A program made the position numbers and the translations under genes. Positions 1-53,935 of a stretch of 53,935 nucleotides of DNA are shown in pieces; position 1 is the first letter of the stretch, and the number at the start of each line of letters is the position of its first letter. The notes beneath the pieces are model-generated. The model searched no databases and was not told the origin of the DNA. It was given only the letters and a program-made list of their open reading frames with translations. The DNA is taken from positions 74,916 through 128,850 of the forward strand of contig JAHELV010000001.1 in the NCBI GenBank assembly GCA_024644015.1, in the 5' to 3' direction. The DNA is from Nitriliruptorales bacterium (GTDB taxonomy: Bacteria > Actinomycetota > Nitriliruptoria > Euzebyales > JAHELV01).

Positions 1-1176
1 GTCGTCACCGGCATCGGCCGGCTGGTGAGCCACGAACCGTCGCAGCCGGAACAGGGGCCGCTGTCGCTCGTGTGTGCAGCGGGGCGGGTCGCGTGGATCG
101 GGCAGGGCGGCCCGCCTGAGCAGGCGGGCGGGCAGCGCCTCGATGTCGCCGGCCGCTGCGTGATCCCTGGGTTCGTCGACAGCCACACCCATCTCGTCTT
201 CGCCGGAGACCGCCTCGGCGAGTTCACCGCCCGCCTGGCGGGGCGGCCGTACGAGGCGGGCGGGATCGCGACGACGGTGGCGGCCACGCGGGCAGCCGCG
301 CGGCCGACGCTCGAGAACACGGTGCGCGGGCTGGCGGCCGAGGCGCTCGACGGCGGCACGACCACGCTGGAGATCAAGTCGGGGTACGGCCTGACGGTCG
401 ACCACGAGCGGCGCCTGTTGGAGGTCGCCGCCACGGTCGAGGACGCCGAGCTCACGTTCCTCGGTGCGCACGTGGTCCCAGCCGAGTTCGCGGCGGACCC
501 CGACGGCTACGTCGCGCTCGTCTGCGGCTCGATGATGGAGGCGTGCGCGCCGCTGGCCGCGTGGTGCGACGTGTTCTGTGAGCGGGGTGCCTTCGACGCC
601 GAGCAGAGCCGCGCCGTCCTCGAGGCGGGCCGCCGTCGCGGGCTCGGACTGCGCGTGCACGCGAACCAGCTCGGCCACGGTCCCGGCGTGCAGCTGGGGG
701 TCGAGCTGGGCGCAGCGGCCGTCGATCACTGTACGTTCCTCGACGACGACGACGTGACGGCGCTCGCGGCGTCGTCGACCGTTGCGACGCTGCTGCCGAC
801 GGTCGAGCTGTCGACCGACAGCCGGCCGGCGCCGGCGCGCCGGTTGCTGGACGCCGGGGTCGACGTGGCGCTGGCGTCTGACTGCAACCCGGGGTCGAGC
901 TACACGACGAGCATGGCGTTGGTCATCGCGTTGGCGTGTCAGCGGTACCGCTTGACACCGGCTGAAGCGGTGCGGGCGGCGACGCTGGGCGGTGCCCGGG
1001 CGCTCGGTCGCGACGACGTCGGCCACCTGGGCCTCGGCGCCGCGGCCGACCTCGTGGTGCTCGACGCCCCGGACCCCGGCTACCTCGCCTACCGGCCGGG
1101 TCTGGCGCAGGTGTACGCGGTGGTGCGGCGGGGGCGCGTCGTTCGCCGGCCTAGCGCACGCGTACCCGCGTCTTGA
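1..1176 (+). CDS. hutI: Imidazolonepropionase, 5' end cut by window edge
   Basis: Hydrolyses 4-imidazolone-5-propanoate to N-formimino-L-glutamate, the third step of histidine degradation, in the cytoplasm. The amidohydrolase signature is plain: a zinc-binding DSHTHLVFAG near the N terminus, then LEIKSGYGL, RVHANQLG, AVDHCTFL and ASDCNPGSS, which carry the metal and substrate residues of HutI. The frame is open to base 1, and the residues before the first in-window GTG (position 25) still read like HutI (GIGRLV), so the true start lies upstream. About 390 codons are visible against the usual 400-410. The 3' end overlaps the converging secreted-protein gene by 26 bases. Other hut genes, if present, lie outside the window. 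Confidence 0.93.
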   Translation, partial: VVTGIGRLVSHEPSQPEQGPLSLVCAAGRVAWIGQGGPPEQAGGQRLDVAGRCVIPGFVDSHTHLVFAGDRLGEFTARLAGRPYEAGGIATTVAATRAAARPTLENTVRGLAAEALDGGTTTLEIKSGYGLTVDHERRLLEVAATVEDAELTFLGAHVVPAEFAADPDGYVALVCGSMMEACAPLAAWCDVFCERGAFDAEQSRAVLEAGRRRGLGLRVHANQLGHGPGVQLGVELGAAAVDHCTFLDDDDVTALAASSTVATLLPTVELSTDSRPAPARRLLDAGVDVALASDCNPGSSYTTSMALVIALACQRYRLTPAEAVRAATLGGARALGRDDVGHLGLGAAADLVVLDAPDPGYLAYRPGLAQVYAVVRRGRVVRRPSARVPAS

Positions 1177-1576
1177 CGGTTGCCGAACCGTAGTTGCCCA
1201 GCACCGTGCTGACCTCGGTGTCGCAGACGTTCTTGGTCGCGCGGGCCCACACCGTCACCCAGTGCCAACCGCCGGGCTCGACCGACTCCGACAGGCCCGT
1301 GCGGGACTTGCTCGGCGCGTTGCCGTTGTGCCAGCAGTACACCGAGTAGTCGTACGCCACGGTCCGGGCGCGCTTGTAGACCTTGAAGCCGATCTGGATC
1401 TCCGACACGTCGCGGCCTCCGACGTACAACGCACTGAACGAGTTCTGGCCCTCGCCTGCATGGCCCTGGGCCTTGGCGGTCCCGAGCGTCCGCCATGTCG
1501 CGGCCGATGCCGGCGCGGCGAGCACCAGCACGAGTAGAAGCGACAGGGTCATTGCATGTCGTCGAACCTTGGTCAT
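1151..1576 (-). CDS. Small secreted protein of unknown function
   Basis: I do not recognise a family. The 141-residue product has a basic N terminus, a hydrophobic core (LSLLLVLVLAAP) and an ASA-A cleavage site near residue 26, so it should be exported by Sec. The mature part of about 115 residues is rich in aromatic, Gly, Ser and Val residues with short alternating stretches (IQIGFKVYK, WHWVTVWAR). This suggests a small beta-sandwich. It has two cysteines, which could form a disulfide. The gene converges on hutI and overlaps its last 26 bases, so the C terminus is coded opposite the hutI stop region. The codon pattern and signal peptide make it believable, but the function is open. Confidence 0.7.
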   Translation of the reverse strand: MTKVRRHAMTLSLLLVLVLAAPASAATWRTLGTAKAQGHAGEGQNSFSALYVGGRDVSEIQIGFKVYKRARTVAYDYSVYCWHNGNAPSKSRTGLSESVEPGGWHWVTVWARATKNVCDTEVSTVLGNYGSATVKTRVRVR

Positions 1577-1715
1577 CGCGATGCCTCCCGCGCAATCGTC
1601 GGCCGCAGCTCACCAAAACGCCGTCGATCGGCATGCTGCGCCAGCGGCGATCCGTCACGTTGACTTCGTGGGCCGCTCGATCCGCTTCAGGCCCCGCGAT
1701 GACCGCCACGCCGTG

Positions 1716-3038
1716 TCATACACGATCACGTGCCTGTGGCCAAAACCGGACGACGGCGGCCAGGGCACCGACCGCGACGCAGGCCAGCGCGTCGACGACG
1801 AACCGGTAGCGCGGCTGCGCCCAGAAGACGACCGCGTAGACCAGCCAGTTCGCGGCAGCGAGCCCGACGACTCCGGCCCATCCCCGCCGCCACACGCTGA
1901 GGATCGCGAGTCCGGCGAGCCCGGCCCACAACAGCCAGCGTGACGTGACACGCGCGAGAGCGATGGCCGGCCCGCGGAGCGCGAGATCCTCGCGCGCCAC
2001 GACGCGGCCGCGGTCGGCGTCGACCCGCACGGTCGAGTAGTGGGCGGCGTAGTACGACGGCGCCAGCAGCGCACGCGTTCCGCGGTGCACGGTCGGCAGC
2101 CAGTGCTCCGGGTGCTGTCGCACGTACCGCAGGCCGTAGTGCCAACCGAGGTCGTTGCGGGTGATCTCGTCGGTGATCAGCAGTGGCAGCGGCAGCGGCG
2201 TTCGCCAGCCATAGCCGCCCGGCGAGTGTGCGAGGTAGAAGTTGAACCCGCCCGTGGTGGTCAGGCCGGCGCCGGGGCCGACGATCCGTTCGTTGCGGAT
2301 CACCCATGGCAAGACGATGAGCAGCGCCGAGACGATGGTGATCGCCGCGGCGGTCACCGCCGATCGAACGCCGCCGACCCGCTTCCGTCCCGCCGCGACG
2401 ACGAGCGCGATGACGGGTAGGTATGCGAGCGCCTCGCCGCGGGTCAGGATGGCCGCGCCGACCAGCAGTCCGGTCGGCAACGCCGGACGCCACCGGCTCT
2501 GGTGATCACCCAACGCGGTGCCCAGGGCCGCGAGCACCAGGACCGCCAGCAGGTGTTCGGAGGCCAGCACGGGCGCGAACGTCACGAGGGCGGGTGCGAC
2601 CGCCGCGGTCAGCGCGGCGGCGGTCGCGGCGGCGCGCTGCCCGAAGACGCGCCATGCGACCCAGTAGGTGAGGCCGATCTGAGCGACCGAGACGGCCGCG
2701 GTCAACGCGCTCAGGGCGACGACGTCGCGGTTGATGAGCGCGCCGGTGGCCAGGACCACGGGGTAGGCGGGCAGGCGCCAGGCCGACGGCTGTCCGACGC
2801 CGAACACGCCGGCGTCGACCAGTTCGAGGGCGGCATGAAGGTAGTGCTTGAAGTCGCTCACCGGCTCGGGCCGGGCGTACGCGAGCCAGGCGAACCGCAG
2901 CACCGCACCGACCGCGGTGGCGGCTGCGGCGCCCCGGTGACCGGACCCGCCTCGGGCGACGTCGACGCCGGCTCGGAAGGCGCGTGCGAGGGTTGCCGTC
3001 GGGTGTGCGATCGACGTCGCATCAACCGTGCTGGTCAT
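1716..3038 (-). CDS. GT39/ArnT-like polytopic glycosyltransferase
   Basis: Predicted integral membrane protein of 440 residues with roughly ten hydrophobic segments. The pattern fits the PMT_2/GT39 (GT-C) superfamily that transfers sugars from polyprenyl-phosphate donors on the outer face of the membrane. Visible marks are an acidic first loop (SDFKHYLHAALELVDAG followed by WRLPAYPVVLA), an ASEHLLAVLVLAALG helix, an LTRGEALAYLPV segment and a PWVIRNERIVG to TTTGGFNFYLAHSPGG region typical of these proteins. I chose the ATG at 3038 because GAGG lies about ten bases upstream. The frame stays open for 18 more codons without a better start. Substrate unknown. It lies next to the wall-polymer genes, across a divergent 215-base gap. 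Confidence 0.75.
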   Translation of the reverse strand: MTSTVDATSIAHPTATLARAFRAGVDVARGGSGHRGAAAATAVGAVLRFAWLAYARPEPVSDFKHYLHAALELVDAGVFGVGQPSAWRLPAYPVVLATGALINRDVVALSALTAAVSVAQIGLTYWVAWRVFGQRAAATAAALTAAVAPALVTFAPVLASEHLLAVLVLAALGTALGDHQSRWRPALPTGLLVGAAILTRGEALAYLPVIALVVAAGRKRVGGVRSAVTAAAITIVSALLIVLPWVIRNERIVGPGAGLTTTGGFNFYLAHSPGGYGWRTPLPLPLLITDEITRNDLGWHYGLRYVRQHPEHWLPTVHRGTRALLAPSYYAAHYSTVRVDADRGRVVAREDLALRGPAIALARVTSRWLLWAGLAGLAILSVWRRGWAGVVGLAAANWLVYAVVFWAQPRYRFVVDALACVAVGALAAVVRFWPQARDRV

Positions 3039-3253
3039 CGCCACCCTCGACCGCGTGCGCTGTGTGCATGAACTCGAGGCGAAACCGGGCACGTGCAGAG
3101 CCGCACAGGACCGTCACCACACTGCCTGCCACGGCATTGTGATGACTGTGTGCCACCTTCCGACTCGCCTCCGTGGTTATGCTGCCACAGAGGAGGTCAC
3201 GCACGGGCTGTGAGGCCTACAGGACACGCCCAGAGGGGACCGGTGTAGAAGCC

Positions 3254-4363
3254 ATGGACACCATCCACATCTTCCTGGGCACGAAAGCCCAGTACATCAA
3301 GACCGCTCCGTTGTTGCGGTTGCTCGTACAGCGCGGCCTCGACTACCGGCTGATCGACTCCGGTCAGCACGCCCGGCTGAGCGCGTCGATGCGGGTCGAA
3401 CTGGGTGTGCGCCGGCCCGATGTCGTGCTCGGCGGTGTCAACGACGTCACGTCGATCGGCGGTGCGATGGCGTGGTCGGCGCGGATCGGCCGCCGCCTGT
3501 GGTCAGCCCGCAGCGTCCGTCACGACATCTTCGGCAACCGTGGCGGTGTGTGCGTGGTGCACGGAGACACTCCGTCAACATTGCTCGCGGCGTTGCTGGC
3601 CCGGCGGGCGGGGCTGGCCGTTGCCCACCTCGAGGCCGGCCTGCGGTCGCACAGCCTGCGTCACCCGTTCCCCGAGGAGGCCATCCGGCTGATGGTCATG
3701 AGGTTGTCGACCCGCCTGTTCGCCCCGGACCCCACGGCAATGGACAACCTGCGGTCGATGGGCCTGGCGGAGCGCGCGGTGCTGTTGTCGGGCAACACGG
3801 TCATCGAGGCGCTCGACGAGTCCCTGCACCTGACCCAGCCGTCCCACGGGCCCGCGATCGTGACGATGCATCGCGTCGAGAACCTGACCAGCCGACGCCG
3901 TGTCGAGCGGCTCACGGCCACGGTCGAGCGGCTCGCGGCGACGATGCCGGTCCGTTTCGTGTTGCACACGCCCACGCAGGAGACCCTGGCACGAATGGGG
4001 TTGCACGAACGGCTGACAGCGGCCGGCGTCCAGATGATCCCGCTCGTGTCGCATACGGATTTCGTCCACATGCTCGCGGCGGCACCACTGGTCATCACTG
4101 ACGGTGGCAGCATCCAAGAGGAGTGCGCGCTGCTCGGCGTGCCCACGATGCTGTGGCGTGCCCGGACCGAACGTCCGGACGGCATCGGCGCCAACGTCGT
4201 GCTGTCGGGTTATCGGCCACGGACCATAGAGGAGTTCGTCGGCGAACCCGAGCGGTACCGTCGCAAGCCGCGCGACCTCGACGACCGGCCTTCCGAGCAG
4301 ATCCTCGACGAACTGCTGACGCTCATCGCCGCGCCGGCCGCACTTGTGGGTCTGCCGGCCTGA
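3254..4363 (+). CDS. wecB: UDP-N-acetylglucosamine 2-epimerase (non-hydrolysing type)
   Basis: Converts UDP-GlcNAc to UDP-ManNAc, a cytoplasmic precursor for ManNAc-containing wall or surface polymers. The 369-residue length and motifs match WecB/MnaA: GTKAQYIKTAPLL at the N terminus, VHGDTPSTLLAALLARR, AHLEAGLRS, HPFPEEAIR, MHRVEN, DGGSIQEECALLGVP and TERPDG near the C terminus. The ATG at 3254 begins the conserved part. The frame extends 27 codons further up with no homology. Its 3' end overlaps the converging membrane-protein gene by 41 bases. Its closeness to a CsaB-like gene suggests a role in the polymer that anchors SLH-type proteins. The symbol is by family and the exact substrate is not proven. 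Confidence 0.85.
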   Translation: MDTIHIFLGTKAQYIKTAPLLRLLVQRGLDYRLIDSGQHARLSASMRVELGVRRPDVVLGGVNDVTSIGGAMAWSARIGRRLWSARSVRHDIFGNRGGVCVVHGDTPSTLLAALLARRAGLAVAHLEAGLRSHSLRHPFPEEAIRLMVMRLSTRLFAPDPTAMDNLRSMGLAERAVLLSGNTVIEALDESLHLTQPSHGPAIVTMHRVENLTSRRRVERLTATVERLAATMPVRFVLHTPTQETLARMGLHERLTAAGVQMIPLVSHTDFVHMLAAAPLVITDGGSIQEECALLGVPTMLWRARTERPDGIGANVVLSGYRPRTIEEFVGEPERYRRKPRDLDDRPSEQILDELLTLIAAPAALVGLPA

Positions 4364-5327
4364 CCACCACGGGGGCGGAGGGGCTGCGCGACACGCCCCA
4401 GCCGAACGCCAGCGCGTCTCGCAGGCCGATCAGCGCCCGGAACGCCGCGGCCACGATGATGAGCGGTCCGTCGGCCCCGCCGACGAGCAGGGCTGCGACG
4501 GCCACCTCGAACGCGCCTGCGCCCTGAGGCGCGATGGGGGTCAGGAAACCGATGGCCCATGCGACGAGGAACGCGCCGGCGACGACCGACGGCTCGGGCA
4601 GATCGAGCCCGAACGCATGCAGGTACACGGTGAACGTGGCGGCCGACAGCAGCCAGAACGCGGTCATCCACGCGACCAGCGCACCGTGGTCGGGCCACGA
4701 CAGCGTCGGCGCGGTCGCGCCCCGCCGGCGTGCCAGCCAGCTGAGCACGCGGTTGAGGACCGGCGGGGCGGTCACGACACCGAGGGTCACGACCCATGCC
4801 ACGCCTGTCAGCTCGCGACCCGGCAGCCGACCGGCGACACCCAGCAGGGCGCCGCCGAGCCCGAGGCTGATGAGCACCGTCAACACTGATTCGAGCAGCG
4901 CCGTGACGGCCAGCGCACCCAGTCCGACGCCGGTCGCGCGCAGCATCGCGCCACGGCTCATCGTGTACCACACGCTGCCCGGCAGATACCGCGCGGGCAC
5001 GCTGCGCGCGGTCACCGCGAGCGCGGTGGGCCAGCGGACGCGGTAGCCGGTCGCGTCGAGCGCGCGGACCCAGAACGACGCACTGAGCGCGAGCTGGCCG
5101 AAGCTGAGTGCGAACGCCACCACCAGCAACCACGGACGGTCGACGCGTGCGAGGTCGGCCAGCGCTTCACGATTGCCGGCCAGGACGCGGGCCAGAAGCG
5201 CCGCCAGCAGCGCCAGCCACACGATGCGCGCCCCGCGCAGCCAGCGCGAGGGCCGCGCCGTGACGCCGGTTCGGCGGTCACCACGCACGCGCGTTCCGAT
5301 GGCAGCGGACCCGCGCCGCCCGCTCAC
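4323..5327 (-). CDS. Lysylphosphatidylglycerol synthase TM-region/flippase-like membrane protein
   Basis: A 334-residue polytopic membrane protein of the UPF0104/LPG-synthase transmembrane superfamily (AglD/MprF membrane part). Members are integral membrane proteins of about 300-350 residues linked to glycolipid synthesis or flipping. Seen here are seven to eight hydrophobic helices, a conserved ARYLPGSVWYTMSRG block after the second helix pair, LTPIAPQGAGAFE, and the C-terminal AAFRALIGLRDALAFGWG. The GTG start at 5327 overlaps the upstream pyruvyltransferase stop as GTGA, so the two genes are probably translationally coupled. Long frame continuation above the GTG is arginine-rich antisense translation and was excluded. 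No MprF catalytic domain is attached. Confidence 0.8.
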   Translation of the reverse strand: MSGRRGSAAIGTRVRGDRRTGVTARPSRWLRGARIVWLALLAALLARVLAGNREALADLARVDRPWLLVVAFALSFGQLALSASFWVRALDATGYRVRWPTALAVTARSVPARYLPGSVWYTMSRGAMLRATGVGLGALAVTALLESVLTVLISLGLGGALLGVAGRLPGRELTGVAWVVTLGVVTAPPVLNRVLSWLARRRGATAPTLSWPDHGALVAWMTAFWLLSAATFTVYLHAFGLDLPEPSVVAGAFLVAWAIGFLTPIAPQGAGAFEVAVAALLVGGADGPLIIVAAAFRALIGLRDALAFGWGVSRSPSAPVVVRPADPQVRPARR

Positions 5328-6406
5328 GCCCGCGCCTGCGCGGTTGCGAGCACGTCGTCGAGCACCGAGTCGTTGACCCGCTCCCGCTCGCGAAGGCCGC
5401 CCAGGACCGCCGGAAGCCCGCCGGCGTGGTCGGTCACGTGCGCCGTGGCGGCGCCGAGCCGGTCGAGGTCGCCAGAGCTCCATGCCAGCAGCTTCGCGGC
5501 AGGCCCCATCGCGTCGGCGAGGTCGGCGAGCTTGGGGTCGTAGCCGATCAGCGTGGCCGGCCGTCCCGCCAGGACGGCGGCGATCGCCGCGTGATACCGC
5601 ATCGCGACGACGACGCGGCTGGCCGCGATGACGGCGATGACGTCCTCGGTGGGTGGGCTGAGCAGGGTCGCCGGCGCGACCATCCGATCGGCGACGCGCT
5701 CGTGCAACAGGTCGTCGAACCCGGGCTGCATCGCGACCAGCCGCACGGGCAGGCCCAGGCGTCCAGCGGCCTCGTCCAGCCCGCGCGCGAGGCGCGCGAC
5801 CATGTCCTCGGCCGTCGCGTCGGCGCGCGGACGCATGCCCACCGGCAGCCGGCCGCGCGCCGCGCGCCAGGGGCGCAGGCACGCGCAGATGGTGTCTTCG
5901 GCCGCGACCTGTGGAACGGGTAGGGACAGCGCCAGATCCGCCGCCAGACGTACGTTTCCGACGCCGATGGTGCGCAGCAGGTCGACGGACCGCTGGTCGC
6001 GCGCGCTGATCGCCACCGGGCCGCGTAGAGCGAGGCGTACCTGCTCGCGGCCCAGCGCGGTGTGCAGCGGGCCGGCGCCGATGCCGATGACGGCGCGTGG
6101 GGTCCCGACGGCTGCGGCCAGCGCCATGCGCGACAGGTGGTAGGGCAGGTTGAACGGCGACGTCTGATCCTGGAGGACCCCGCCGCCACCGAAGATCAGC
6201 GCGTCGCTGGAGCGCACGGCGCGCGTCATGGCGTACAGCGACGCGTGGCTGACGCGTGCGACGTCATCGTCCGGGCTCACGGTGGGCCTTGTGGAGATCG
6301 CTGTCACGTGCGTTCCGCGCGCGAGCAGTTTGCGGCGAAGCGCGGCGAAGATCAGCTCGTCGCCAGCGTTGGCCGAGCCGATCCAGGCGGCCACCGTCAC
6401 GCGCAC
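5324..6406 (-). CDS. csaB: CsaB-like polysaccharide pyruvyl transferase
   Basis: Predicted to move pyruvate from phosphoenolpyruvate to a wall-polymer sugar, making the ketal recognised by SLH domains. The 360-residue protein opens with WIGSANAGDELIF, the N-terminal mark of this family, followed by FGGGGVLQD, GIGAGPL, SARDQRSVDLL and a C-terminal AMRYHAAIAAVLAGRP segment. Length agrees with CsaB. The GTG at 6406 has a GGGGGA Shine-Dalgarno upstream. It is coupled (GTGA) to the flippase-like gene behind it and divergent from three genes whose products carry C-terminal SLH-like repeats, which strengthens the assignment. What is known comes mainly from Bacillus and Thermus. The same chemistry in this organism is inference. 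Confidence 0.82.
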   Translation of the reverse strand: MRVTVAAWIGSANAGDELIFAALRRKLLARGTHVTAISTRPTVSPDDDVARVSHASLYAMTRAVRSSDALIFGGGGVLQDQTSPFNLPYHLSRMALAAAVGTPRAVIGIGAGPLHTALGREQVRLALRGPVAISARDQRSVDLLRTIGVGNVRLAADLALSLPVPQVAAEDTICACLRPWRAARGRLPVGMRPRADATAEDMVARLARGLDEAAGRLGLPVRLVAMQPGFDDLLHERVADRMVAPATLLSPPTEDVIAVIAASRVVVAMRYHAAIAAVLAGRPATLIGYDPKLADLADAMGPAAKLLAWSSGDLDRLGAATAHVTDHAGGLPAVLGGLRERERVNDSVLDDVLATAQARA

Positions 6407-6419
6407 GCGGGTTCCCCCT

Positions 6420-6446
6420 TAGCATCAGAAAGTAGTCCTAGCATCA
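6420..6446. promoter_or_regulatory. Direct repeat in the csaB / subtilase divergent promoter region
   Basis: The octamer TAGCATCA occurs twice, at 6420-6427 and 6439-6446, a 19-base period in the 117-base gap between the two divergent genes. This could be an operator read from either side. No clear -35/-10 pair could be assigned. Confidence 0.35.
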
Positions 6447-6523
6447 CCTTGAGTGTTTCCTTTGAGGCGGGCGGTGTCGCCGACAGCGAGCGTTGGCCTC
6501 TGACTGAGCGACAGGACTCCACC

Positions 6524-8314
6524 ATGCACGCGCGGCTGACCGGCTGGCAACGCCTGGTGATCTTCGCCACGGCATTGTTCAGTCTGGCCGCCGGCGTGGT
6601 CGTCGCCTTCGCGGACGCGGGGCCCGTTCGCCGGCCCGGCGCCCGCGTCACCCCGGTACCCGAGGTGCGCGACGACGGCACCGCCGTCGGGACGCGTCGG
6701 CCGAAGGTCGATGGGATCCGCTCGACCCTCAACGATGTCGGTGCGATCCCGGTCTCGGCCGGTGAACCCGCGGTGACCGTGACCTACACGGTCGAGCGGC
6801 CGGCGGGCGACGCCGACATCGTGACGACCCGGGTTCCTGACGCCGCCCGGGCCGACGCGCTGGTCGACGAGCTCGCGTCCCGGCCGCGGGTGGCCGCGGC
6901 CGAGATCGACACTGTGTTCGCGGCGCTCGGGACCGACCCCGAGCGCGGACGGCAGTGGGGTCTGGACCTGCTCGAGGCCGACGATGCGTTCGAGCACGGC
7001 AACGCGTGCGGGCAGACGATCGCGGTCGTCGACTCCGGCGTCGACGGTGATCATCCCGACCTGCAGGGCATCGTGCGGACCGGCAAGAACATGGTCAGCC
7101 GCGGCATCGGCGCGACCGACCGCAGCGGTCACGGCACTGAGGTCGCGGGCGTCGCGGCGGCCGGGTACCACAATGGCAGGGGCATCAGCGGCATGGCCCC
7201 GGGTGCGCGTGTGCTGCCGATCGGCATCGAGGACGCCGCCGGACAGATGCGCGCGAGCGATCTGGCGCAGGCGATCAGGTACGCGATCCGACACGACGCC
7301 ACGGTCATCAACCTGTCGCTCGGCGGTCCGGTGCGATCGTCCAACGTCGAGTACTGGCTCGAGCGGGCGAACGAGGCGGGCATCGCGGTCATTGCCTCGG
7401 CTGGCAACGCGTTCGCCAACGACAACCCCACGATCTGGCCAGCGGCGTCGCCGTGGACGATCGCGGTCGGTGCGGTGGCCCCGACCGGCGTCTGGGCGCC
7501 GTTCTCGAGCACCGGACGGTACGTCGATCTGGTGGCACCCGGGGTGGCGGTCCTCACGACCGCGCGGGGCGGCCACTACGTTGCCGGCAACGGGACCTCG
7601 CTGTCGGCCCCGTTCGTCACGGCTGCGGCCGCGATGTTGCGCGCCAAGGACGGCGCCCTCACGCCGACGCAGCTGCGCCGCCTGCTCATCGACAGCGCGA
7701 CCGACGCTGGACCGGCGGGCTGGGATCCGCGGTTCGGTCACGGTGTGGTCGACCCCGGGGCGGCGCTCCAGGCGATCGCCGGACCGCCCGCACCGTGCTT
7801 CAGTGACATCGACGACCTCACGCTGGCAGACCAGATCGAGCGGCTCGGCCTCGCCGGGATCACCGACGGCTGCGCCGTCCGGCGCTTCTGCCCCGCGCAG
7901 GCGGTCACGCGGGGGCAGATGGCCACCTTCCTGTCGCGCACCATCAGCCAGCCGACAACGGATGCCGACTTCTTCACCGACGACGATGCGAGCCCGCACC
8001 AGACCGGCATCAATCGCCTTGCGCTGGCCAACATCGCCCGCGGCTGCTCCGGTACGCGCTTCTGTCCCAACACGCCGGTCACGCGCGGGCAGATGGCGGC
8101 CTTCATCGCGCGGGCACTCGACCTGCCGTCCGCAGGCGTCGACGCGTTCGACGACGACGCGCACAGCCTGCACGAGGCGGCGATCAATGCGCTGGCGGCG
8201 GTCGACATCACCGGCGGCTGCGACGTGGGCAGGCCGGAGCAGTTCTGTCCCGATGCGACGGTGACGCGCGCGCAGATGGCCGCGTTTCTCGTCCGCGCGA
8301 TGGACCACGGCTGA
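6524..8314 (+). CDS. Secreted subtilisin-like serine protease with three SLH-like repeats
   Basis: A 596-residue exported S8 protease. Order: signal peptide (about 1-30), a propeptide-like part to about 140, then the catalytic domain with Asp170 (IAVVDSGVDG), His203 (SGHGTEVAG), oxyanion Asn295 (ASAGNA) and Ser359 (NGTSLSAP). From residue 426 (base 7799) there are three repeats of about 55 residues, each with an acidic FxDDD start, an INxLAxAxI helix, a GC...FCP turn and a TRGQM or TRAQM helix. This is the layout of S-layer-homology domains, so the enzyme is probably held at the cell wall. The ATG at 6524 sits just before the signal peptide, and the 154 codons upstream in frame are not protein-like. 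The SpoIID gene follows after three bases. Confidence 0.9.
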   Translation: MHARLTGWQRLVIFATALFSLAAGVVVAFADAGPVRRPGARVTPVPEVRDDGTAVGTRRPKVDGIRSTLNDVGAIPVSAGEPAVTVTYTVERPAGDADIVTTRVPDAARADALVDELASRPRVAAAEIDTVFAALGTDPERGRQWGLDLLEADDAFEHGNACGQTIAVVDSGVDGDHPDLQGIVRTGKNMVSRGIGATDRSGHGTEVAGVAAAGYHNGRGISGMAPGARVLPIGIEDAAGQMRASDLAQAIRYAIRHDATVINLSLGGPVRSSNVEYWLERANEAGIAVIASAGNAFANDNPTIWPAASPWTIAVGAVAPTGVWAPFSSTGRYVDLVAPGVAVLTTARGGHYVAGNGTSLSAPFVTAAAAMLRAKDGALTPTQLRRLLIDSATDAGPAGWDPRFGHGVVDPGAALQAIAGPPAPCFSDIDDLTLADQIERLGLAGITDGCAVRRFCPAQAVTRGQMATFLSRTISQPTTDADFFTDDDASPHQTGINRLALANIARGCSGTRFCPNTPVTRGQMAAFIARALDLPSAGVDAFDDDAHSLHEAAINALAAVDITGGCDVGRPEQFCPDATVTRAQMAAFLVRAMDHG

Positions 8315-8317
8315 GAC

Positions 8318-10195
8318 GTGCGCGACGTGCCCCGCGGACGTGCGTCACCCGTGATCTCGGCGCTGCTGGCGGCATGCCTGCTGCTCGCAGTGCCATCACA
8401 CGCACGAGCAGTCGTCGGGCGGCCGATCGACGTGCCGACCCCGTCGCCCGCCGTGCAGATCACCGGATCGGGCTGGGGGCACGGCGTCGGGATGAGCCAG
8501 TACGGCGCGCAGGCGCAGGCGCTCGCTGGTTGGGGCGTCAACCGCATCCTGCGGTACTGGTATCGCGGCGTCGAGATCACACGCACGCCAGACAGCGACA
8601 AGGCCATCGTCGTCGGCATGGCGACCGCCGCGACCCGGCCCGACGTCGTGGTCGAGGAAGGCGTCGGCCAGTGGCTGGGCTGCACGACCAAGTGCGAACG
8701 CCTGCTCGGGCCTGCAGGACAACGCCTGACGCAGACCCCGGAGGCCGGCCCGTGGACGGTGGTCGCGACCACCGGTGGCCGCCTGGCACTGCGCCGTGGT
8801 ACCGAGGTGCTGTGGGAGGGCCCGTCCACGATCAGGCTGCGGCTGCGGTTGAGCACCGACGACAGACAACGAGACGTCGCCCGGGTGCTGCGCACCCGAC
8901 ATCGCTGGGGGTCGCTGGAGTTCTCGACATCGGCCGCGGCTGAGTGCAGCGCGCCGCAGTTGTGCGTGACCGCGCGCGTGCCGTCGGTCGAGCGGTATCT
9001 GCGCGGAATCGCAGAGATGCCATCCAGCTGGGCGGCCGCCGCGCTTCGCGCACAGGCGACCGTCGGCCGGACCTACGCCCTCCGGATGCGTGCGGGCGGA
9101 TTGCGGCCGTCGTGTCGCTGCCACCTGCTGGCCAGCCCGGCCCACCAGGCGTACGCCGCACTCGACAAGGAGGAAGGCTTCTCGGGCGACCGGTGGGTCG
9201 CCAGCGTCGCTGCGACCGCCGGCAGGGTCGTGCGCCACAACGGCGCACTCGCGGGCACGTTCTACTCGTCGTCGCACGGGGGGCGCAGCGAGCGGATCTC
9301 GGACAGCTACGCCTACAGCGCCCCGGCGTCGGCGTACCCCTACCTGCGCAGCGTCGCTGATCCGTGGTCGTCCGACCCACGGGCAGGCAATCCGTACGCG
9401 CGGTGGACGCGGGCGGTCGGCAACGCCGCGTTCGCCCGCTACGTCGACAGGCGCCTGGTACGCGTCACCGGTGTCACCATCCGCTCGCGGACGGCGGGCG
9501 GCACGCCCGAGGAACTCGTCGTCAGCGGCCACGACCGTGCCGGCGATGCGCTGACCACGACGTTCTCCGGCGTGGACGGCAAGCAGGTCGGCGACCACAG
9601 GGTCTGGATCGCCGGGGCCGAGCTGAAGCAGCGCTTCTCCCTGCGGTCACAGCAGATCAGCCGGATCGGGCTGGCGCCGTTCAGCGACGACGACGGCAAC
9701 GCCCATGAGTACACGATCGCCACGCTGGCGGCGGCCGGTGTGGTGACCGGCTGCGCCCCCGACCGGTACTGCCCGGGCGCCCCGGTCAGCCGCGCACAGA
9801 CCGCGGCGCTGCTCGCCCGCGCCCTGCAGCTGCCGTCGCCGGGCAGCGACCTGTTCGTCGACGACGACGGCAGCGTGCACGAGCGGGACATCAACGCCGC
9901 CGCGACCGCGGGTCTCACGACCGGCTGCCGCCCACAGCGATTCTGCCCCGGCCGCAGGCTGCGTCGGGGTCAGATGGCGTCCTTGCTCGCCCGCGCGTTG
10001 CGACTGCCGGCGGCGACGAGCGACGCCTTCAGCGATGACGACGCCACGACACACGAGGACAACATCAACCGCCTGGCAGCTGCGGGCATCACCAGTGGCC
10101 GGCCCGACGGGGGGTTCCGGCCGAACGGCTCGGTGACGCGCGCGCAGCTGACCTCGTTCCTGGTGCGGGCGCTGCGATGGGCGGCCGGGCGCTGA
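8318..10195 (+). CDS. Secreted SpoIID/LytB-domain protein with three SLH-like repeats
   Basis: A 625-residue exported protein. SpoIID-type enzymes cut glycan strands of peptidoglycan, acting on amidase-denuded glycan in Bacillus sporulation. Visible are a signal peptide (about 1-31), a GSGWGHGVGMSQYGAQ block at about residues 50-65, the SpoIID core VERYLRGIAEMPSSW followed by ALRAQATVGRTYAL, and GTFYSSSHGG. From residue 455 there are three SLH-like repeats. Two have the cysteine-pair turn (GCAPDRYCP, GCRPQRFCP). The third reads GRPDGGFRPN with no cysteine, very close to a classical SLH motif. Start is GTG at 8318, three bases after the protease stop, so the two form an operon. Acting with the amidase encoded at 37546 is a reasonable inference. 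Confidence 0.87.
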   Translation: MRDVPRGRASPVISALLAACLLLAVPSHARAVVGRPIDVPTPSPAVQITGSGWGHGVGMSQYGAQAQALAGWGVNRILRYWYRGVEITRTPDSDKAIVVGMATAATRPDVVVEEGVGQWLGCTTKCERLLGPAGQRLTQTPEAGPWTVVATTGGRLALRRGTEVLWEGPSTIRLRLRLSTDDRQRDVARVLRTRHRWGSLEFSTSAAAECSAPQLCVTARVPSVERYLRGIAEMPSSWAAAALRAQATVGRTYALRMRAGGLRPSCRCHLLASPAHQAYAALDKEEGFSGDRWVASVAATAGRVVRHNGALAGTFYSSSHGGRSERISDSYAYSAPASAYPYLRSVADPWSSDPRAGNPYARWTRAVGNAAFARYVDRRLVRVTGVTIRSRTAGGTPEELVVSGHDRAGDALTTTFSGVDGKQVGDHRVWIAGAELKQRFSLRSQQISRIGLAPFSDDDGNAHEYTIATLAAAGVVTGCAPDRYCPGAPVSRAQTAALLARALQLPSPGSDLFVDDDGSVHERDINAAATAGLTTGCRPQRFCPGRRLRRGQMASLLARALRLPAATSDAFSDDDATTHEDNINRLAAAGITSGRPDGGFRPNGSVTRAQLTSFLVRALRWAAGR

Positions 10196-10311
10196 ACGTT
10201 GCGCATCCGACCACGACGCGGAGAACGCCGTACTCCCAACGACTCTTTGACACTCCGGTGGTCAGCGGCGGGAACGGTCAAGGGTGCGTCGCGACGGCCG
10301 ACGTCGACGGC

Positions 10312-11373
10312 ATGCGAACACTGCGCTGCACACGTCACCCGCGCTCGGCAGGGGGACCCCGCGGCTGCCGCCGCACGTGGCCCGCACAGCTGCTCGTCGT
10401 CACCATGCTGGCCGTGGTGCTCACGCCGACAGCGGCACTCGGCGCGCCGCGATGGGCGCCGCAGGAGCGCCAGTTCCTCGAGCTGATGAACGAGGCGCGC
10501 CGGTCGCGGGGCCTGACCGAGCTGGTGGCCACGCCCGCCGTGGCGTCGGTGGCACGCAGGTGGTCGAAGACGATGGCGGCCGACGGCGACCTCCGTCACA
10601 ACCCGAATGTCGGCGATCAGCTGACGATCCGGTGGACTCGGTGGGGTGAAAACGTCGGATGGGCATCGAACGCGAACGGCGGCGACCTCGCGAAACTCAC
10701 CGCACGGCTGCACCGAGGCTTCATGGACTCCGATGGGCACCGCGCCAACATCCTGGGGGCGTTCAATCAGGTCGGTGTCGGGGTGGCGCTGGACGGCTCA
10801 GGGACGATGTGGGCCACCATGGTGTTCGTCGATGGTCCGCTCGACACGGTGGCGCCCGAACCGAAGGGTCTCACTGACATCGCCGGCACGGCACACCGAC
10901 GAGCCATCACCGCGGCGTGGGAACGTGGGCTGATCGATGCCTGCGACGGCGGACGTCGCTTCTGCCCGCGGCGCCACGCCAGCCGGGCGGCCGTCGCCAC
11001 CACCGTCGCGCGGATGCTGGAACTCGAACCGAGCGCGACCAAGCACTTCGCCGATGTCAGCGGTCGCAGCCACATCAACGCGCTGGCAGAGGCAGGTGTC
11101 GTGAACGGCTGCTCGACACGCCGGTTCTGCCCGGAACGCGCGGTCACCAGGGCGCAGCTCGCGTCGATGCTCGTGCGTGGGCTTGCGGATCTCACACCGG
11201 TCGACGGCGACCGGTTCGCCGACCTGCCGCCGGGCTATGTGCACGCCGCGTCCATCAACGCGCTCGCGGAGGCCGGTGTCACGCGGGGGTGCGACGACAC
11301 CCGGTTCTGCCCGACGACGAAGGTGACCAGAGCGCAACTGGCCAGCTTCGTGATCCGCGCGCTGGAGCGCTAG
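10312..11373 (+). CDS. Secreted CAP-domain (SCP/PR1-like) protein with three SLH-like repeats
   Basis: A 353-residue exported protein with a CAP domain (about 50-170): FLELMNEARRSRGL, RWSKTMAADGDLRHNP, WGENVG and GHRANILG are the family signatures. Bacterial CAP proteins are secreted and of varied or unknown activity. A hydrophobic stretch (LLVVTMLAVVLTPTAALGA) gives the signal peptide. From residue 187 there are three SLH-like repeats. The first is degenerate (ASRAAV in place of TRAQ), and the other two have GCSTRRFCP and GCDDTRFCP. I placed the start at ATG 10312, just ahead of the basic N-region. Its Shine-Dalgarno is weak, so the start is less certain than the end. It lies 116 bases after the SpoIID gene, same strand. 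Confidence 0.83.
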   Translation: MRTLRCTRHPRSAGGPRGCRRTWPAQLLVVTMLAVVLTPTAALGAPRWAPQERQFLELMNEARRSRGLTELVATPAVASVARRWSKTMAADGDLRHNPNVGDQLTIRWTRWGENVGWASNANGGDLAKLTARLHRGFMDSDGHRANILGAFNQVGVGVALDGSGTMWATMVFVDGPLDTVAPEPKGLTDIAGTAHRRAITAAWERGLIDACDGGRRFCPRRHASRAAVATTVARMLELEPSATKHFADVSGRSHINALAEAGVVNGCSTRRFCPERAVTRAQLASMLVRGLADLTPVDGDRFADLPPGYVHAASINALAEAGVTRGCDDTRFCPTTKVTRAQLASFVIRALER

Positions 11374-11459
11374 ATGTGGGGGGCTACGTTGGGCGCGACG
11401 ACGCCGACCCCGATCGGCTGCACACCGTGAGCCGAGTGAACGCGAGGAGTGTCGACTCG

Positions 11460-12785
11460 ATGGATCAGCTGTTCGAAGCCGCGCCGGTCCGCCCGTCACA
11501 CGAGGTGGAGTCCGCGGACTTGGCGACTCCGCTGGCGGCCCGCGTCCGCCCGTCGATGCTCGACGACGTGATCGGTCAGGAGGAGCTCACCGGCCCCGAC
11601 ACGCCGCTGCGCCGTGCGATCGAGCAGGACACGTTGCGCAGCATCGTGCTGTGGGGCCCGCCGGGTACCGGCAAGACGACGCTGGCCAGGGTGATCGCGG
11701 CATCGACACGATCGGCGTTCGTCGAGCTGTCGGCGGTGACCGCCGGCGTCAAGAACGTGCGGGAGGAGATCGAGCACGCACGCACCCGGCGCACGTCGGC
11801 ACGCCGTGGCACCGTGCTGTTCATCGACGAGATCCACCGCTTCAACCGTGCGCAGCAGGACGCGCTGCTCCCCGCGGTCGAGGACGGTTCGGTCACCCTG
11901 ATCGGGGCGACCACCGAGAACCCGAGCTTCGAGGTGAACGCGCCCCTGCTGTCGCGCAGTCTGCTGTATCGCCTCCAACCGCTGGGTGACGCGGCGGTGG
12001 GACAGGTCATCGACCGCGCGCTGGTCCTGCCGACGGGCCTGCCCGGCGTCGAGCTGGAGACTGAGGCGCGGGCCGTGCTGATCGCCGCTGCCGACGGTGA
12101 CGCGCGCGTCGCGCTGACGGGGTTGGAGGCGGCGGCCGAGGTCGCGGACGGCCCGGCCGTCACCGCGACCGACGTGCAGACGGCACTGGGGCGGCCGCAC
12201 CTGCGCTACGACAAGGCCGGTGACGCGCACTACGACCAGAGCAGCGCGTTCATCAAGTCGCTGCGCGGCTCGGATCCCGACGCGGCCGTCTACTGGCTGG
12301 TCAGGATGCTCGCCGAGGGGGAAGACCCCAGGTTCCTCGCGCGCCGCATGATCATCATGGCCAGTGAGGACGTCGGCCTCGCCGATCCCACGGCGCTGAC
12401 CGTTGCGTCCTCGGCCTGGCAGGCACTCGAGTCGGTCGGCCTGCCCGAGGCGCGCTTCGCACTGGCCCACGCCGCGTTGTACCTCGCGCTGGCGCCCAAG
12501 TCGAACAGCATCGCCGTCGCTCTGGCCAATGCGGACCGAGCCGTCGAACGGCTCGGCAACGCCGAGGTCCCCGCGCACCTCCGCGACGCCCACTACAAGG
12601 GGGCGCAGCGGTTGGGGCACGGCGCGGGCTACCGGTATCCCCACGACGATCCCAGCGGATGGGTGGGTCAGCGCTACGCGCCGGACGGACTGGAACACGG
12701 CGACCTGTATCGGCCGGGTAGCCATGGACTGGAGCCCGAGCTCCAGGCCTGGTACACGCGGGAGGCTGCTGCCCGGGCCGAATGA
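11460..12785 (+). CDS. rarA: Replication-associated recombination protein A (AAA ATPase)
   Basis: RarA/MgsA is a clamp-loader-like AAA+ ATPase that acts at stalled replication forks with SSB. The 441-residue protein has the family opening PLAARVRPSMLDDVIGQ, Walker A GPPGTGKTTLA, the FVELSAVTAGVKNVRE segment typical of RarA rather than RuvB, Walker B VLFIDEIHRFN, sensor GATTENPSFE and the C-terminal ASEDVGLADP, YLALAPKSN and YKGAQRLGHG tetramerisation-region motifs. ATG 11460 is preceded by GAGGAG ten bases away. A GTG at 11427 is a weaker alternative. Frame extension farther up to 10917 is a shadow of the CAP gene. Confidence 0.94.
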   Translation: MDQLFEAAPVRPSHEVESADLATPLAARVRPSMLDDVIGQEELTGPDTPLRRAIEQDTLRSIVLWGPPGTGKTTLARVIAASTRSAFVELSAVTAGVKNVREEIEHARTRRTSARRGTVLFIDEIHRFNRAQQDALLPAVEDGSVTLIGATTENPSFEVNAPLLSRSLLYRLQPLGDAAVGQVIDRALVLPTGLPGVELETEARAVLIAAADGDARVALTGLEAAAEVADGPAVTATDVQTALGRPHLRYDKAGDAHYDQSSAFIKSLRGSDPDAAVYWLVRMLAEGEDPRFLARRMIIMASEDVGLADPTALTVASSAWQALESVGLPEARFALAHAALYLALAPKSNSIAVALANADRAVERLGNAEVPAHLRDAHYKGAQRLGHGAGYRYPHDDPSGWVGQRYAPDGLEHGDLYRPGSHGLEPELQAWYTREAAARAE

Positions 12786-12819
12786 GCACGCGCAACTCGT
12801 CAAATTCCGGCCCAGATAT

Positions 12820-12832
12820 CTACCAAGAGTAG
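12820..12832 (-). promoter_or_regulatory. Candidate regulator site, 13-mer shared with 23263-23275
   Basis: Read on the minus strand this is CTACTCTTGGTAG, identical to a site upstream of the orphan response regulator. CTAC and GTAG arms flank five bases. It lies 51 bases upstream of the predicted whiB -35 box. Confidence 0.4.
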
Positions 12833-12883
12833 TTTTCTCACTACGCGACCCGCGCGAACGTCGCACGACACCCGCATCACCGG

Positions 12884-12912
12884 TTGACGGTGCCCACGTC
12901 TGGAAGCATAGT
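12884..12912 (+). promoter_or_regulatory. Predicted whiB promoter
   Basis: A TTGACG -35 box (12884-12889) and CATAGT -10 box (12907-12912) are separated by exactly 17 bases, a good housekeeping-sigma match, about 100 bases upstream of the whiB GTG. It is the clearest promoter in the left half of the window. Confidence 0.55.
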
Positions 12913-13015
12913 TACACGGGTGGAGTTTCATTCGTGTGAGGGTATGCCGCGCATCAGATGACCCGTCGTGGGCCGACGCGCGTCGGCGGATGCACTCGGG
13001 TGACAGGGGAACGTC

Positions 13016-13246
13016 GTGTTCATCGAACCAGTGCCGTGGGCGACCGAGGCGAAGTGCCTGAACGCCGACCCCGATGTCTTCTTTCCAGAGAAGGGCGGCT
13101 CCACCCGGGAAGCCAAACGGATCTGTGCCGAGTGCACGGTCCGGGACGAGTGCCTCGAGTACGCCCTCGAGCACGACGAGCGCTTCGGCATCTGGGGCGG
13201 CATGAGCGAGCGCGAGCGTCGCAAGCTGAAGCGCCTGGCCTCCTAG
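13016..13246 (+). CDS. whiB: WhiB-family iron-sulfur transcriptional regulator
   Basis: A 76-residue WhiB-like protein. The four cluster-binding cysteines are at 14, 37, 40 and 46 in the usual C-Xn-CxxC-X5-C pattern, followed by RFGIWGGMS (the conserved turn) and the basic C-terminal ERERRKLKRL, the DNA-binding tail. WhiB proteins bind a [4Fe-4S] cluster and usually act with the primary sigma factor. Start is GTG 13016 with AGGGGA upstream. Its place just ahead of DUF3499, manB and a SIS-isomerase matches whiB2 of Mycobacterium, so WhiB2/WhmD-like control of septation or wall genes is likely, though subfamily is inferred from synteny. Confidence 0.9.
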   Translation: MFIEPVPWATEAKCLNADPDVFFPEKGGSTREAKRICAECTVRDECLEYALEHDERFGIWGGMSERERRKLKRLAS

Positions 13247-13346
13247 ACAGGTCGGATTCGCCGGCTCCGATGCCACCGGCTAGGATGCTTGAGCTTACGG
13301 CTCGGTTGTCCGAGCGAATCTGCCCCTGGGCGCCACACCCCCATCC

Positions 13347-16300
13347 ATGTCGTTCACAGATGCGGTAACCAAGCCCCGACTCGGGGTGGTCCTCGTGGTC
13401 CACAACGGGCTGCGGTGGCTGCCGGTGATCCTCGGCACCATTGCTGACTGGCGCATCGCCGGCCTCGAGTTGATCGTCGTCGACAACGCATCCACCGACG
13501 GCTCCGGCGATCTGCTGCAGTCACGCGTGACGGCCGATCGCCTGATCCGCCTGGACACCCCCCACTCGTTCGGCGAGGCGGTCGAGGTGGGCCGCACCCA
13601 TCCCGCGCTGCGCGACGCGCCGTTGCTCCTGCTGCTGCACGACGACCTGGTCATGACGGTGGATACGGTCGCCACGCTGGTGGCGACCATGGAGGCCGAC
13701 CCCGAGGTCGCCGTCGCAGGACCCAAGTTGCGGGAATGGTCCCAGGAGCCGCTCGTCCAGCAGGTCGGCCAGACCCTCGATCCGTTCGGGCGGTGGGCTA
13801 GCCAGCTGGACCCCGGCGAGGTCGACCAGGGGCAGCACGACGAAGAGACCGACACCCTGTTCGTGTCGACAGCCGGCATGATCGTCCGGTCCGACATCTT
13901 CACCGAACTGGGCGGGTTCGACCCGCGCATGACGTTCGAGCGCGAGGACTTCGACCTGTGCTGGCGTGCCTGGATCGCCGGATACCGGGTACGGGTCGTG
14001 CCTCTGGCCGTCGGATACCACGTCAACGCCGGCGAGCGCGGCGCGCGGCCGCTGGGTGACGACCGTGCCAACGAGGTCATGTACCTGACCGAGCGGCACA
14101 CCCTCGCGGCGCTGCTCAAGAACTACAGCATCGGCCGGCTGGCGCTGATCGTGCCGTTCGGCACGCTGCTGTTCCTCCTGCGCGCGATCGGCTTGTTGCT
14201 GACACGACGCGTGGGCGCCGGCAACGCCGGGCTCAAAGCGGTGGGCTGGAACCTCGCGCAGCTGCCCACGACACTGGCGCTGCGGCGTGGCGTCCAGCGG
14301 CTGCGTCGACGTACCGACAAGGATCTTCGCCCGTTGTTCGCAAGCCCGTGGGCGCGCCTGCGCGACTACGGCGAGGCGATCGGCACGTGGCTGTCAGGTG
14401 CCCGTACGCCGCGGTTGCTGGAAGACTCCACGGCCCCTGCGGTTCGTCAACCGCAGTCGCGCACGCTCGCGGCGTACCTGCGCGCGCACCCCAGCATGAT
14501 CGTCGGGCCCGTTCTGCTCGTGCTCTATCTGGTCGGCGCAGTGCGCCTGCTCGGTGGCGGGCAACTCGTGGGCGGGCAGGTGCTGCCGTGGCCGGACCAT
14601 GCGACGGACTTCGTGCGCACCTACGTCGGACCGTGGCACGGCGATCCGATGGGGTCGTGGTCGTTCTCGCCGCTGATCCAGCCGGTACTCGGCTTGCTGA
14701 GCTATCTCGGCCTGGGCTCCGCGTGGCTGGCGCAGCGCATCATCGTGCTTGGCATGCTGCCGCTCGCGTTCCTGCTGACGGTCCGCGCCGGGCGCCTGCT
14801 GTCGACGCGCATGTGGCCGCGGCTGCTGGGTGCGACCGTCTACACGTTGAGCCCGCCCGTGCTCGGCGCACTGGCCAGAGGTCGGTTCAGCGAGTTGCTG
14901 CTGGCAGCGCTGCTACCGGGCCTGGTCGTCCTCGTCGTGTGGAGCGCCGACTACCGGCGAACACCCAGCGAGGGGTGGCGAGCCGCGGCGCTGATGGCGC
15001 TCGCGCTGGCCATTCTGTGGTCGGCGGCACCGGGCGCGTGGATCGTGCCAACGGGGATCTGGCTGTCGGGTGTGCTCGTCGCGGCGGCGTCCTCGTCGAA
15101 GCGCGGTGCGCTGCTGCGCACCGTCGTCGCCGCGCCGCTGGCCCTCGTCGCGCTGGCGCCGTGGCTGTACGACGCGGTGCGCTCGACCGGGGGAGTGATT
15201 CCGCTGGCACCGTTCGAGCCCGTAATGGCCGCGCGTGCCTTCCTGATCGCCCCCGACATCCTGCCGAGCCTGTCACCTGTCGGCGAGCTGTCGGCCGCGC
15301 TGGTCACGGCGGGGGTGGTCGGTGCTGCGCTGCTGCTCACCGGTCGCGGCCGTGCTGCTGCGGTCGTGGTCCTGCTCACCGTCATGACGGTCTGGGGGCT
15401 GCTCACATGGGCGTACGGGTACGTGGGCTCCACGGTCACGTGGATCCCTGCCCTGCTTCTGCCCAGCGCGCTGGCGCTGGCCGGTCTCGCGACGCTCGCG
15501 GCACGCAGCATCACCGACCACCTGCGGGCCTACAACTTCGGGCTCCGCCAGTTGCTGGCGGCAGGCTGCGCGGCGGTCCTGGTCGCCGGTCTCGGCGGTG
15601 GGCTGTACCGCCTGGTGACCGACCCGTGGTCGGGTGTGCGGATCGCCAACGACCTCGTCCCCGCATTCGTCGCCGCCGACGGCGACCATGTGGGGCCGTA
15701 CCGCATCCTGCTGCTCAGCGAGGGCGACGAACGGCTCGCGTGGGACGTCACCGATGACAGCGGTCCCTCGATGCTCGAGTTCGGGACGACGCCCAGCGAG
15801 ACGTTGACCGAGGCGTTCTCGCGAGCGGTCGCATCGATCGGGCTCGGTGATCCGCGGGCGGCCGGTGACCTGGCGCTGCTCAACGTCCGCTACGTGGTGA
15901 TCCACGACCGCGACGGCAGCGAACGTGTGGCACGAATGCTTGCTGGACAGCCCGATCTCGAGCCGCTGCCGTCGGGTGCAGGTCAGATCTTCGAGGTCGC
16001 GACATGGTTGCCGCGGGCCGTCGTGGTGCCCGCCGACGTCGCGGACACCGCGGACGATGCCGCACAGCTTGTCAACACCAAGGCGCTGGAGGAGTCCGGG
16101 TTGCGCCCGACCGCGCCGGGAACGTACGACGCGGACGTGCAGCCAGGCTGGCTGCTGTTGTCCGAGGCGCCGTCGCAACGGTGGAACGTCCAGGTCGACG
16201 GGCAACCCCTGGCTCGGGCACGTGGCGTGCCCGGCAATGTCTACGAGGTGCCGCGGGCGGGGCGGCTCGAGGTCACACCGGGTGGGGAGTCGCGACACCT

Positions 16301-16484
16301 CGTCGTCGTCCTGATCCAGCTGCTGGTGGTCATCGCGATCGTGTCGCTGGCGCTGCGGCCACCGCGGAGCGGGGCGGCCAGGCGGGACATCGACGATGTG
16401 CACGTCGGGCCGTACCCCGCGCCGATGCCGGGTCCGGCGGCCCGCGCGGCTGCCGCCGCCACCATCACCGGTGACCTGCGGTAG
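13347..16484 (+). CDS. Large GT2 glycosyltransferase fused to a polytopic membrane domain
   Basis: A 1045-residue protein. Residues about 10-280 are a GT-A family 2 glycosyltransferase: LGVVLVVHNGLRWLPVIL, LIVVDNASTDGS, LLLLHDDLVM (the DxD-like metal site), GGFDPRMTFEREDFDLCWRA (the ED catalytic region). A long membrane part follows, with at least ten hydrophobic helices between about 280 and 750, then a globular stretch (about 760-950) and a last helix (VVVLIQLLVVIAIVSLAL). The back half recalls GT-C or arabinofuranosyltransferase-like membrane proteins, but I cannot assign it. It is followed after 11 bases by DUF5719, a pairing that fits an envelope glycan function. ATG 13347 opens the GT2 domain directly. 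Confidence 0.85.
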   Translation: MSFTDAVTKPRLGVVLVVHNGLRWLPVILGTIADWRIAGLELIVVDNASTDGSGDLLQSRVTADRLIRLDTPHSFGEAVEVGRTHPALRDAPLLLLLHDDLVMTVDTVATLVATMEADPEVAVAGPKLREWSQEPLVQQVGQTLDPFGRWASQLDPGEVDQGQHDEETDTLFVSTAGMIVRSDIFTELGGFDPRMTFEREDFDLCWRAWIAGYRVRVVPLAVGYHVNAGERGARPLGDDRANEVMYLTERHTLAALLKNYSIGRLALIVPFGTLLFLLRAIGLLLTRRVGAGNAGLKAVGWNLAQLPTTLALRRGVQRLRRRTDKDLRPLFASPWARLRDYGEAIGTWLSGARTPRLLEDSTAPAVRQPQSRTLAAYLRAHPSMIVGPVLLVLYLVGAVRLLGGGQLVGGQVLPWPDHATDFVRTYVGPWHGDPMGSWSFSPLIQPVLGLLSYLGLGSAWLAQRIIVLGMLPLAFLLTVRAGRLLSTRMWPRLLGATVYTLSPPVLGALARGRFSELLLAALLPGLVVLVVWSADYRRTPSEGWRAAALMALALAILWSAAPGAWIVPTGIWLSGVLVAAASSSKRGALLRTVVAAPLALVALAPWLYDAVRSTGGVIPLAPFEPVMAARAFLIAPDILPSLSPVGELSAALVTAGVVGAALLLTGRGRAAAVVVLLTVMTVWGLLTWAYGYVGSTVTWIPALLLPSALALAGLATLAARSITDHLRAYNFGLRQLLAAGCAAVLVAGLGGGLYRLVTDPWSGVRIANDLVPAFVAADGDHVGPYRILLLSEGDERLAWDVTDDSGPSMLEFGTTPSETLTEAFSRAVASIGLGDPRAAGDLALLNVRYVVIHDRDGSERVARMLAGQPDLEPLPSGAGQIFEVATWLPRAVVVPADVADTADDAAQLVNTKALEESGLRPTAPGTYDADVQPGWLLLSEAPSQRWNVQVDGQPLARARGVPGNVYEVPRAGRLEVTPGGESRHLVVVLIQLLVVIAIVSLALRPPRSGAARRDIDDVHVGPYPAPMPGPAARAAAAATITGDLR

Positions 16485-16495
16485 GCGGGGGACAC

Positions 16496-18004
16496 ATGAG
16501 CAGGCAGATCGCCATTGCCCTTACGGCACTCGCCGTCCTGATCGGCGCGACTCTTGCCGCCGACCGGGTGGTCGCGTCGCCCTCGGCACCGTCGGCGACG
16601 TTCACCGAGCAGGTCGACGTCAGCAGCGGGACCTGGTACTGCGTGCCGCTCGCCCGTGACGGCGAGACCGCGACGCTGACGATCGCCGCCGTCGGGGACG
16701 ACGGGTCGCGGGTCTCGATCCAGAACTTCCGCGACGGTGAGGCCACGTTCGAGGACGCCCGCCGTGAGTTGGCGCGCAACGAGACGGCCGAGCTGCAGAT
16801 CGACGGCGGTGACGCGCCGCCCGCGGTCGTCATCCGCTGGCGTGGCGGACCGGTGGTGGCATCGTGGACGGTCGATGCCGACGATTCACAGCGCCTCGGC
16901 GCGTCATGCTCGCCGAGACCGGCGCCCCGCTGGCTGATGAGCGGAGCGGTGACCACCGTCGGTTCGAGTTCGCGTATCTTCCTGTTCAACCCGTTCGAGA
17001 CCGATGCGGTGGTCCGGGTGGCCTTTGCAACACCGGAGGGCAGGGTCAACCTCGTGTCGAGCGAGAACGTATCCGTGCCGGCGCGGCAGGTGGTTGCCGT
17101 GGGCATCAACGAGCTCCAGCCCGAACAGCCGGATCTGGGGGTCATCGTCGAGGTCGAGGCGGGCCGCGTGATCGCGACGGGCCTGCAACGGTTCGGGCAG
17201 CCCGATCTGCCGGAGATCCAGCTGGAGGGCGCCGAGCTGCCAACCGATCCGACAGCGCCGGAGGGTCGCACGATGCTGCACGCGGTGGCCGCCGATGCGA
17301 CCTCATCGGGATTCGCGTACGCCGCCTCCGGCGAGCGGACCGCATCGTGGATCACCGTGCTCAACCCCAACCGACGGCCAGCACAGCTGTCCGTGACCGC
17401 CAGCGATCAGATCGAGGGCGGCGTGGTGACGCAGGAGCTCACCGTCGGCCCCGAGAGCGTCGCCCGGATCGATCTCGACGGCGTGTCATCGAAGCCTGAC
17501 TTCGGTGTGGTCCTGCGCTCCACGAACGACGTGACCTTCGTGGCCCAGCGGTTCACGGCGCTGACCGGCGGCGACCGTTTCGTCAGCTCGTCGCCCGGCG
17601 TCGGCAGGATCGATCCGATCAGTGCACAGGCCGCTGCCGCGGACGGCACAGCGCCCGAGTTGGCGCTCTTCAACCCGGGTGACGCCGTGGCGACCGCGTT
17701 GATCACGGTCGGCGGCGCCGCGCCGGACGGCTGGTCCGATCTCGAGCTCGGGCCCGGCGAGATGCGGCTGCTGCCCTTCGCCGAGGCCGGTATCGACGGC
17801 GGCGCGCCGATCACGGTGGCCGCGGATCAGCCGCTCTACGGTGCCTTGCGCCTGTCTGCCGCCGACAGCCGGGCCAGCAGCCTGCTGACGCTGCCGCTGC
17901 TGCCGGCGAGCGCGTGGTCGGGCTCGTTGGAAGCGCTGACTCCGGAACGGGATCGTACGCTGGAGACTCGTCCCGTCGACTTCCCCGTGGGGCAGGAGGG
18001 CTGA
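16496..18004 (+). CDS. DUF5719-family exported protein
   Basis: A 502-residue protein with an N-terminal hydrophobic segment (IALTALAVLIGATLAA) acting as signal peptide or anchor. The rest is beta-rich, with repeated motifs of the type FLFNPFETDAVVRV, VLNPNRRPAQLSV and ALFNPGDAVATALITV, which look like successive Ig-like or beta-sandwich modules. Arrangement and context match DUF5719 proteins found beside whiB in Actinobacteria. Function unknown. It starts 11 bases after the large glycosyltransferase, so the two are probably co-transcribed and may work together at the cell surface. ATG 16496 lies directly before the hydrophobic segment. Confidence 0.75.
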   Translation: MSRQIAIALTALAVLIGATLAADRVVASPSAPSATFTEQVDVSSGTWYCVPLARDGETATLTIAAVGDDGSRVSIQNFRDGEATFEDARRELARNETAELQIDGGDAPPAVVIRWRGGPVVASWTVDADDSQRLGASCSPRPAPRWLMSGAVTTVGSSSRIFLFNPFETDAVVRVAFATPEGRVNLVSSENVSVPARQVVAVGINELQPEQPDLGVIVEVEAGRVIATGLQRFGQPDLPEIQLEGAELPTDPTAPEGRTMLHAVAADATSSGFAYAASGERTASWITVLNPNRRPAQLSVTASDQIEGGVVTQELTVGPESVARIDLDGVSSKPDFGVVLRSTNDVTFVAQRFTALTGGDRFVSSSPGVGRIDPISAQAAAADGTAPELALFNPGDAVATALITVGGAAPDGWSDLELGPGEMRLLPFAEAGIDGGAPITVAADQPLYGALRLSAADSRASSLLTLPLLPASAWSGSLEALTPERDRTLETRPVDFPVGQEG

Positions 18005-18028
18005 CGTGTCGGTGACAGTTCGCCAGGA

Positions 18029-18044
18029 ACGACCGTTGGGTCGT
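18029..18044 (+). terminator. Small hairpin between DUF5719 and DUF3499 genes
   Basis: ACGACC and GGTCGT arms flank a four-base loop. There is no T-run afterwards, so at most it is a weak terminator or processing hairpin. Confidence 0.25.
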
Positions 18045-18060
18045 CTACGGTTGGCGCGCG

Positions 18061-18639
18061 ATGAGTGATCTCGTTCGGTGGTGCCAGCGGGCCGGTTGCG
18101 TGCAGCCGGCGTCGGTGACGTTGTCATTCCGCTACGACGCGCGGCAGGCGTCGTTGGTCGACCTGTTGCCCGAGAAGCATCCCGCCCTGTACGACATCTG
18201 TGGGGCGCACGCCGATCTGCTGATCGTGCCGCGCGGATGGGAACGGCTGGATCGGCGCACGCCGGCTCCGCTGCCGGAGGAGGTTGCCGACGTCGATGGG
18301 CCGGCCGCAGGCGACGATCCACGAACGGACCGCTACGCCGCACTGACCGCTGAGCTGCCCCGGCTGGCTGAGGCGTGCGGGCTCACCGTGCCCGAAGGTG
18401 GCCCGGTCGCGTCGCGGGTCGCTGCGCACGCCGGCGGACTGCCGCGGGCCGGTGATCGCGCGGTACCGGAGCGCGCCTCGTCGGCAGGCGGTCCGGCCGC
18501 CCGGGGGCGAGCGCACCTGTTCGAGCCGGTGACCGAGGCACTGCTGCCCGACGACGTCCTCGAGGGGCAGCTGCAGATGCCCATCGAATCCGAGCCTCAC
18601 GGCGTCGTGGTTGCCCTGACCCGCACACGCAACAGCTGA
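18061..18639 (+). CDS. DUF3499-family protein
   Basis: A 192-residue protein whose first 70 residues match the DUF3499 pattern: RWCQRAGCVQPASVTLSFRYDA, then YDICGAHADLL and a PRGWE segment. The Cys-x4-Cys and Cys-x2-His pairs suggest a small zinc site. The remaining 120 residues are low-complexity and rich in Ala, Pro and Gly, probably disordered. Family function is unknown. It lies between whiB and phosphomannomutase in Actinobacteria, including Mycobacterium, and that order is kept here with a 14-base gap to the mutase gene. Confidence 0.82.
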   Translation: MSDLVRWCQRAGCVQPASVTLSFRYDARQASLVDLLPEKHPALYDICGAHADLLIVPRGWERLDRRTPAPLPEEVADVDGPAAGDDPRTDRYAALTAELPRLAEACGLTVPEGGPVASRVAAHAGGLPRAGDRAVPERASSAGGPAARGRAHLFEPVTEALLPDDVLEGQLQMPIESEPHGVVVALTRTRNS

Positions 18640-18653
18640 GCGGCAGGCCGATC

Positions 18654-20012
18654 ATGGTGCAGTCACAATCACTGACGTCGCTGGAGCGCATCGTCAAGGC
18701 GTACGACATCCGCGGCCTCGTGCCCGACGAGCTCGACGCTGACGTCGCGTATCTCATCGGTCGGGCGGCGGCGCTCGAGTTCGGCGCCCCCAACATGCTG
18801 GTCGCAAGGGACATGCGCGCCAGCTCCGACGATCTGGCCGACGCGGTCATGCGCGGTGCGCGGGCCGAGGGGGTCACCACCATCGACCTCGGCCTCGCGT
18901 CGACCGACCTTCTGTACTACGCATCAGGTCACCTGCGCCACCCCGGGGTGATGATCACCGCCAGCCACAACCCCGCGGGCTACAACGGGTTGAAGCTGTG
19001 CCGCGCGGGCGCGGAACCGGTGTCGTTGGACACGGGACTGGCACGCATCAGAGACTGTGTCGCGGCCGGCGAGTTCGGTGGCGCAACCAGATCGGGTTCG
19101 CACCGGGAGCTCAACCTCGTGCGGTCCTTCGCCGCCCACGTGCGGGGGTTCGTCAACCGCGCCTCGTTGCGGCCGCTCCGGGTCGCGGTGGACGCGGGCA
19201 ACGGGATGGCCGGATTCGTCGTGCCGCCGGTGTTCGACGGCCTGCCGTTCGAGCTGGTGCCGCTGTACTTCGAGCTGGACGGAACCTTCCCGAACCATCC
19301 GGCCAGCCCGATCGAGCCCGAGAACCTGCGTGACCTGCAGGCTCTGGTCCGCGCGGAGTCGTGCGACATCGGAATGGCCTTCGACGGCGATGCCGACCGC
19401 ATGTTCTGTGTGGATGGGAACGGCGACGCGGTCTCGCCCTCGCTGATCACCGCCATCATCGCCCAGCGCCTGCTGGAGCGTGACCCCGGCGCGCCGGTCC
19501 TGTACAACCTGATCTGCTCGCGCATCGTGCCCGAGACGATCGTACGTGCCGGTGGCGTGCCGATCCGCACCCGGGTCGGGCACTCGTTCATCAAGTCGGT
19601 CATGGCAGAGACAGACGCCGTGTTCGGCGGTGAGCACTCGGGCCACTACTACTTCCGTGACAACTTCCGTGCCGATTCCGGATTGATCGCCGCGCTGGTG
19701 CTCCTCGAAGCACTCAGCGTCCACGGTGGCAGCCTCGCCGACATGGTCGCGCCCTATGACGTCTACGTCCAGTCGGGCGAGATCAACAGCGAGGTCGCCG
19801 ACCCCGCGGCGGCAGTCGACGCGGTGGCCAAGGCCTTCGCCGGGCGTGGCGAAGCGGACTACGCTGACGGTCTGACAATTGTGGCGGAAGCGTGGTGGTT
19901 CAACCTGCGTCCCTCGAACACCGAGCCGATGCTGCGGTTGAACGTCGAAGCTGGCGACGAGACCACGATGAAGTCCGTCCGCGACGACGTGCTCGCGCTC
20001 GTCCGGTCGTAG
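18654..20012 (+). CDS. manB: Phosphomannomutase/phosphoglucomutase
   Basis: Interconverts hexose 6- and 1-phosphates. Mannose 1-phosphate feeds GDP-mannose for wall glycans and phosphatidylinositol mannosides. The 452-residue alpha-D-phosphohexomutase has all four landmarks: the phosphoserine loop TASHNP with Ser104, the metal loop DGDADRMF, the sugar-specificity loop GGEHSGH and the phosphate-binding RPSNTEPMLRL near the C terminus. The GEHSGH loop is the type found in dual phosphomannomutase/phosphoglucomutases. ATG at 18654. Neighbours (DUF3499 before, Trm112-like and a SIS isomerase after) form a mannose-phosphate block. Confidence 0.92.
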   Translation: MVQSQSLTSLERIVKAYDIRGLVPDELDADVAYLIGRAAALEFGAPNMLVARDMRASSDDLADAVMRGARAEGVTTIDLGLASTDLLYYASGHLRHPGVMITASHNPAGYNGLKLCRAGAEPVSLDTGLARIRDCVAAGEFGGATRSGSHRELNLVRSFAAHVRGFVNRASLRPLRVAVDAGNGMAGFVVPPVFDGLPFELVPLYFELDGTFPNHPASPIEPENLRDLQALVRAESCDIGMAFDGDADRMFCVDGNGDAVSPSLITAIIAQRLLERDPGAPVLYNLICSRIVPETIVRAGGVPIRTRVGHSFIKSVMAETDAVFGGEHSGHYYFRDNFRADSGLIAALVLLEALSVHGGSLADMVAPYDVYVQSGEINSEVADPAAAVDAVAKAFAGRGEADYADGLTIVAEAWWFNLRPSNTEPMLRLNVEAGDETTMKSVRDDVLALVRS

Positions 20013-20046
20013 CCCGGTCGCTCGCCGGCATCCGCGGGCATCGCAC

Positions 20047-20060
20047 AGGAGGAAAGCACC
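20047..20060 (+). promoter_or_regulatory. Strong ribosome binding site that fixes a TTG start
   Basis: A perfect AGGAGG (20047-20052) lies eight bases ahead of TTG 20061. No ATG or GTG in the frame is better placed, so the small gene starts with TTG. Confidence 0.7.
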
Positions 20061-20249
20061 TTGGCCGTAGACCAGTCGCTGATCGACCTGCTGATATGTC
20101 CGGCATGCCACGGTGAGATCGTGTACAAGGACCGCCGCAAGGTGATCATCTGCACGCAATGTGAGTTGCAGTACCCTGTCCGCGAGAACATCCCGGTGAT
20201 GCTGGTCGAAGAAGCGACGCCGCCGAAGAAGTCAAGCCGGAACGCCTGA
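20061..20249 (+). CDS. Trm112-like zinc-ribbon protein
   Basis: A 62-residue protein of the Trm112p/UPF0434 family. Two knuckles, C13-x2-C16 and C31-x2-C34, form a zinc ribbon (LLICPACHGEI and IICTQCELQYPV), followed by the family ending VRENIPVMLVEEA. Trm112 proteins activate methyltransferases in eukaryotes. The bacterial role is not settled. TTG start, chosen from the AGGAGG site ahead of it. It ends two bases before the isomerase gene and sits in the manB operon, as in other Actinobacteria. Confidence 0.88.
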   Translation: MAVDQSLIDLLICPACHGEIVYKDRRKVIICTQCELQYPVRENIPVMLVEEATPPKKSSRNA

Positions 20250-20251
20250 CG

Positions 20252-21313
20252 ATGAGCGAACCTGTGAAGACGGACCTCGACGGCGGTGTCGACCTCGACG
20301 AGACGAGCCACTACAGCCGGGTCGACCTCAGCGACGCGCTCGCCGATGTCGAGGGCGCGGCCTGGCAGTGGGACGACGCACGACGCATCGCGCTCGACCT
20401 CGATCTGACGCTCGCCGAGCAGGTGTGCATCGTCGGCATGGGCGGTTCGGGAATCGCCGGCCACATCCTGGGCGCGTTGGTCGCGGAGCGGCTCGACGTG
20501 CCGCTCGTCGTGCATCAGGGGTACGGCCTGCCCGGCTTCGTGGGCCCGTCCACACAGGTCATCGCCCTGTCCCACTCGGGCAACACCGAAGAGACATTGG
20601 ATGCCGTGGCGCAGGCCGAGGCACGCGGCGCGCGGATCGCAGCCGTGACCACCGGCGGCCGCCTGGGTGCGCTCGCCGAGCGCAACGGCTGGCCGGTCGC
20701 CGTCGTGCCGGCCACCGCTCCACCGAGGCACAGCCTCGGGTGGCTGCTGGTGCCGCTGCTCGACGTGTTCGGTCTCGGCGGGCAGCTCGACGACGCCGTC
20801 GCGGCGCAGCGTCGCGCGGTCGCCGCCTGCGGACGGCACATCCCGCGGCGGGACAACCCGGCCAAGCGGCTGGCCGAGCAGCTGGCCCAGGTCGACTTGG
20901 CCGTCGTGTGGGGCACACAGGGCCTGGGTGCGGTCGCGGCACGTCGGCTCGCCGCACAGCTCAACGAGAACGCCAAGCTGCCGGCCTACGCGGCTGCGCT
21001 GCCCGAGGCCGACCACAACGCGATCGTCGGCCACTGGCTCGATCAGCGTGCGCCACGCAGCGCCCTTGTGGTGGTGCGCGACGCTGCGGGGGAGCACGAG
21101 CGGGTCGCGAAGCGGGTCACTCCATCCCTGGACGTCGTGGATCGCCACTTCGCATGGACCACCGAGCTCGCCTCGACCGGCGAGGCCCCGCTGGCGCGTG
21201 TCGCGGAGCTACTGGTGCACGTCGACCTGATCAGCGTCTACACCGCGCTCGCGCGTGGCGAAGATCCAACGCCGATCGAAGCGATCGACCGGCTCAAAGC
21301 GGTGCTGGCCTGA
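20252..21313 (+). CDS. SIS-domain phosphoglucose/phosphomannose isomerase
   Basis: A 353-residue double-SIS protein of the bifunctional phosphoglucose/phosphomannose isomerase type (relative of mycobacterial TobH). Seen: CIVGMGGSGIAGHIL in the first SIS fold, VIALSHSGNTEETL (phosphosugar-binding serine motif), RHSLGWLLVPLL, QLNENAKLPAYAAALPEADHN (the substrate-binding Glu/His region) and a C-terminal EAIDRLKAVL. It would link fructose 6-phosphate and mannose 6-phosphate, supplying the phosphomannomutase two genes upstream. Start ATG is two bases after the Trm112-like stop. Whether it has isomerase activity or a regulatory role, as debated for TobH, cannot be told from sequence. Confidence 0.85.
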   Translation: MSEPVKTDLDGGVDLDETSHYSRVDLSDALADVEGAAWQWDDARRIALDLDLTLAEQVCIVGMGGSGIAGHILGALVAERLDVPLVVHQGYGLPGFVGPSTQVIALSHSGNTEETLDAVAQAEARGARIAAVTTGGRLGALAERNGWPVAVVPATAPPRHSLGWLLVPLLDVFGLGGQLDDAVAAQRRAVAACGRHIPRRDNPAKRLAEQLAQVDLAVVWGTQGLGAVAARRLAAQLNENAKLPAYAAALPEADHNAIVGHWLDQRAPRSALVVVRDAAGEHERVAKRVTPSLDVVDRHFAWTTELASTGEAPLARVAELLVHVDLISVYTALARGEDPTPIEAIDRLKAVLA

Positions 21314-21361
21314 TCGGCCACTCACGCGCCCCTGCGCCGGCTGACGCAACGGCGTAGCCGC

Positions 21362-21667
21362 ATGTCGTTGAACGCGCTCGAAGCGGTGCTGCGCGCACGT
21401 CGCACCGACGCGCCTCCAGGTTCGTACTCGGTGACACTGGTCACCGATCCCGAACGGGCGGCGCGCAAGGTGATGGAGGAGGCCTACGAGGTCTGTGCGG
21501 AGCTGACCCGTCCCACGATCGACCGGCGACGGACGACCGAGGAGGCGGCGGATCTGTTGTTCCATCTGCTGGCCGCACTGGTGTCGGTCGACGTCGCGCT
21601 GGCCGACGTGCTCGCGGAGCTCGAGGCACGCCGCCAGGAGGCACCCGACAGGAGACAGCAGTCATGA
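21362..21667 (+). CDS. hisE: Phosphoribosyl-ATP pyrophosphatase
   Basis: Second step of histidine biosynthesis: hydrolysis of phosphoribosyl-ATP to phosphoribosyl-AMP. The 101-residue all-alpha MazG-like protein has ARKVMEEAYEVCAEL and the EEAADLLFHLLAAL helix, the acidic metal-binding helices of HisE. The usual lysine-rich GEE motif is recognisable but altered (RAARKVMEEA). The end overlaps hisG as ATGA, so the two are translationally coupled. Confidence 0.9.
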   Translation: MSLNALEAVLRARRTDAPPGSYSVTLVTDPERAARKVMEEAYEVCAELTRPTIDRRRTTEEAADLLFHLLAALVSVDVALADVLAELEARRQEAPDRRQQS

Positions 21668-22503
21668 CGCCACCGTGGATCGCCGTGCCGTCGCGCGGCC
21701 GCCTGCGGACCCGCACGCTCGAGCTGCTGGGCGACGCCGGGTATCCGACGTCGATGTTGCACGGCAGCGAGTCGATCGCTCGACTCGACAGCTTGTCGTT
21801 CATCGAGATGCGCTCCCGGGACGCGGCCGCCGCGCTCGCCGCCGGTCAGGTCGACGCCGCGTTCATCGCGACCGATCTGATCGCAGAGCACGATCTGCGC
21901 GATCTGCCGTCGCTGCCGCTGGGCTTTGCGCGCTCCGAACTCGTGCTCGCCAGTCGAGACGACGACGGTCGGATCACCGCCGACGATCTTGCCGGCTGCG
22001 CGGTCGCGACGCACCTGCCACACCTGTCGACCAGCTTCTTCGCCGACCGCGGCATCGACGCGACGGTCGTCGAGCTGGGCGGGTCGCTGGAGGGCGTGTG
22101 CGCCGCCGGCATCGCCGATGCGATCATCGACCTGCGCGAGACGGGGACCAGCCTTGCGCGCAATCGGCTGCGCGTGCTCGAGGTCATCACTGCGTGTGAA
22201 GCGCAGTTCGTCCGCCGCGCGGACACGCCGGTGCTCGACGACATGGCGCTGCGGCTCGGGGCGGCGATGGCCGCGGGCCGGCATCGGTACGTCATGCTGC
22301 ACGTCGAGCGCGAGCAGGTCGACAAGCTGCGGCACCTGTTCCCCGGCCTGGCCGCGCCCACGATCCTGCCGCTCGCCGGTCGAGACGACCTCGTCGCCGT
22401 GCACTTCGTGGTCGGCGCCGACGAGCTGTGGGAGCGGCTCGGTGACCTTCGCTCTCTGGGCGCCACGGGCATCGTCGCGTTGACGCCGCAGGCGATCCTG
22501 TAG
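21664..22503 (+). CDS. hisG: ATP phosphoribosyltransferase, long form
   Basis: First committed step of histidine biosynthesis: PRPP plus ATP to phosphoribosyl-ATP. The 279-residue long form has a bipartite periplasmic-binding-like catalytic part (AVPSRGRLRTRTLELL, then the PRPP loop DAIIDLRETGTSL) and a C-terminal regulatory domain from about residue 205 (RYVMLHVEREQVDKLRHLFPG), the ACT-like histidine feedback domain. No hisZ is needed for the long form. It starts with ATG 21664 inside the hisE stop (ATGA). Confidence 0.93.
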   Translation: MTPPWIAVPSRGRLRTRTLELLGDAGYPTSMLHGSESIARLDSLSFIEMRSRDAAAALAAGQVDAAFIATDLIAEHDLRDLPSLPLGFARSELVLASRDDDGRITADDLAGCAVATHLPHLSTSFFADRGIDATVVELGGSLEGVCAAGIADAIIDLRETGTSLARNRLRVLEVITACEAQFVRRADTPVLDDMALRLGAAMAAGRHRYVMLHVEREQVDKLRHLFPGLAAPTILPLAGRDDLVAVHFVVGADELWERLGDLRSLGATGIVALTPQAIL

Positions 22504-22576
22504 CGGTCGCGCCGGATCCACAGGCCGCCGGCCCGCCGCTGGCGCTCTGCCGCGGTGTCGGCGCACGCTGGACGCG

Positions 22577-23215
22577 ATGGCCGTCCCGCTGCTCGATCTC
22601 GTGCTTCCACAGCTGTGTGCGGCGTGCGGTCACCGGGGCACCGGACTGTGCCGCGACTGCCGCCGCGCCGCCGACGCGCTGCGCCTGCCCGACGGCGAGC
22701 CGGTGCGTATCGGCCCCGCAGTGATGGCCGTCGCGGCCTTCCGGTATGACGGCGTCATCGCCCGCGCGATCCGGACAGTCAAACGACCGGGTCACCACGC
22801 TGCCGCCGGGCACCTTGGGACGCTGCTGTGGACCGAGATCGGCGACGCCATCGGTGGGGCGTCGCGGTGGCCCCGGACGTGGGTGCCGTCGACGCGATCG
22901 CGCCTGCGCCATCGCGGCGCTGACATCCCGCGACTGCTCGCCGGTCCCGGCGCGGTCCGGCTGCTGCGTCGTGTCCGGCAGCGCAACGACCAGACCGAGC
23001 TGACCGCGGGTGAGCGTCGTGCCCTGCCGGTGGGTGACTTCCGATCCGGCTATGCCGTTCCACCGCACGTAGTCCTGGTTGATGACGTGCGGACGACCGG
23101 TTCGACAGCAACGGCCGCTGCCAGCGCGCTGCAGGGCGCCGGCGCGGCGCGCGTCCTGGTGGTGAGCCTTGCCGCTGTCGACCCTCCGCGGGAGTTGCCG
23201 CAGGTTGTATCGTGA
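22577..23215 (+). CDS. comF: ComF-family phosphoribosyltransferase-like protein
   Basis: A 212-residue ComF/GntX-like protein. The N terminus has a four-cysteine zinc knuckle (C14, C17, C25, C28), then a type I PRTase fold ending in the PRPP motif VVLVDDVRTTGSTATAA. ComF takes part in DNA uptake in Bacillus, but the broad family role is unclear. The usual RGFNQA stretch is changed here to LRHRGADIPRLLA, so the middle is divergent. Actinobacteria commonly have comF close to hpf and secA. No hpf is seen here. Confidence 0.85.
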   Translation: MAVPLLDLVLPQLCAACGHRGTGLCRDCRRAADALRLPDGEPVRIGPAVMAVAAFRYDGVIARAIRTVKRPGHHAAAGHLGTLLWTEIGDAIGGASRWPRTWVPSTRSRLRHRGADIPRLLAGPGAVRLLRRVRQRNDQTELTAGERRALPVGDFRSGYAVPPHVVLVDDVRTTGSTATAAASALQGAGAARVLVVSLAAVDPPRELPQVVS

Positions 23216-23216
23216 T

Positions 23217-23241
23217 GATCTGTACTATGAGTACACAGATC
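23217..23241. promoter_or_regulatory. Long inverted repeat just after comF
   Basis: Arms GATCTGT and ACAGATC pair perfectly, with ACT/AGT as an inner stem and a two-base bulge, two bases after the comF stop. There is no T-run after it, so an operator or a weak terminator are both possible. Confidence 0.4.
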
Positions 23242-23262
23242 AGCGATATGGCCGCGAGCTTG

Positions 23263-23275
23263 CTACTCTTGGTAG
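23263..23275 (+). promoter_or_regulatory. Candidate regulator site, 13-mer shared with 12820-12832
   Basis: CTACTCTTGGTAG lies 31 bases upstream of the predicted -35 box of the response-regulator gene. The same 13-mer occurs inverted upstream of whiB. TACTCTT resembles a NarL-type heptamer (TACYYMT) at six of seven bases. Confidence 0.4.
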
Positions 23276-23306
23276 TTGTTCAGTCAGAGTTGTATGACTG
23301 GTCCAG

Positions 23307-23335
23307 TTGTGCCAGCGGGCGTGTGGCAGTCTAGT
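23307..23335 (+). promoter_or_regulatory. Predicted response-regulator promoter
   Basis: TTGTGC (23307-23312) and TCTAGT (23330-23335) are 17 bases apart, about 47 bases ahead of the ATG. Both boxes are imperfect. Confidence 0.35.
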
Positions 23336-23381
23336 CAATGTGTGCACCGTTCGATGGTCGTAACCAAGGTGGGTTGACCGC

Positions 23382-24062
23382 ATGTCCGAGGCGGATACCG
23401 GCGACAACATCAGAGTGCTCGTCGCCGACGATCACGCGGTGTTTCGTCGGGGGCTCGAGATGGTGCTCGCCAGCGAGGGCGACATCACCGTCATCGCCGA
23501 GGCGGACAACGGCCGGGAGGCCGTCGATCTCGCGGTCGAGTTGTCCCCTGACCTGATCCTGATGGACGTCCGCATGCCACAGGTGTCGGGCATCGAGGCG
23601 ACGCGCGCGATCAAGGAGCAGCTGCCGGACGCCAAGATCGTGATGTTGACGATCAGCGACGAGGAGGACGACCTCTACGAGGCGATCAAGGCCGGCGCAA
23701 ACGGCTATCTGCTCAAGGAGATCTCGATCGACGAGGTCGCCGACGCCGTCCGCAGCGTGCACGCGGGCCAGTCGATGCTCTCGCCGCCGATGGCGACCAA
23801 GCTGCTGGCCGAGTTCGCCGCGATGGCACGCAAGGGCAAGGCGGAGCAGGAGCGGTCGACGCCGCGGCTGACCAACCGCGAGATGGAGGTCCTGACCTAC
23901 GTCGCCAAGGGCATGAACAACCGCGACATCGCCCGCGAGCTGTTCATCTCGGAGAACACCGTCAAGAACCACGTCCGCAACATCCTCGAGAAGCTGCATC
24001 TGCACTCGCGCATGGAGGCGGTCGTCTACGCCGTCCGGGAGAAGCTGCTCGAAATCACCTGA
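23382..24062 (+). CDS. NarL/LuxR-type response regulator, orphan
   Basis: A 226-residue two-domain regulator. Receiver domain (about 9-128): acidic pair Asp16-Asp17, phosphoacceptor Asp62 in LILMDVRMP, Thr in MLTISD and Lys in LLKE. Output domain (about 160-222): LTNREMEVLTYVAKGMNNRDIA followed by the recognition helix SENTVKNHVRNILEKL, a LuxR/GerE HTH. No histidine kinase gene is near, so its partner is encoded elsewhere or it responds to small phosphodonors. It lies between comF and secA. I recall similar orphan regulators near secA in other Actinobacteria, but could not check. A conserved 13-base site lies upstream. Confidence 0.9.
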   Translation: MSEADTGDNIRVLVADDHAVFRRGLEMVLASEGDITVIAEADNGREAVDLAVELSPDLILMDVRMPQVSGIEATRAIKEQLPDAKIVMLTISDEEDDLYEAIKAGANGYLLKEISIDEVADAVRSVHAGQSMLSPPMATKLLAEFAAMARKGKAEQERSTPRLTNREMEVLTYVAKGMNNRDIARELFISENTVKNHVRNILEKLHLHSRMEAVVYAVREKLLEIT

Positions 24063-24156
24063 GCGATCGCGGCTGGCGCCGCCGGCGGGCCACACGGGCC
24101 GCGTCGTGCACCTCCGGACCTACACTGGGGTCTTCCGCTGCGAAGGCTGACACGCG

Positions 24157-26970
<2,814 letters not shown>

Positions 26971-26987
26971 CCGGGCGCCACCCTACG

Positions 26988-28232
26988 GTGACCGATCGCG
27001 CACACGCCGTCGATCTGGACCGTCACGATCCGCTGGCGGCGTTCACCGAGTGCTTCGACGTCCCCGACGGCGACCCGCCGCTGGTGTACTTCTGCGGCAA
27101 CTCGCTCGGTCTGCAGCCCCGTGCGACCGAGGCGGTTGTGCTGGCCGAACTGGAACGCTGGCGTTCGCGGCTGATCCGCGGCTGGAACGAGCGCTGGTTG
27201 GACCTCGTCGCCGAAGCCTCGACGCATGTGGCCGAGCTGATCGGCGCGCCATCGGCCGGCGTACGCGTGGCCGACTCGACCACGGTCTGCCTGTCGAACC
27301 TGGCGAACGCCGGCCTGCGCGTCATGCCAACGCGTCCCGACGTGCTCTCGGATCGTGGGAACTTCCCGACCGACCTGTACGTGCTCGACGCCGCGGCCCG
27401 GGCGGCTGGGGGCAGGCTCCGGTTGCTGGATGGCGATCCTGCCCCGCGCGATGTCGCGGCGGCGCTCGACGCGCGGGTCGGACTGGTCGCGCTGTCACAC
27501 GTCGATTTCCGCACCGGTGCCCGGCTTGATCTCCCCGCGATCACTGCCCGCACACGCGAGGCGGGCGCGCTGTCGCTGTGGGACCTCTCGCACAGCGCCG
27601 GCGTGATGCCGGTCAACGTGACGCTCAACGATGTCGACCTCGCCGTCGGGTGCACCTACAAGTACCTGCACGGCGGCCCCGGCGCACCGGCCTACGTGTA
27701 CGTGCGACCCGACCTTGCGGATCAGCTCCAGACACCCATTCCCGGATGGTTCGGGCACGCCGCTCCATTCGCCATGGAGGCCTCCTACCGGCCGGCCCCC
27801 GGCGTCGACCGCTTCCGCGCGGGCACCCCGGCGATGCTGTCGGTCGCCGCGATGATGGCCGGGCTCGAGATGGTGCGCGCCGCAGGGGTGTCGGCCGTCC
27901 GCGCCAAGAGCGTCGCCCTGACCGCGCTCGCCATCGCCCTGTCCGATGCATGGCTTGCCGACCACGGTGTGGAGGTTGTCACTCCGCGAGATCCGGCGCG
28001 TCGCGGCGGCCAGATCGCGCTGCGCCACCCGGAGGCGCGGCGGATCGTCGCGCTGCTCGCCCACGAGCAGCAGGTGATCGGCGACTTCCGGGAGCCCGAC
28101 ATCGTGCGGCTGGGCCTGGCGCCCCTCGGGCTGCGCTTCGTCGATGTGTACGACGGGTTCCGACGCTTCGCGTCGGGCCTCGAGCGCGGCGATCTCGAGC
28201 GCTATCGCGGCGAACTGGGCTACGTGACGTGA
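26988..28232 (+). CDS. kynU: Kynureninase
   Basis: PLP enzyme that cleaves kynurenine to anthranilate and alanine in tryptophan breakdown. The 414-residue protein has VYFCGNSLGLQPR, RGWNERW, SNFPTDLYV-like (here GNFPTDLYVL), LSHVDFRTG, LWDLSHSAGVMP (PLP-contacting Asp) and the Schiff-base lysine in CTYKYLHGGPGAPAYVYV, all typical. GTG 26988 is 17 bases after the secA stop. Upstream frame is secA shadow. No other kyn gene is adjacent, so it may work with genes elsewhere. Confidence 0.92.
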   Translation: MTDRAHAVDLDRHDPLAAFTECFDVPDGDPPLVYFCGNSLGLQPRATEAVVLAELERWRSRLIRGWNERWLDLVAEASTHVAELIGAPSAGVRVADSTTVCLSNLANAGLRVMPTRPDVLSDRGNFPTDLYVLDAAARAAGGRLRLLDGDPAPRDVAAALDARVGLVALSHVDFRTGARLDLPAITARTREAGALSLWDLSHSAGVMPVNVTLNDVDLAVGCTYKYLHGGPGAPAYVYVRPDLADQLQTPIPGWFGHAAPFAMEASYRPAPGVDRFRAGTPAMLSVAAMMAGLEMVRAAGVSAVRAKSVALTALAIALSDAWLADHGVEVVTPRDPARRGGQIALRHPEARRIVALLAHEQQVIGDFREPDIVRLGLAPLGLRFVDVYDGFRRFASGLERGDLERYRGELGYVT

Positions 28233-28407
28233 CCGCGGGTACCGCAGGCCGCACGGACGGTGGGCAGTGGTTGGCTGCCCGACCTGGCATGGCTCGATGG
28301 CGAAATCGAGGTTGGTGTTCGCGGCGTGTGGCAACACTGAGCAACATCAGACGTTGCGTTACCGTTTCGGGGCTCTGCCCCGCGACGCAGGGAAGAGAGA
28401 CAGCGAC

Positions 28408-28602
28408 ATGACTCGTGGCCAGGCGGGATTCTTCATCGGCTTTGCACTCGCCGTGCTCGTCTGGGCGGCCGGACTGTGGGTCGCCTTGGGGGCTGCGCTC
28501 GCTGGTCTCATCGGTTGGGTCGTCGTCTACGTGCTCGAGCGGGACGTCGATCTCGAAGAGTTGAACCGGGTGCTCACGCGACGCGACGACCGGCAGGCCT
28601 AG
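28408..28602 (+). CDS. DUF2273-like small membrane protein
   Basis: A 64-residue protein with two hydrophobic helices (GFFIGFALAVLVWAAGLWV and ALAGLIGWVVVYVL) and a charged tail (ERDVDLEELNRVL). This matches the DUF2273 small membrane proteins encoded in Asp23/AmaP operons. ATG 28408 has an AAGAGAGA purine run upstream, and the in-frame extension to 28267 lacks protein-like character. It opens the Asp23 cluster, with a 60-base gap to the first Asp23 gene. Confidence 0.75.
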   Translation: MTRGQAGFFIGFALAVLVWAAGLWVALGAALAGLIGWVVVYVLERDVDLEELNRVLTRRDDRQA

Positions 28603-28662
28603 GCGTCGCAGATCCACTCCGATCGATCGCCGGAGCCTGTGTGTCCGGCAGAGGAGCTACCA

Positions 28663-29154
28663 ATGGCAGACACCGCATCGACCAAGACCTCCGAGCCGAC
28701 AGGCGCTTCCGGTGGCGAGTCCGCCGGCCAGGCGCTGAGCCGCCGCAGCACCGGGGCAGCCGAGCTGCAGGAGAGCCGGGGCGTCACGACGATCCAGGAC
28801 TCTGTCGTCGCGAAGATCGCGGGTCTTGCAGCTCGCGAGGTCGCCGGCGTGGTCTCGCTCGGCGGTGCCACAGCCAGTGCCATCGGAGGCGTGATGGGGC
28901 GGCTCCGTGGCAGTGAGCACAGCACGGCGGGGGTCGGCGTCGAGGTCGGCGAGCGCCAGGCGGCCATCGACATCGCGCTCAAGGTCGAGTACCCGGCTCG
29001 CCTCCACGAGGTCGCGAGCTCCGTGCGCGAGAACGTCATCGATCGCATAGAGACGATGACCGGCTTGGAGGTCGTCGAGGTCAATGTAGCGGTGCTCGAC
29101 CTGTCCTTCCCCGGCGACGAGGAAGAGGACGCTGGATCGCAGCGGGTGGAGTGA
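28663..29154 (+). CDS. Asp23/Gls24-family envelope stress protein
   Basis: A 163-residue protein. After a disordered N terminus of about 45 residues comes the Asp23 fold: TTIQDSVVAKIAGLAAREVAGVVSLG, an IDIALKVEYPARLHEVASSVRENV helix-strand unit and VVEVNVAVLDLSF. In Staphylococcus, Asp23 is a membrane-associated protein anchored by AmaP, and its loss induces envelope stress genes. ATG 28663 follows a GAGGAG site. It overlaps the next gene by GTGA. Confidence 0.87.
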   Translation: MADTASTKTSEPTGASGGESAGQALSRRSTGAAELQESRGVTTIQDSVVAKIAGLAAREVAGVVSLGGATASAIGGVMGRLRGSEHSTAGVGVEVGERQAAIDIALKVEYPARLHEVASSVRENVIDRIETMTGLEVVEVNVAVLDLSFPGDEEEDAGSQRVE

Positions 29155-29492
29155 CGTTGACGACCGCGGCGGCCGAGATCGCCGCTGCGGCGGCCGAGAT
29201 CGCCGCCGCGGCGACCGGTCTGCCGACCGTTGCGCGTCTGTATCACGGCGCGGTCGGTGAGATCGCCACCTATGGGGGCGGCAGGCGGGTCGGTGGGGTG
29301 CGCATCCGCCCGGACTCGCCGCTGCAGATCGACGTCCACATCGTCGCGCGATACGGGCGACCACTGCCTGAGATCGCGACTTCGGTCCGCACCGAGATCG
29401 CCCACCGACTGCGTGACCGCGGGCCGGCGCTCGTGGACGCGGTGATCAACGTCCACATTGCCGACATGGAAGATCCGCAGGTTCCGACATGA
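29151..29492 (+). CDS. Second, shorter Asp23-like protein
   Basis: A 113-residue paralogue-like protein with weak Asp23 features: GVRIRPDSPLQIDVHIVARYG, EIATSVRTEIAHRLRD and AVINVHIADMED align with the strand-helix-strand core of Asp23. The usual N-terminal conserved segment is replaced by an alanine-rich helix coded by a tandem 21-base repeat (AAAEIAA twice). The GTG start overlaps the preceding stop by four bases and the end overlaps the next gene as ATGA. Confidence 0.7.
   Translation: MTLTTAAAEIAAAAAEIAAAATGLPTVARLYHGAVGEIATYGGGRRVGGVRIRPDSPLQIDVHIVARYGRPLPEIATSVRTEIAHRLRDRGPALVDAVINVHIADMEDPQVPT
29166..29207 (+). repeat. Tandem 21-base repeat in the Asp23-like gene
   Basis: Two 21-base units (29166-29186, 29187-29207) differ at one silent base (GCT versus GCC) and encode AAAEIAA twice. 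This is a recent in-frame duplication or slippage product near the N terminus. Confidence 0.85.
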
Positions 29493-30019
29493 CGATAGTG
29501 AACCGGCTGCTGGCGCTCGTCTTCGGTCTTGCGCTGGCGGCCGCCGCTGGGGTCGCGATCATCGAGATGGTCACCGCCCTGACCGGCAACGCCGGCATCG
29601 TGCCGCGTGAGCAATGGGCAAGCGCGCTGGCTGAGCTGCGTTGGGACGATCCGACGCTCGTCGGTGTGGCGATCGGTCTGGTGCTGATCGGCCTGGCGCT
29701 GTTGAGCGGCGAGCTGACTCCTGCTCGCCCCGGGCAGTTCGCCCTGCAGGGCGCGACGGACGCGGCCGCGTCGATCGACCGGCGAGGCCTGCAGGAACGA
29801 CTTCGCCACGTGGCCCTTCGCGACGCCGACGTCGTGGCGGCGGACGTTCGGATTCGGCGCCGGGCGAAGGTCCGTGCGTCCGTGCCGCCGGACACGGACC
29901 GGCGGGCGTGCCGCCAGCGTGTGCTGGACGCCACGACGTCGGCCATCGATGAGCTCGGTCTGATCAGGCCGCCGACGGTGCGGGCGGAGATCGTCAGGGC
30001 GCGGGAGCGGGTGCGATGA
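29489..30019 (+). CDS. DUF6286-like membrane protein of the Asp23 operon
   Basis: A 176-residue protein with two N-terminal membrane helices (LALVFGLALAAAAGVAII and LVGVAIGLVLIGLALL) and a cytoplasmic domain of about 100 residues with an LRHVALRDADVVAADVRIRRR strand-turn-strand unit. Size, topology and position match the DUF6286 proteins of actinobacterial Asp23 operons. The start and end both overlap neighbours by four bases (ATGA). Confidence 0.65.
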   Translation: MTIVNRLLALVFGLALAAAAGVAIIEMVTALTGNAGIVPREQWASALAELRWDDPTLVGVAIGLVLIGLALLSGELTPARPGQFALQGATDAAASIDRRGLQERLRHVALRDADVVAADVRIRRRAKVRASVPPDTDRRACRQRVLDATTSAIDELGLIRPPTVRAEIVRARERVR

Positions 30020-30585
30020 TCGACGGCGTCAACCGGGTGGTGCTCGCGTTGGTTGCGATCCTACTGATCGCTGCGGGCGCCATTGCGCTGGCGGCGGCAG
30101 CGGGCACGCTCGCGCTCGCCGAGCCGTCCCGGTTGTATCGGCAGGCGCAAGCCCAGGTGCAGGCAGATCCACAGATCTGGTGGCCCGTGCTGATCGGTGG
30201 CGCGGTGATCGTGTTCGTGCTCGCGCTGTGGTGGGCGTTGCGCCAGGTGGTCGTCCGCCGACCGGGCGGTGGGCTGTCGACCGTGACACTCGAGGACGGC
30301 GACCGTGGCCGCACGACGGTGGATGCCGCGCCCGTCGCCCGTGCCGCCGCTGCTGATCTGCGACGTCTGCCGGAGGTCACCGACAGCTCCGTCAGACTGG
30401 TCAGCGACAGCGGCGGGCAGCTGCTACGGACGCGGATCGACGTCCTGACCGATGCAGACCTCACGTCGGTGCGGGACGCGGCACGCGACGTCTATCAGCG
30501 CGTGGCCGAGCTGCTCGGATCCAAGGACCTGGCGACCCACACCTACATACGGCCGCTCGGGCAGTCCCAGCGGCGCGTACGGTGA
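30016..30585 (+). CDS. amaP: AmaP-like alkaline shock membrane anchor protein
   Basis: A 189-residue protein with two helices (VVLALVAILLIAAGAIALA and WWPVLIGGAVIVFVLALWW) and a C-terminal cytoplasmic domain of about 120 residues (RIDVLTDADLTSVRDAARDVYQRVAELLG). AmaP anchors Asp23 at the membrane in Staphylococcus. Similar topology, size and operon place support the call, while sequence identity to the firmicute protein is low by eye. The symbol is therefore by analogy. It overlaps the genes on both sides by four bases. Confidence 0.6.
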   Translation: MIDGVNRVVLALVAILLIAAGAIALAAAAGTLALAEPSRLYRQAQAQVQADPQIWWPVLIGGAVIVFVLALWWALRQVVVRRPGGGLSTVTLEDGDRGRTTVDAAPVARAAAADLRRLPEVTDSSVRLVSDSGGQLLRTRIDVLTDADLTSVRDAARDVYQRVAELLGSKDLATHTYIRPLGQSQRRVR

Positions 30586-30863
30586 CCGCTGCGCACCGCC
30601 GGGACGCGCGCCTCCTGCTCGGCGTCTCGCCGTCGGCATCCGCCGTGGAGGTCGACCGAGCGTTTCGTCGCTTGGCGCAGCAGTGGCATCCAGATCACGG
30701 CGGTGACATCGACCAGTTCCGGCGGCTGGTCGCTGCCCGCGACGCGTTGGGGAACACCGCCCCCGGGGCCGCACCGGTCGTGTTCGTCCGATCGGAGCCT
30801 TGGTGGCTCCGACTGCTGCACGCATTGACCCGACGTCGGACGCGCGCTCCGCGGGTTCAGTAG
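30582..30863 (+). CDS. J-domain (DnaJ-like) small protein
   Basis: A 93-residue protein consisting of a J domain (about 8-60) with the HPD motif at residues 36-38 (QQWHPDHGGD), helix II AVEVDRAFRRLA and helix III FRRLVAARDALG, then a basic tail with WWLRLLHAL, which may touch the membrane. HPD stimulates Hsp70 ATPase, so this protein may bring DnaK to the Asp23/AmaP complex. It overlaps the AmaP-like gene by four bases (GTGA) and the converging dehalogenase gene by seven. Confidence 0.85.
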   Translation: MTAAHRRDARLLLGVSPSASAVEVDRAFRRLAQQWHPDHGGDIDQFRRLVAARDALGNTAPGAAPVVFVRSEPWWLRLLHALTRRRTRAPRVQ

Positions 30864-31777
30864 CGCTGGGCGCCGGCAAAGGCGGCGATCGCGACGGCAA
30901 GCTCGCGGCCCTTGTCCTCCTGGAGGAAGTGGCCTGCGCCTGTGATGGTCGTGTGCGACTGGCCGCGGGCGCCCGGGAACGCGCGCTGCATGACCCGGTC
31001 GACACCCGTCATGATGGGATCTCCGTCGCTGAATGCCGTGAGGAACGGCACGTCGATCTCGGTCAGTCGCCGCCAGGCACGCCGGTTGTCCTCCGCGCCC
31101 GGATGGTCCGGTCGGTAGGGGACGAGCTCGGGCATCGCCCGCGGCCCCGCCTTGTACGTCTCGTCTGGGAATGGTGCATCGTAGGCCGCGCGTTCGGCGT
31201 CCGACAGCGTGCGCTGCGTGCCGGCCTGCACGAGCCGGGCGATGTTCAGCGTCGGCGCCGTGTTGACGGTCCGGCGGAAGGCGTGCCAGACCTCGGGCAG
31301 TGCGTGGTCACCGCTGGGCAGTGCGGTGTTGGCGGCCACGAAGCCGGCGAACCGCTGGGGATTCGCGGCGAGCAGACGCAGGCCGATAAGACCGCCCCAG
31401 TCCTGGCCCACCCACGTCACGTCCTCCAGCGTGAGGGCCTCGATCAGGCTCCAGGTCCACGCGACATGCCGGCCGTAGGTGTGATCGGTGATCTCGGTCG
31501 GCTTGTCGGACCGGCCGAAGCCGATCATGTCGGGCACGATCACCCGGAGGTCGGCATCGACCAGCACCGGGATCATGTGCCGGTACAGATAGGACCAGGT
31601 TGGTTCGCCATGGAGCAGCACCAGCGGGGGCGCGTCGGTCGGGCCCGCGTCGACGTAGGCCATCTGCAGGTCGGCGGGCGCACCGGCGTCGGCTGCGTTC
31701 ACCGTCGCGTAGCGTGGCTCGGCGTCGAAGTCCGCCAGATCGGCGAATCGTTCGTTGGGGGTGTGCAGCACGCGCAT
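30857..31777 (-). CDS. Haloalkane dehalogenase
   Basis: Alpha/beta hydrolase of 306 residues that hydrolyses carbon-halogen bonds to alcohols. Catalytic parts are visible: nucleophile Asp126 in VGQDWGG, halide-binding Trp127, HGEPTWSYLYR before it (Glu58, Trp61), an acidic residue in SDGDPIMTG (about 251-253) and His283 in GAGHFLQED. These define subfamily HLD-I, like mycobacterial DhmA. I chose ATG 31777 because GGGAG lies eight bases upstream. GTG 31792 would add five residues. The substrate range cannot be read from sequence. Confidence 0.88.
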   Translation of the reverse strand: MRVLHTPNERFADLADFDAEPRYATVNAADAGAPADLQMAYVDAGPTDAPPLVLLHGEPTWSYLYRHMIPVLVDADLRVIVPDMIGFGRSDKPTEITDHTYGRHVAWTWSLIEALTLEDVTWVGQDWGGLIGLRLLAANPQRFAGFVAANTALPSGDHALPEVWHAFRRTVNTAPTLNIARLVQAGTQRTLSDAERAAYDAPFPDETYKAGPRAMPELVPYRPDHPGAEDNRRAWRRLTEIDVPFLTAFSDGDPIMTGVDRVMQRAFPGARGQSHTTITGAGHFLQEDKGRELAVAIAAFAGAQRY

Positions 31778-31798
31778 GCCCTGATCTCCCACCGTTGG

Positions 31799-32737
31799 TC
31801 ACTGCACCCAGGTGAGCCCGGGTGTGTTCAGACAGGTGCGGACCTTGAAGGCGACCGTCGGCGCCAGCCGGGTCAGCGCCTCGTCGAGCGGGAGCCAGGC
31901 GACCGCACTGATCTCGTGCGCATGAACCGGCTCGGGATGCTCGATGATCTGCGCCGGCGTCGCCGCGAACACGAACACCAGCCGATCGGGCCAGCGTGAA
32001 GCGAAGACGCCCAGCAGCCGACCAGTGTCGACCTTGACGCCCGCCTCCTCCCACGACTCGCGCCGCGCCGCGGCCGCCGGATCCTCGTCGGCGTCGACGA
32101 CGCCGCCGGGAATCGTCCACGCGCGCTTGAAGGTGTCGTGGACGACCAGCAGCCGGCCGGCCGGATCACGGCACAGCGTGGCTGCAGCCGCGATCTTGCG
32201 GGGGCGGGTGTCGTGGAAGACCCGGCCGCGTTCATCGGCGGAGCGCGGCGCCCTCGCAATCAGCAGCAGGCTCGGCGCCGCGTCGATCAACCCCGGCTGG
32301 CGATCCGCGTCGATGTCCAACATCTGCTCGCCGCGCAGTCGCGCGGCGGCGCCCGGCGCGCAGACCACGTCGACCACGAATCCGCGGTGGTTGAGCAGCG
32401 CCTCGACCTCCGCCGCGGAGAACCCCCGCAGGTCCTGGAGCGGGCGCCGGACGGCCTCGGCATGGATCCGGTTCCGCGCAGTCGCGACGAGGATGCCGCC
32501 TGGCTCGAGCGCGGTACCCACCTCGTCGATCAGTCCCTCGGCGTGCTCGCCGGCGCGCGACAGCTCATCGTCGATCAGTACGGCGCCCGCGTAGGCAGCC
32601 GCGGGCAGATCCGTCAGTGCATCGGCGCGCATGCGGGTGCGCGCGATCCCCAGCGCACGCGCCGCAGGGCTCGGCGTGAGGATCGGTCCGTGGGCGGGCA
32701 GCCGGTCGGTGACGAACGCAGCGATGGCAGTGTCCAT
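31799..32737 (-). CDS. Methyltransferase-like / Nudix hydrolase fusion
   Basis: A 312-residue two-part protein. Residues 1-165 resemble the second half of a class I SAM-dependent methyltransferase (a VLIDDELSRAGEHAEGLIDEV to LEPGGILVATARN strand-helix-strand), but the glycine-rich SAM motif is absent, so binding is doubtful. Residues about 180-305 are a Nudix hydrolase: the box runs from GGVVDADE to RRESWEEAGV and keeps the GX5EX7REUXEEXGU pattern. Nudix enzymes cleave nucleoside diphosphates linked to other groups. ATG 32737 is preferred. GTG 32788 would overlap the peptidase stop as GTGA and is a real alternative. It ends 21 bases before the dehalogenase start. Confidence 0.78.
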   Translation of the reverse strand: MDTAIAAFVTDRLPAHGPILTPSPAARALGIARTRMRADALTDLPAAAYAGAVLIDDELSRAGEHAEGLIDEVGTALEPGGILVATARNRIHAEAVRRPLQDLRGFSAAEVEALLNHRGFVVDVVCAPGAAARLRGEQMLDIDADRQPGLIDAAPSLLLIARAPRSADERGRVFHDTRPRKIAAAATLCRDPAGRLLVVHDTFKRAWTIPGGVVDADEDPAAAARRESWEEAGVKVDTGRLLGVFASRWPDRLVFVFAATPAQIIEHPEPVHAHEISAVAWLPLDEALTRLAPTVAFKVRTCLNTPGLTWVQ

Positions 32738-32784
32738 GTCCCCATCGTGACCGCTGTCACCGTCCGCCATGCGGACGGTCGCGC

Positions 32785-33894
32785 TCACCCGCAGGCGGTG
32801 TTTGCGTACGGGTAGGGGTTGACGTTGCCGCCACCACCCGGGTGTACCTCCCAGTGCAGGTGGGGGATGCCGGCCGCGTTGCCGCTGTCGCCGATGAACG
32901 CGATGTGCTGACCGGCGCTGACGCGCTGGCCGGCCGACAACCCGGACACGTAACCCGACAGGTGGGTGTAGTAGTACTCGTGGCCGCTGCCGCCCTGCAG
33001 ATACAACGAGATGCCGCCCAGCGAATTGCTGTGCAGCCGGCTGACCGTGCCGCCTTCATAGGCACGGACGGGGGTGCGCATCGGCGCCAGGATGTCGACG
33101 CCCAGGTGCCCGCGGCCACCGGAGCGTGGTGCGCCATACGAGTCGGTGTAGCTGCGGGGTTGGTCGACGGGGCACGCGAGCCCGCCGGACACCGCACCCG
33201 GTGGGAGCGGACAACCGCTGCCGTTCGCGGCTCGCTGGAGCGCGACCTTCGCTGACAGCTTGGCCTCCTGCGCCTCGGCCTGGGCGAGCAGCCGCTTGGA
33301 GCGGTCCTTGACCCGTCCGTACTCCTGCTGCATCTCGGCGAGCTGTGCGGCCACCTGCGCGGCCTGTTCGGCTGCGGCTGCGTTGCGTTGCGCCGCGCTG
33401 CTGGCGCGCTCGACGTGCACTCGACTGCCCTCGGCGAGCAACCCGAGCACACGGCTCTGCTCGACCACGGCCGACGCGTCGGTAGCGGACAGCATGGTGA
33501 GCACGGGGTCGGCGTTGGTGAGCATGTACGACCGGCGCACGCGGTCCGCGAGCTGGGACTGGGCGGCGCCGGCCTGCCTGTCGAACTTGCGCTGCCGGCT
33601 GACCAGGGTGGCGTGCTGGTCGTCGGTCTCTCGGATGCTGGCCCGCAGCACGTGGCCGGCGTTGAACAGTTCGTCGAGGTCGGCCTGGATCTGCGAGCGC
33701 TTGTCGGACACCTCTTCGAGCTTGCGCTCGTCGGCGGGGTCGCCGTCCTTCGCTTTGCACCCGGCGGGTGTCTCGGCTGAGGACGCGGTGCCCCCTGACC
33801 GCGGCATCGTGAACGCAACGGTCCACACGAGCACCGTGAGGACCGCAACAACCATCATGCGCAGCAGACGACTGCGCCCGGGGGAGGCGCGCAT
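32785..33894 (-). CDS. Secreted coiled-coil M23 peptidase
   Basis: A 369-residue exported or membrane-anchored protein. Hydrophobic N terminus (LLRMMVVAVLTVLVWTVAF), a long coiled coil of about 190 residues (ERKLEEVSDKRSQIQADLDEL, then an alanine- and glutamine-rich AAEQAAQVAAQLAEM), then a LytM/M23 domain with zinc motifs GHLGVDIL and HLHWEVH. The layout is like EnvC/NlpD-type cell-wall regulators or endopeptidases that act at the septum. All metal-binding histidines and Asp are present, so it may be active. ATG 33894 has an AGGA site nine bases upstream. The extra frame up to 34836 is noise. It belongs to a minus-strand run ending at 35089. Confidence 0.88.
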   Translation of the reverse strand: MRASPGRSRLLRMMVVAVLTVLVWTVAFTMPRSGGTASSAETPAGCKAKDGDPADERKLEEVSDKRSQIQADLDELFNAGHVLRASIRETDDQHATLVSRQRKFDRQAGAAQSQLADRVRRSYMLTNADPVLTMLSATDASAVVEQSRVLGLLAEGSRVHVERASSAAQRNAAAAEQAAQVAAQLAEMQQEYGRVKDRSKRLLAQAEAQEAKLSAKVALQRAANGSGCPLPPGAVSGGLACPVDQPRSYTDSYGAPRSGGRGHLGVDILAPMRTPVRAYEGGTVSRLHSNSLGGISLYLQGGSGHEYYYTHLSGYVSGLSAGQRVSAGQHIAFIGDSGNAAGIPHLHWEVHPGGGGNVNPYPYANTACG

Positions 33895-33905
33895 CGAGGA
33901 AGATC

Positions 33906-34304
33906 CTAGCGATGCTCCTGTGTTGGCGATCGCTGCGACCCCGGCGGGTCGGACAAGGCCGGGCGGCCGTTCACCGGAAACCGCGGGTGGGCGACGTCGG
34001 TCACCACCCAGCCGCCGCCATTGCGGGCCAGCCGAAGGCCGACCGCGCCGAACCGCCGGCCCCGGCGGCAGATCGCCACGATCTCGAAGGTCCCCTCGAC
34101 CGTCGACGAGATCACCAACCGGTGCAGCGCAGCGACCGGCCCCGGCTGTGGTCGCGCGCGCCGGATCGCGCCACGCAGGTGCGCAGCGAACAGCCCAGAG
34201 ACCTGACGTGCCGGGCGCACGCCCGCCTCCACCTCGTTGAGCAGCGTCACGATGTGCGCCGCAGCCGCGCGCACCGCGGCGCGCCGGGCGCTCGCGGACG
34301 TCAC
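33906..34304 (-). CDS. Rv3235-like family protein
   Basis: A 132-residue protein of the Rv3235/DUF6459 type found near secA in Actinobacteria. The family pattern is seen: HIVTLLNEVEAGVRPARQVSGL, then AHLRGAIRR, and a small beta sheet (FEIVAICRRGRRFGAVGLRL, WVVTDVAHP). Function unknown. The start is GTG 34304, inside the previous gene's stop (GTGA), and a GGAGGG site is four bases ahead. The N-terminal extension up to 34367 was not used. Confidence 0.7.
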   Translation of the reverse strand: MTSASARRAAVRAAAAHIVTLLNEVEAGVRPARQVSGLFAAHLRGAIRRARPQPGPVAALHRLVISSTVEGTFEIVAICRRGRRFGAVGLRLARNGGGWVVTDVAHPRFPVNGRPALSDPPGSQRSPTQEHR

Positions 34305-35089
34305 GATCCCTCCGGTGTCGAGCCGAGGTGCCCGAGCACCTCCAGCACCGGTGTGGTGCGCAACCACACGTGGCGCTGATGTGGTCCCGCACCGATGACC
34401 GCCCGCAGCAGCGCCACGCGCTGCGGGTGCCGCTCGGCCCGCAGGTCGGCGACGGCGGGAATACCCGCTCGACGCAACGCCGTGCGCACCTCGTCCAGGT
34501 CGACGGCCGCCGGCTCCCAGGCGGTGTCGACGATGCGGTCAGCGCCGTCGGCCACCCGCCACGGATGGTCGAGCCCGACGACCGCGCCGTTTCGCCGCCC
34601 GACGGGCACCGCCCAGATCTCGTGACTCGCCGAGCGCCAGCGGCGGCGGTCACCGTGCAGCACGACCGCGTGCACGCGGACGATCCACAGGTCGTCGCCC
34701 AGAGGATCGGGGGGCTCGGCAGCGGCGGCATCGAGCGCCGTCGCGGTGCCGTCGCCGGTGGAGGTGACGGCGTCACGAACCAGGCGGACGGCGACGGGTC
34801 CCGCGATCGCGTCGTCGGCGGTGCGACGGCCGTCATCCACCGGCTCGGCGCGGGGGGCGTCCGGTGTCAGCCTGGTGGTCGCGGGGCGTCCACCGATCAG
34901 CATCAGGACACCGACGACCAGCCAGGGGACGACGACCACCCCTGCGAGCAGTACGCGCCGTCCCCGGCGGGACGATGTGGGTCCGTCATCACGCCCGTCG
35001 CCTGGCATGCTTGGTGGACGGGTAGCCTCGCCGAGCCACCGTCGGAGGTCGTCGGCGCCTGTCGACTGCTCAGCAGAATCATCATGCAT
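34301..35089 (-). CDS. Membrane-anchored protein of unknown function
   Basis: A 262-residue protein, not recognised. Visible: a disordered N terminus of about 45 residues, a single membrane helix (VLLAGVVVVPWLVVGVLMLIGG), then an extracellular part of about 190 residues with a DDLWIVRVHAVVLHGDRRRWR to HEIWAVPVGRRNGAVVGLD beta region and a C-terminal helix pair (LDEVRTALRRAGIPAVADLRAERHPQ). Start ATG 35089 has no Shine-Dalgarno, but a TATCAT box lies six bases ahead, so the message may be leaderless. It heads the minus-strand run with the Rv3235-like and M23 genes, which suggests a joint envelope role. Confidence 0.65.
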   Translation of the reverse strand: MHDDSAEQSTGADDLRRWLGEATRPPSMPGDGRDDGPTSSRRGRRVLLAGVVVVPWLVVGVLMLIGGRPATTRLTPDAPRAEPVDDGRRTADDAIAGPVAVRLVRDAVTSTGDGTATALDAAAAEPPDPLGDDLWIVRVHAVVLHGDRRRWRSASHEIWAVPVGRRNGAVVGLDHPWRVADGADRIVDTAWEPAAVDLDEVRTALRRAGIPAVADLRAERHPQRVALLRAVIGAGPHQRHVWLRTTPVLEVLGHLGSTPEGS

Positions 35090-35095
35090 CTTGTA

Positions 35096-35101
35096 ATGAT
35101 A
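35096..35101 (-). promoter_or_regulatory. Possible -10 box for a leaderless transcript
   Basis: TATCAT on the minus strand ends six bases before ATG 35089, in a short AT-rich island between divergent genes. Transcription would then start at or next to the start codon. Confidence 0.35.
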
Positions 35102-35177
35102 TGAAAATACACAGGATGGACAGGACCACCTGTGGACTACACTCTGGGACCGCTCACGATCCATCGCAGAGGGGCAG

Positions 35178-35801
35178 ATGACCGAGGAACGTGACGCGGA
35201 CGGATCGCCGGTCCGCCGTGTGCTCAGCGATGATGAGCGCCGCGAGGCCTTCGTGCGGGACGCCGTGCCATATCTCGATCAGCTCTACTCGGCGGCACTG
35301 CGGTACACACGCAACCCCGCCGACGCGGACGACCTGGTTCAGGAGACCTACGCCAAGGCCTACGACAAGTTCCATCAGTTCCGACCCGGCACCAACCTCA
35401 AAGCCTGGCTGTACCGGATCCTGACCAACAGCTACATCAACCGCTACCGCAAGCAGCAGCGGCGGCCGGACGAGGTCAGTGCGGATGCCGATCCGGATTT
35501 CTCGCTGTACGACCGCATCCACGAGACGATCGAGGTGGCTGCCGAGCAGCAGGTGCTCGATCGGCTGACCGACGTCGAGGTCAAGCAGGCGATGGCCGAC
35601 CTGCCGGAGCAGTATCGGATCGCCGTCTACCTCGCGGACGTCGAGGGCTTCAGCTACGCCGAGATCGCCGCCATCATGGGTACCCCGATCGGTACCGTGA
35701 TGAGTCGGCTGCATCGGGGAAGATCTCGGCTGCAGGAAGCGTTGTACAGCTATGCCGTGGAACACGGTCTACTGGAAGACGACGACCGAGGTGGAGGATG
35801 A
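35178..35801 (+). CDS. sigH: SigH/SigR-type ECF sigma factor
   Basis: A 207-residue group 4 sigma factor. Region 2 has [26 protein letters not shown] and [18 protein letters not shown]. Region 4 has [47 protein letters not shown]. These sequences closely follow actinobacterial SigH/SigR, which control thiol-oxidative and heat stress genes. The ATG at 35178 has AGAGGGG upstream. The gene overlaps a ZAS-type anti-sigma gene as ATGA, as for sigR-rsrA. Its regulon probably includes thiol-protection genes elsewhere. Confidence 0.92.
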
Positions 35802-36025
35802 CGATGGCAGACGGCTGTCGCGAGGTCCTCGACGATCTGGAACGCTATCTCGATGGGGAGTGCCCGTCGCAACTGGCCGCGGTGATCACCCGACATTTGG
35901 CAGACTGCGATCCATGCCTTTCTCGATCCGACTTCGAACGCTCGCTACGGGCCATCGTCGCGCGTCACTGCCGCGAAGCCGCGCCGTCCGATCTGCTGGA
36001 CCGGGTGCTGGAGCAGCTGCGGTAG
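35798..36025 (+). CDS. rsrA: Zinc-containing anti-sigma factor (RsrA/RshA type)
   Basis: A 75-residue ZAS protein with the His33-x3-Cys37-x2-Cys40 motif (RHLADCDPC) plus Cys7, the four zinc ligands of RsrA. In Streptomyces the reduced, zinc-bound form binds SigR and a disulfide releases it. The tail ([26 protein letters not shown]) is usual for the family, and there is an extra cysteine at the end of the sigma-binding helix. It overlaps the sigma gene by four bases, so the pair is translationally coupled. Confidence 0.9.
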
Positions 36026-36086
36026 TCCACCGACCGGCCATCACCGTGTGGGAAACAACGTCGGACGGCGACATCAAGGTTCGATC

Positions 36087-37043
36087 GTGAGTTCGATCGT
36101 GGTGACCGGTGGCGCGGGGTTCGTCGGCTCGCACCTGGTTGACCGTCTGGTGCTCGACGGCCACGACGTGCTGGTGCTCGACAACCTGTCGACGGGACGA
36201 ATGGACAACCTCGAACACGCGCGTCGTACGCCGGACCGGCTGCTGCGGTTCCAACGCTGTGACCTCGTCGATCCCGCCGCTGCGCCGTTGATCATCCATG
36301 CACGACCCGAGGTGGTCTTCCACCTGGCCGCACAGCTGGACGTGCGGCGCAGCGTCGAGGACCCTGTGCACGACGCCACGGTCAACATCCTGGGCACCAT
36401 CCAGCTGCTCGAAGCCTGCCGTGCCGCGGGCACGCGCAAGATCGTCTTCGCCAGCTCGGGTGGCACGATCTACGGCGAGCCGACGGCGGACGCGCTGCCG
36501 ATCGCAGAGGATCATGACGGTCACCCCGTGTCTCCCTACGGCGCCGCCAAGCGCGCTGCCGAGGAGTATCTGCACGTGTATCAGGCGCTGTACGGGCTCG
36601 ACTGGACGTCTCTGGCGTTGGGCAACGTCTACGGGCCCCGGCAGGACCCTCGCGGCGAGGCAGGGGTCGTCTCGATCTTCGGCGCCCGCATGCTCGCCGG
36701 TCATGGGGTGACCATCTACGGCGATGGGTCGCAGACGCGTGACTTCGTGTACGTCGACGACGTCGTGCAGGCCATGATGCAGTCCATGCAGCACGGCTCG
36801 CGGCTGCGGTGCAACATCGCGACCGGCCGGCAGACCAGCGTCAGCGCGCTGTATGACCAACTGGTCGAGCTGACCGGCTACGACCAGGATCCGTACTTCG
36901 CTCCGGAGCGGCCCGGCGAGCTGGCGCACATCGCTCTGGACATCCGTCGTGCCAGCCGTGCGCTGGAGTGGCGCCCGTGGACCGACCTGCCTCGCGGACT
37001 GGCATCGACGCTCGAGTGGCTCAAGGGCAACCCGGGGCGCTGA
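36087..37043 (+). CDS. galE: UDP-glucose 4-epimerase-like NAD-dependent sugar epimerase
   Basis: A 318-residue extended SDR. Nucleotide site GGAGFVGSHLVD at the N terminus, Asp in VLVLDNLSTGR for NAD, VVFHLAAQLDVRRSVEDP, the catalytic Ser/Tyr/Lys in FASSGGTIYG and SPYGAAKRAAEEY, and ALGNVYGPRQDP. The family converts UDP-glucose and UDP-galactose or related sugars. Whether this one acts on N-acetylated or uronic sugars is not clear, so the symbol is only nominal. The GTG start at 36087 begins the Rossmann fold and has AAGG seven bases upstream. It lies 61 bases after the anti-sigma gene. Confidence 0.85.
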   Translation: MSSIVVTGGAGFVGSHLVDRLVLDGHDVLVLDNLSTGRMDNLEHARRTPDRLLRFQRCDLVDPAAAPLIIHARPEVVFHLAAQLDVRRSVEDPVHDATVNILGTIQLLEACRAAGTRKIVFASSGGTIYGEPTADALPIAEDHDGHPVSPYGAAKRAAEEYLHVYQALYGLDWTSLALGNVYGPRQDPRGEAGVVSIFGARMLAGHGVTIYGDGSQTRDFVYVDDVVQAMMQSMQHGSRLRCNIATGRQTSVSALYDQLVELTGYDQDPYFAPERPGELAHIALDIRRASRALEWRPWTDLPRGLASTLEWLKGNPGR

Positions 37044-37141
37044 CGGCACCGGTTGGACGCTGGCGACGACGCGGACACCATCCGGCGAATCCCGCCACAT
37101 CACGCCATGTCGCGGTCGACGATCCAGCACTGGCGCGTAGC

Positions 37142-37438
37142 ATGGCGATCGAGATGGCAGACACCAGCAGGACCTCCCGTGACCACACCGGCCAGGACGC
37201 CGACGATGCGTTGCGCGCGTTGCGCAGCAGGCTGACCGGCGTGCTCAGTCGTCTGCCCGACATCGAGCGCCAGGTGGTGGAGCTGCGCATGGGCCTGGTC
37301 GACGGACGGCCCGCCCGACCCGGAGAGGTCGCCGAACGTCTCGGTTTGACCATCCACGAGGTCAAGCGGATCGAGGAGCGGGCGTTCACGCGCATCCGTG
37401 AGGTCGTGCCGATCAAGCGTCTTGAACGGTTCCTGTAA
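37142..37438 (+). CDS. Stand-alone sigma-70 region 4-like protein
   Basis: A 98-residue protein made almost wholly of a sigma region 4 HTH: RLPDIERQVVELRMGLVDG, RPGEVAERLGLTIHEVKRIEERAFTRIREV. This resembles region 4 of primary sigma factors (LxxRExxVLxLRFGL to IGRxFGLTRERVRQIE), but regions 1-3 are missing. Such proteins may act as co-sigma or anti-sigma-like factors. Start is ATG 37142, and ATG 37154 is also possible. The 100 bases ahead hold no other gene. It lies 107 bases before the amidase gene. Confidence 0.72.
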   Translation: MAIEMADTSRTSRDHTGQDADDALRALRSRLTGVLSRLPDIERQVVELRMGLVDGRPARPGEVAERLGLTIHEVKRIEERAFTRIREVVPIKRLERFL

Positions 37439-37498
37439 GACCGGCCACCCGGCCATAGCGTCCGACCTTAATTCGATCGTCGGAACGGTCGACTGCCA

Positions 37499-37518
37499 AC
37501 ACTACGCCGAGTGTTGCA
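37499..37518 (+). promoter_or_regulatory. Inverted repeat ahead of the SLH-repeat amidase
   Basis: Perfect seven-base arms CAACACT and AGTGTTG flank a six-base loop, 27 bases before the ATG at 37546. This may be an operator or a terminator of the preceding gene. Another six-base inverted repeat (TCCGAC ... GTCGGA) lies just upstream. Confidence 0.35.
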
Positions 37519-37545
37519 GTGGCGACCTTTAGTTCCGGAGATCGA

Positions 37546-39264
37546 ATGCGCGTGCGTCTCGCGGCCCTGCTGCCCATCGTGCTCCTGCTCACGCTGTTCG
37601 TCCCGATGAGCGCGACGGCTCAGGAAGCGGGAGGTGCCGAAACGGTCGTCGACGAGCTCGACGAGCTCGACGAGCTGACGGGGGACACCGACACGTGGGC
37701 CCAGTCGACCGGAGCCACGACCGAGGTCATCGAGACGCCGATCGCCTTCTCGATGCTGGCCTTCACGGCACCGCCAGGGGCGCAGATCACATACCGGACG
37801 TCGGTCGACGGCCGCACGTGGCGAACATGGGCCGACGCCGAACCGGCCGACGGCCTCGGTCCCGACGCCGGGACCGCCGAAGCCCTGCATGCTGCGGCGG
37901 ATCACCGCAGGTCGGGCGAGCCCACATGGGTCGGAGAGGCGCGTTGGCTGCAGGCGAGAGTGACGGGCGCGGCACTCGACGACGTACAGGTTGACCTGAT
38001 CGACTCGATGGGTCTGTCGCGCTCGTTGTTCCAGCGGGCTGGTGACGCGCTGCGTGCTGCCTGGCGCGGCACCGCGACCGGGCAGGTCGCGCAGGCCGGA
38101 AGCGAGCCCGCAGTCGTGAACCGCGCGCAGTGGGGCGCCGACGAGCGCCTCCGCACGGGTGCGCCGAGCTACGCCGGCGAAGCCCGTTACGCGGTGCTGC
38201 ACCACACCGTCAACACCAACGACTACACGCGCGAGCAGGCGCCGGGGATCGTCCGGGGCATCTACGCGTACCACACCCAGAGCCGTGGCTGGAGCGACAT
38301 CGGGTACAACGTCCTGGTCGACCGCTTCGGGACGATCTACGAGGGGCGCGCCGGAGGGCTGACGAAGGCCGTCATCGGAGCACACGCGCTGGGCTTCAAC
38401 ACGGGCTCCATCGGCGTTGCGATGATCGGCAACCATGACTCCACGAAGATCACGGCAGCGACATGGCGCTCGGTGACCCGGCTCGTGGCGTGGAAGTTCG
38501 CCGTACACGGGATCGACCCTGCGGGCACCGTTGAGATCACCAGCGCCTGCAGCGGCACGTGCAAGCACCCCCGTGACTCGGTGATCACGATGCCCACCGT
38601 CTTCGGCCACCGCGACGTTGGCTACACCAGCTGCCCGGGAGCCGTCGCATACGCGGCGCTACCCGACCTGCGAACAGCGATCAGCGCCGAGTACATCGAT
38701 ACGCTGTCGTACGACCCTCCGTTCTCTGACGACGACGCGTCGGTGCACGCTGGCAACATCGGCGTGCTGTTCGACCGCGGCATCACCAAGGGCTGCACGG
38801 CCACGACCTTCTGCCCCGGACGCACCGTTCAGCGGGCGCAGATGGCCTCCTTCTTGTCGCGGACCATGGACTCGCTCATCGTGGCGAAGCCGACGCCGAC
38901 CCGTGACTGGTTCAGCGACGACGACCGGTCGGTCCACCAGGACGCCATCAACGCGCTGACCGAGGCGCAGATCACGTCTGGCTGCGGCGCCGGCATCTTC
39001 TGCCCCACGCGCGACGCCACCCGGGGCGACGTGGCCGACTGGCTGGCGCGCGCGTTCGACCTGGAGGCGCAGGGGACCGACCACTTCACCGACGATGACG
39101 GCGCCACCTACGAGTGGGCGATCAACGCGCTGGCGGACGCGGGCCTGACGCAGGGTTGTACGGCGACGACCTACTGCCCGAGCCAGTCGACTTCACGGGG
39201 CCAGATGGCGTCGTTCCTGGCGCGTGCCATCGACGCGCTCGAGTCATCCGGGCTTGCCGGGTAG
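37546..39264 (+). CDS. Secreted PGRP-type N-acetylmuramoyl-L-alanine amidase with three SLH-like repeats
   Basis: A 572-residue exported wall hydrolase. Signal peptide to about residue 25, an acidic DELDELDEL stretch, a linker domain, then an amidase_2/PGRP domain (about 190-370) with zinc ligands His219 or His220 (AVLHHTVN), His355 and Cys363 (FGHRDVGYTSCPG), plus GYNVLVDRFGTIYEGR. It should cut the bond between MurNAc and the peptide stem. From residue 393 there are three SLH-like repeats with GCTATTFCP, GCGAGIFCP and GCTATTYCP turns. The ATG at 37546 has a GGAG site. It shares its C-terminal anchor with the three secreted proteins near 6.5-11.4 kb, though it is 26 kb away. Confidence 0.9.
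   Translation: MRVRLAALLPIVLLLTLFVPMSATAQEAGGAETVVDELDELDELTGDTDTWAQSTGATTEVIETPIAFSMLAFTAPPGAQITYRTSVDGRTWRTWADAEPADGLGPDAGTAEALHAAADHRRSGEPTWVGEARWLQARVTGAALDDVQVDLIDSMGLSRSLFQRAGDALRAAWRGTATGQVAQAGSEPAVVNRAQWGADERLRTGAPSYAGEARYAVLHHTVNTNDYTREQAPGIVRGIYAYHTQSRGWSDIGYNVLVDRFGTIYEGRAGGLTKAVIGAHALGFNTGSIGVAMIGNHDSTKITAATWRSVTRLVAWKFAVHGIDPAGTVEITSACSGTCKHPRDSVITMPTVFGHRDVGYTSCPGAVAYAALPDLRTAISAEYIDTLSYDPPFSDDDASVHAGNIGVLFDRGITKGCTATTFCPGRTVQRAQMASFLSRTMDSLIVAKPTPTRDWFSDDDRSVHQDAINALTEAQITSGCGAGIFCPTRDATRGDVADWLARAFDLEAQGTDHFTDDDGATYEWAINALADAGLTQGCTATTYCPSQSTSRGQMASFLARAIDALESSGLAG
37651..37677 (+). repeat. Three tandem 9-base units in the amidase gene
   Basis: GACGAGCTC, GACGAGCTC, GACGAGCTG in a row encode DELDELDEL shortly after the signal peptide. 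Slippage-prone acidic linker. Confidence 0.8.
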
Positions 39265-39284
39265 GTCGCGAGCCGCGCAAGGGG

Positions 39285-41165
39285 TCAGTCGAGCGGGGTT
39301 GTCGCGTCGCCGGCGGCGACGTCCGCTGGCCGGTCCGCCCACCGCTCGATCCGGCGAATGCCGTTGTCGCGGTCAGCGGTCGCCACGACCAGCAGGTCAC
39401 CGGGGAGGATTCGCGTGTCCCCACGCGGCAGCACGATCTGCTCGTTGCGCAGGATCGCGGTCACCAACATCCCGGCTGGCGCGCGCGCGTTGCTCAGAGG
39501 CCTGCCGACGAGCGGCGAGTGGTCGGGCACGAGTACCTCGACCAGGTCGACGTCGGTGCCTTCGACTGGCAAGGCGGCAGCGATGACGTCCGTCGGTGTG
39601 CGTGAGGCCGACAACCCCAGACCCGCGATCACCGGAACTGCCGTCGTGCCCTGGACGAGCGCCGATGTCACCACGATGAAGAACACGACGTGGAAGATGG
39701 CGCCCGCCTCGGGGATGCCCGCCGAGTACGCGAACGTGGCCAAGACGATCGGCACCGCTCCGCGCATCCCGAGCCACGACACGACGGCGATGCCGCGCAC
39801 CGAGTAGCCCATCGGCGCCAGCGATACCGCGCAGGCAAGCGGTCGGCCGACCAGGATCAACAGGGCCACCACGCCGATAGCGGTCGGCGCGACCGACGGC
39901 AGCTGTGCGGGAAACACCAGCAGGCCGAGCAGCAGGAACAGTCCCACCTCGGCACCGTTGGCGAGCGCGGTGTGGAAGGTCTGCAGGGCGGTACGGCGTC
40001 GTGGCACCTCGGCTGCGAGCACCACACCGACGAGGTAGACCGCGAGAAAGCCGGATGCGCCGATCGCGACCGCCAACCCGTAGGTGACGCCGGCCGTTGC
40101 CAGGCCGAGCATCGGGTACAGGCCCGCCGCGCCCAGCTCCAGCCGGCGGAAGGCCTGTCCGGCCAGCCAGCCGGCTGCACCGCCGACCGCCGCACCGCCG
40201 ATGAGTTGCAGCGCTCCGAACGCCAACCACGCGGCCATCGTCGTGGGCGGGTCCCACGCCGACAGCAGGCCCACGGTCAGGAGCACCGCCACTGGATCGT
40301 TGACCCCGGACTCGACCTTGAGCACGGCGGCGAGCCGGTCGGGCAGCGGCGCACGCCGCAGCAGATCGAACACCGCAGCCGCGTCGGTCGACGCCACGAT
40401 CGCGCCGACGAGCCAGGCGACCCGGCTCGGCAGTCCGAGCAGCCACACGGCACCGAGCGCGGTCACGCCGGCGGTCACGGCCACTCCGACCGTCGCCAGC
40501 GTCAGACCGGGTGCGGCGCCACGGCGCAGCTGGCTGGCATCGGTCGTCAGTCCACCCTCGAACAGGATGACGACCAGGGCGATGACGCCGAGGCTCTGCA
40601 CGAGCACCGGGTCGGCGAGGCTGATCCAGTCGAACCCGTCGTCGCCGATCAGCATTCCGATGCCCAGGAACAGCAGCGCGCCGGGCACCCGCAATCGTGC
40701 GCCGAGTGCGGCCGCGAGCACGCCGGCGGTCAGTAGTGCCGCCCCGACCAGCAGCGGGCCGTCGACGACCAGTCCGGCGTCGAGCGCATCGGTCGCCGAC
40801 GGATCGGGCGAGCCGGCGACCGCCGCGAGCAGGTAGGCCAGCAGCACCGTCCCTGCCAGTAGGAGCGCGACCGCGGCAATTGCGGCACGAACGGCGACGC
40901 GAGGATGGGCATCGGGAGCCCGCCGCTGTTGCCGCTGCAGGAGTGCGTGGGCGAACGCGGCCGCAGTCAACCCGAGCGTGATCGCGACGATCACGCGCCA
41001 GCCCTGCGACAGTACGAGGCCGGGCGTCTGCGGCCCGAACGCCGCGACCACCGCCACGGCCACGATGACGGCGGCCCCCAGTTTGAGTGGATGCAGCGCC
41101 TGGGACAGCGCCCATCTGAGCTCACCGACAATCAGGCGCCACAGCGGCACCGACGACGCCGACAC
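39285..41165 (-). CDS. CPA1/CPA2-type potassium/proton antiporter with TrkA-C domain
   Basis: A predicted 626-residue antiporter close to NhaP2/CvrA. The core has 12 or more helices with GALLFLGIGMLIGDDGFDW, ALVVILFEGGLTTD, AIVASTDAAAVF, KVESGVNDPVAVLLTVG (the ND ion-binding pair) and WLGMRGAVPIVLATFA. The C-terminal TrkA-C (RCK_C) domain (VEVLVPDHSPLVGRPLSNA to LPGDLLVVATADRD) should bind a nucleotide or ion regulator. An N-terminal extension of about 140 residues with three helices precedes the usual start, which is uncommon. The GTG at 41165 with AGGA upstream is the best start but not certain. Divergent from the large SARP-like regulator. Confidence 0.82.
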   Translation of the reverse strand: MSASSVPLWRLIVGELRWALSQALHPLKLGAAVIVAVAVVAAFGPQTPGLVLSQGWRVIVAITLGLTAAAFAHALLQRQQRRAPDAHPRVAVRAAIAAVALLLAGTVLLAYLLAAVAGSPDPSATDALDAGLVVDGPLLVGAALLTAGVLAAALGARLRVPGALLFLGIGMLIGDDGFDWISLADPVLVQSLGVIALVVILFEGGLTTDASQLRRGAAPGLTLATVGVAVTAGVTALGAVWLLGLPSRVAWLVGAIVASTDAAAVFDLLRRAPLPDRLAAVLKVESGVNDPVAVLLTVGLLSAWDPPTTMAAWLAFGALQLIGGAAVGGAAGWLAGQAFRRLELGAAGLYPMLGLATAGVTYGLAVAIGASGFLAVYLVGVVLAAEVPRRRTALQTFHTALANGAEVGLFLLLGLLVFPAQLPSVAPTAIGVVALLILVGRPLACAVSLAPMGYSVRGIAVVSWLGMRGAVPIVLATFAYSAGIPEAGAIFHVVFFIVVTSALVQGTTAVPVIAGLGLSASRTPTDVIAAALPVEGTDVDLVEVLVPDHSPLVGRPLSNARAPAGMLVTAILRNEQIVLPRGDTRILPGDLLVVATADRDNGIRRIERWADRPADVAAGDATTPLD

Positions 41166-41426
41166 CTCGTCCTGACGGCGTCTGCGTCCCGCGATCAGCG
41201 TCCCGGTCCACCAAGGTCTCACGGTCTTGAGCCTATGCCTCACGCACGCCGTGATGCAGCTTCGCGGGTCGCCGGCCTCTCGGTCCTGACGGACTTCGCG
41301 TCCTGCCAACCGCGGCCGCGCACGCCTGCCGGCGACCAGGGTGCAGCGACGAAAGGGGTCGTATGGCTACCGAATTCGTGACCTGCGCCTCTTGGCGCAC
41401 CCCGCTCTCACGGCTTTGATGTGCTC

Positions 41427-44400
41427 ATGCAGCTGTACGTCCTCGGTCCCCTGGAGGTCGTGAGCGACCGCACGGTCGTTCGCGTTCCCAGCCGACAGCA
41501 GCGCCGTGTGCTGACCGCGCTGTCGCTGGCACCCGGCAGCGTGGTGTCGACCGACCGGTTGATGTTTGCGCTGTGGGGCGACGCGCTGCCGCGGTCGGCG
41601 CTCAACAGCCTGCGCACCCACGTCTGCCGCGTCCGCGACGCCCTGCACGACCGTGAAGGCGCGATCATCTCGACGTGCGCGAACGGTTACATGCTCCGCA
41701 TCGATCGTGGCGAGATCGACGCGTACCGCTTCGAGCAGCTTGTCGCGCACGGTCGGCAGGCGCGGCTGGTGGACCCCGAGCGGGCGGTGACGTCGCTCGA
41801 TGCGGCGCTGGCGATGTGGCGCGGGCGGGCATACGCCGACTTCGCCGACGAGCCATTCGTGCGGCCCGCTGCCGTACGCCTCGAAGAACTGCGTCGCTCC
41901 GCGATCGAGGATCGCTTCGACGCGCTGCTGGCGTCTGGCCGGCACGTCGAGGTCACGGCCGAGCTCGGAGCCTTCGCGGACCGACACCCGCTGCGTGAGC
42001 GCCCCAGGGCGCAGTTGATGCTGGCGCTCTACCGAGACGGCCGACAGGCCGAGGCGCTGGCGGTGTTCCGTGCGTTCCGCACGTTGCTTGTCGACGAGCT
42101 GGGACTGCAGCCGTCTGCCACGCTGCGCTCCCTGGAGCACGACATCCTCCTGCAGGACCCGCGTCTCGAGATCCCTTTGAGACCGGCGACGCCGCACGCG
42201 AGCGCGTTCCCACAGCTCGCCGCGAGGCCGAGCGTGGATGTGCCCGGGCGCGGACGCCTGCTCGAGCGTGACGCCCAGTTCGCCGCCCTCGAGGGGTTGC
42301 TGACGACCGTACGTCGCTCCCGCCGCGGACGCCTCGTCATCGTGCACGGCGAGGCGGGCATCGGCAAGACCGCGCTCGTCAACCGGTTCTGCGATCAGCA
42401 CCGGCAGAACCTCAGGCTGCTGTGGGGCGCGTGCTGCCCACTGTTCACACCACGCCCGTTGGGTCCGCTCCGCGACGTCGCGGACGCCGTCGGAGGTGCT
42501 CTCCACGACGTGGTGGCTCGGACGGGTACCAAGCCGTACGACGTCGCCACCGCGCTGTTCGCGGAGCTGGGCGTGGCCGCGCCGACCGCCCTGGTGCTGG
42601 AGGATCTGCACTGGGCCGACGAGGCGACCCTCGACGTGGTTCGGCTCCTGGGTCGCCGCGTGACGGAGCTGCCGGCGCTGGTGCTGGTCACCTACCGCGA
42701 CGACGAACTGGACGTCGATCACCCCCTGCGCCGCGTGCTCGGCGAGCTGGTGACCCTGCCGGCGACGTCGCAACAGCCGCTGGAACCGCTATCCACGTCG
42801 GCCGTGTGCAGGCTGGCGGCGGCTGACGGGCGCGACGGCGTGCGGATCCACGCGGTGACCGGCGGCAACCCGCTGTTCGTCGCCGAAGTGCTCGCGTCGC
42901 CCGGCGACGACGTGCCGGAGACCATCCTGCACGCGGTGCTCGGGCGTGCAGGCCGGCTCGACCACCAGGCGCGGGCTCTCCTCGAAGCGATCGCCGTCGC
43001 CCCACCGCGGGTCGAGCCGTGGCTGTTGAGCGCGATGGCCGGCAGCGCGGCGGACCGGCTCGACGCCTGTCTCGCATCAGGCCTGGTCGCCGCCGATTCG
43101 TCCGGCATCGCGTTCCGGCATGAGCTCGCACGACGCGCGATCGAGTCCACGATCCCTCCGCACCGCCGGACGATGTTGCACCAACGTGCGCTCGACGCCC
43201 TGTCGTCGCACCCGGAGGACCGGCATGACCTGCCTCGGCTCGTCCATCACGCCGACGCCGCCGGCCGTGTCGACGACGTGCTGCGCATCGGACGCGGCGC
43301 TGCGCGGCAGGCCGCCGAACGAAGCGCCCACCGCGAGGCGGCCGCCTACTACGCACGCGTGTTGCGACACGGAGATCGGCTCGAGCCACTGGTGCATGCC
43401 GCAGTGCTCGAGCAGTACGCCCACGCGTGCTTTCGCACCGACAAGGGCAGCGAAGCCATCGCGGCGATGGAGCAGGCCGCGCGGCTGCATCGGCGACTGG
43501 GCGACGGACGCGCAGAGGGCAACGCGCTGCGAGCGCTGTCGGGCTTCCTGTGGAGCCCCGGACGAACGGTCCAGGCCATGGCGTCGGCGCGCCGGGCGGT
43601 GCGACTGCTGGAGCAGCAGCCAGCCAGCGCCGACCTCGGGATGGCCTGCAACGCCGTCGGGCGACTCGCGCTGCATTCTGAGGACATCGCTCGCGTGCTC
43701 CAGTGGAGCGGGCGAGCGCGCGACATCGCCGAGACGATCGGTGATGTGCTGATCGACGTCCAGGCGAGGACGAACCTGGCCACGATCGCCGGACTCGCCG
43801 GGGACAGCACGGCGCGCGCGCAGTTCGATGACTGCCTGCGGACGGCGGACGCCGCTGGTCTGCGGGAGGAGGTCAGCCACGTCCTGCTCATGCGTGCCGT
43901 CTGCGCGCTCCGGCGGCACGACTACGACACTGCCATCTACTCGCTCGCCCGTGCCGAGACGCTGTCCCGGGATCTCGGCCACGAGCGCACGCTGTTCTCG
44001 GTCCGGGCGTACCAGTCCGTGGCGGCGCTCGATGTGGGCGATTGGTGCCGTGCGGCGGAGTTCGCCGACCTCGTGATCCGCCACCCCCGCACGTCGACGA
44101 TTCCACGGATCCTCGCACTGACCGTCAGCGCGCTCATCGCCGGCCGCACCGGCAGCGACGATCCCCTGCCCGCGCTCGACGAAGCGACCGAACTGGCAGC
44201 GCCTACCGGCGAGCTCGAACGGCTGGTTCCACCGGCGCTGGCCCGGGCCGAGATCGCCTGGACGCGAGGACGGCGCGCCGCGGTCGTCGAGGCCACGGAC
44301 GAGGTCTATCGACTGGCGCTCGAGCGTCGCGCGACCTGGATGGTCGGCCCGCTGTCGAGCTGGCGCCTCCGGGCGGGCGTCCGCACCGACCTGCCGGATG

Positions 44401-44630
44401 GTGTGGCCGAGCCGTACCTGCTGCAGGCGTCCGGTCGACATCGCGACGCCGCGCGCTGGTGGTCATCTCGCAGGTGCGGCTACGCCGCCGCGCTGTCGCT
44501 GCTCGACGCCGACGACGTCGACAGCGTCGAGCAGGCGATCAGACTGCTGCGGGGTCTCGGCGCCGGGACGCTCACCCGCAGACACCGCCACCGAGCGGTC
44601 GGCCGGGTCTTCGCAGCTCAGGATCGGTAG
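41427..44630 (+). CDS. Large SARP-type transcriptional regulator with AAA ATPase domain
   Basis: A 1067-residue AfsR-like protein. Residues 1-95 are an OmpR-type winged helix (LYVLGPLEVVSD to NSLRTHVCRVRDAL), 100-245 the BTAD bacterial activator domain (DAYRFEQLV, PFVRPAAVRLEELR, QLMLALYRDGRQAEALAVFRAFR), 270-600 an AAA_16 ATPase with Walker A HGEAGIGKTALV and Walker B LVLEDLHWADEATL, and the rest a TPR-like helical array (about 600-1050). No C-terminal LuxR HTH. These proteins switch on secondary-metabolite or stress gene sets, but none is near, so its target is unknown. ATG 41427 begins the HTH, and GTG 41421 would add two residues. Confidence 0.87.
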   Translation: MQLYVLGPLEVVSDRTVVRVPSRQQRRVLTALSLAPGSVVSTDRLMFALWGDALPRSALNSLRTHVCRVRDALHDREGAIISTCANGYMLRIDRGEIDAYRFEQLVAHGRQARLVDPERAVTSLDAALAMWRGRAYADFADEPFVRPAAVRLEELRRSAIEDRFDALLASGRHVEVTAELGAFADRHPLRERPRAQLMLALYRDGRQAEALAVFRAFRTLLVDELGLQPSATLRSLEHDILLQDPRLEIPLRPATPHASAFPQLAARPSVDVPGRGRLLERDAQFAALEGLLTTVRRSRRGRLVIVHGEAGIGKTALVNRFCDQHRQNLRLLWGACCPLFTPRPLGPLRDVADAVGGALHDVVARTGTKPYDVATALFAELGVAAPTALVLEDLHWADEATLDVVRLLGRRVTELPALVLVTYRDDELDVDHPLRRVLGELVTLPATSQQPLEPLSTSAVCRLAAADGRDGVRIHAVTGGNPLFVAEVLASPGDDVPETILHAVLGRAGRLDHQARALLEAIAVAPPRVEPWLLSAMAGSAADRLDACLASGLVAADSSGIAFRHELARRAIESTIPPHRRTMLHQRALDALSSHPEDRHDLPRLVHHADAAGRVDDVLRIGRGAARQAAERSAHREAAAYYARVLRHGDRLEPLVHAAVLEQYAHACFRTDKGSEAIAAMEQAARLHRRLGDGRAEGNALRALSGFLWSPGRTVQAMASARRAVRLLEQQPASADLGMACNAVGRLALHSEDIARVLQWSGRARDIAETIGDVLIDVQARTNLATIAGLAGDSTARAQFDDCLRTADAAGLREEVSHVLLMRAVCALRRHDYDTAIYSLARAETLSRDLGHERTLFSVRAYQSVAALDVGDWCRAAEFADLVIRHPRTSTIPRILALTVSALIAGRTGSDDPLPALDEATELAAPTGELERLVPPALARAEIAWTRGRRAAVVEATDEVYRLALERRATWMVGPLSSWRLRAGVRTDLPDGVAEPYLLQASGRHRDAARWWSSRRCGYAAALSLLDADDVDSVEQAIRLLRGLGAGTLTRRHRHRAVGRVFAAQDR

Positions 44631-44815
44631 CTGGGCGGAGGCGGGCGTGACTCGTCTGGTCGCTCCGGGCATCCGCCGGTCGGTCCCGTTGGCCCTTCGG
44701 GCGCCGGCTGTTGCATGCGTGTGTTGGCTGCCGGGGGCTCTTGGACGTCTCGCGGGTGCGGCCGTATCCGGCGCGCCTACTGGACCCTGGACCAGACACC
44801 CATCACACGCCGCGT

Positions 44816-46042
44816 TCAGTCGGCACTATCCGTGTTCGCACCCGGCAGCGGCCTGGTCACTCCCCGCTGCCGACGGGACGCTCGATGAATACGCGAATCG
44901 AGGGGATGGAAAGCGCTCCTCCCGCCGTCTGCGCTGAGGGGCGTCATCGTCGGATACTCCACGACCTCGACGGGCCGATCGAAGTACAACGAACCGGCGG
45001 CCTCCAATTCCTCCTCGGCTTCACGGCGCACCCGGGCAGGCCCGCCGGCGAACAGGTGGTAGCGCAGCGACTCTCCGGGCTCCTCCGACAGCTGCCAGAC
45101 CCCGATGATCCGTCCACGGTGCACCAGGGTGGCAGTGGAGTTGCCGCCCCTGTCGTAGACGAAGTCGGCGAGGCCGGGATGGAGGAACCGGACTCGATCA
45201 CGGTACCCCTGCACGTAGGGGTCCAGCAGGGGAAGCGCTGTGACGTCCGAGCCCGGGTCGGTACCGACCGGGGGGCCGGTGGTCCGATAGAGGGGACCCG
45301 GCCAAGCGTCGACCTCTACCTGTTCGGTGTCGAACGTCGCAAGCGCCGCCCGGCACCTTCCCTTGGTGAGGCCCGTCCACCAGGAGATGTCATCGATGGT
45401 CACAGGGCCGTACGACGTGACATACCGGCGGATCAGCTCCCCGACGGCGGCGTGCTCCTTCCACCGGCCGATGTCCACGTCGGGGAGCACATCGTGCCAG
45501 AGGTGGTACCGGCGCACCGGGGAACGCCAGCTGCGTGGCGGGGCTCCTCCAACGAGCTTGCCGGCGTCACACATCCGGCTCACTACCCCAGGGAGATCCA
45601 CCGACGTGGGCACGCCGAGCGCCCGTCGCAGCGCCCGGGCGGTCAGCGGGCCATCCGCCAGTGCCTCCGTGACGCCCTTTGCCAGCCGTTCGAACTCCCT
45701 CTGCGAGAGGCCCGAGTCTCTCAACCACCGCGAAGCCCACGATTCGGAGAGCCGTCTTGTCGCGGCTGCGGCGACCTCCAGCAGGTCGTGGGGAAACACG
45801 AACAAGGTCAGCCGCATGGCTCGGAAGCGAGCCACCTGCCACCTGTCCCACATCAAGGCATCCAGAGCCATGCGATCGAAACCGGGAAGGCGGGCACGGA
45901 GCGAGAGATAGGGCCCCACCGGACTCGTGTTGTGGAGGCCGACCAGCTCGGCGGCAATCGCCTCGATGGAAGTCCCCGGTCGGGAAAGGGAGTGGTGATG
46001 AGCGGCGTTGGCCAGGGCCTCGGCGGGCGTGAGGGTCCTCAC
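44816..46042 (-). CDS. AlkZ-like winged-helix DNA-binding protein
   Basis: A 408-residue HTH_42 protein, the family of AlkZ and YcaQ DNA glycosylases that remove bulky or crosslinked bases. Three winged-helix-type units are suggested by the helical N-terminal third (SIEAIAAELVGLHNTSP, YLSLRARLPGF), a central wing (RRYHLWHDVLPDVD) and SYGPVTIDDISWWTGL. Where AlkZ has QxQ and YcaQ QxD, this protein has H37-N-T39, so it belongs to an HxT subgroup and its chemistry is uncertain. The GTG start at 46042 has no good Shine-Dalgarno. It overlaps a 28-codon open frame (46039-46125) by GTGA, which could be a leader peptide. Confidence 0.7.
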   Translation of the reverse strand: MRTLTPAEALANAAHHHSLSRPGTSIEAIAAELVGLHNTSPVGPYLSLRARLPGFDRMALDALMWDRWQVARFRAMRLTLFVFPHDLLEVAAAATRRLSESWASRWLRDSGLSQREFERLAKGVTEALADGPLTARALRRALGVPTSVDLPGVVSRMCDAGKLVGGAPPRSWRSPVRRYHLWHDVLPDVDIGRWKEHAAVGELIRRYVTSYGPVTIDDISWWTGLTKGRCRAALATFDTEQVEVDAWPGPLYRTTGPPVGTDPGSDVTALPLLDPYVQGYRDRVRFLHPGLADFVYDRGGNSTATLVHRGRIIGVWQLSEEPGESLRYHLFAGGPARVRREAEEELEAAGSLYFDRPVEVVEYPTMTPLSADGGRSAFHPLDSRIHRASRRQRGVTRPLPGANTDSAD

Positions 46043-46547
46043 GTGCGGGAGGCAACCAAGGCCACGAGGTCCTTCTCGAGAAGGTTGTGACCGATCTCGT
46101 CGGTCCTCCGGTGCGTCCTGAGCATACCTACGACGAACGATCGCGCCGAACATGCTGGGCACGTCGCCAGCGATGCGGTTGGTAGGGGCGGTGGCGCTCC
46201 ACACTGCTGTGCGGTGACGGTCGGTTGGTCCGCCGCGGTAGGGCGGTCGCGCATCTTGAACCGACGCTCACGCCCGCTTGCTGGTCGCGACCCGTGGGGC
46301 CGGTCGACCACGCGCAGCACATGACCTGATCATCGCGGCTACGGCGGTCGCTGGCGGCCGTGTCGTTGTGACAGTTGATCCTACGGGCTTCGAAGACCTG
46401 CCTGGCGTCGACGTGCGTCACCACGGCTAGCGACACGGCATCCGGGATCTGCGAGGGTCGGCGGCGGCTCGTCTGGGCGCCGCCCGAGGAGCAGGGGAGG
46501 ATCCGCGCTGGCCAGTCGTGTGGGGCCGGAGTTCCAGACCGGACTGG
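46043..46547. other. 505-base stretch without a convincing gene
   Basis: Several short frames occur, but none has a recognisable domain. The minus-strand frame 46039-46125 (MLRTHRRTDEIGHNLL start, 28 codons) could be a leader peptide for the AlkZ-like gene. I see no RNA gene or insertion-sequence ends. The segment probably contains the AlkZ promoter. Confidence 0.4.
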
Positions 46548-46551
46548 TCAG
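46508..46551 (-). terminator. Possible terminator of the epimerase gene
   Basis: Ten-base arms CTGGCCAGTC and GACTGGTCAG (one G-T pair) flank a 24-base loop and overlap the epimerase stop codon. No T-run, so termination would be weak. Confidence 0.3.
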
Positions 46552-47420
46552 GACTCAGCAGAACCCCAGATGCTCTGTTGTGTCCTGGTGATGTGGGCGA
46601 GACTGGCTCCGGCGAATTGTTGGGGGTTGGTGCGGTCGTGGGTCCAGGTTGCGGTGATGGCCTGGATCGTGGCATCTGTGTTGAGGAACGCTTCGATGAC
46701 GAGTGGGCCGCTGAAGTTGGTGGCGTAGAGGGCGGCGAAGATGTCGTGGAACGGGGTGTGTCCCTGGCCGATGATGCCCCGATGGGATTCAGCCAGGTGG
46801 ACGTACCCGAGGCGGGGCCCGAGGCGGTGGATCGGTTCGCTGAAGGAGCTTTCCTCGATGTTCATGTGGTAGGTGTCGAGGTGAGCGTAGACATTGGAGG
46901 CGTCAATCCGGTCGAGAAGGTCAATCGCCTGGTTGGCGGTGTTGACGAGGTATGTCTCGTAGCGGTTGATGATCTCGATTCCGAGCTTGATGCCTCGGTC
47001 GGCCGCGTGGCTCGCTGCTTGGTGGAGGACGCGGGCAACGGTATCGAGTTCGTGGTCGGTGGGTGGGGCACCGGTGTTGGTGCCGAGGCTGCCGTAGAGT
47101 GCGCCAGTGAGCCACTGGGAGCCGAGGTCTGCAGCGACGTCGATGGCGCCGGTCAGGAAGGCCACGGCCTTGTCCGGTGCCTGCGGAAGGTGGGCGTTGG
47201 CGGGGAGTCCGAGTGAGCAGGTGCAGCTGAGACCGGTGTCGTCAAGGACGCGGATGGTGTCAGCGATGTCGACGATGGTGGGGTCGAGGAGCGGGATCTC
47301 GACGAAGTCGAACCCGGCGGCCGCAGTCTGGGTCGCGGCGCGTCGGGCTCCTCGGCGGTCCCAACGGGGGGTCCAGATGAAGGTGTGGGCTCCCACTGGT
47401 AGCAATGCTGTGGCGTTCAT
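46548..47420 (-). CDS. D-tagatose/D-psicose 3-epimerase-type sugar isomerase
   Basis: A 290-residue TIM barrel of the xylose isomerase-like superfamily. Metal and substrate residues of the ketose 3-epimerase group are present: GIEIINRYETYLVN (Glu), YAHLDTYHMNIEE (Asp, His), VHLAESHRG and VIEAF (Glu). This closely follows D-tagatose 3-epimerase or D-psicose (allulose) 3-epimerase, which invert C3 of free ketoses. Start ATG 47420 overlaps the regulator stop as ATGA, so the two are coupled. Partner genes across the divergent promoter encode a FrcBCA-type importer and FGGY kinase. The actual sugar is unknown. Lower GC than the window average in a hand-counted sample. Confidence 0.82.
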   Translation of the reverse strand: MNATALLPVGAHTFIWTPRWDRRGARRAATQTAAAGFDFVEIPLLDPTIVDIADTIRVLDDTGLSCTCSLGLPANAHLPQAPDKAVAFLTGAIDVAADLGSQWLTGALYGSLGTNTGAPPTDHELDTVARVLHQAASHAADRGIKLGIEIINRYETYLVNTANQAIDLLDRIDASNVYAHLDTYHMNIEESSFSEPIHRLGPRLGYVHLAESHRGIIGQGHTPFHDIFAALYATNFSGPLVIEAFLNTDATIQAITATWTHDRTNPQQFAGASLAHITRTQQSIWGSAES

Positions 47421-48610
47421 CTCGTCGAGTGCCTGCTGTGATCGGGGATGACCGGTAGACAGTCCGTTTGCGGTGCGGGCCAGAGTCTGTCGACAACGAG
47501 TTCGGCGGCGCCGACAATTCCAGCGTCGGCGCCGAGTTGACTTGGTTCGACCGCGAGGTGGCGGGTTGCCAGAGCGAGGGGCCGGCTGTGCACCTCGGCC
47601 CGGACGGAGGCGAGGATCAGTGGTTCGATTCCCAGATCGCCCCCGAGAACGATCACATCGGGGTTGGCGAAGCTGACGACCCCGGCGAGCACCGAGCCGA
47701 TGTGGGTGCCGGCGGCGCGGACGATGGCCTTTGCCTGAGCGTCGCCGGTGTGGACCAGCGCGACCACGGCTCGTGCCGTGTCCGTTCTGCGGCCGAGAGC
47801 TGAGAGCTGGGTGGCCAGTGCGGCCCCACCGGCGACTGCCTCGAGGCACCCGTTGCGGCCGCAGCGGCAGAGCCGGTCAGTGAATCCATCCAGTTGGATG
47901 TGGCCGATGTCGCCGGCGGCGCCGTGGGCCCCTCGGTAGAGCCGACCGTGGACGATGGTTCCGCAGCCGATACCGGTGCCGACCTTGACGAAGACAAGAG
48001 AGCGGGCCTGTGGCCAGCATCGTCGGTGTTCGCCGACCGCCATGAGGTTGACGTCCTTCTCGACGTAGGTCGTGGTCGAGACCTCGGATTCGACAGCTTG
48101 GGCGACGGGGTAGGCGTTCCAGGCCGAGAGGATCGGAGGGTCGCTCGGCAGCCCGGTCTCGGCGTCTATCGGTGCCGGTAGCCCGAACCCGATGGCGAGC
48201 GGTGGGGTCTCGGCCTCGGCCATCAACGCGGTGATGATCTTGTGTATGGCGGGGAGGGTTCGTTCCGGTCCGGCGGTCAGGTCGAGCTCGAGATCAGTTG
48301 GGGGTTGGAGAGGGTTGCCGAGGAGGTCGACGACGGCCAGACGGGAGTGGGTGATGCCGAGGTCGGCGACCACCAGCGACCCAGCGTGGGGGTTGAACCG
48401 GAATCGTTCGGGTGGTCGGCCCCCGGTGGATGGGGCTTCGCTGGTGATGAGCAGCTCGGACTCCAGCAGCGCGTCAACCCGCCGGGTGACGGTTGACCGG
48501 GCCCAGCCGGTCGCTTCGCCGAGGCTGGCTCGGGTGTGGCTGCCATGTTCTCGGACGAGGTGGAGAACCAGCCCCTCGCCGGAGCCTTGCTGGGTGGGGC
48601 TGCGGTTCAT
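47417..48610 (-). CDS. ROK-family transcriptional regulator
   Basis: A 397-residue NagC/XylR-type protein. An N-terminal winged helix (about 10-65: TRASLGEATGWARSTVTRRVDAL) binds DNA, then a sugar-kinase-like ROK domain with VVADLGITHSRLAVVDLLG (ATP-loop relic), VKVGTGIGCGTIV, GHIQLDG and the zinc site CRCGRNGCLEA. It most likely represses the divergent xylulokinase/ABC genes and its own operon until a sugar binds. It starts with ATG 48610 and is co-translated with the epimerase gene. Candidate operators lie in the 130-base divergent gap. Confidence 0.88.
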   Translation of the reverse strand: MNRSPTQQGSGEGLVLHLVREHGSHTRASLGEATGWARSTVTRRVDALLESELLITSEAPSTGGRPPERFRFNPHAGSLVVADLGITHSRLAVVDLLGNPLQPPTDLELDLTAGPERTLPAIHKIITALMAEAETPPLAIGFGLPAPIDAETGLPSDPPILSAWNAYPVAQAVESEVSTTTYVEKDVNLMAVGEHRRCWPQARSLVFVKVGTGIGCGTIVHGRLYRGAHGAAGDIGHIQLDGFTDRLCRCGRNGCLEAVAGGAALATQLSALGRRTDTARAVVALVHTGDAQAKAIVRAAGTHIGSVLAGVVSFANPDVIVLGGDLGIEPLILASVRAEVHSRPLALATRHLAVEPSQLGADAGIVGAAELVVDRLWPAPQTDCLPVIPDHSRHSTR

Positions 48611-48644
48611 CCTCGTGCGAACCCCTTTGAGAGGATTGGGCTGG

Positions 48645-48670
48645 ACTTCTGAGTACTATGCGGTAGAAGT
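48645..48670. promoter_or_regulatory. Inverted repeat in the ROK / FGGY kinase divergent region
   Basis: ACTTCT (48645-48650) and AGAAGT (48665-48670) form a perfect six-base inverted repeat with 14 bases between. Likely place for regulator binding, not proven. Confidence 0.35.
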
Positions 48671-48671
48671 A

Positions 48672-48700
48672 GTGACTAGCTTAGCAAAAGTTCGTAGTTC
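48672..48700 (+). promoter_or_regulatory. Predicted promoter of the FGGY kinase gene
   Basis: GTGACT (48672-48677) and TAGTTC (48695-48700) are separated by 17 bases. The heptamer AAGTTCG (48688-48694) abuts the -10 box and recurs in the next promoter. Confidence 0.35.
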
Positions 48701-48740
48701 TCGGGAAGCGGTGATCTGACCGTGACTGTGGGGCGCCGAC

Positions 48741-50183
48741 GTGTATCTCGGGATCGATGTTGGGACCGGCACGATGAAGGCGGCCGTCATCGATGGCGAT
48801 GGCAGCTTGATCGCTCTGGCCGAGGACTCCTACGGCCCGCCACCTGTCACGGCGGCGAACGCTGACTTCGATCCGCGACGCTGGTTGGACACGTGTCGAA
48901 GCGTTGTCAATCAGGTCACGGCTTCTGTTGGGCGGGCGATCCGTGCAGTGGGAATCGCCGGGCAGATGCACGGCGTCGTGCTCATCGACGGCCACGGTCG
49001 GCCGCTGCGAGATGCGGTGTTGTGGCCGGATCAGCGGGCCGCCGATGTCCTGGAGGACTTCGTCCACTTCAACGATCTCGAGCCGGCGACGCTCGGAAAT
49101 CCGATCGCGGCGGGCATGGCGGGCCCGATCCTTGTGTGGTTGGGTCGACACGAACCGGAGACGTTGAACGCCGCCACGCACGCGGTGCAGCCGAAGGACT
49201 GGCTCCGTTTGCGACTGTGTGGCGCCGAAGCATCCACGGACCCCAGCGATGCCTCGGCGACGCTGCTGTATGACATCGTCGCGGACGGATGGAGCGACAG
49301 CGCCTGCGCCTCGGTGGGCGTGCGGCGCGCCTTGCTCCCGCGCATTCGACCCTCGAGCAGTGTCGCCGCACCGCTCCACCGTTCGGTCGCCGACGACCTG
49401 AACCTCGACCACGGTGTGCCAGTCGTCGTGGGAGCGGGGGACGCTGCCGCCGCCCTGCTCGGTGCAGGGCTGGAGAAGCCGGGGGCGGTTCTGATCAACA
49501 CCGGGACCGGTGCGCAGGTGCTTGCGCCGCTTCCCGCGCCCACGATTGCCGACGCAGCCTCGACAGGTCTCAACCAGTACCGATCCGCGTCGGATCGGAC
49601 GCCGTGGTATGCCATGGCGGCAGTGGTCAACGCGGGCCTTGCCCTCGATTGGGTGCGACGCATCGTCGGCTATGACTGGGACCAGCTCTACGCCACCGCG
49701 CGACTCACGCTCGGTCCGCATATCGGCGAGGATCCGACCTTCCTGCCGTTCCTGAGCCGGGAACGCGATCCAGCGGCCACTGCACTCAGCGGTGGAGCCT
49801 GGACCGGCCTGCGTGTGGGGCACGATCGCGACGCGCTGGCCCGCAGCGCCGTTCGGGGCGTCGCGTTCTATCTTGGGCTTCGGGCCAGTGCCCTGCTCGG
49901 GCGCACCGAGACGTCGACCGTCGTCTTGGCTGGTGGAGCGGTCAGGCACCGGGCGTGGGTCGAGCTGATGGCCGACATCCTCGGCCAGCAGGTTGCCGTG
50001 GCCGCCGACCCGCACCTGACGGTGCGGGGTGCTGCTCGGCTCGCGGCGCGGGGCGTCGGACACGACCTGCCCGAACGCCCGCCCGACCACACAGTCGAGC
50101 CAGGGACCGGCGCCGATGTCGAAGGCCCACTCCGAGCCTTCGCCGCCGCGATGAAGGACCACAACCTCATCGCTTCTGCTTGA
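48741..50183 (+). CDS. xylB: Xylulokinase-type FGGY carbohydrate kinase
   Basis: A 480-residue FGGY kinase. N-terminal phosphate-binding loop GIDVGTGTMKAAVID, the xylulokinase mark GIAGQMHGVVLID, AVLWPDQRAADVL, QPKDWLRLRLCG, PVVVGAGDAAAALLGAG (ATP-binding with Gly and Asp) and VLAGGAVRHRAWVELMADILG near the C terminus. XylB phosphorylates D-xylulose, but relatives act on other ketoses and polyols, so the name is by best family. Start is GTG 48741. Its location between a ROK regulator and the ABC genes suggests it phosphorylates the imported or epimerised sugar. Confidence 0.85.
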   Translation: MYLGIDVGTGTMKAAVIDGDGSLIALAEDSYGPPPVTAANADFDPRRWLDTCRSVVNQVTASVGRAIRAVGIAGQMHGVVLIDGHGRPLRDAVLWPDQRAADVLEDFVHFNDLEPATLGNPIAAGMAGPILVWLGRHEPETLNAATHAVQPKDWLRLRLCGAEASTDPSDASATLLYDIVADGWSDSACASVGVRRALLPRIRPSSSVAAPLHRSVADDLNLDHGVPVVVGAGDAAAALLGAGLEKPGAVLINTGTGAQVLAPLPAPTIADAASTGLNQYRSASDRTPWYAMAAVVNAGLALDWVRRIVGYDWDQLYATARLTLGPHIGEDPTFLPFLSRERDPAATALSGGAWTGLRVGHDRDALARSAVRGVAFYLGLRASALLGRTETSTVVLAGGAVRHRAWVELMADILGQQVAVAADPHLTVRGAARLAARGVGHDLPERPPDHTVEPGTGADVEGPLRAFAAAMKDHNLIASA

Positions 50184-50209
50184 CACGATGCAGAAGTTCG
50201 CCCTAGGCT
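50180..50209 (+). promoter_or_regulatory. Predicted promoter of the sugar-binding protein gene
   Basis: A perfect TTGACA (50180-50185) overlaps the kinase stop codon, and TAGGCT (50204-50209) follows after 18 bases. AAGTTCG (50194-50200) lies in the spacer, as in the kinase promoter, which suggests joint regulation. Confidence 0.5.
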
Positions 50210-50282
50210 GCACATAAGTGTGGGAGGCGACGCGCGTCCATAGGATCTGTGGCCCCTCCCGAGCAGCTCGAGGGAGAGAGAC

Positions 50283-51374
50283 ATGACACGACGTTGGATG
50301 ATGATCGTGGCGATGCTGGCTGGGCTGGCGCTGTTCGCCGCGGCCTGTGGCGGCAGCGCCGACACGTCAGGCGACACATCCGCGGAGGATGGGTCAACGG
50401 AGGAGGCAGCGGCAGATGGGGCGTCGGCAGCGGCCGATGCAGGCGGTGACGGGATCGTCGGGCTCATCACGAAGAACGAAACCAACCCGTTCTTTGTCAA
50501 GATGCGCGAAGGGGCCCAGGCGAAGGCGGACGAACTCGGCGTAGAGCTTCGAGCGTTCGCTGGCGAGGGCGATGACGACAACGCCTCCCAGGTCCAGGCC
50601 CTGGAGGACCTGATCGCGGCCGACGCTACCGGCGTCATGATCACGCCCGCCGACACGATCGCGATCGTTCCCACCGTCGAGAAGGCTCGGGAAGCGGGCT
50701 TGACCGTGATCGCACTCGATACCCCGCTCGACCCACTGGATGCAGCCGACGCAACGTTCGCCACCGACAACTTCCGTGCCGGTGAGCTGATCGGCGAGTG
50801 GGCGGCGGCCACCATCGATGATCCCGACAATGCCAAGATCGCGCTGTTGAACATCAACCCGAACCAGCCGACCGTCGGCGTGCTGCGGAACCAGGGATTC
50901 CTCACCGGATTCGGCATCGACGTCGGCGACCCCAACATGTGGGGCGATGAAGACGACCCGAGGATCGTCGGCCAGGACGTCACCGACGGGAACGAAGAAG
51001 GCGGCCGTTCCGCGATGGAGCGACTGATCGCCATCGATCCCGATATCAACGTCGTCTACACGCTCAACGAGCCAGCGGCCGCTGGCGCGAAGCTGGCACT
51101 CGACGCAGCCGGTCTCGAAGCCCTGATCGTCTCGGTCGACGGGAGCTGTCCCGGGGTCGAGGACGTCGCCGACGGCAACGTCGGGGCGACCGCGATGCAG
51201 TTCCCGCTGCTGATGGCATCGCTTGGCGTCGAGGCCATTGCCACGGGCGAGATCCCACCCAACTCGGAGGGCATCGATTTCTACAACACCGGTGTGGAGC
51301 TGATCACTGACGCTCCGGTCGATGGCGTCGAATCCCAAACCACTGAGTTCGGCCTCGAGAACTGCTGGGGCTAG
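50283..51374 (+). CDS. FrcB-like ABC sugar-binding lipoprotein
   Basis: A 363-residue periplasmic-type binding protein anchored as a lipoprotein: signal with lipobox AAAC at about residue 22 ([11 protein letters not shown]), an acidic linker, then a Peripla_BP_4 fold starting [22 protein letters not shown] and including [51 protein letters not shown] and the ending FGLENCWG, which is like fructose-binding FrcB. It captures a sugar, probably a ketohexose or pentose, for the permease encoded next. ATG 50283 has a GAGGGAGAG site. A 113-base gap with a stable stem-loop follows. Confidence 0.88.
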
Positions 51375-51400
51375 CCAGACCCAGCGGCCAGGGCGACACA

Positions 51401-51444
51401 GGTGAGATCGGGTGCGGCCACCCCCTTCCGCATCCGATCACCTG
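51401..51444 (+). promoter_or_regulatory. Stable stem-loop between binding-protein and permease genes
   Basis: Left arm 51401-51418 and right arm 51429-51444 pair along about 16 base pairs (AGGTGA ... TCACCT at the base) with one two-base bulge and one G-U pair, around a ten-base loop. No T-run follows. Typical of a differential-expression hairpin that protects the binding-protein mRNA and lowers permease translation. Confidence 0.6.
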
Positions 51445-51487
51445 GAGGGAGCGGCTGACAGGGGCCTGACAGGAGGCGAGCGCGGCG

Positions 51488-52594
51488 ATGGTGTCCGACG
51501 AGAAGACCACAGACGATCGTGCAGAACGACGTCCTACCGATCAGCTCGCTGCCGCGGAGGGCATCGCCGGCTCCGCAGTGGGTGACGTCGCCTCCTTCGA
51601 GCAGAGTCAGTCACCGCTCGACAGGCTCCAGCGATTCCTCCACAGCAGGCCCCTGGTCAGCCCCTCCGTGGTGCTCCTGTTGGCCTTTCTGTTCTTCAGC
51701 ATCGCTGGTGATCGGTTCTTCACCGCCACCAACACCTCAACCATCCTCGCCCAGGTGATGATCATCGGGACCCTGGGCATCGCCCAGACACTGGTCATCC
51801 TCACCGGCGGCATCGACCTCTCCGTCGGGGCCATCACCTTGTTCGCATCGGTCGTCATGGGGAAGTTGGCGGTCGGGTGGGGCTGGAATCCCTGGCTTGC
51901 CCTGCTGTTCGGTATCGGTATCGGGTTGGCCTGTGGCGCCGCGAACGGGCTCCTCGTCACACGCCTGAAACTCCCCCCCTTCATTGCCACGCTCGGAACG
52001 CTCAGCGTCTTCGGTGCCCTCGCGCAGTGGTTCTCCGAGAACCAGACCCTCCGCAGCACCGACGTCCAGGAGCAGGCGAGCAACCTGCTGTGGTTCGGGA
52101 GAGTCTGGGAACCGCTCAGCGGATTCCGCGTCACGTACGGCGTGGTGTTCATGCTGCTCCTCTACGCCTTCTTCACGTTCGCCCTATCGCGAACCACGTG
52201 GGGCGAGCACGTCTACGCGACCGGGGACGAACCAGAAACCGCCCGTCTGGTCGGTATCAACACCAGCCGGGTCCTCTTGTCGGTCTACGTCGTTGCCGGA
52301 CTCCTCGCCGGGTTGGCTGGATGGCTGTGGATCGGGCGCATCGGCGCGGTGAGCCCGATCCCCATCGTCAACGCCAACCTCGAGAGCATCACCGCCGTGG
52401 TGATCGGCGGCACCAGCCTGTTCGGAGGTCGCGGCCTTGTGCTCGGCACCCTCATCGGTGCCCTCATCGTTGGCGTCTTCGACAGCGGCCTCTCCGTGCT
52501 GGGTTTCGAGCCGCTCTGGCGAGTCTTCGCCATCGGTGTCCTCGTGCTCGTCGCGGTCGCGCTCGACCAGTGGATCCGGAGGGTCGGCAAATGA
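51488..52594 (+). CDS. FrcC/RbsC-type ABC sugar permease
   Basis: A 368-residue permease of the BPD_transp_2 (branched/ribose) family with about ten helices. Conserved parts include LVILTGGIDLSVGAITLFASV, the cytoplasmic loop EAA-like region (GLLVTRLKLPPFIATLGTLSVFG), YATGDEPETARLVGINTSRVLLSVYVVAGLLAGLAG and AVVIGGTSLFGGRGLVLGTLIGALI. An N-terminal extension of about 50 residues is disordered and charged. ATG 51488 has an AGGAGG element 15 bases ahead (somewhat far). It overlaps the ATPase gene as ATGA. The exported sugar specificity rests with the binding protein. Confidence 0.9.
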   Translation: MVSDEKTTDDRAERRPTDQLAAAEGIAGSAVGDVASFEQSQSPLDRLQRFLHSRPLVSPSVVLLLAFLFFSIAGDRFFTATNTSTILAQVMIIGTLGIAQTLVILTGGIDLSVGAITLFASVVMGKLAVGWGWNPWLALLFGIGIGLACGAANGLLVTRLKLPPFIATLGTLSVFGALAQWFSENQTLRSTDVQEQASNLLWFGRVWEPLSGFRVTYGVVFMLLLYAFFTFALSRTTWGEHVYATGDEPETARLVGINTSRVLLSVYVVAGLLAGLAGWLWIGRIGAVSPIPIVNANLESITAVVIGGTSLFGGRGLVLGTLIGALIVGVFDSGLSVLGFEPLWRVFAIGVLVLVAVALDQWIRRVGK

Positions 52595-53394
52595 CGACAA
52601 CGCCAACCGCCACGGCAACACCGGTGCTCGAAGGGCGCGGCCTCACCAAGCGCTTCGGCCACGTCACGGCCATCGAGGACTCCAACTTCGAGCTCCTGCC
52701 GGGCGAGATCCTCGCCGTCATCGGCGACAATGGCGCCGGCAAGTCATCCCTCATCAAGTGTCTGTGCGGTGCCTACACGCCGGATGAGGGGGAGATCCTG
52801 CTGGACGGCGAACCCGTGCAATTCCGCAGTCCGATCGACGCCCGGGCGCTCGGCATCGAGACCGTGTACCAGAACCTGGCGGTCTCGCCGGGTCGAGACA
52901 TCGCGCAGAACATGTACCTCGGACGGGAGCGACGCAAGCCAGGTGTCATGGGATCGCTCTTCCGCGTCCTCGACAAGGCCTATATGCGCGACCACGCCAG
53001 GCAACAACTGAGCGACCTCGGGCTGCTGACCATCCAGGACATCACACAAGCAGTCGAGACACTTTCCGGCGGACAGCGGCAAGGCGTCGCCGTCGCCAGA
53101 GCGGCCGCGTTCGCGACCAGGGTCGTGATCATGGACGAGCCCACGGCCGCCCTCGGCGTCAAGGAATCCCGCCGCGTGCTCGAACTGATCAAAGACGTCC
53201 GAGACCGCGGACTGCCCATCATTCTCATCAGCCACAACATGCCCCACGTGTTCGAAGTCGCGGACCGCATCCATATCCACCGCCTCGGCCGCCGTGTCGC
53301 CGTGGTCTCACCGGAGAGCCACACGATGTCGGACACCGTCGCCATCATGACCGGCGCCATGGTGGTCAGCCCCGAAGAAGGCGGAACACCCTGA
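52591..53394 (+). CDS. Sugar ABC transporter ATPase, single-domain FrcA type
   Basis: A 267-residue ATPase with one nucleotide-binding domain, unlike the double RbsA/XylG type. Walker A GDNGAGKSSLI, Q-loop TVYQNLAVS, signature LSGGQRQGVAVARA, Walker B VVIMDEPTAALG and switch His in ILISHNMPHV are all complete. The single-domain form is characteristic of FrcA, so the whole set looks like FrcBCA. Start ATG 52591 overlaps the permease stop as ATGA. The large frame up to 51877 is permease shadow. The gene ends the transport operon. Confidence 0.92.
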   Translation: MTTTPTATATPVLEGRGLTKRFGHVTAIEDSNFELLPGEILAVIGDNGAGKSSLIKCLCGAYTPDEGEILLDGEPVQFRSPIDARALGIETVYQNLAVSPGRDIAQNMYLGRERRKPGVMGSLFRVLDKAYMRDHARQQLSDLGLLTIQDITQAVETLSGGQRQGVAVARAAAFATRVVIMDEPTAALGVKESRRVLELIKDVRDRGLPIILISHNMPHVFEVADRIHIHRLGRRVAVVSPESHTMSDTVAIMTGAMVVSPEEGGTP

Positions 53395-53686
53395 CTCCAC
53401 ACCCGTCCGACGGTCTCCGATGGACGGCTGATCGTTGACGGTGGTCACGACTTCGGCGATCACGGCGGCGATGTGGCTGCGGGTGCCGTCGTTCAGCCCG
53501 GCGCCGAGGGTCGCCAGATCGACGTCCTGGGAGAACAGTGTGAACGGCAACGGCCCGGCCACTGCCGCTCGCCAGTGAAGTCGGCGACCAAGGCGACAGC
53601 TGCGGGTCGGTTGCGACCCCGCCCGCAAGCAAGCCGCGATCCAGTGTGGGTCGGTTGGTGTGCGACGAAGCGGTCGCGCGGCCCCG
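53395..53686. other. 292-base stretch without a convincing gene
   Basis: Between the ABC ATPase and the SRPBCC fragment. A minus-strand frame at 53308-53628 contains a protein-like piece (DVDLATLGAGLNDG to IAAVIAEVVTTVNDQ), but it runs across the end of the ATPase gene, so it may be a decayed gene remnant. I see no promoter or terminator of note. Confidence 0.35.
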
Positions 53687-53935
53687 TCAGTTCGCTTCGG
53701 CGAGTCGACGGAGGGACCGCAGGTCGGCGTCGGTCCGTTGTGCGATCCGACGCTTCATGAGCAGGAGCGCGATCAGGGTGAGAGGGTTCGATCCCCGTCC
53801 GCTCCAGCGCAGCGTGAGACGCGTCTGGCCGTCCCCGACAGGCTCTAACGTGGTCTCGATCGTCGCAGCGATCCCTCCTCCGCGGACACGGGACCGGTAA
53901 CGCCTGTTGGGCGTGACGTCCAACAGCACGTCCTC
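53687..53935 (-). CDS. SRPBCC-family protein, C-terminal part, cut by window edge
   Basis: The last 82 codons of a minus-strand gene, open to base 53935. The visible pattern (LLDVTPNRRYRSRVRGGGI, then TTLEPVGDGQTRLTLRWSG and a C-terminal helix IALLLMKRRIAQRTDADLRSLRRLAEA) matches the strand and long C-terminal helix of polyketide cyclase/SRPBCC proteins. These bind hydrophobic ligands. The function cannot be told from the fragment. The N-terminal part lies beyond the window. Confidence 0.6.
   Translation of the reverse strand, partial: EDVLLDVTPNRRYRSRVRGGGIAATIETTLEPVGDGQTRLTLRWSGRGSNPLTLIALLLMKRRIAQRTDADLRSLRRLAEAN

Follow-up and report, generated by a model that had tools for sequence, protein, structure and literature searches.

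In Staphylococcus aureus, Asp23 polymerises into filaments and AmaP anchors it to the membrane; its molecular function was still termed unclear in 2020, and the word "chaperone" is absent from the accessible part of the text of the paper in question (PMC6954212). Exposing Streptomyces venezuelae to ethanol shock brings one Asp23 gene down and DnaK and GroEL homologues up (PMC9769785); this response bears only loosely on what follows, since the sole named Streptomycetaceae locus in our set, from Kitasatospora (L091), has no J gene. The closest described counterpart among small J-proteins is AtcJ of Shewanella oneidensis. AtcJ is encoded in the atcJABC operon and is a 94-residue protein with a functional J-domain, whose 21-residue tail is the main site for its operon partner AtcC (7 nM for the whole protein, 80 nM for the tail peptide). 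It stimulates the DnaK ATPase 3.3-fold, an effect nearly abolished by the H31Q substitution, and its authors suggest, as one interpretation, that AtcJ directs the DnaK system to a particular cellular site (PMC6715715, Fig. 6 legend).

The window, a stretch of 53,935 nucleotides from a Nitriliruptorales genome of the Actinomycetota (GCA_024644015.1, contig JAHELV010000001.1), contains a run of six open reading frames on the plus strand at positions 28408-30863, which encodes two Asp23 proteins together with a small J-protein (Table 1). Genes 1 and 2 are separated by 60 bases. Genes 2 to 6 are joined by four-base overlaps at each of their four junctions, as the preliminary description had reported: GTGA at 29151 (genes 2/3), ATGA at 29489 (3/4), ATGA at 30016 (4/5) and GTGA at 30582 (5/6). 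A promoter scan detected none, an Rfam scan of the window gave no family above its gathering score, and two terminator-like hairpins were seen, one at 28293-28310 in front of gene 1 and another inside gene 1.

Table 1. Genes and J-protein elements of the Asp23 operon in the window
Feature	Position	Strand	Description
Gene 1	28408..28602	+	64 aa, two hydrophobic segments; homologues directly 5' of Asp23 in L063, L072 and L084
Gene 2, Asp23 protein 1	28663..29154	+	163 aa; Pfam PF03780, 94.5 bits
Gene 3, Asp23 protein 2	29151..29492	+	113 aa; PF03780, 32.0 bits (cut-off 28)
Gene 4, DUF6286 membrane protein	29489..30019	+	176 aa; PF19803, 44.0 bits (cut-off 35)
Gene 5, AmaP-like membrane protein	30016..30585	+	189 aa; NCBIfam NF033218, 43.6 bits (cut-off 55)
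Gene 6, class C-type J-protein	30582..30863	+	93 aa; Pfam PF00226, 33.6 bits (cut-off 27.8); AlphaFold model m7c5ccd1a2382
HPD motif of J-protein	30687..30695	+	Residues 36-38
Predicted tail helix of J-protein, candidate docking segment	30801..30839	+	Residues 74-86, AlphaFold model

Membership of the Asp23 family was judged by a PF03780 score above the cut-off, which genes 2 and 3 both reach; a Pfam search of the genome revealed no other Asp23 genes. Gene 5 has no Pfam family above cut-off, and we call it only AmaP-like because its score lies below the curated cut-off of NF033218; gene 4 scores 28.8 bits with the same model, likewise below 55. No Pfam or NCBIfam family above cut-off is found for gene 1, which is presumably DUF2273-like, a name that rests on position only. 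Genes 1, 4 and 5 each encode two transmembrane-like hydrophobic segments, and therefore three products look membrane-bound. Thus, the two Asp23 proteins and the J-domain protein of the earlier product list are borne out, and its two membrane proteins become three. The Pfam search of the genome places J-domains at four sites, including gene 6, and the single canonical dnaK lies on another contig adjoining a dnaJ, which rules out a DnaK encoded within the operon.

The product of gene 6 has two of the features expected of a class C J-protein, namely a DnaJ domain above the gathering score and an HPD motif between helices II and III. It shows no other Pfam family at E <= 1, and is devoid of the G/F, zinc-finger and client-binding domains. 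In the AlphaFold model three helices (3-13, 21-35 and 43-57) are predicted, with HPD between the second and third and block pLDDT values of 90-95 across residues 1-50; helix IV is absent from the model, which instead has the separate tail helix, predicted with less certainty (block pLDDT 77 and 69). The best PDB matches of this model in Foldseek are J-domains, including the DnaK-bound J-domain of DnaJ (5nro), with a lowest E of 0.005 and none below 0.001, and a profile search of PDB sequences agrees. Across 18 full-length orthologues the invariant residues are L13, A27, H36, P37, D38, G40, G41 and L56, so that HPD is present in all 18, and HPDxGG is contiguous in 17. R29 of helix II, which we take to correspond to K26 of Escherichia coli DnaJ, is likewise kept in 17/18 of these rows.

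Beyond the J core, the last 35 residues are basic in all 18 full-length rows, where their net charge lies between +5 and +15. A plain amphipathic membrane helix is rejected as a description of this tail, as amphipathicity of the tail helix is significant (shuffle p < 0.05) in only 6/18 rows, the value for gene 6 itself being 0.52. The J gene is kept as a protein, given that dN is lower than dS in each of five pairs (dN/dS of about 0.21, 0.35, 0.25, 0.18 and 0.29); each pair joins two related J genes of genomes other than that of the window, whose own gene had no sufficiently close relative, and among the pairs L097/L100 is near saturation with the L100 row cut short, and L149/L152 has rows cut at the front. 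In a tree of the J core the Asp23-linked J-proteins are split into two or more groups interspersed with generic J-domains, and a single clade is nonetheless compatible with the data (p-AU 0.18). They may have originated from two recruitments, or from one recruitment followed by fast divergence.

With the J-protein as the only query in 101 genomes, six of the seven best non-self matches (G017, G020, G021, G009, G028, G018 and G015) lie at Asp23 loci; the seventh, that of G020, comes from a genome that is 74% complete, where it abuts the end of a contig of 5.9 kb. Among the 66 genomes of the window's class, the full-length J family occurs in 11 and Asp23 in 12, with both present in 10, in each case at the same locus (G000, G009, G015, G017, G018, G021, G028, G034, G039 and G045), and neither in 53 (Fisher 3e-9, uncorrected for shared descent). 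Thus 10 of the 12 Asp23-positive genomes carry a full-length J family member; the others are G022, in which the whole operon is present, and G023, with a fragmentary match. G020 is the one genome with J in which Asp23 was not found, and in G017 the J gene is convergent with Asp23 rather than on the same strand. Both genes are missing from the remaining three genomes assigned to the genus of the window. Family members score at least 85.8 bits, and the next match in the class (72.2 bits) is a DnaJ-type protein of long frame; further down, matches reaching into the tail come from longer frames, as in G063 (profile positions 2-83, 67.9 bits, 223 aa), G033 (1-90, 59.6 bits, 249 aa) and G144 (1-89, 49.3 bits, 200 aa). 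In a sample of 197 genomes from the phylum, all seven J matches of at least 85.8 bits are at Asp23 loci. Since the profile (A1) was built from sequences of this survey, and all 11 class and 7 phylum matches are its own or identical rows (that of G128 being identical, by eye, to the L104 row), these searches show only that no additional full-length members came to light away from the locus; at most 77 candidates per genome in the class and 25 in the phylum were scored, and weak J-like genes may be missed.

The association extends beyond the class. Eighteen of 42 named Asp23 loci have a same-strand J-like gene with a nearby HPD, a fraction that is not a phylum rate, because similarity to the Asp23 of the window guided the choice of these loci. 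Their bearers are Actinomadura (2), Mycobacterium, Mycolicibacterium, Mycobacteroides, Segniliparus, Speluncibacter, Rhodococcus (2), Marinactinospora and Nocardioides, along with metagenome-assembled genomes of Dermatophilaceae, Nocardioidaceae, Acidimicrobiales (2), Acidimicrobiaceae, one unplaced actinomycetote and one titled Acidobacteriota. HPDxGG is found in 17 of these 18 J genes, L084 having two extra residues between the glycines. At L095 an upstream J-domain on the opposite strand forms the end of a lysine-rich protein and represents a different protein type. DUF6286/AmaP genes lie on the same strand within 4 kb at 38/42 named loci, 20 of which are without J. Among the matches listed for the phylum sample, 85/197 genomes have an Asp23 match, and 100 further regions were examined, mostly the higher-scoring among those listed; 47 of these are of the operon type, 4 with a J gene and 43 without, the latter including families f23 and f15. 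Bare HPDxGG motifs away from the operon at five of the 100 (L206, L213, L219, L220 and L224) were rejected, as the J profile does not support them. Absence of J from most operon-type loci of the phylum sample makes the gene an optional accessory of the Asp23 system, one that has been gained and lost.

These counts answer the question, raised in the preliminary description, of how often a J gene lies in Asp23 operons, and dispose of the concern that it is an accident of a single genome: the link between the J-protein and Asp23 is a recurrent partnership and not a matter of chance. Orthologues at the Asp23 loci of other genomes, together with the excess of dS over dN, place the linkage beyond coincidence. 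A small J gene that merely came to lie beside Asp23 would explain why its presence is patchy, yet such a gene would hardly recur beside Asp23 in several gene orders, be absent jointly with it from the rest of the genus and from 53/66 genomes of the class, or remain under constraint in five pairs, and we regard this explanation as very improbable indeed.

The J gene takes four arrangements at Asp23 loci. It is upstream of Asp23 at eight loci of the class (L054, L056-L061 and L205). In the remaining named carriers, as well as at L148, L149 and L152, it separates the second Asp23 gene from the third. It closes the operon in the window, L072 and L084, and is convergent in L055. That the operon ends in the J gene is hence accurate for the window and two others of the mapped loci and does not hold elsewhere, and since its place varies from locus to locus, its last position can be dismissed as an important feature. 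That it moves and yet stays at the locus would be better explained by a shared function than by a frozen gene order. In a phylogeny of 81 Asp23 proteins, built by a quick method from few columns, the presence of J requires at least 15 changes, 6 of which are forced by well-supported branches, compared with 24.4 in shuffles, and the position of the gene among carriers changes at least 4 times; L083, L095 and L099 were scored as lacking J, with L083 and L099 running off their contigs. At 15 loci with J, 421-972 bases separate the second Asp23 gene from the third, as against 200-408 bases at 15 loci without J, in a comparison that leaves aside 12 of the 42 loci on account of another layout, truncation or want of a second gene. 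This difference implies that absence of J is mostly real, by loss or by never having been gained, rather than the sign of a J-protein without its motif. L103 and a few others may still hide something small, as the two ranges nearly touch. Inspection by eye of plus-strand frames of at least 45 residues in the 24 loci without a same-strand J gene yielded no small J-like frame within the operons and no HPD/E/N variant.

The J-proteins of several Actinomycetia are considerably shorter. In a 16-row alignment of six such forms with ten full-length rows, the short forms are missing helix I, and the invariant residues are R29, HPD and GG. HPDxGG is present in 13/13 short forms, partly as an effect of selection, because the J profile used to gather them gives much weight to this motif; outside it nearly everything else drifts, with a mean column identity of 30% in these alignments. 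None of the ten short forms searched has a Pfam family above cut-off, and in a profile-profile comparison they match the full-length family across 42 columns with a probability of 97.5. A short-form model (mean pLDDT 72.8) consists of a helical hairpin around HPD and a basic helix, for which Foldseek returned a single match, Tim14-Tim16, at E 8.3, and no confident J fold, so that the kinship of these forms with J-domains is founded on sequence and locus.

Such reduction raises the alternative that the protein is a J-like structural subunit, which binds Asp23/AmaP, no longer works with DnaK and uses the J fold as a scaffold, in the manner of the degenerate J-proteins of the Tim16 type. The want of helix I in the Actinomycetia forms, of helix IV in the window's model and of a recognisable J fold in the short-form model would all agree with this. 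However, J-like proteins usually lose HPD, whereas here HPDxGG, even allowing for the part played by profile selection, stays while most other positions drift; R29 of helix II is retained at near-complete frequency in the mixed and full-length alignments alike (16/16 in the former); no HPD-less form was seen by eye at the 24 loci without J; and the spacing indicates that at such loci the gene is mostly gone. On balance a purely structural role seems unlikely.

Instead, we consider it probable, from sequence, structural models and the analogy with AtcJ, that the product of gene 6 is a class C J-protein dedicated to the Asp23 system, which would attach to the Asp23/AmaP assembly through its basic tail and recruit DnaK there. 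The starting point, which is sequence-based, is that Asp23 loci encode a protein in which helices I-III form a J core bearing a conserved HPDxGG, with a short basic extension behind it. The tail would then dock onto the Asp23/AmaP assembly at the inner face of the membrane, and at that site the HPD loop and helix II would activate the ATPase of the cell's DnaK. As the weakest step, the client may be the Asp23 polymer, with DnaK loosening or redistributing its filaments under envelope stress. Auxilin-type J-proteins, which act on clathrin, offer an analogy for this last step. The earlier proposal of a J-protein linked to the Asp23 operon and coupled to DnaK thus holds in its first part, the link being real and recurrent, and the coupling is likely in view of the conserved HPD and the confidently predicted J core.

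Alternatively, the Asp23 assembly might be a platform and not the client, the J-protein stationing DnaK at the membrane for the benefit of other envelope proteins or of the membrane itself. The basic tail seen throughout the full-length rows would suit such a role, as would the location-targeting reading given by the authors of the AtcJ study (PMC6715715). The results obtained here fit an Asp23 platform and an Asp23 client alike, and we rate the platform as quite unlikely. A bolder and more tentative proposal, to which we give somewhat less than even credence, is that Actinomycetota have both a DnaK-driven assembly and disassembly of a membrane Asp23 polymer through the J-protein of the operon, and a shrinkage of that J-protein to a DnaK-docking hairpin (helix II, HPDxGG and helix III) with a basic tail in mycobacteria, rhodococci, Actinomadura and relatives. 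If so, this hairpin with its tail would be the smallest J module known to us.

Both J-proteins and Asp23 operons have been described before; a recurrent J-protein dedicated to Asp23 and its reduction to the HPD hairpin appear to be new. In the open-access literature, consulted partly as titles and beginnings of abstracts, we found no description of an Asp23-dedicated J-protein or of a link between Asp23 and J-domains; the preliminary description likewise knew of no chaperone role for the Asp23 complex. One co-mention of Asp23 and J-domain concerned a residue Asp233, and Gls24 with J-domain gave no match. The conserved, dedicated J-protein suggests the hypothesis that DnaK has as its clients the Asp23 polymers or proteins collected at them. 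Moreover, the graded reduction found in nature, with a near-complete J-domain at one end and an HPDxGG hairpin at the other, offers a way of asking what minimum is needed to recruit DnaK.

In comparison with known systems, the J core and HPD of gene 6 are shared with DnaJ and CbpA, as the Foldseek and profile matches attest, whereas the absence of G/F, zinc and client-binding domains and the possession of its own tail set it apart, as do the search scores across whole genomes. The locus resembles that of S. aureus in combining Asp23 with an AmaP membrane anchor within one operon, and differs in having two Asp23 proteins, DUF6286 and AmaP-like proteins, and a J-protein. The S. aureus operon is not known to contain a J gene. 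Gene 6 is not a member of the AtcJ family, as it reaches only 21.4 of the 150 bits required by NCBIfam NF050028, a cold-adaptation family printed as ActJ that we take to be AtcJ. Nevertheless, the two proteins are alike in being tiny class C J-proteins (94 and 93 residues) with an HPD-containing J core and a short C-terminal extension, encoded together with their partners. They differ in that their operons and partners are unrelated, and in that stimulation of DnaK has been measured for AtcJ and is predicted for gene 6.

The end of the J gene is overlapped by 7 bases by a convergent alpha/beta-hydrolase gene, and on its other side the Asp23 operon is preceded by a SecA-like gene followed by a kynureninase-like gene.

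Genes flanking the Asp23 operon in the window
Gene	Position	Strand	Remarks
SecA-like	24157-26970		named by eye
Kynureninase-like	26928-28232	+	Aminotran_5 and KYNU_C domains
Alpha/beta-hydrolase	30857-31792	-	convergent with the J gene

A gene order with the J gene last is common to locus L072, on a contig titled as an Acidobacteriota MAG, and an Acidimicrobiaceae contig, with whose Asp23 the L072 protein clusters in the Asp23 protein tree (SH-aLRT 96). Either mis-binning of the contig or a transfer would account for L072. Additional Asp23 genes lying outside the main set occur in genome G018, as a solitary gene (L065, contig C17), and in G017, as a third Asp23 gene (L055:2779-4152).

In Mycolicibacterium sp. 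J2, a J-domain is found at the C-terminus of a lysine/alanine-rich, histone-H1-like stretch (L095:4146-4646, -), encoded on the strand opposite to Asp23 and about 1.8 kb upstream of it. Several of the short J forms of Actinomycetia, which lack helix I, namely L069, L081, L097, L100, L101 and L105, share a similar aromatic/basic C-terminal end, such as KRYFDI or RYLDRR, which might constitute a second conserved docking tail.
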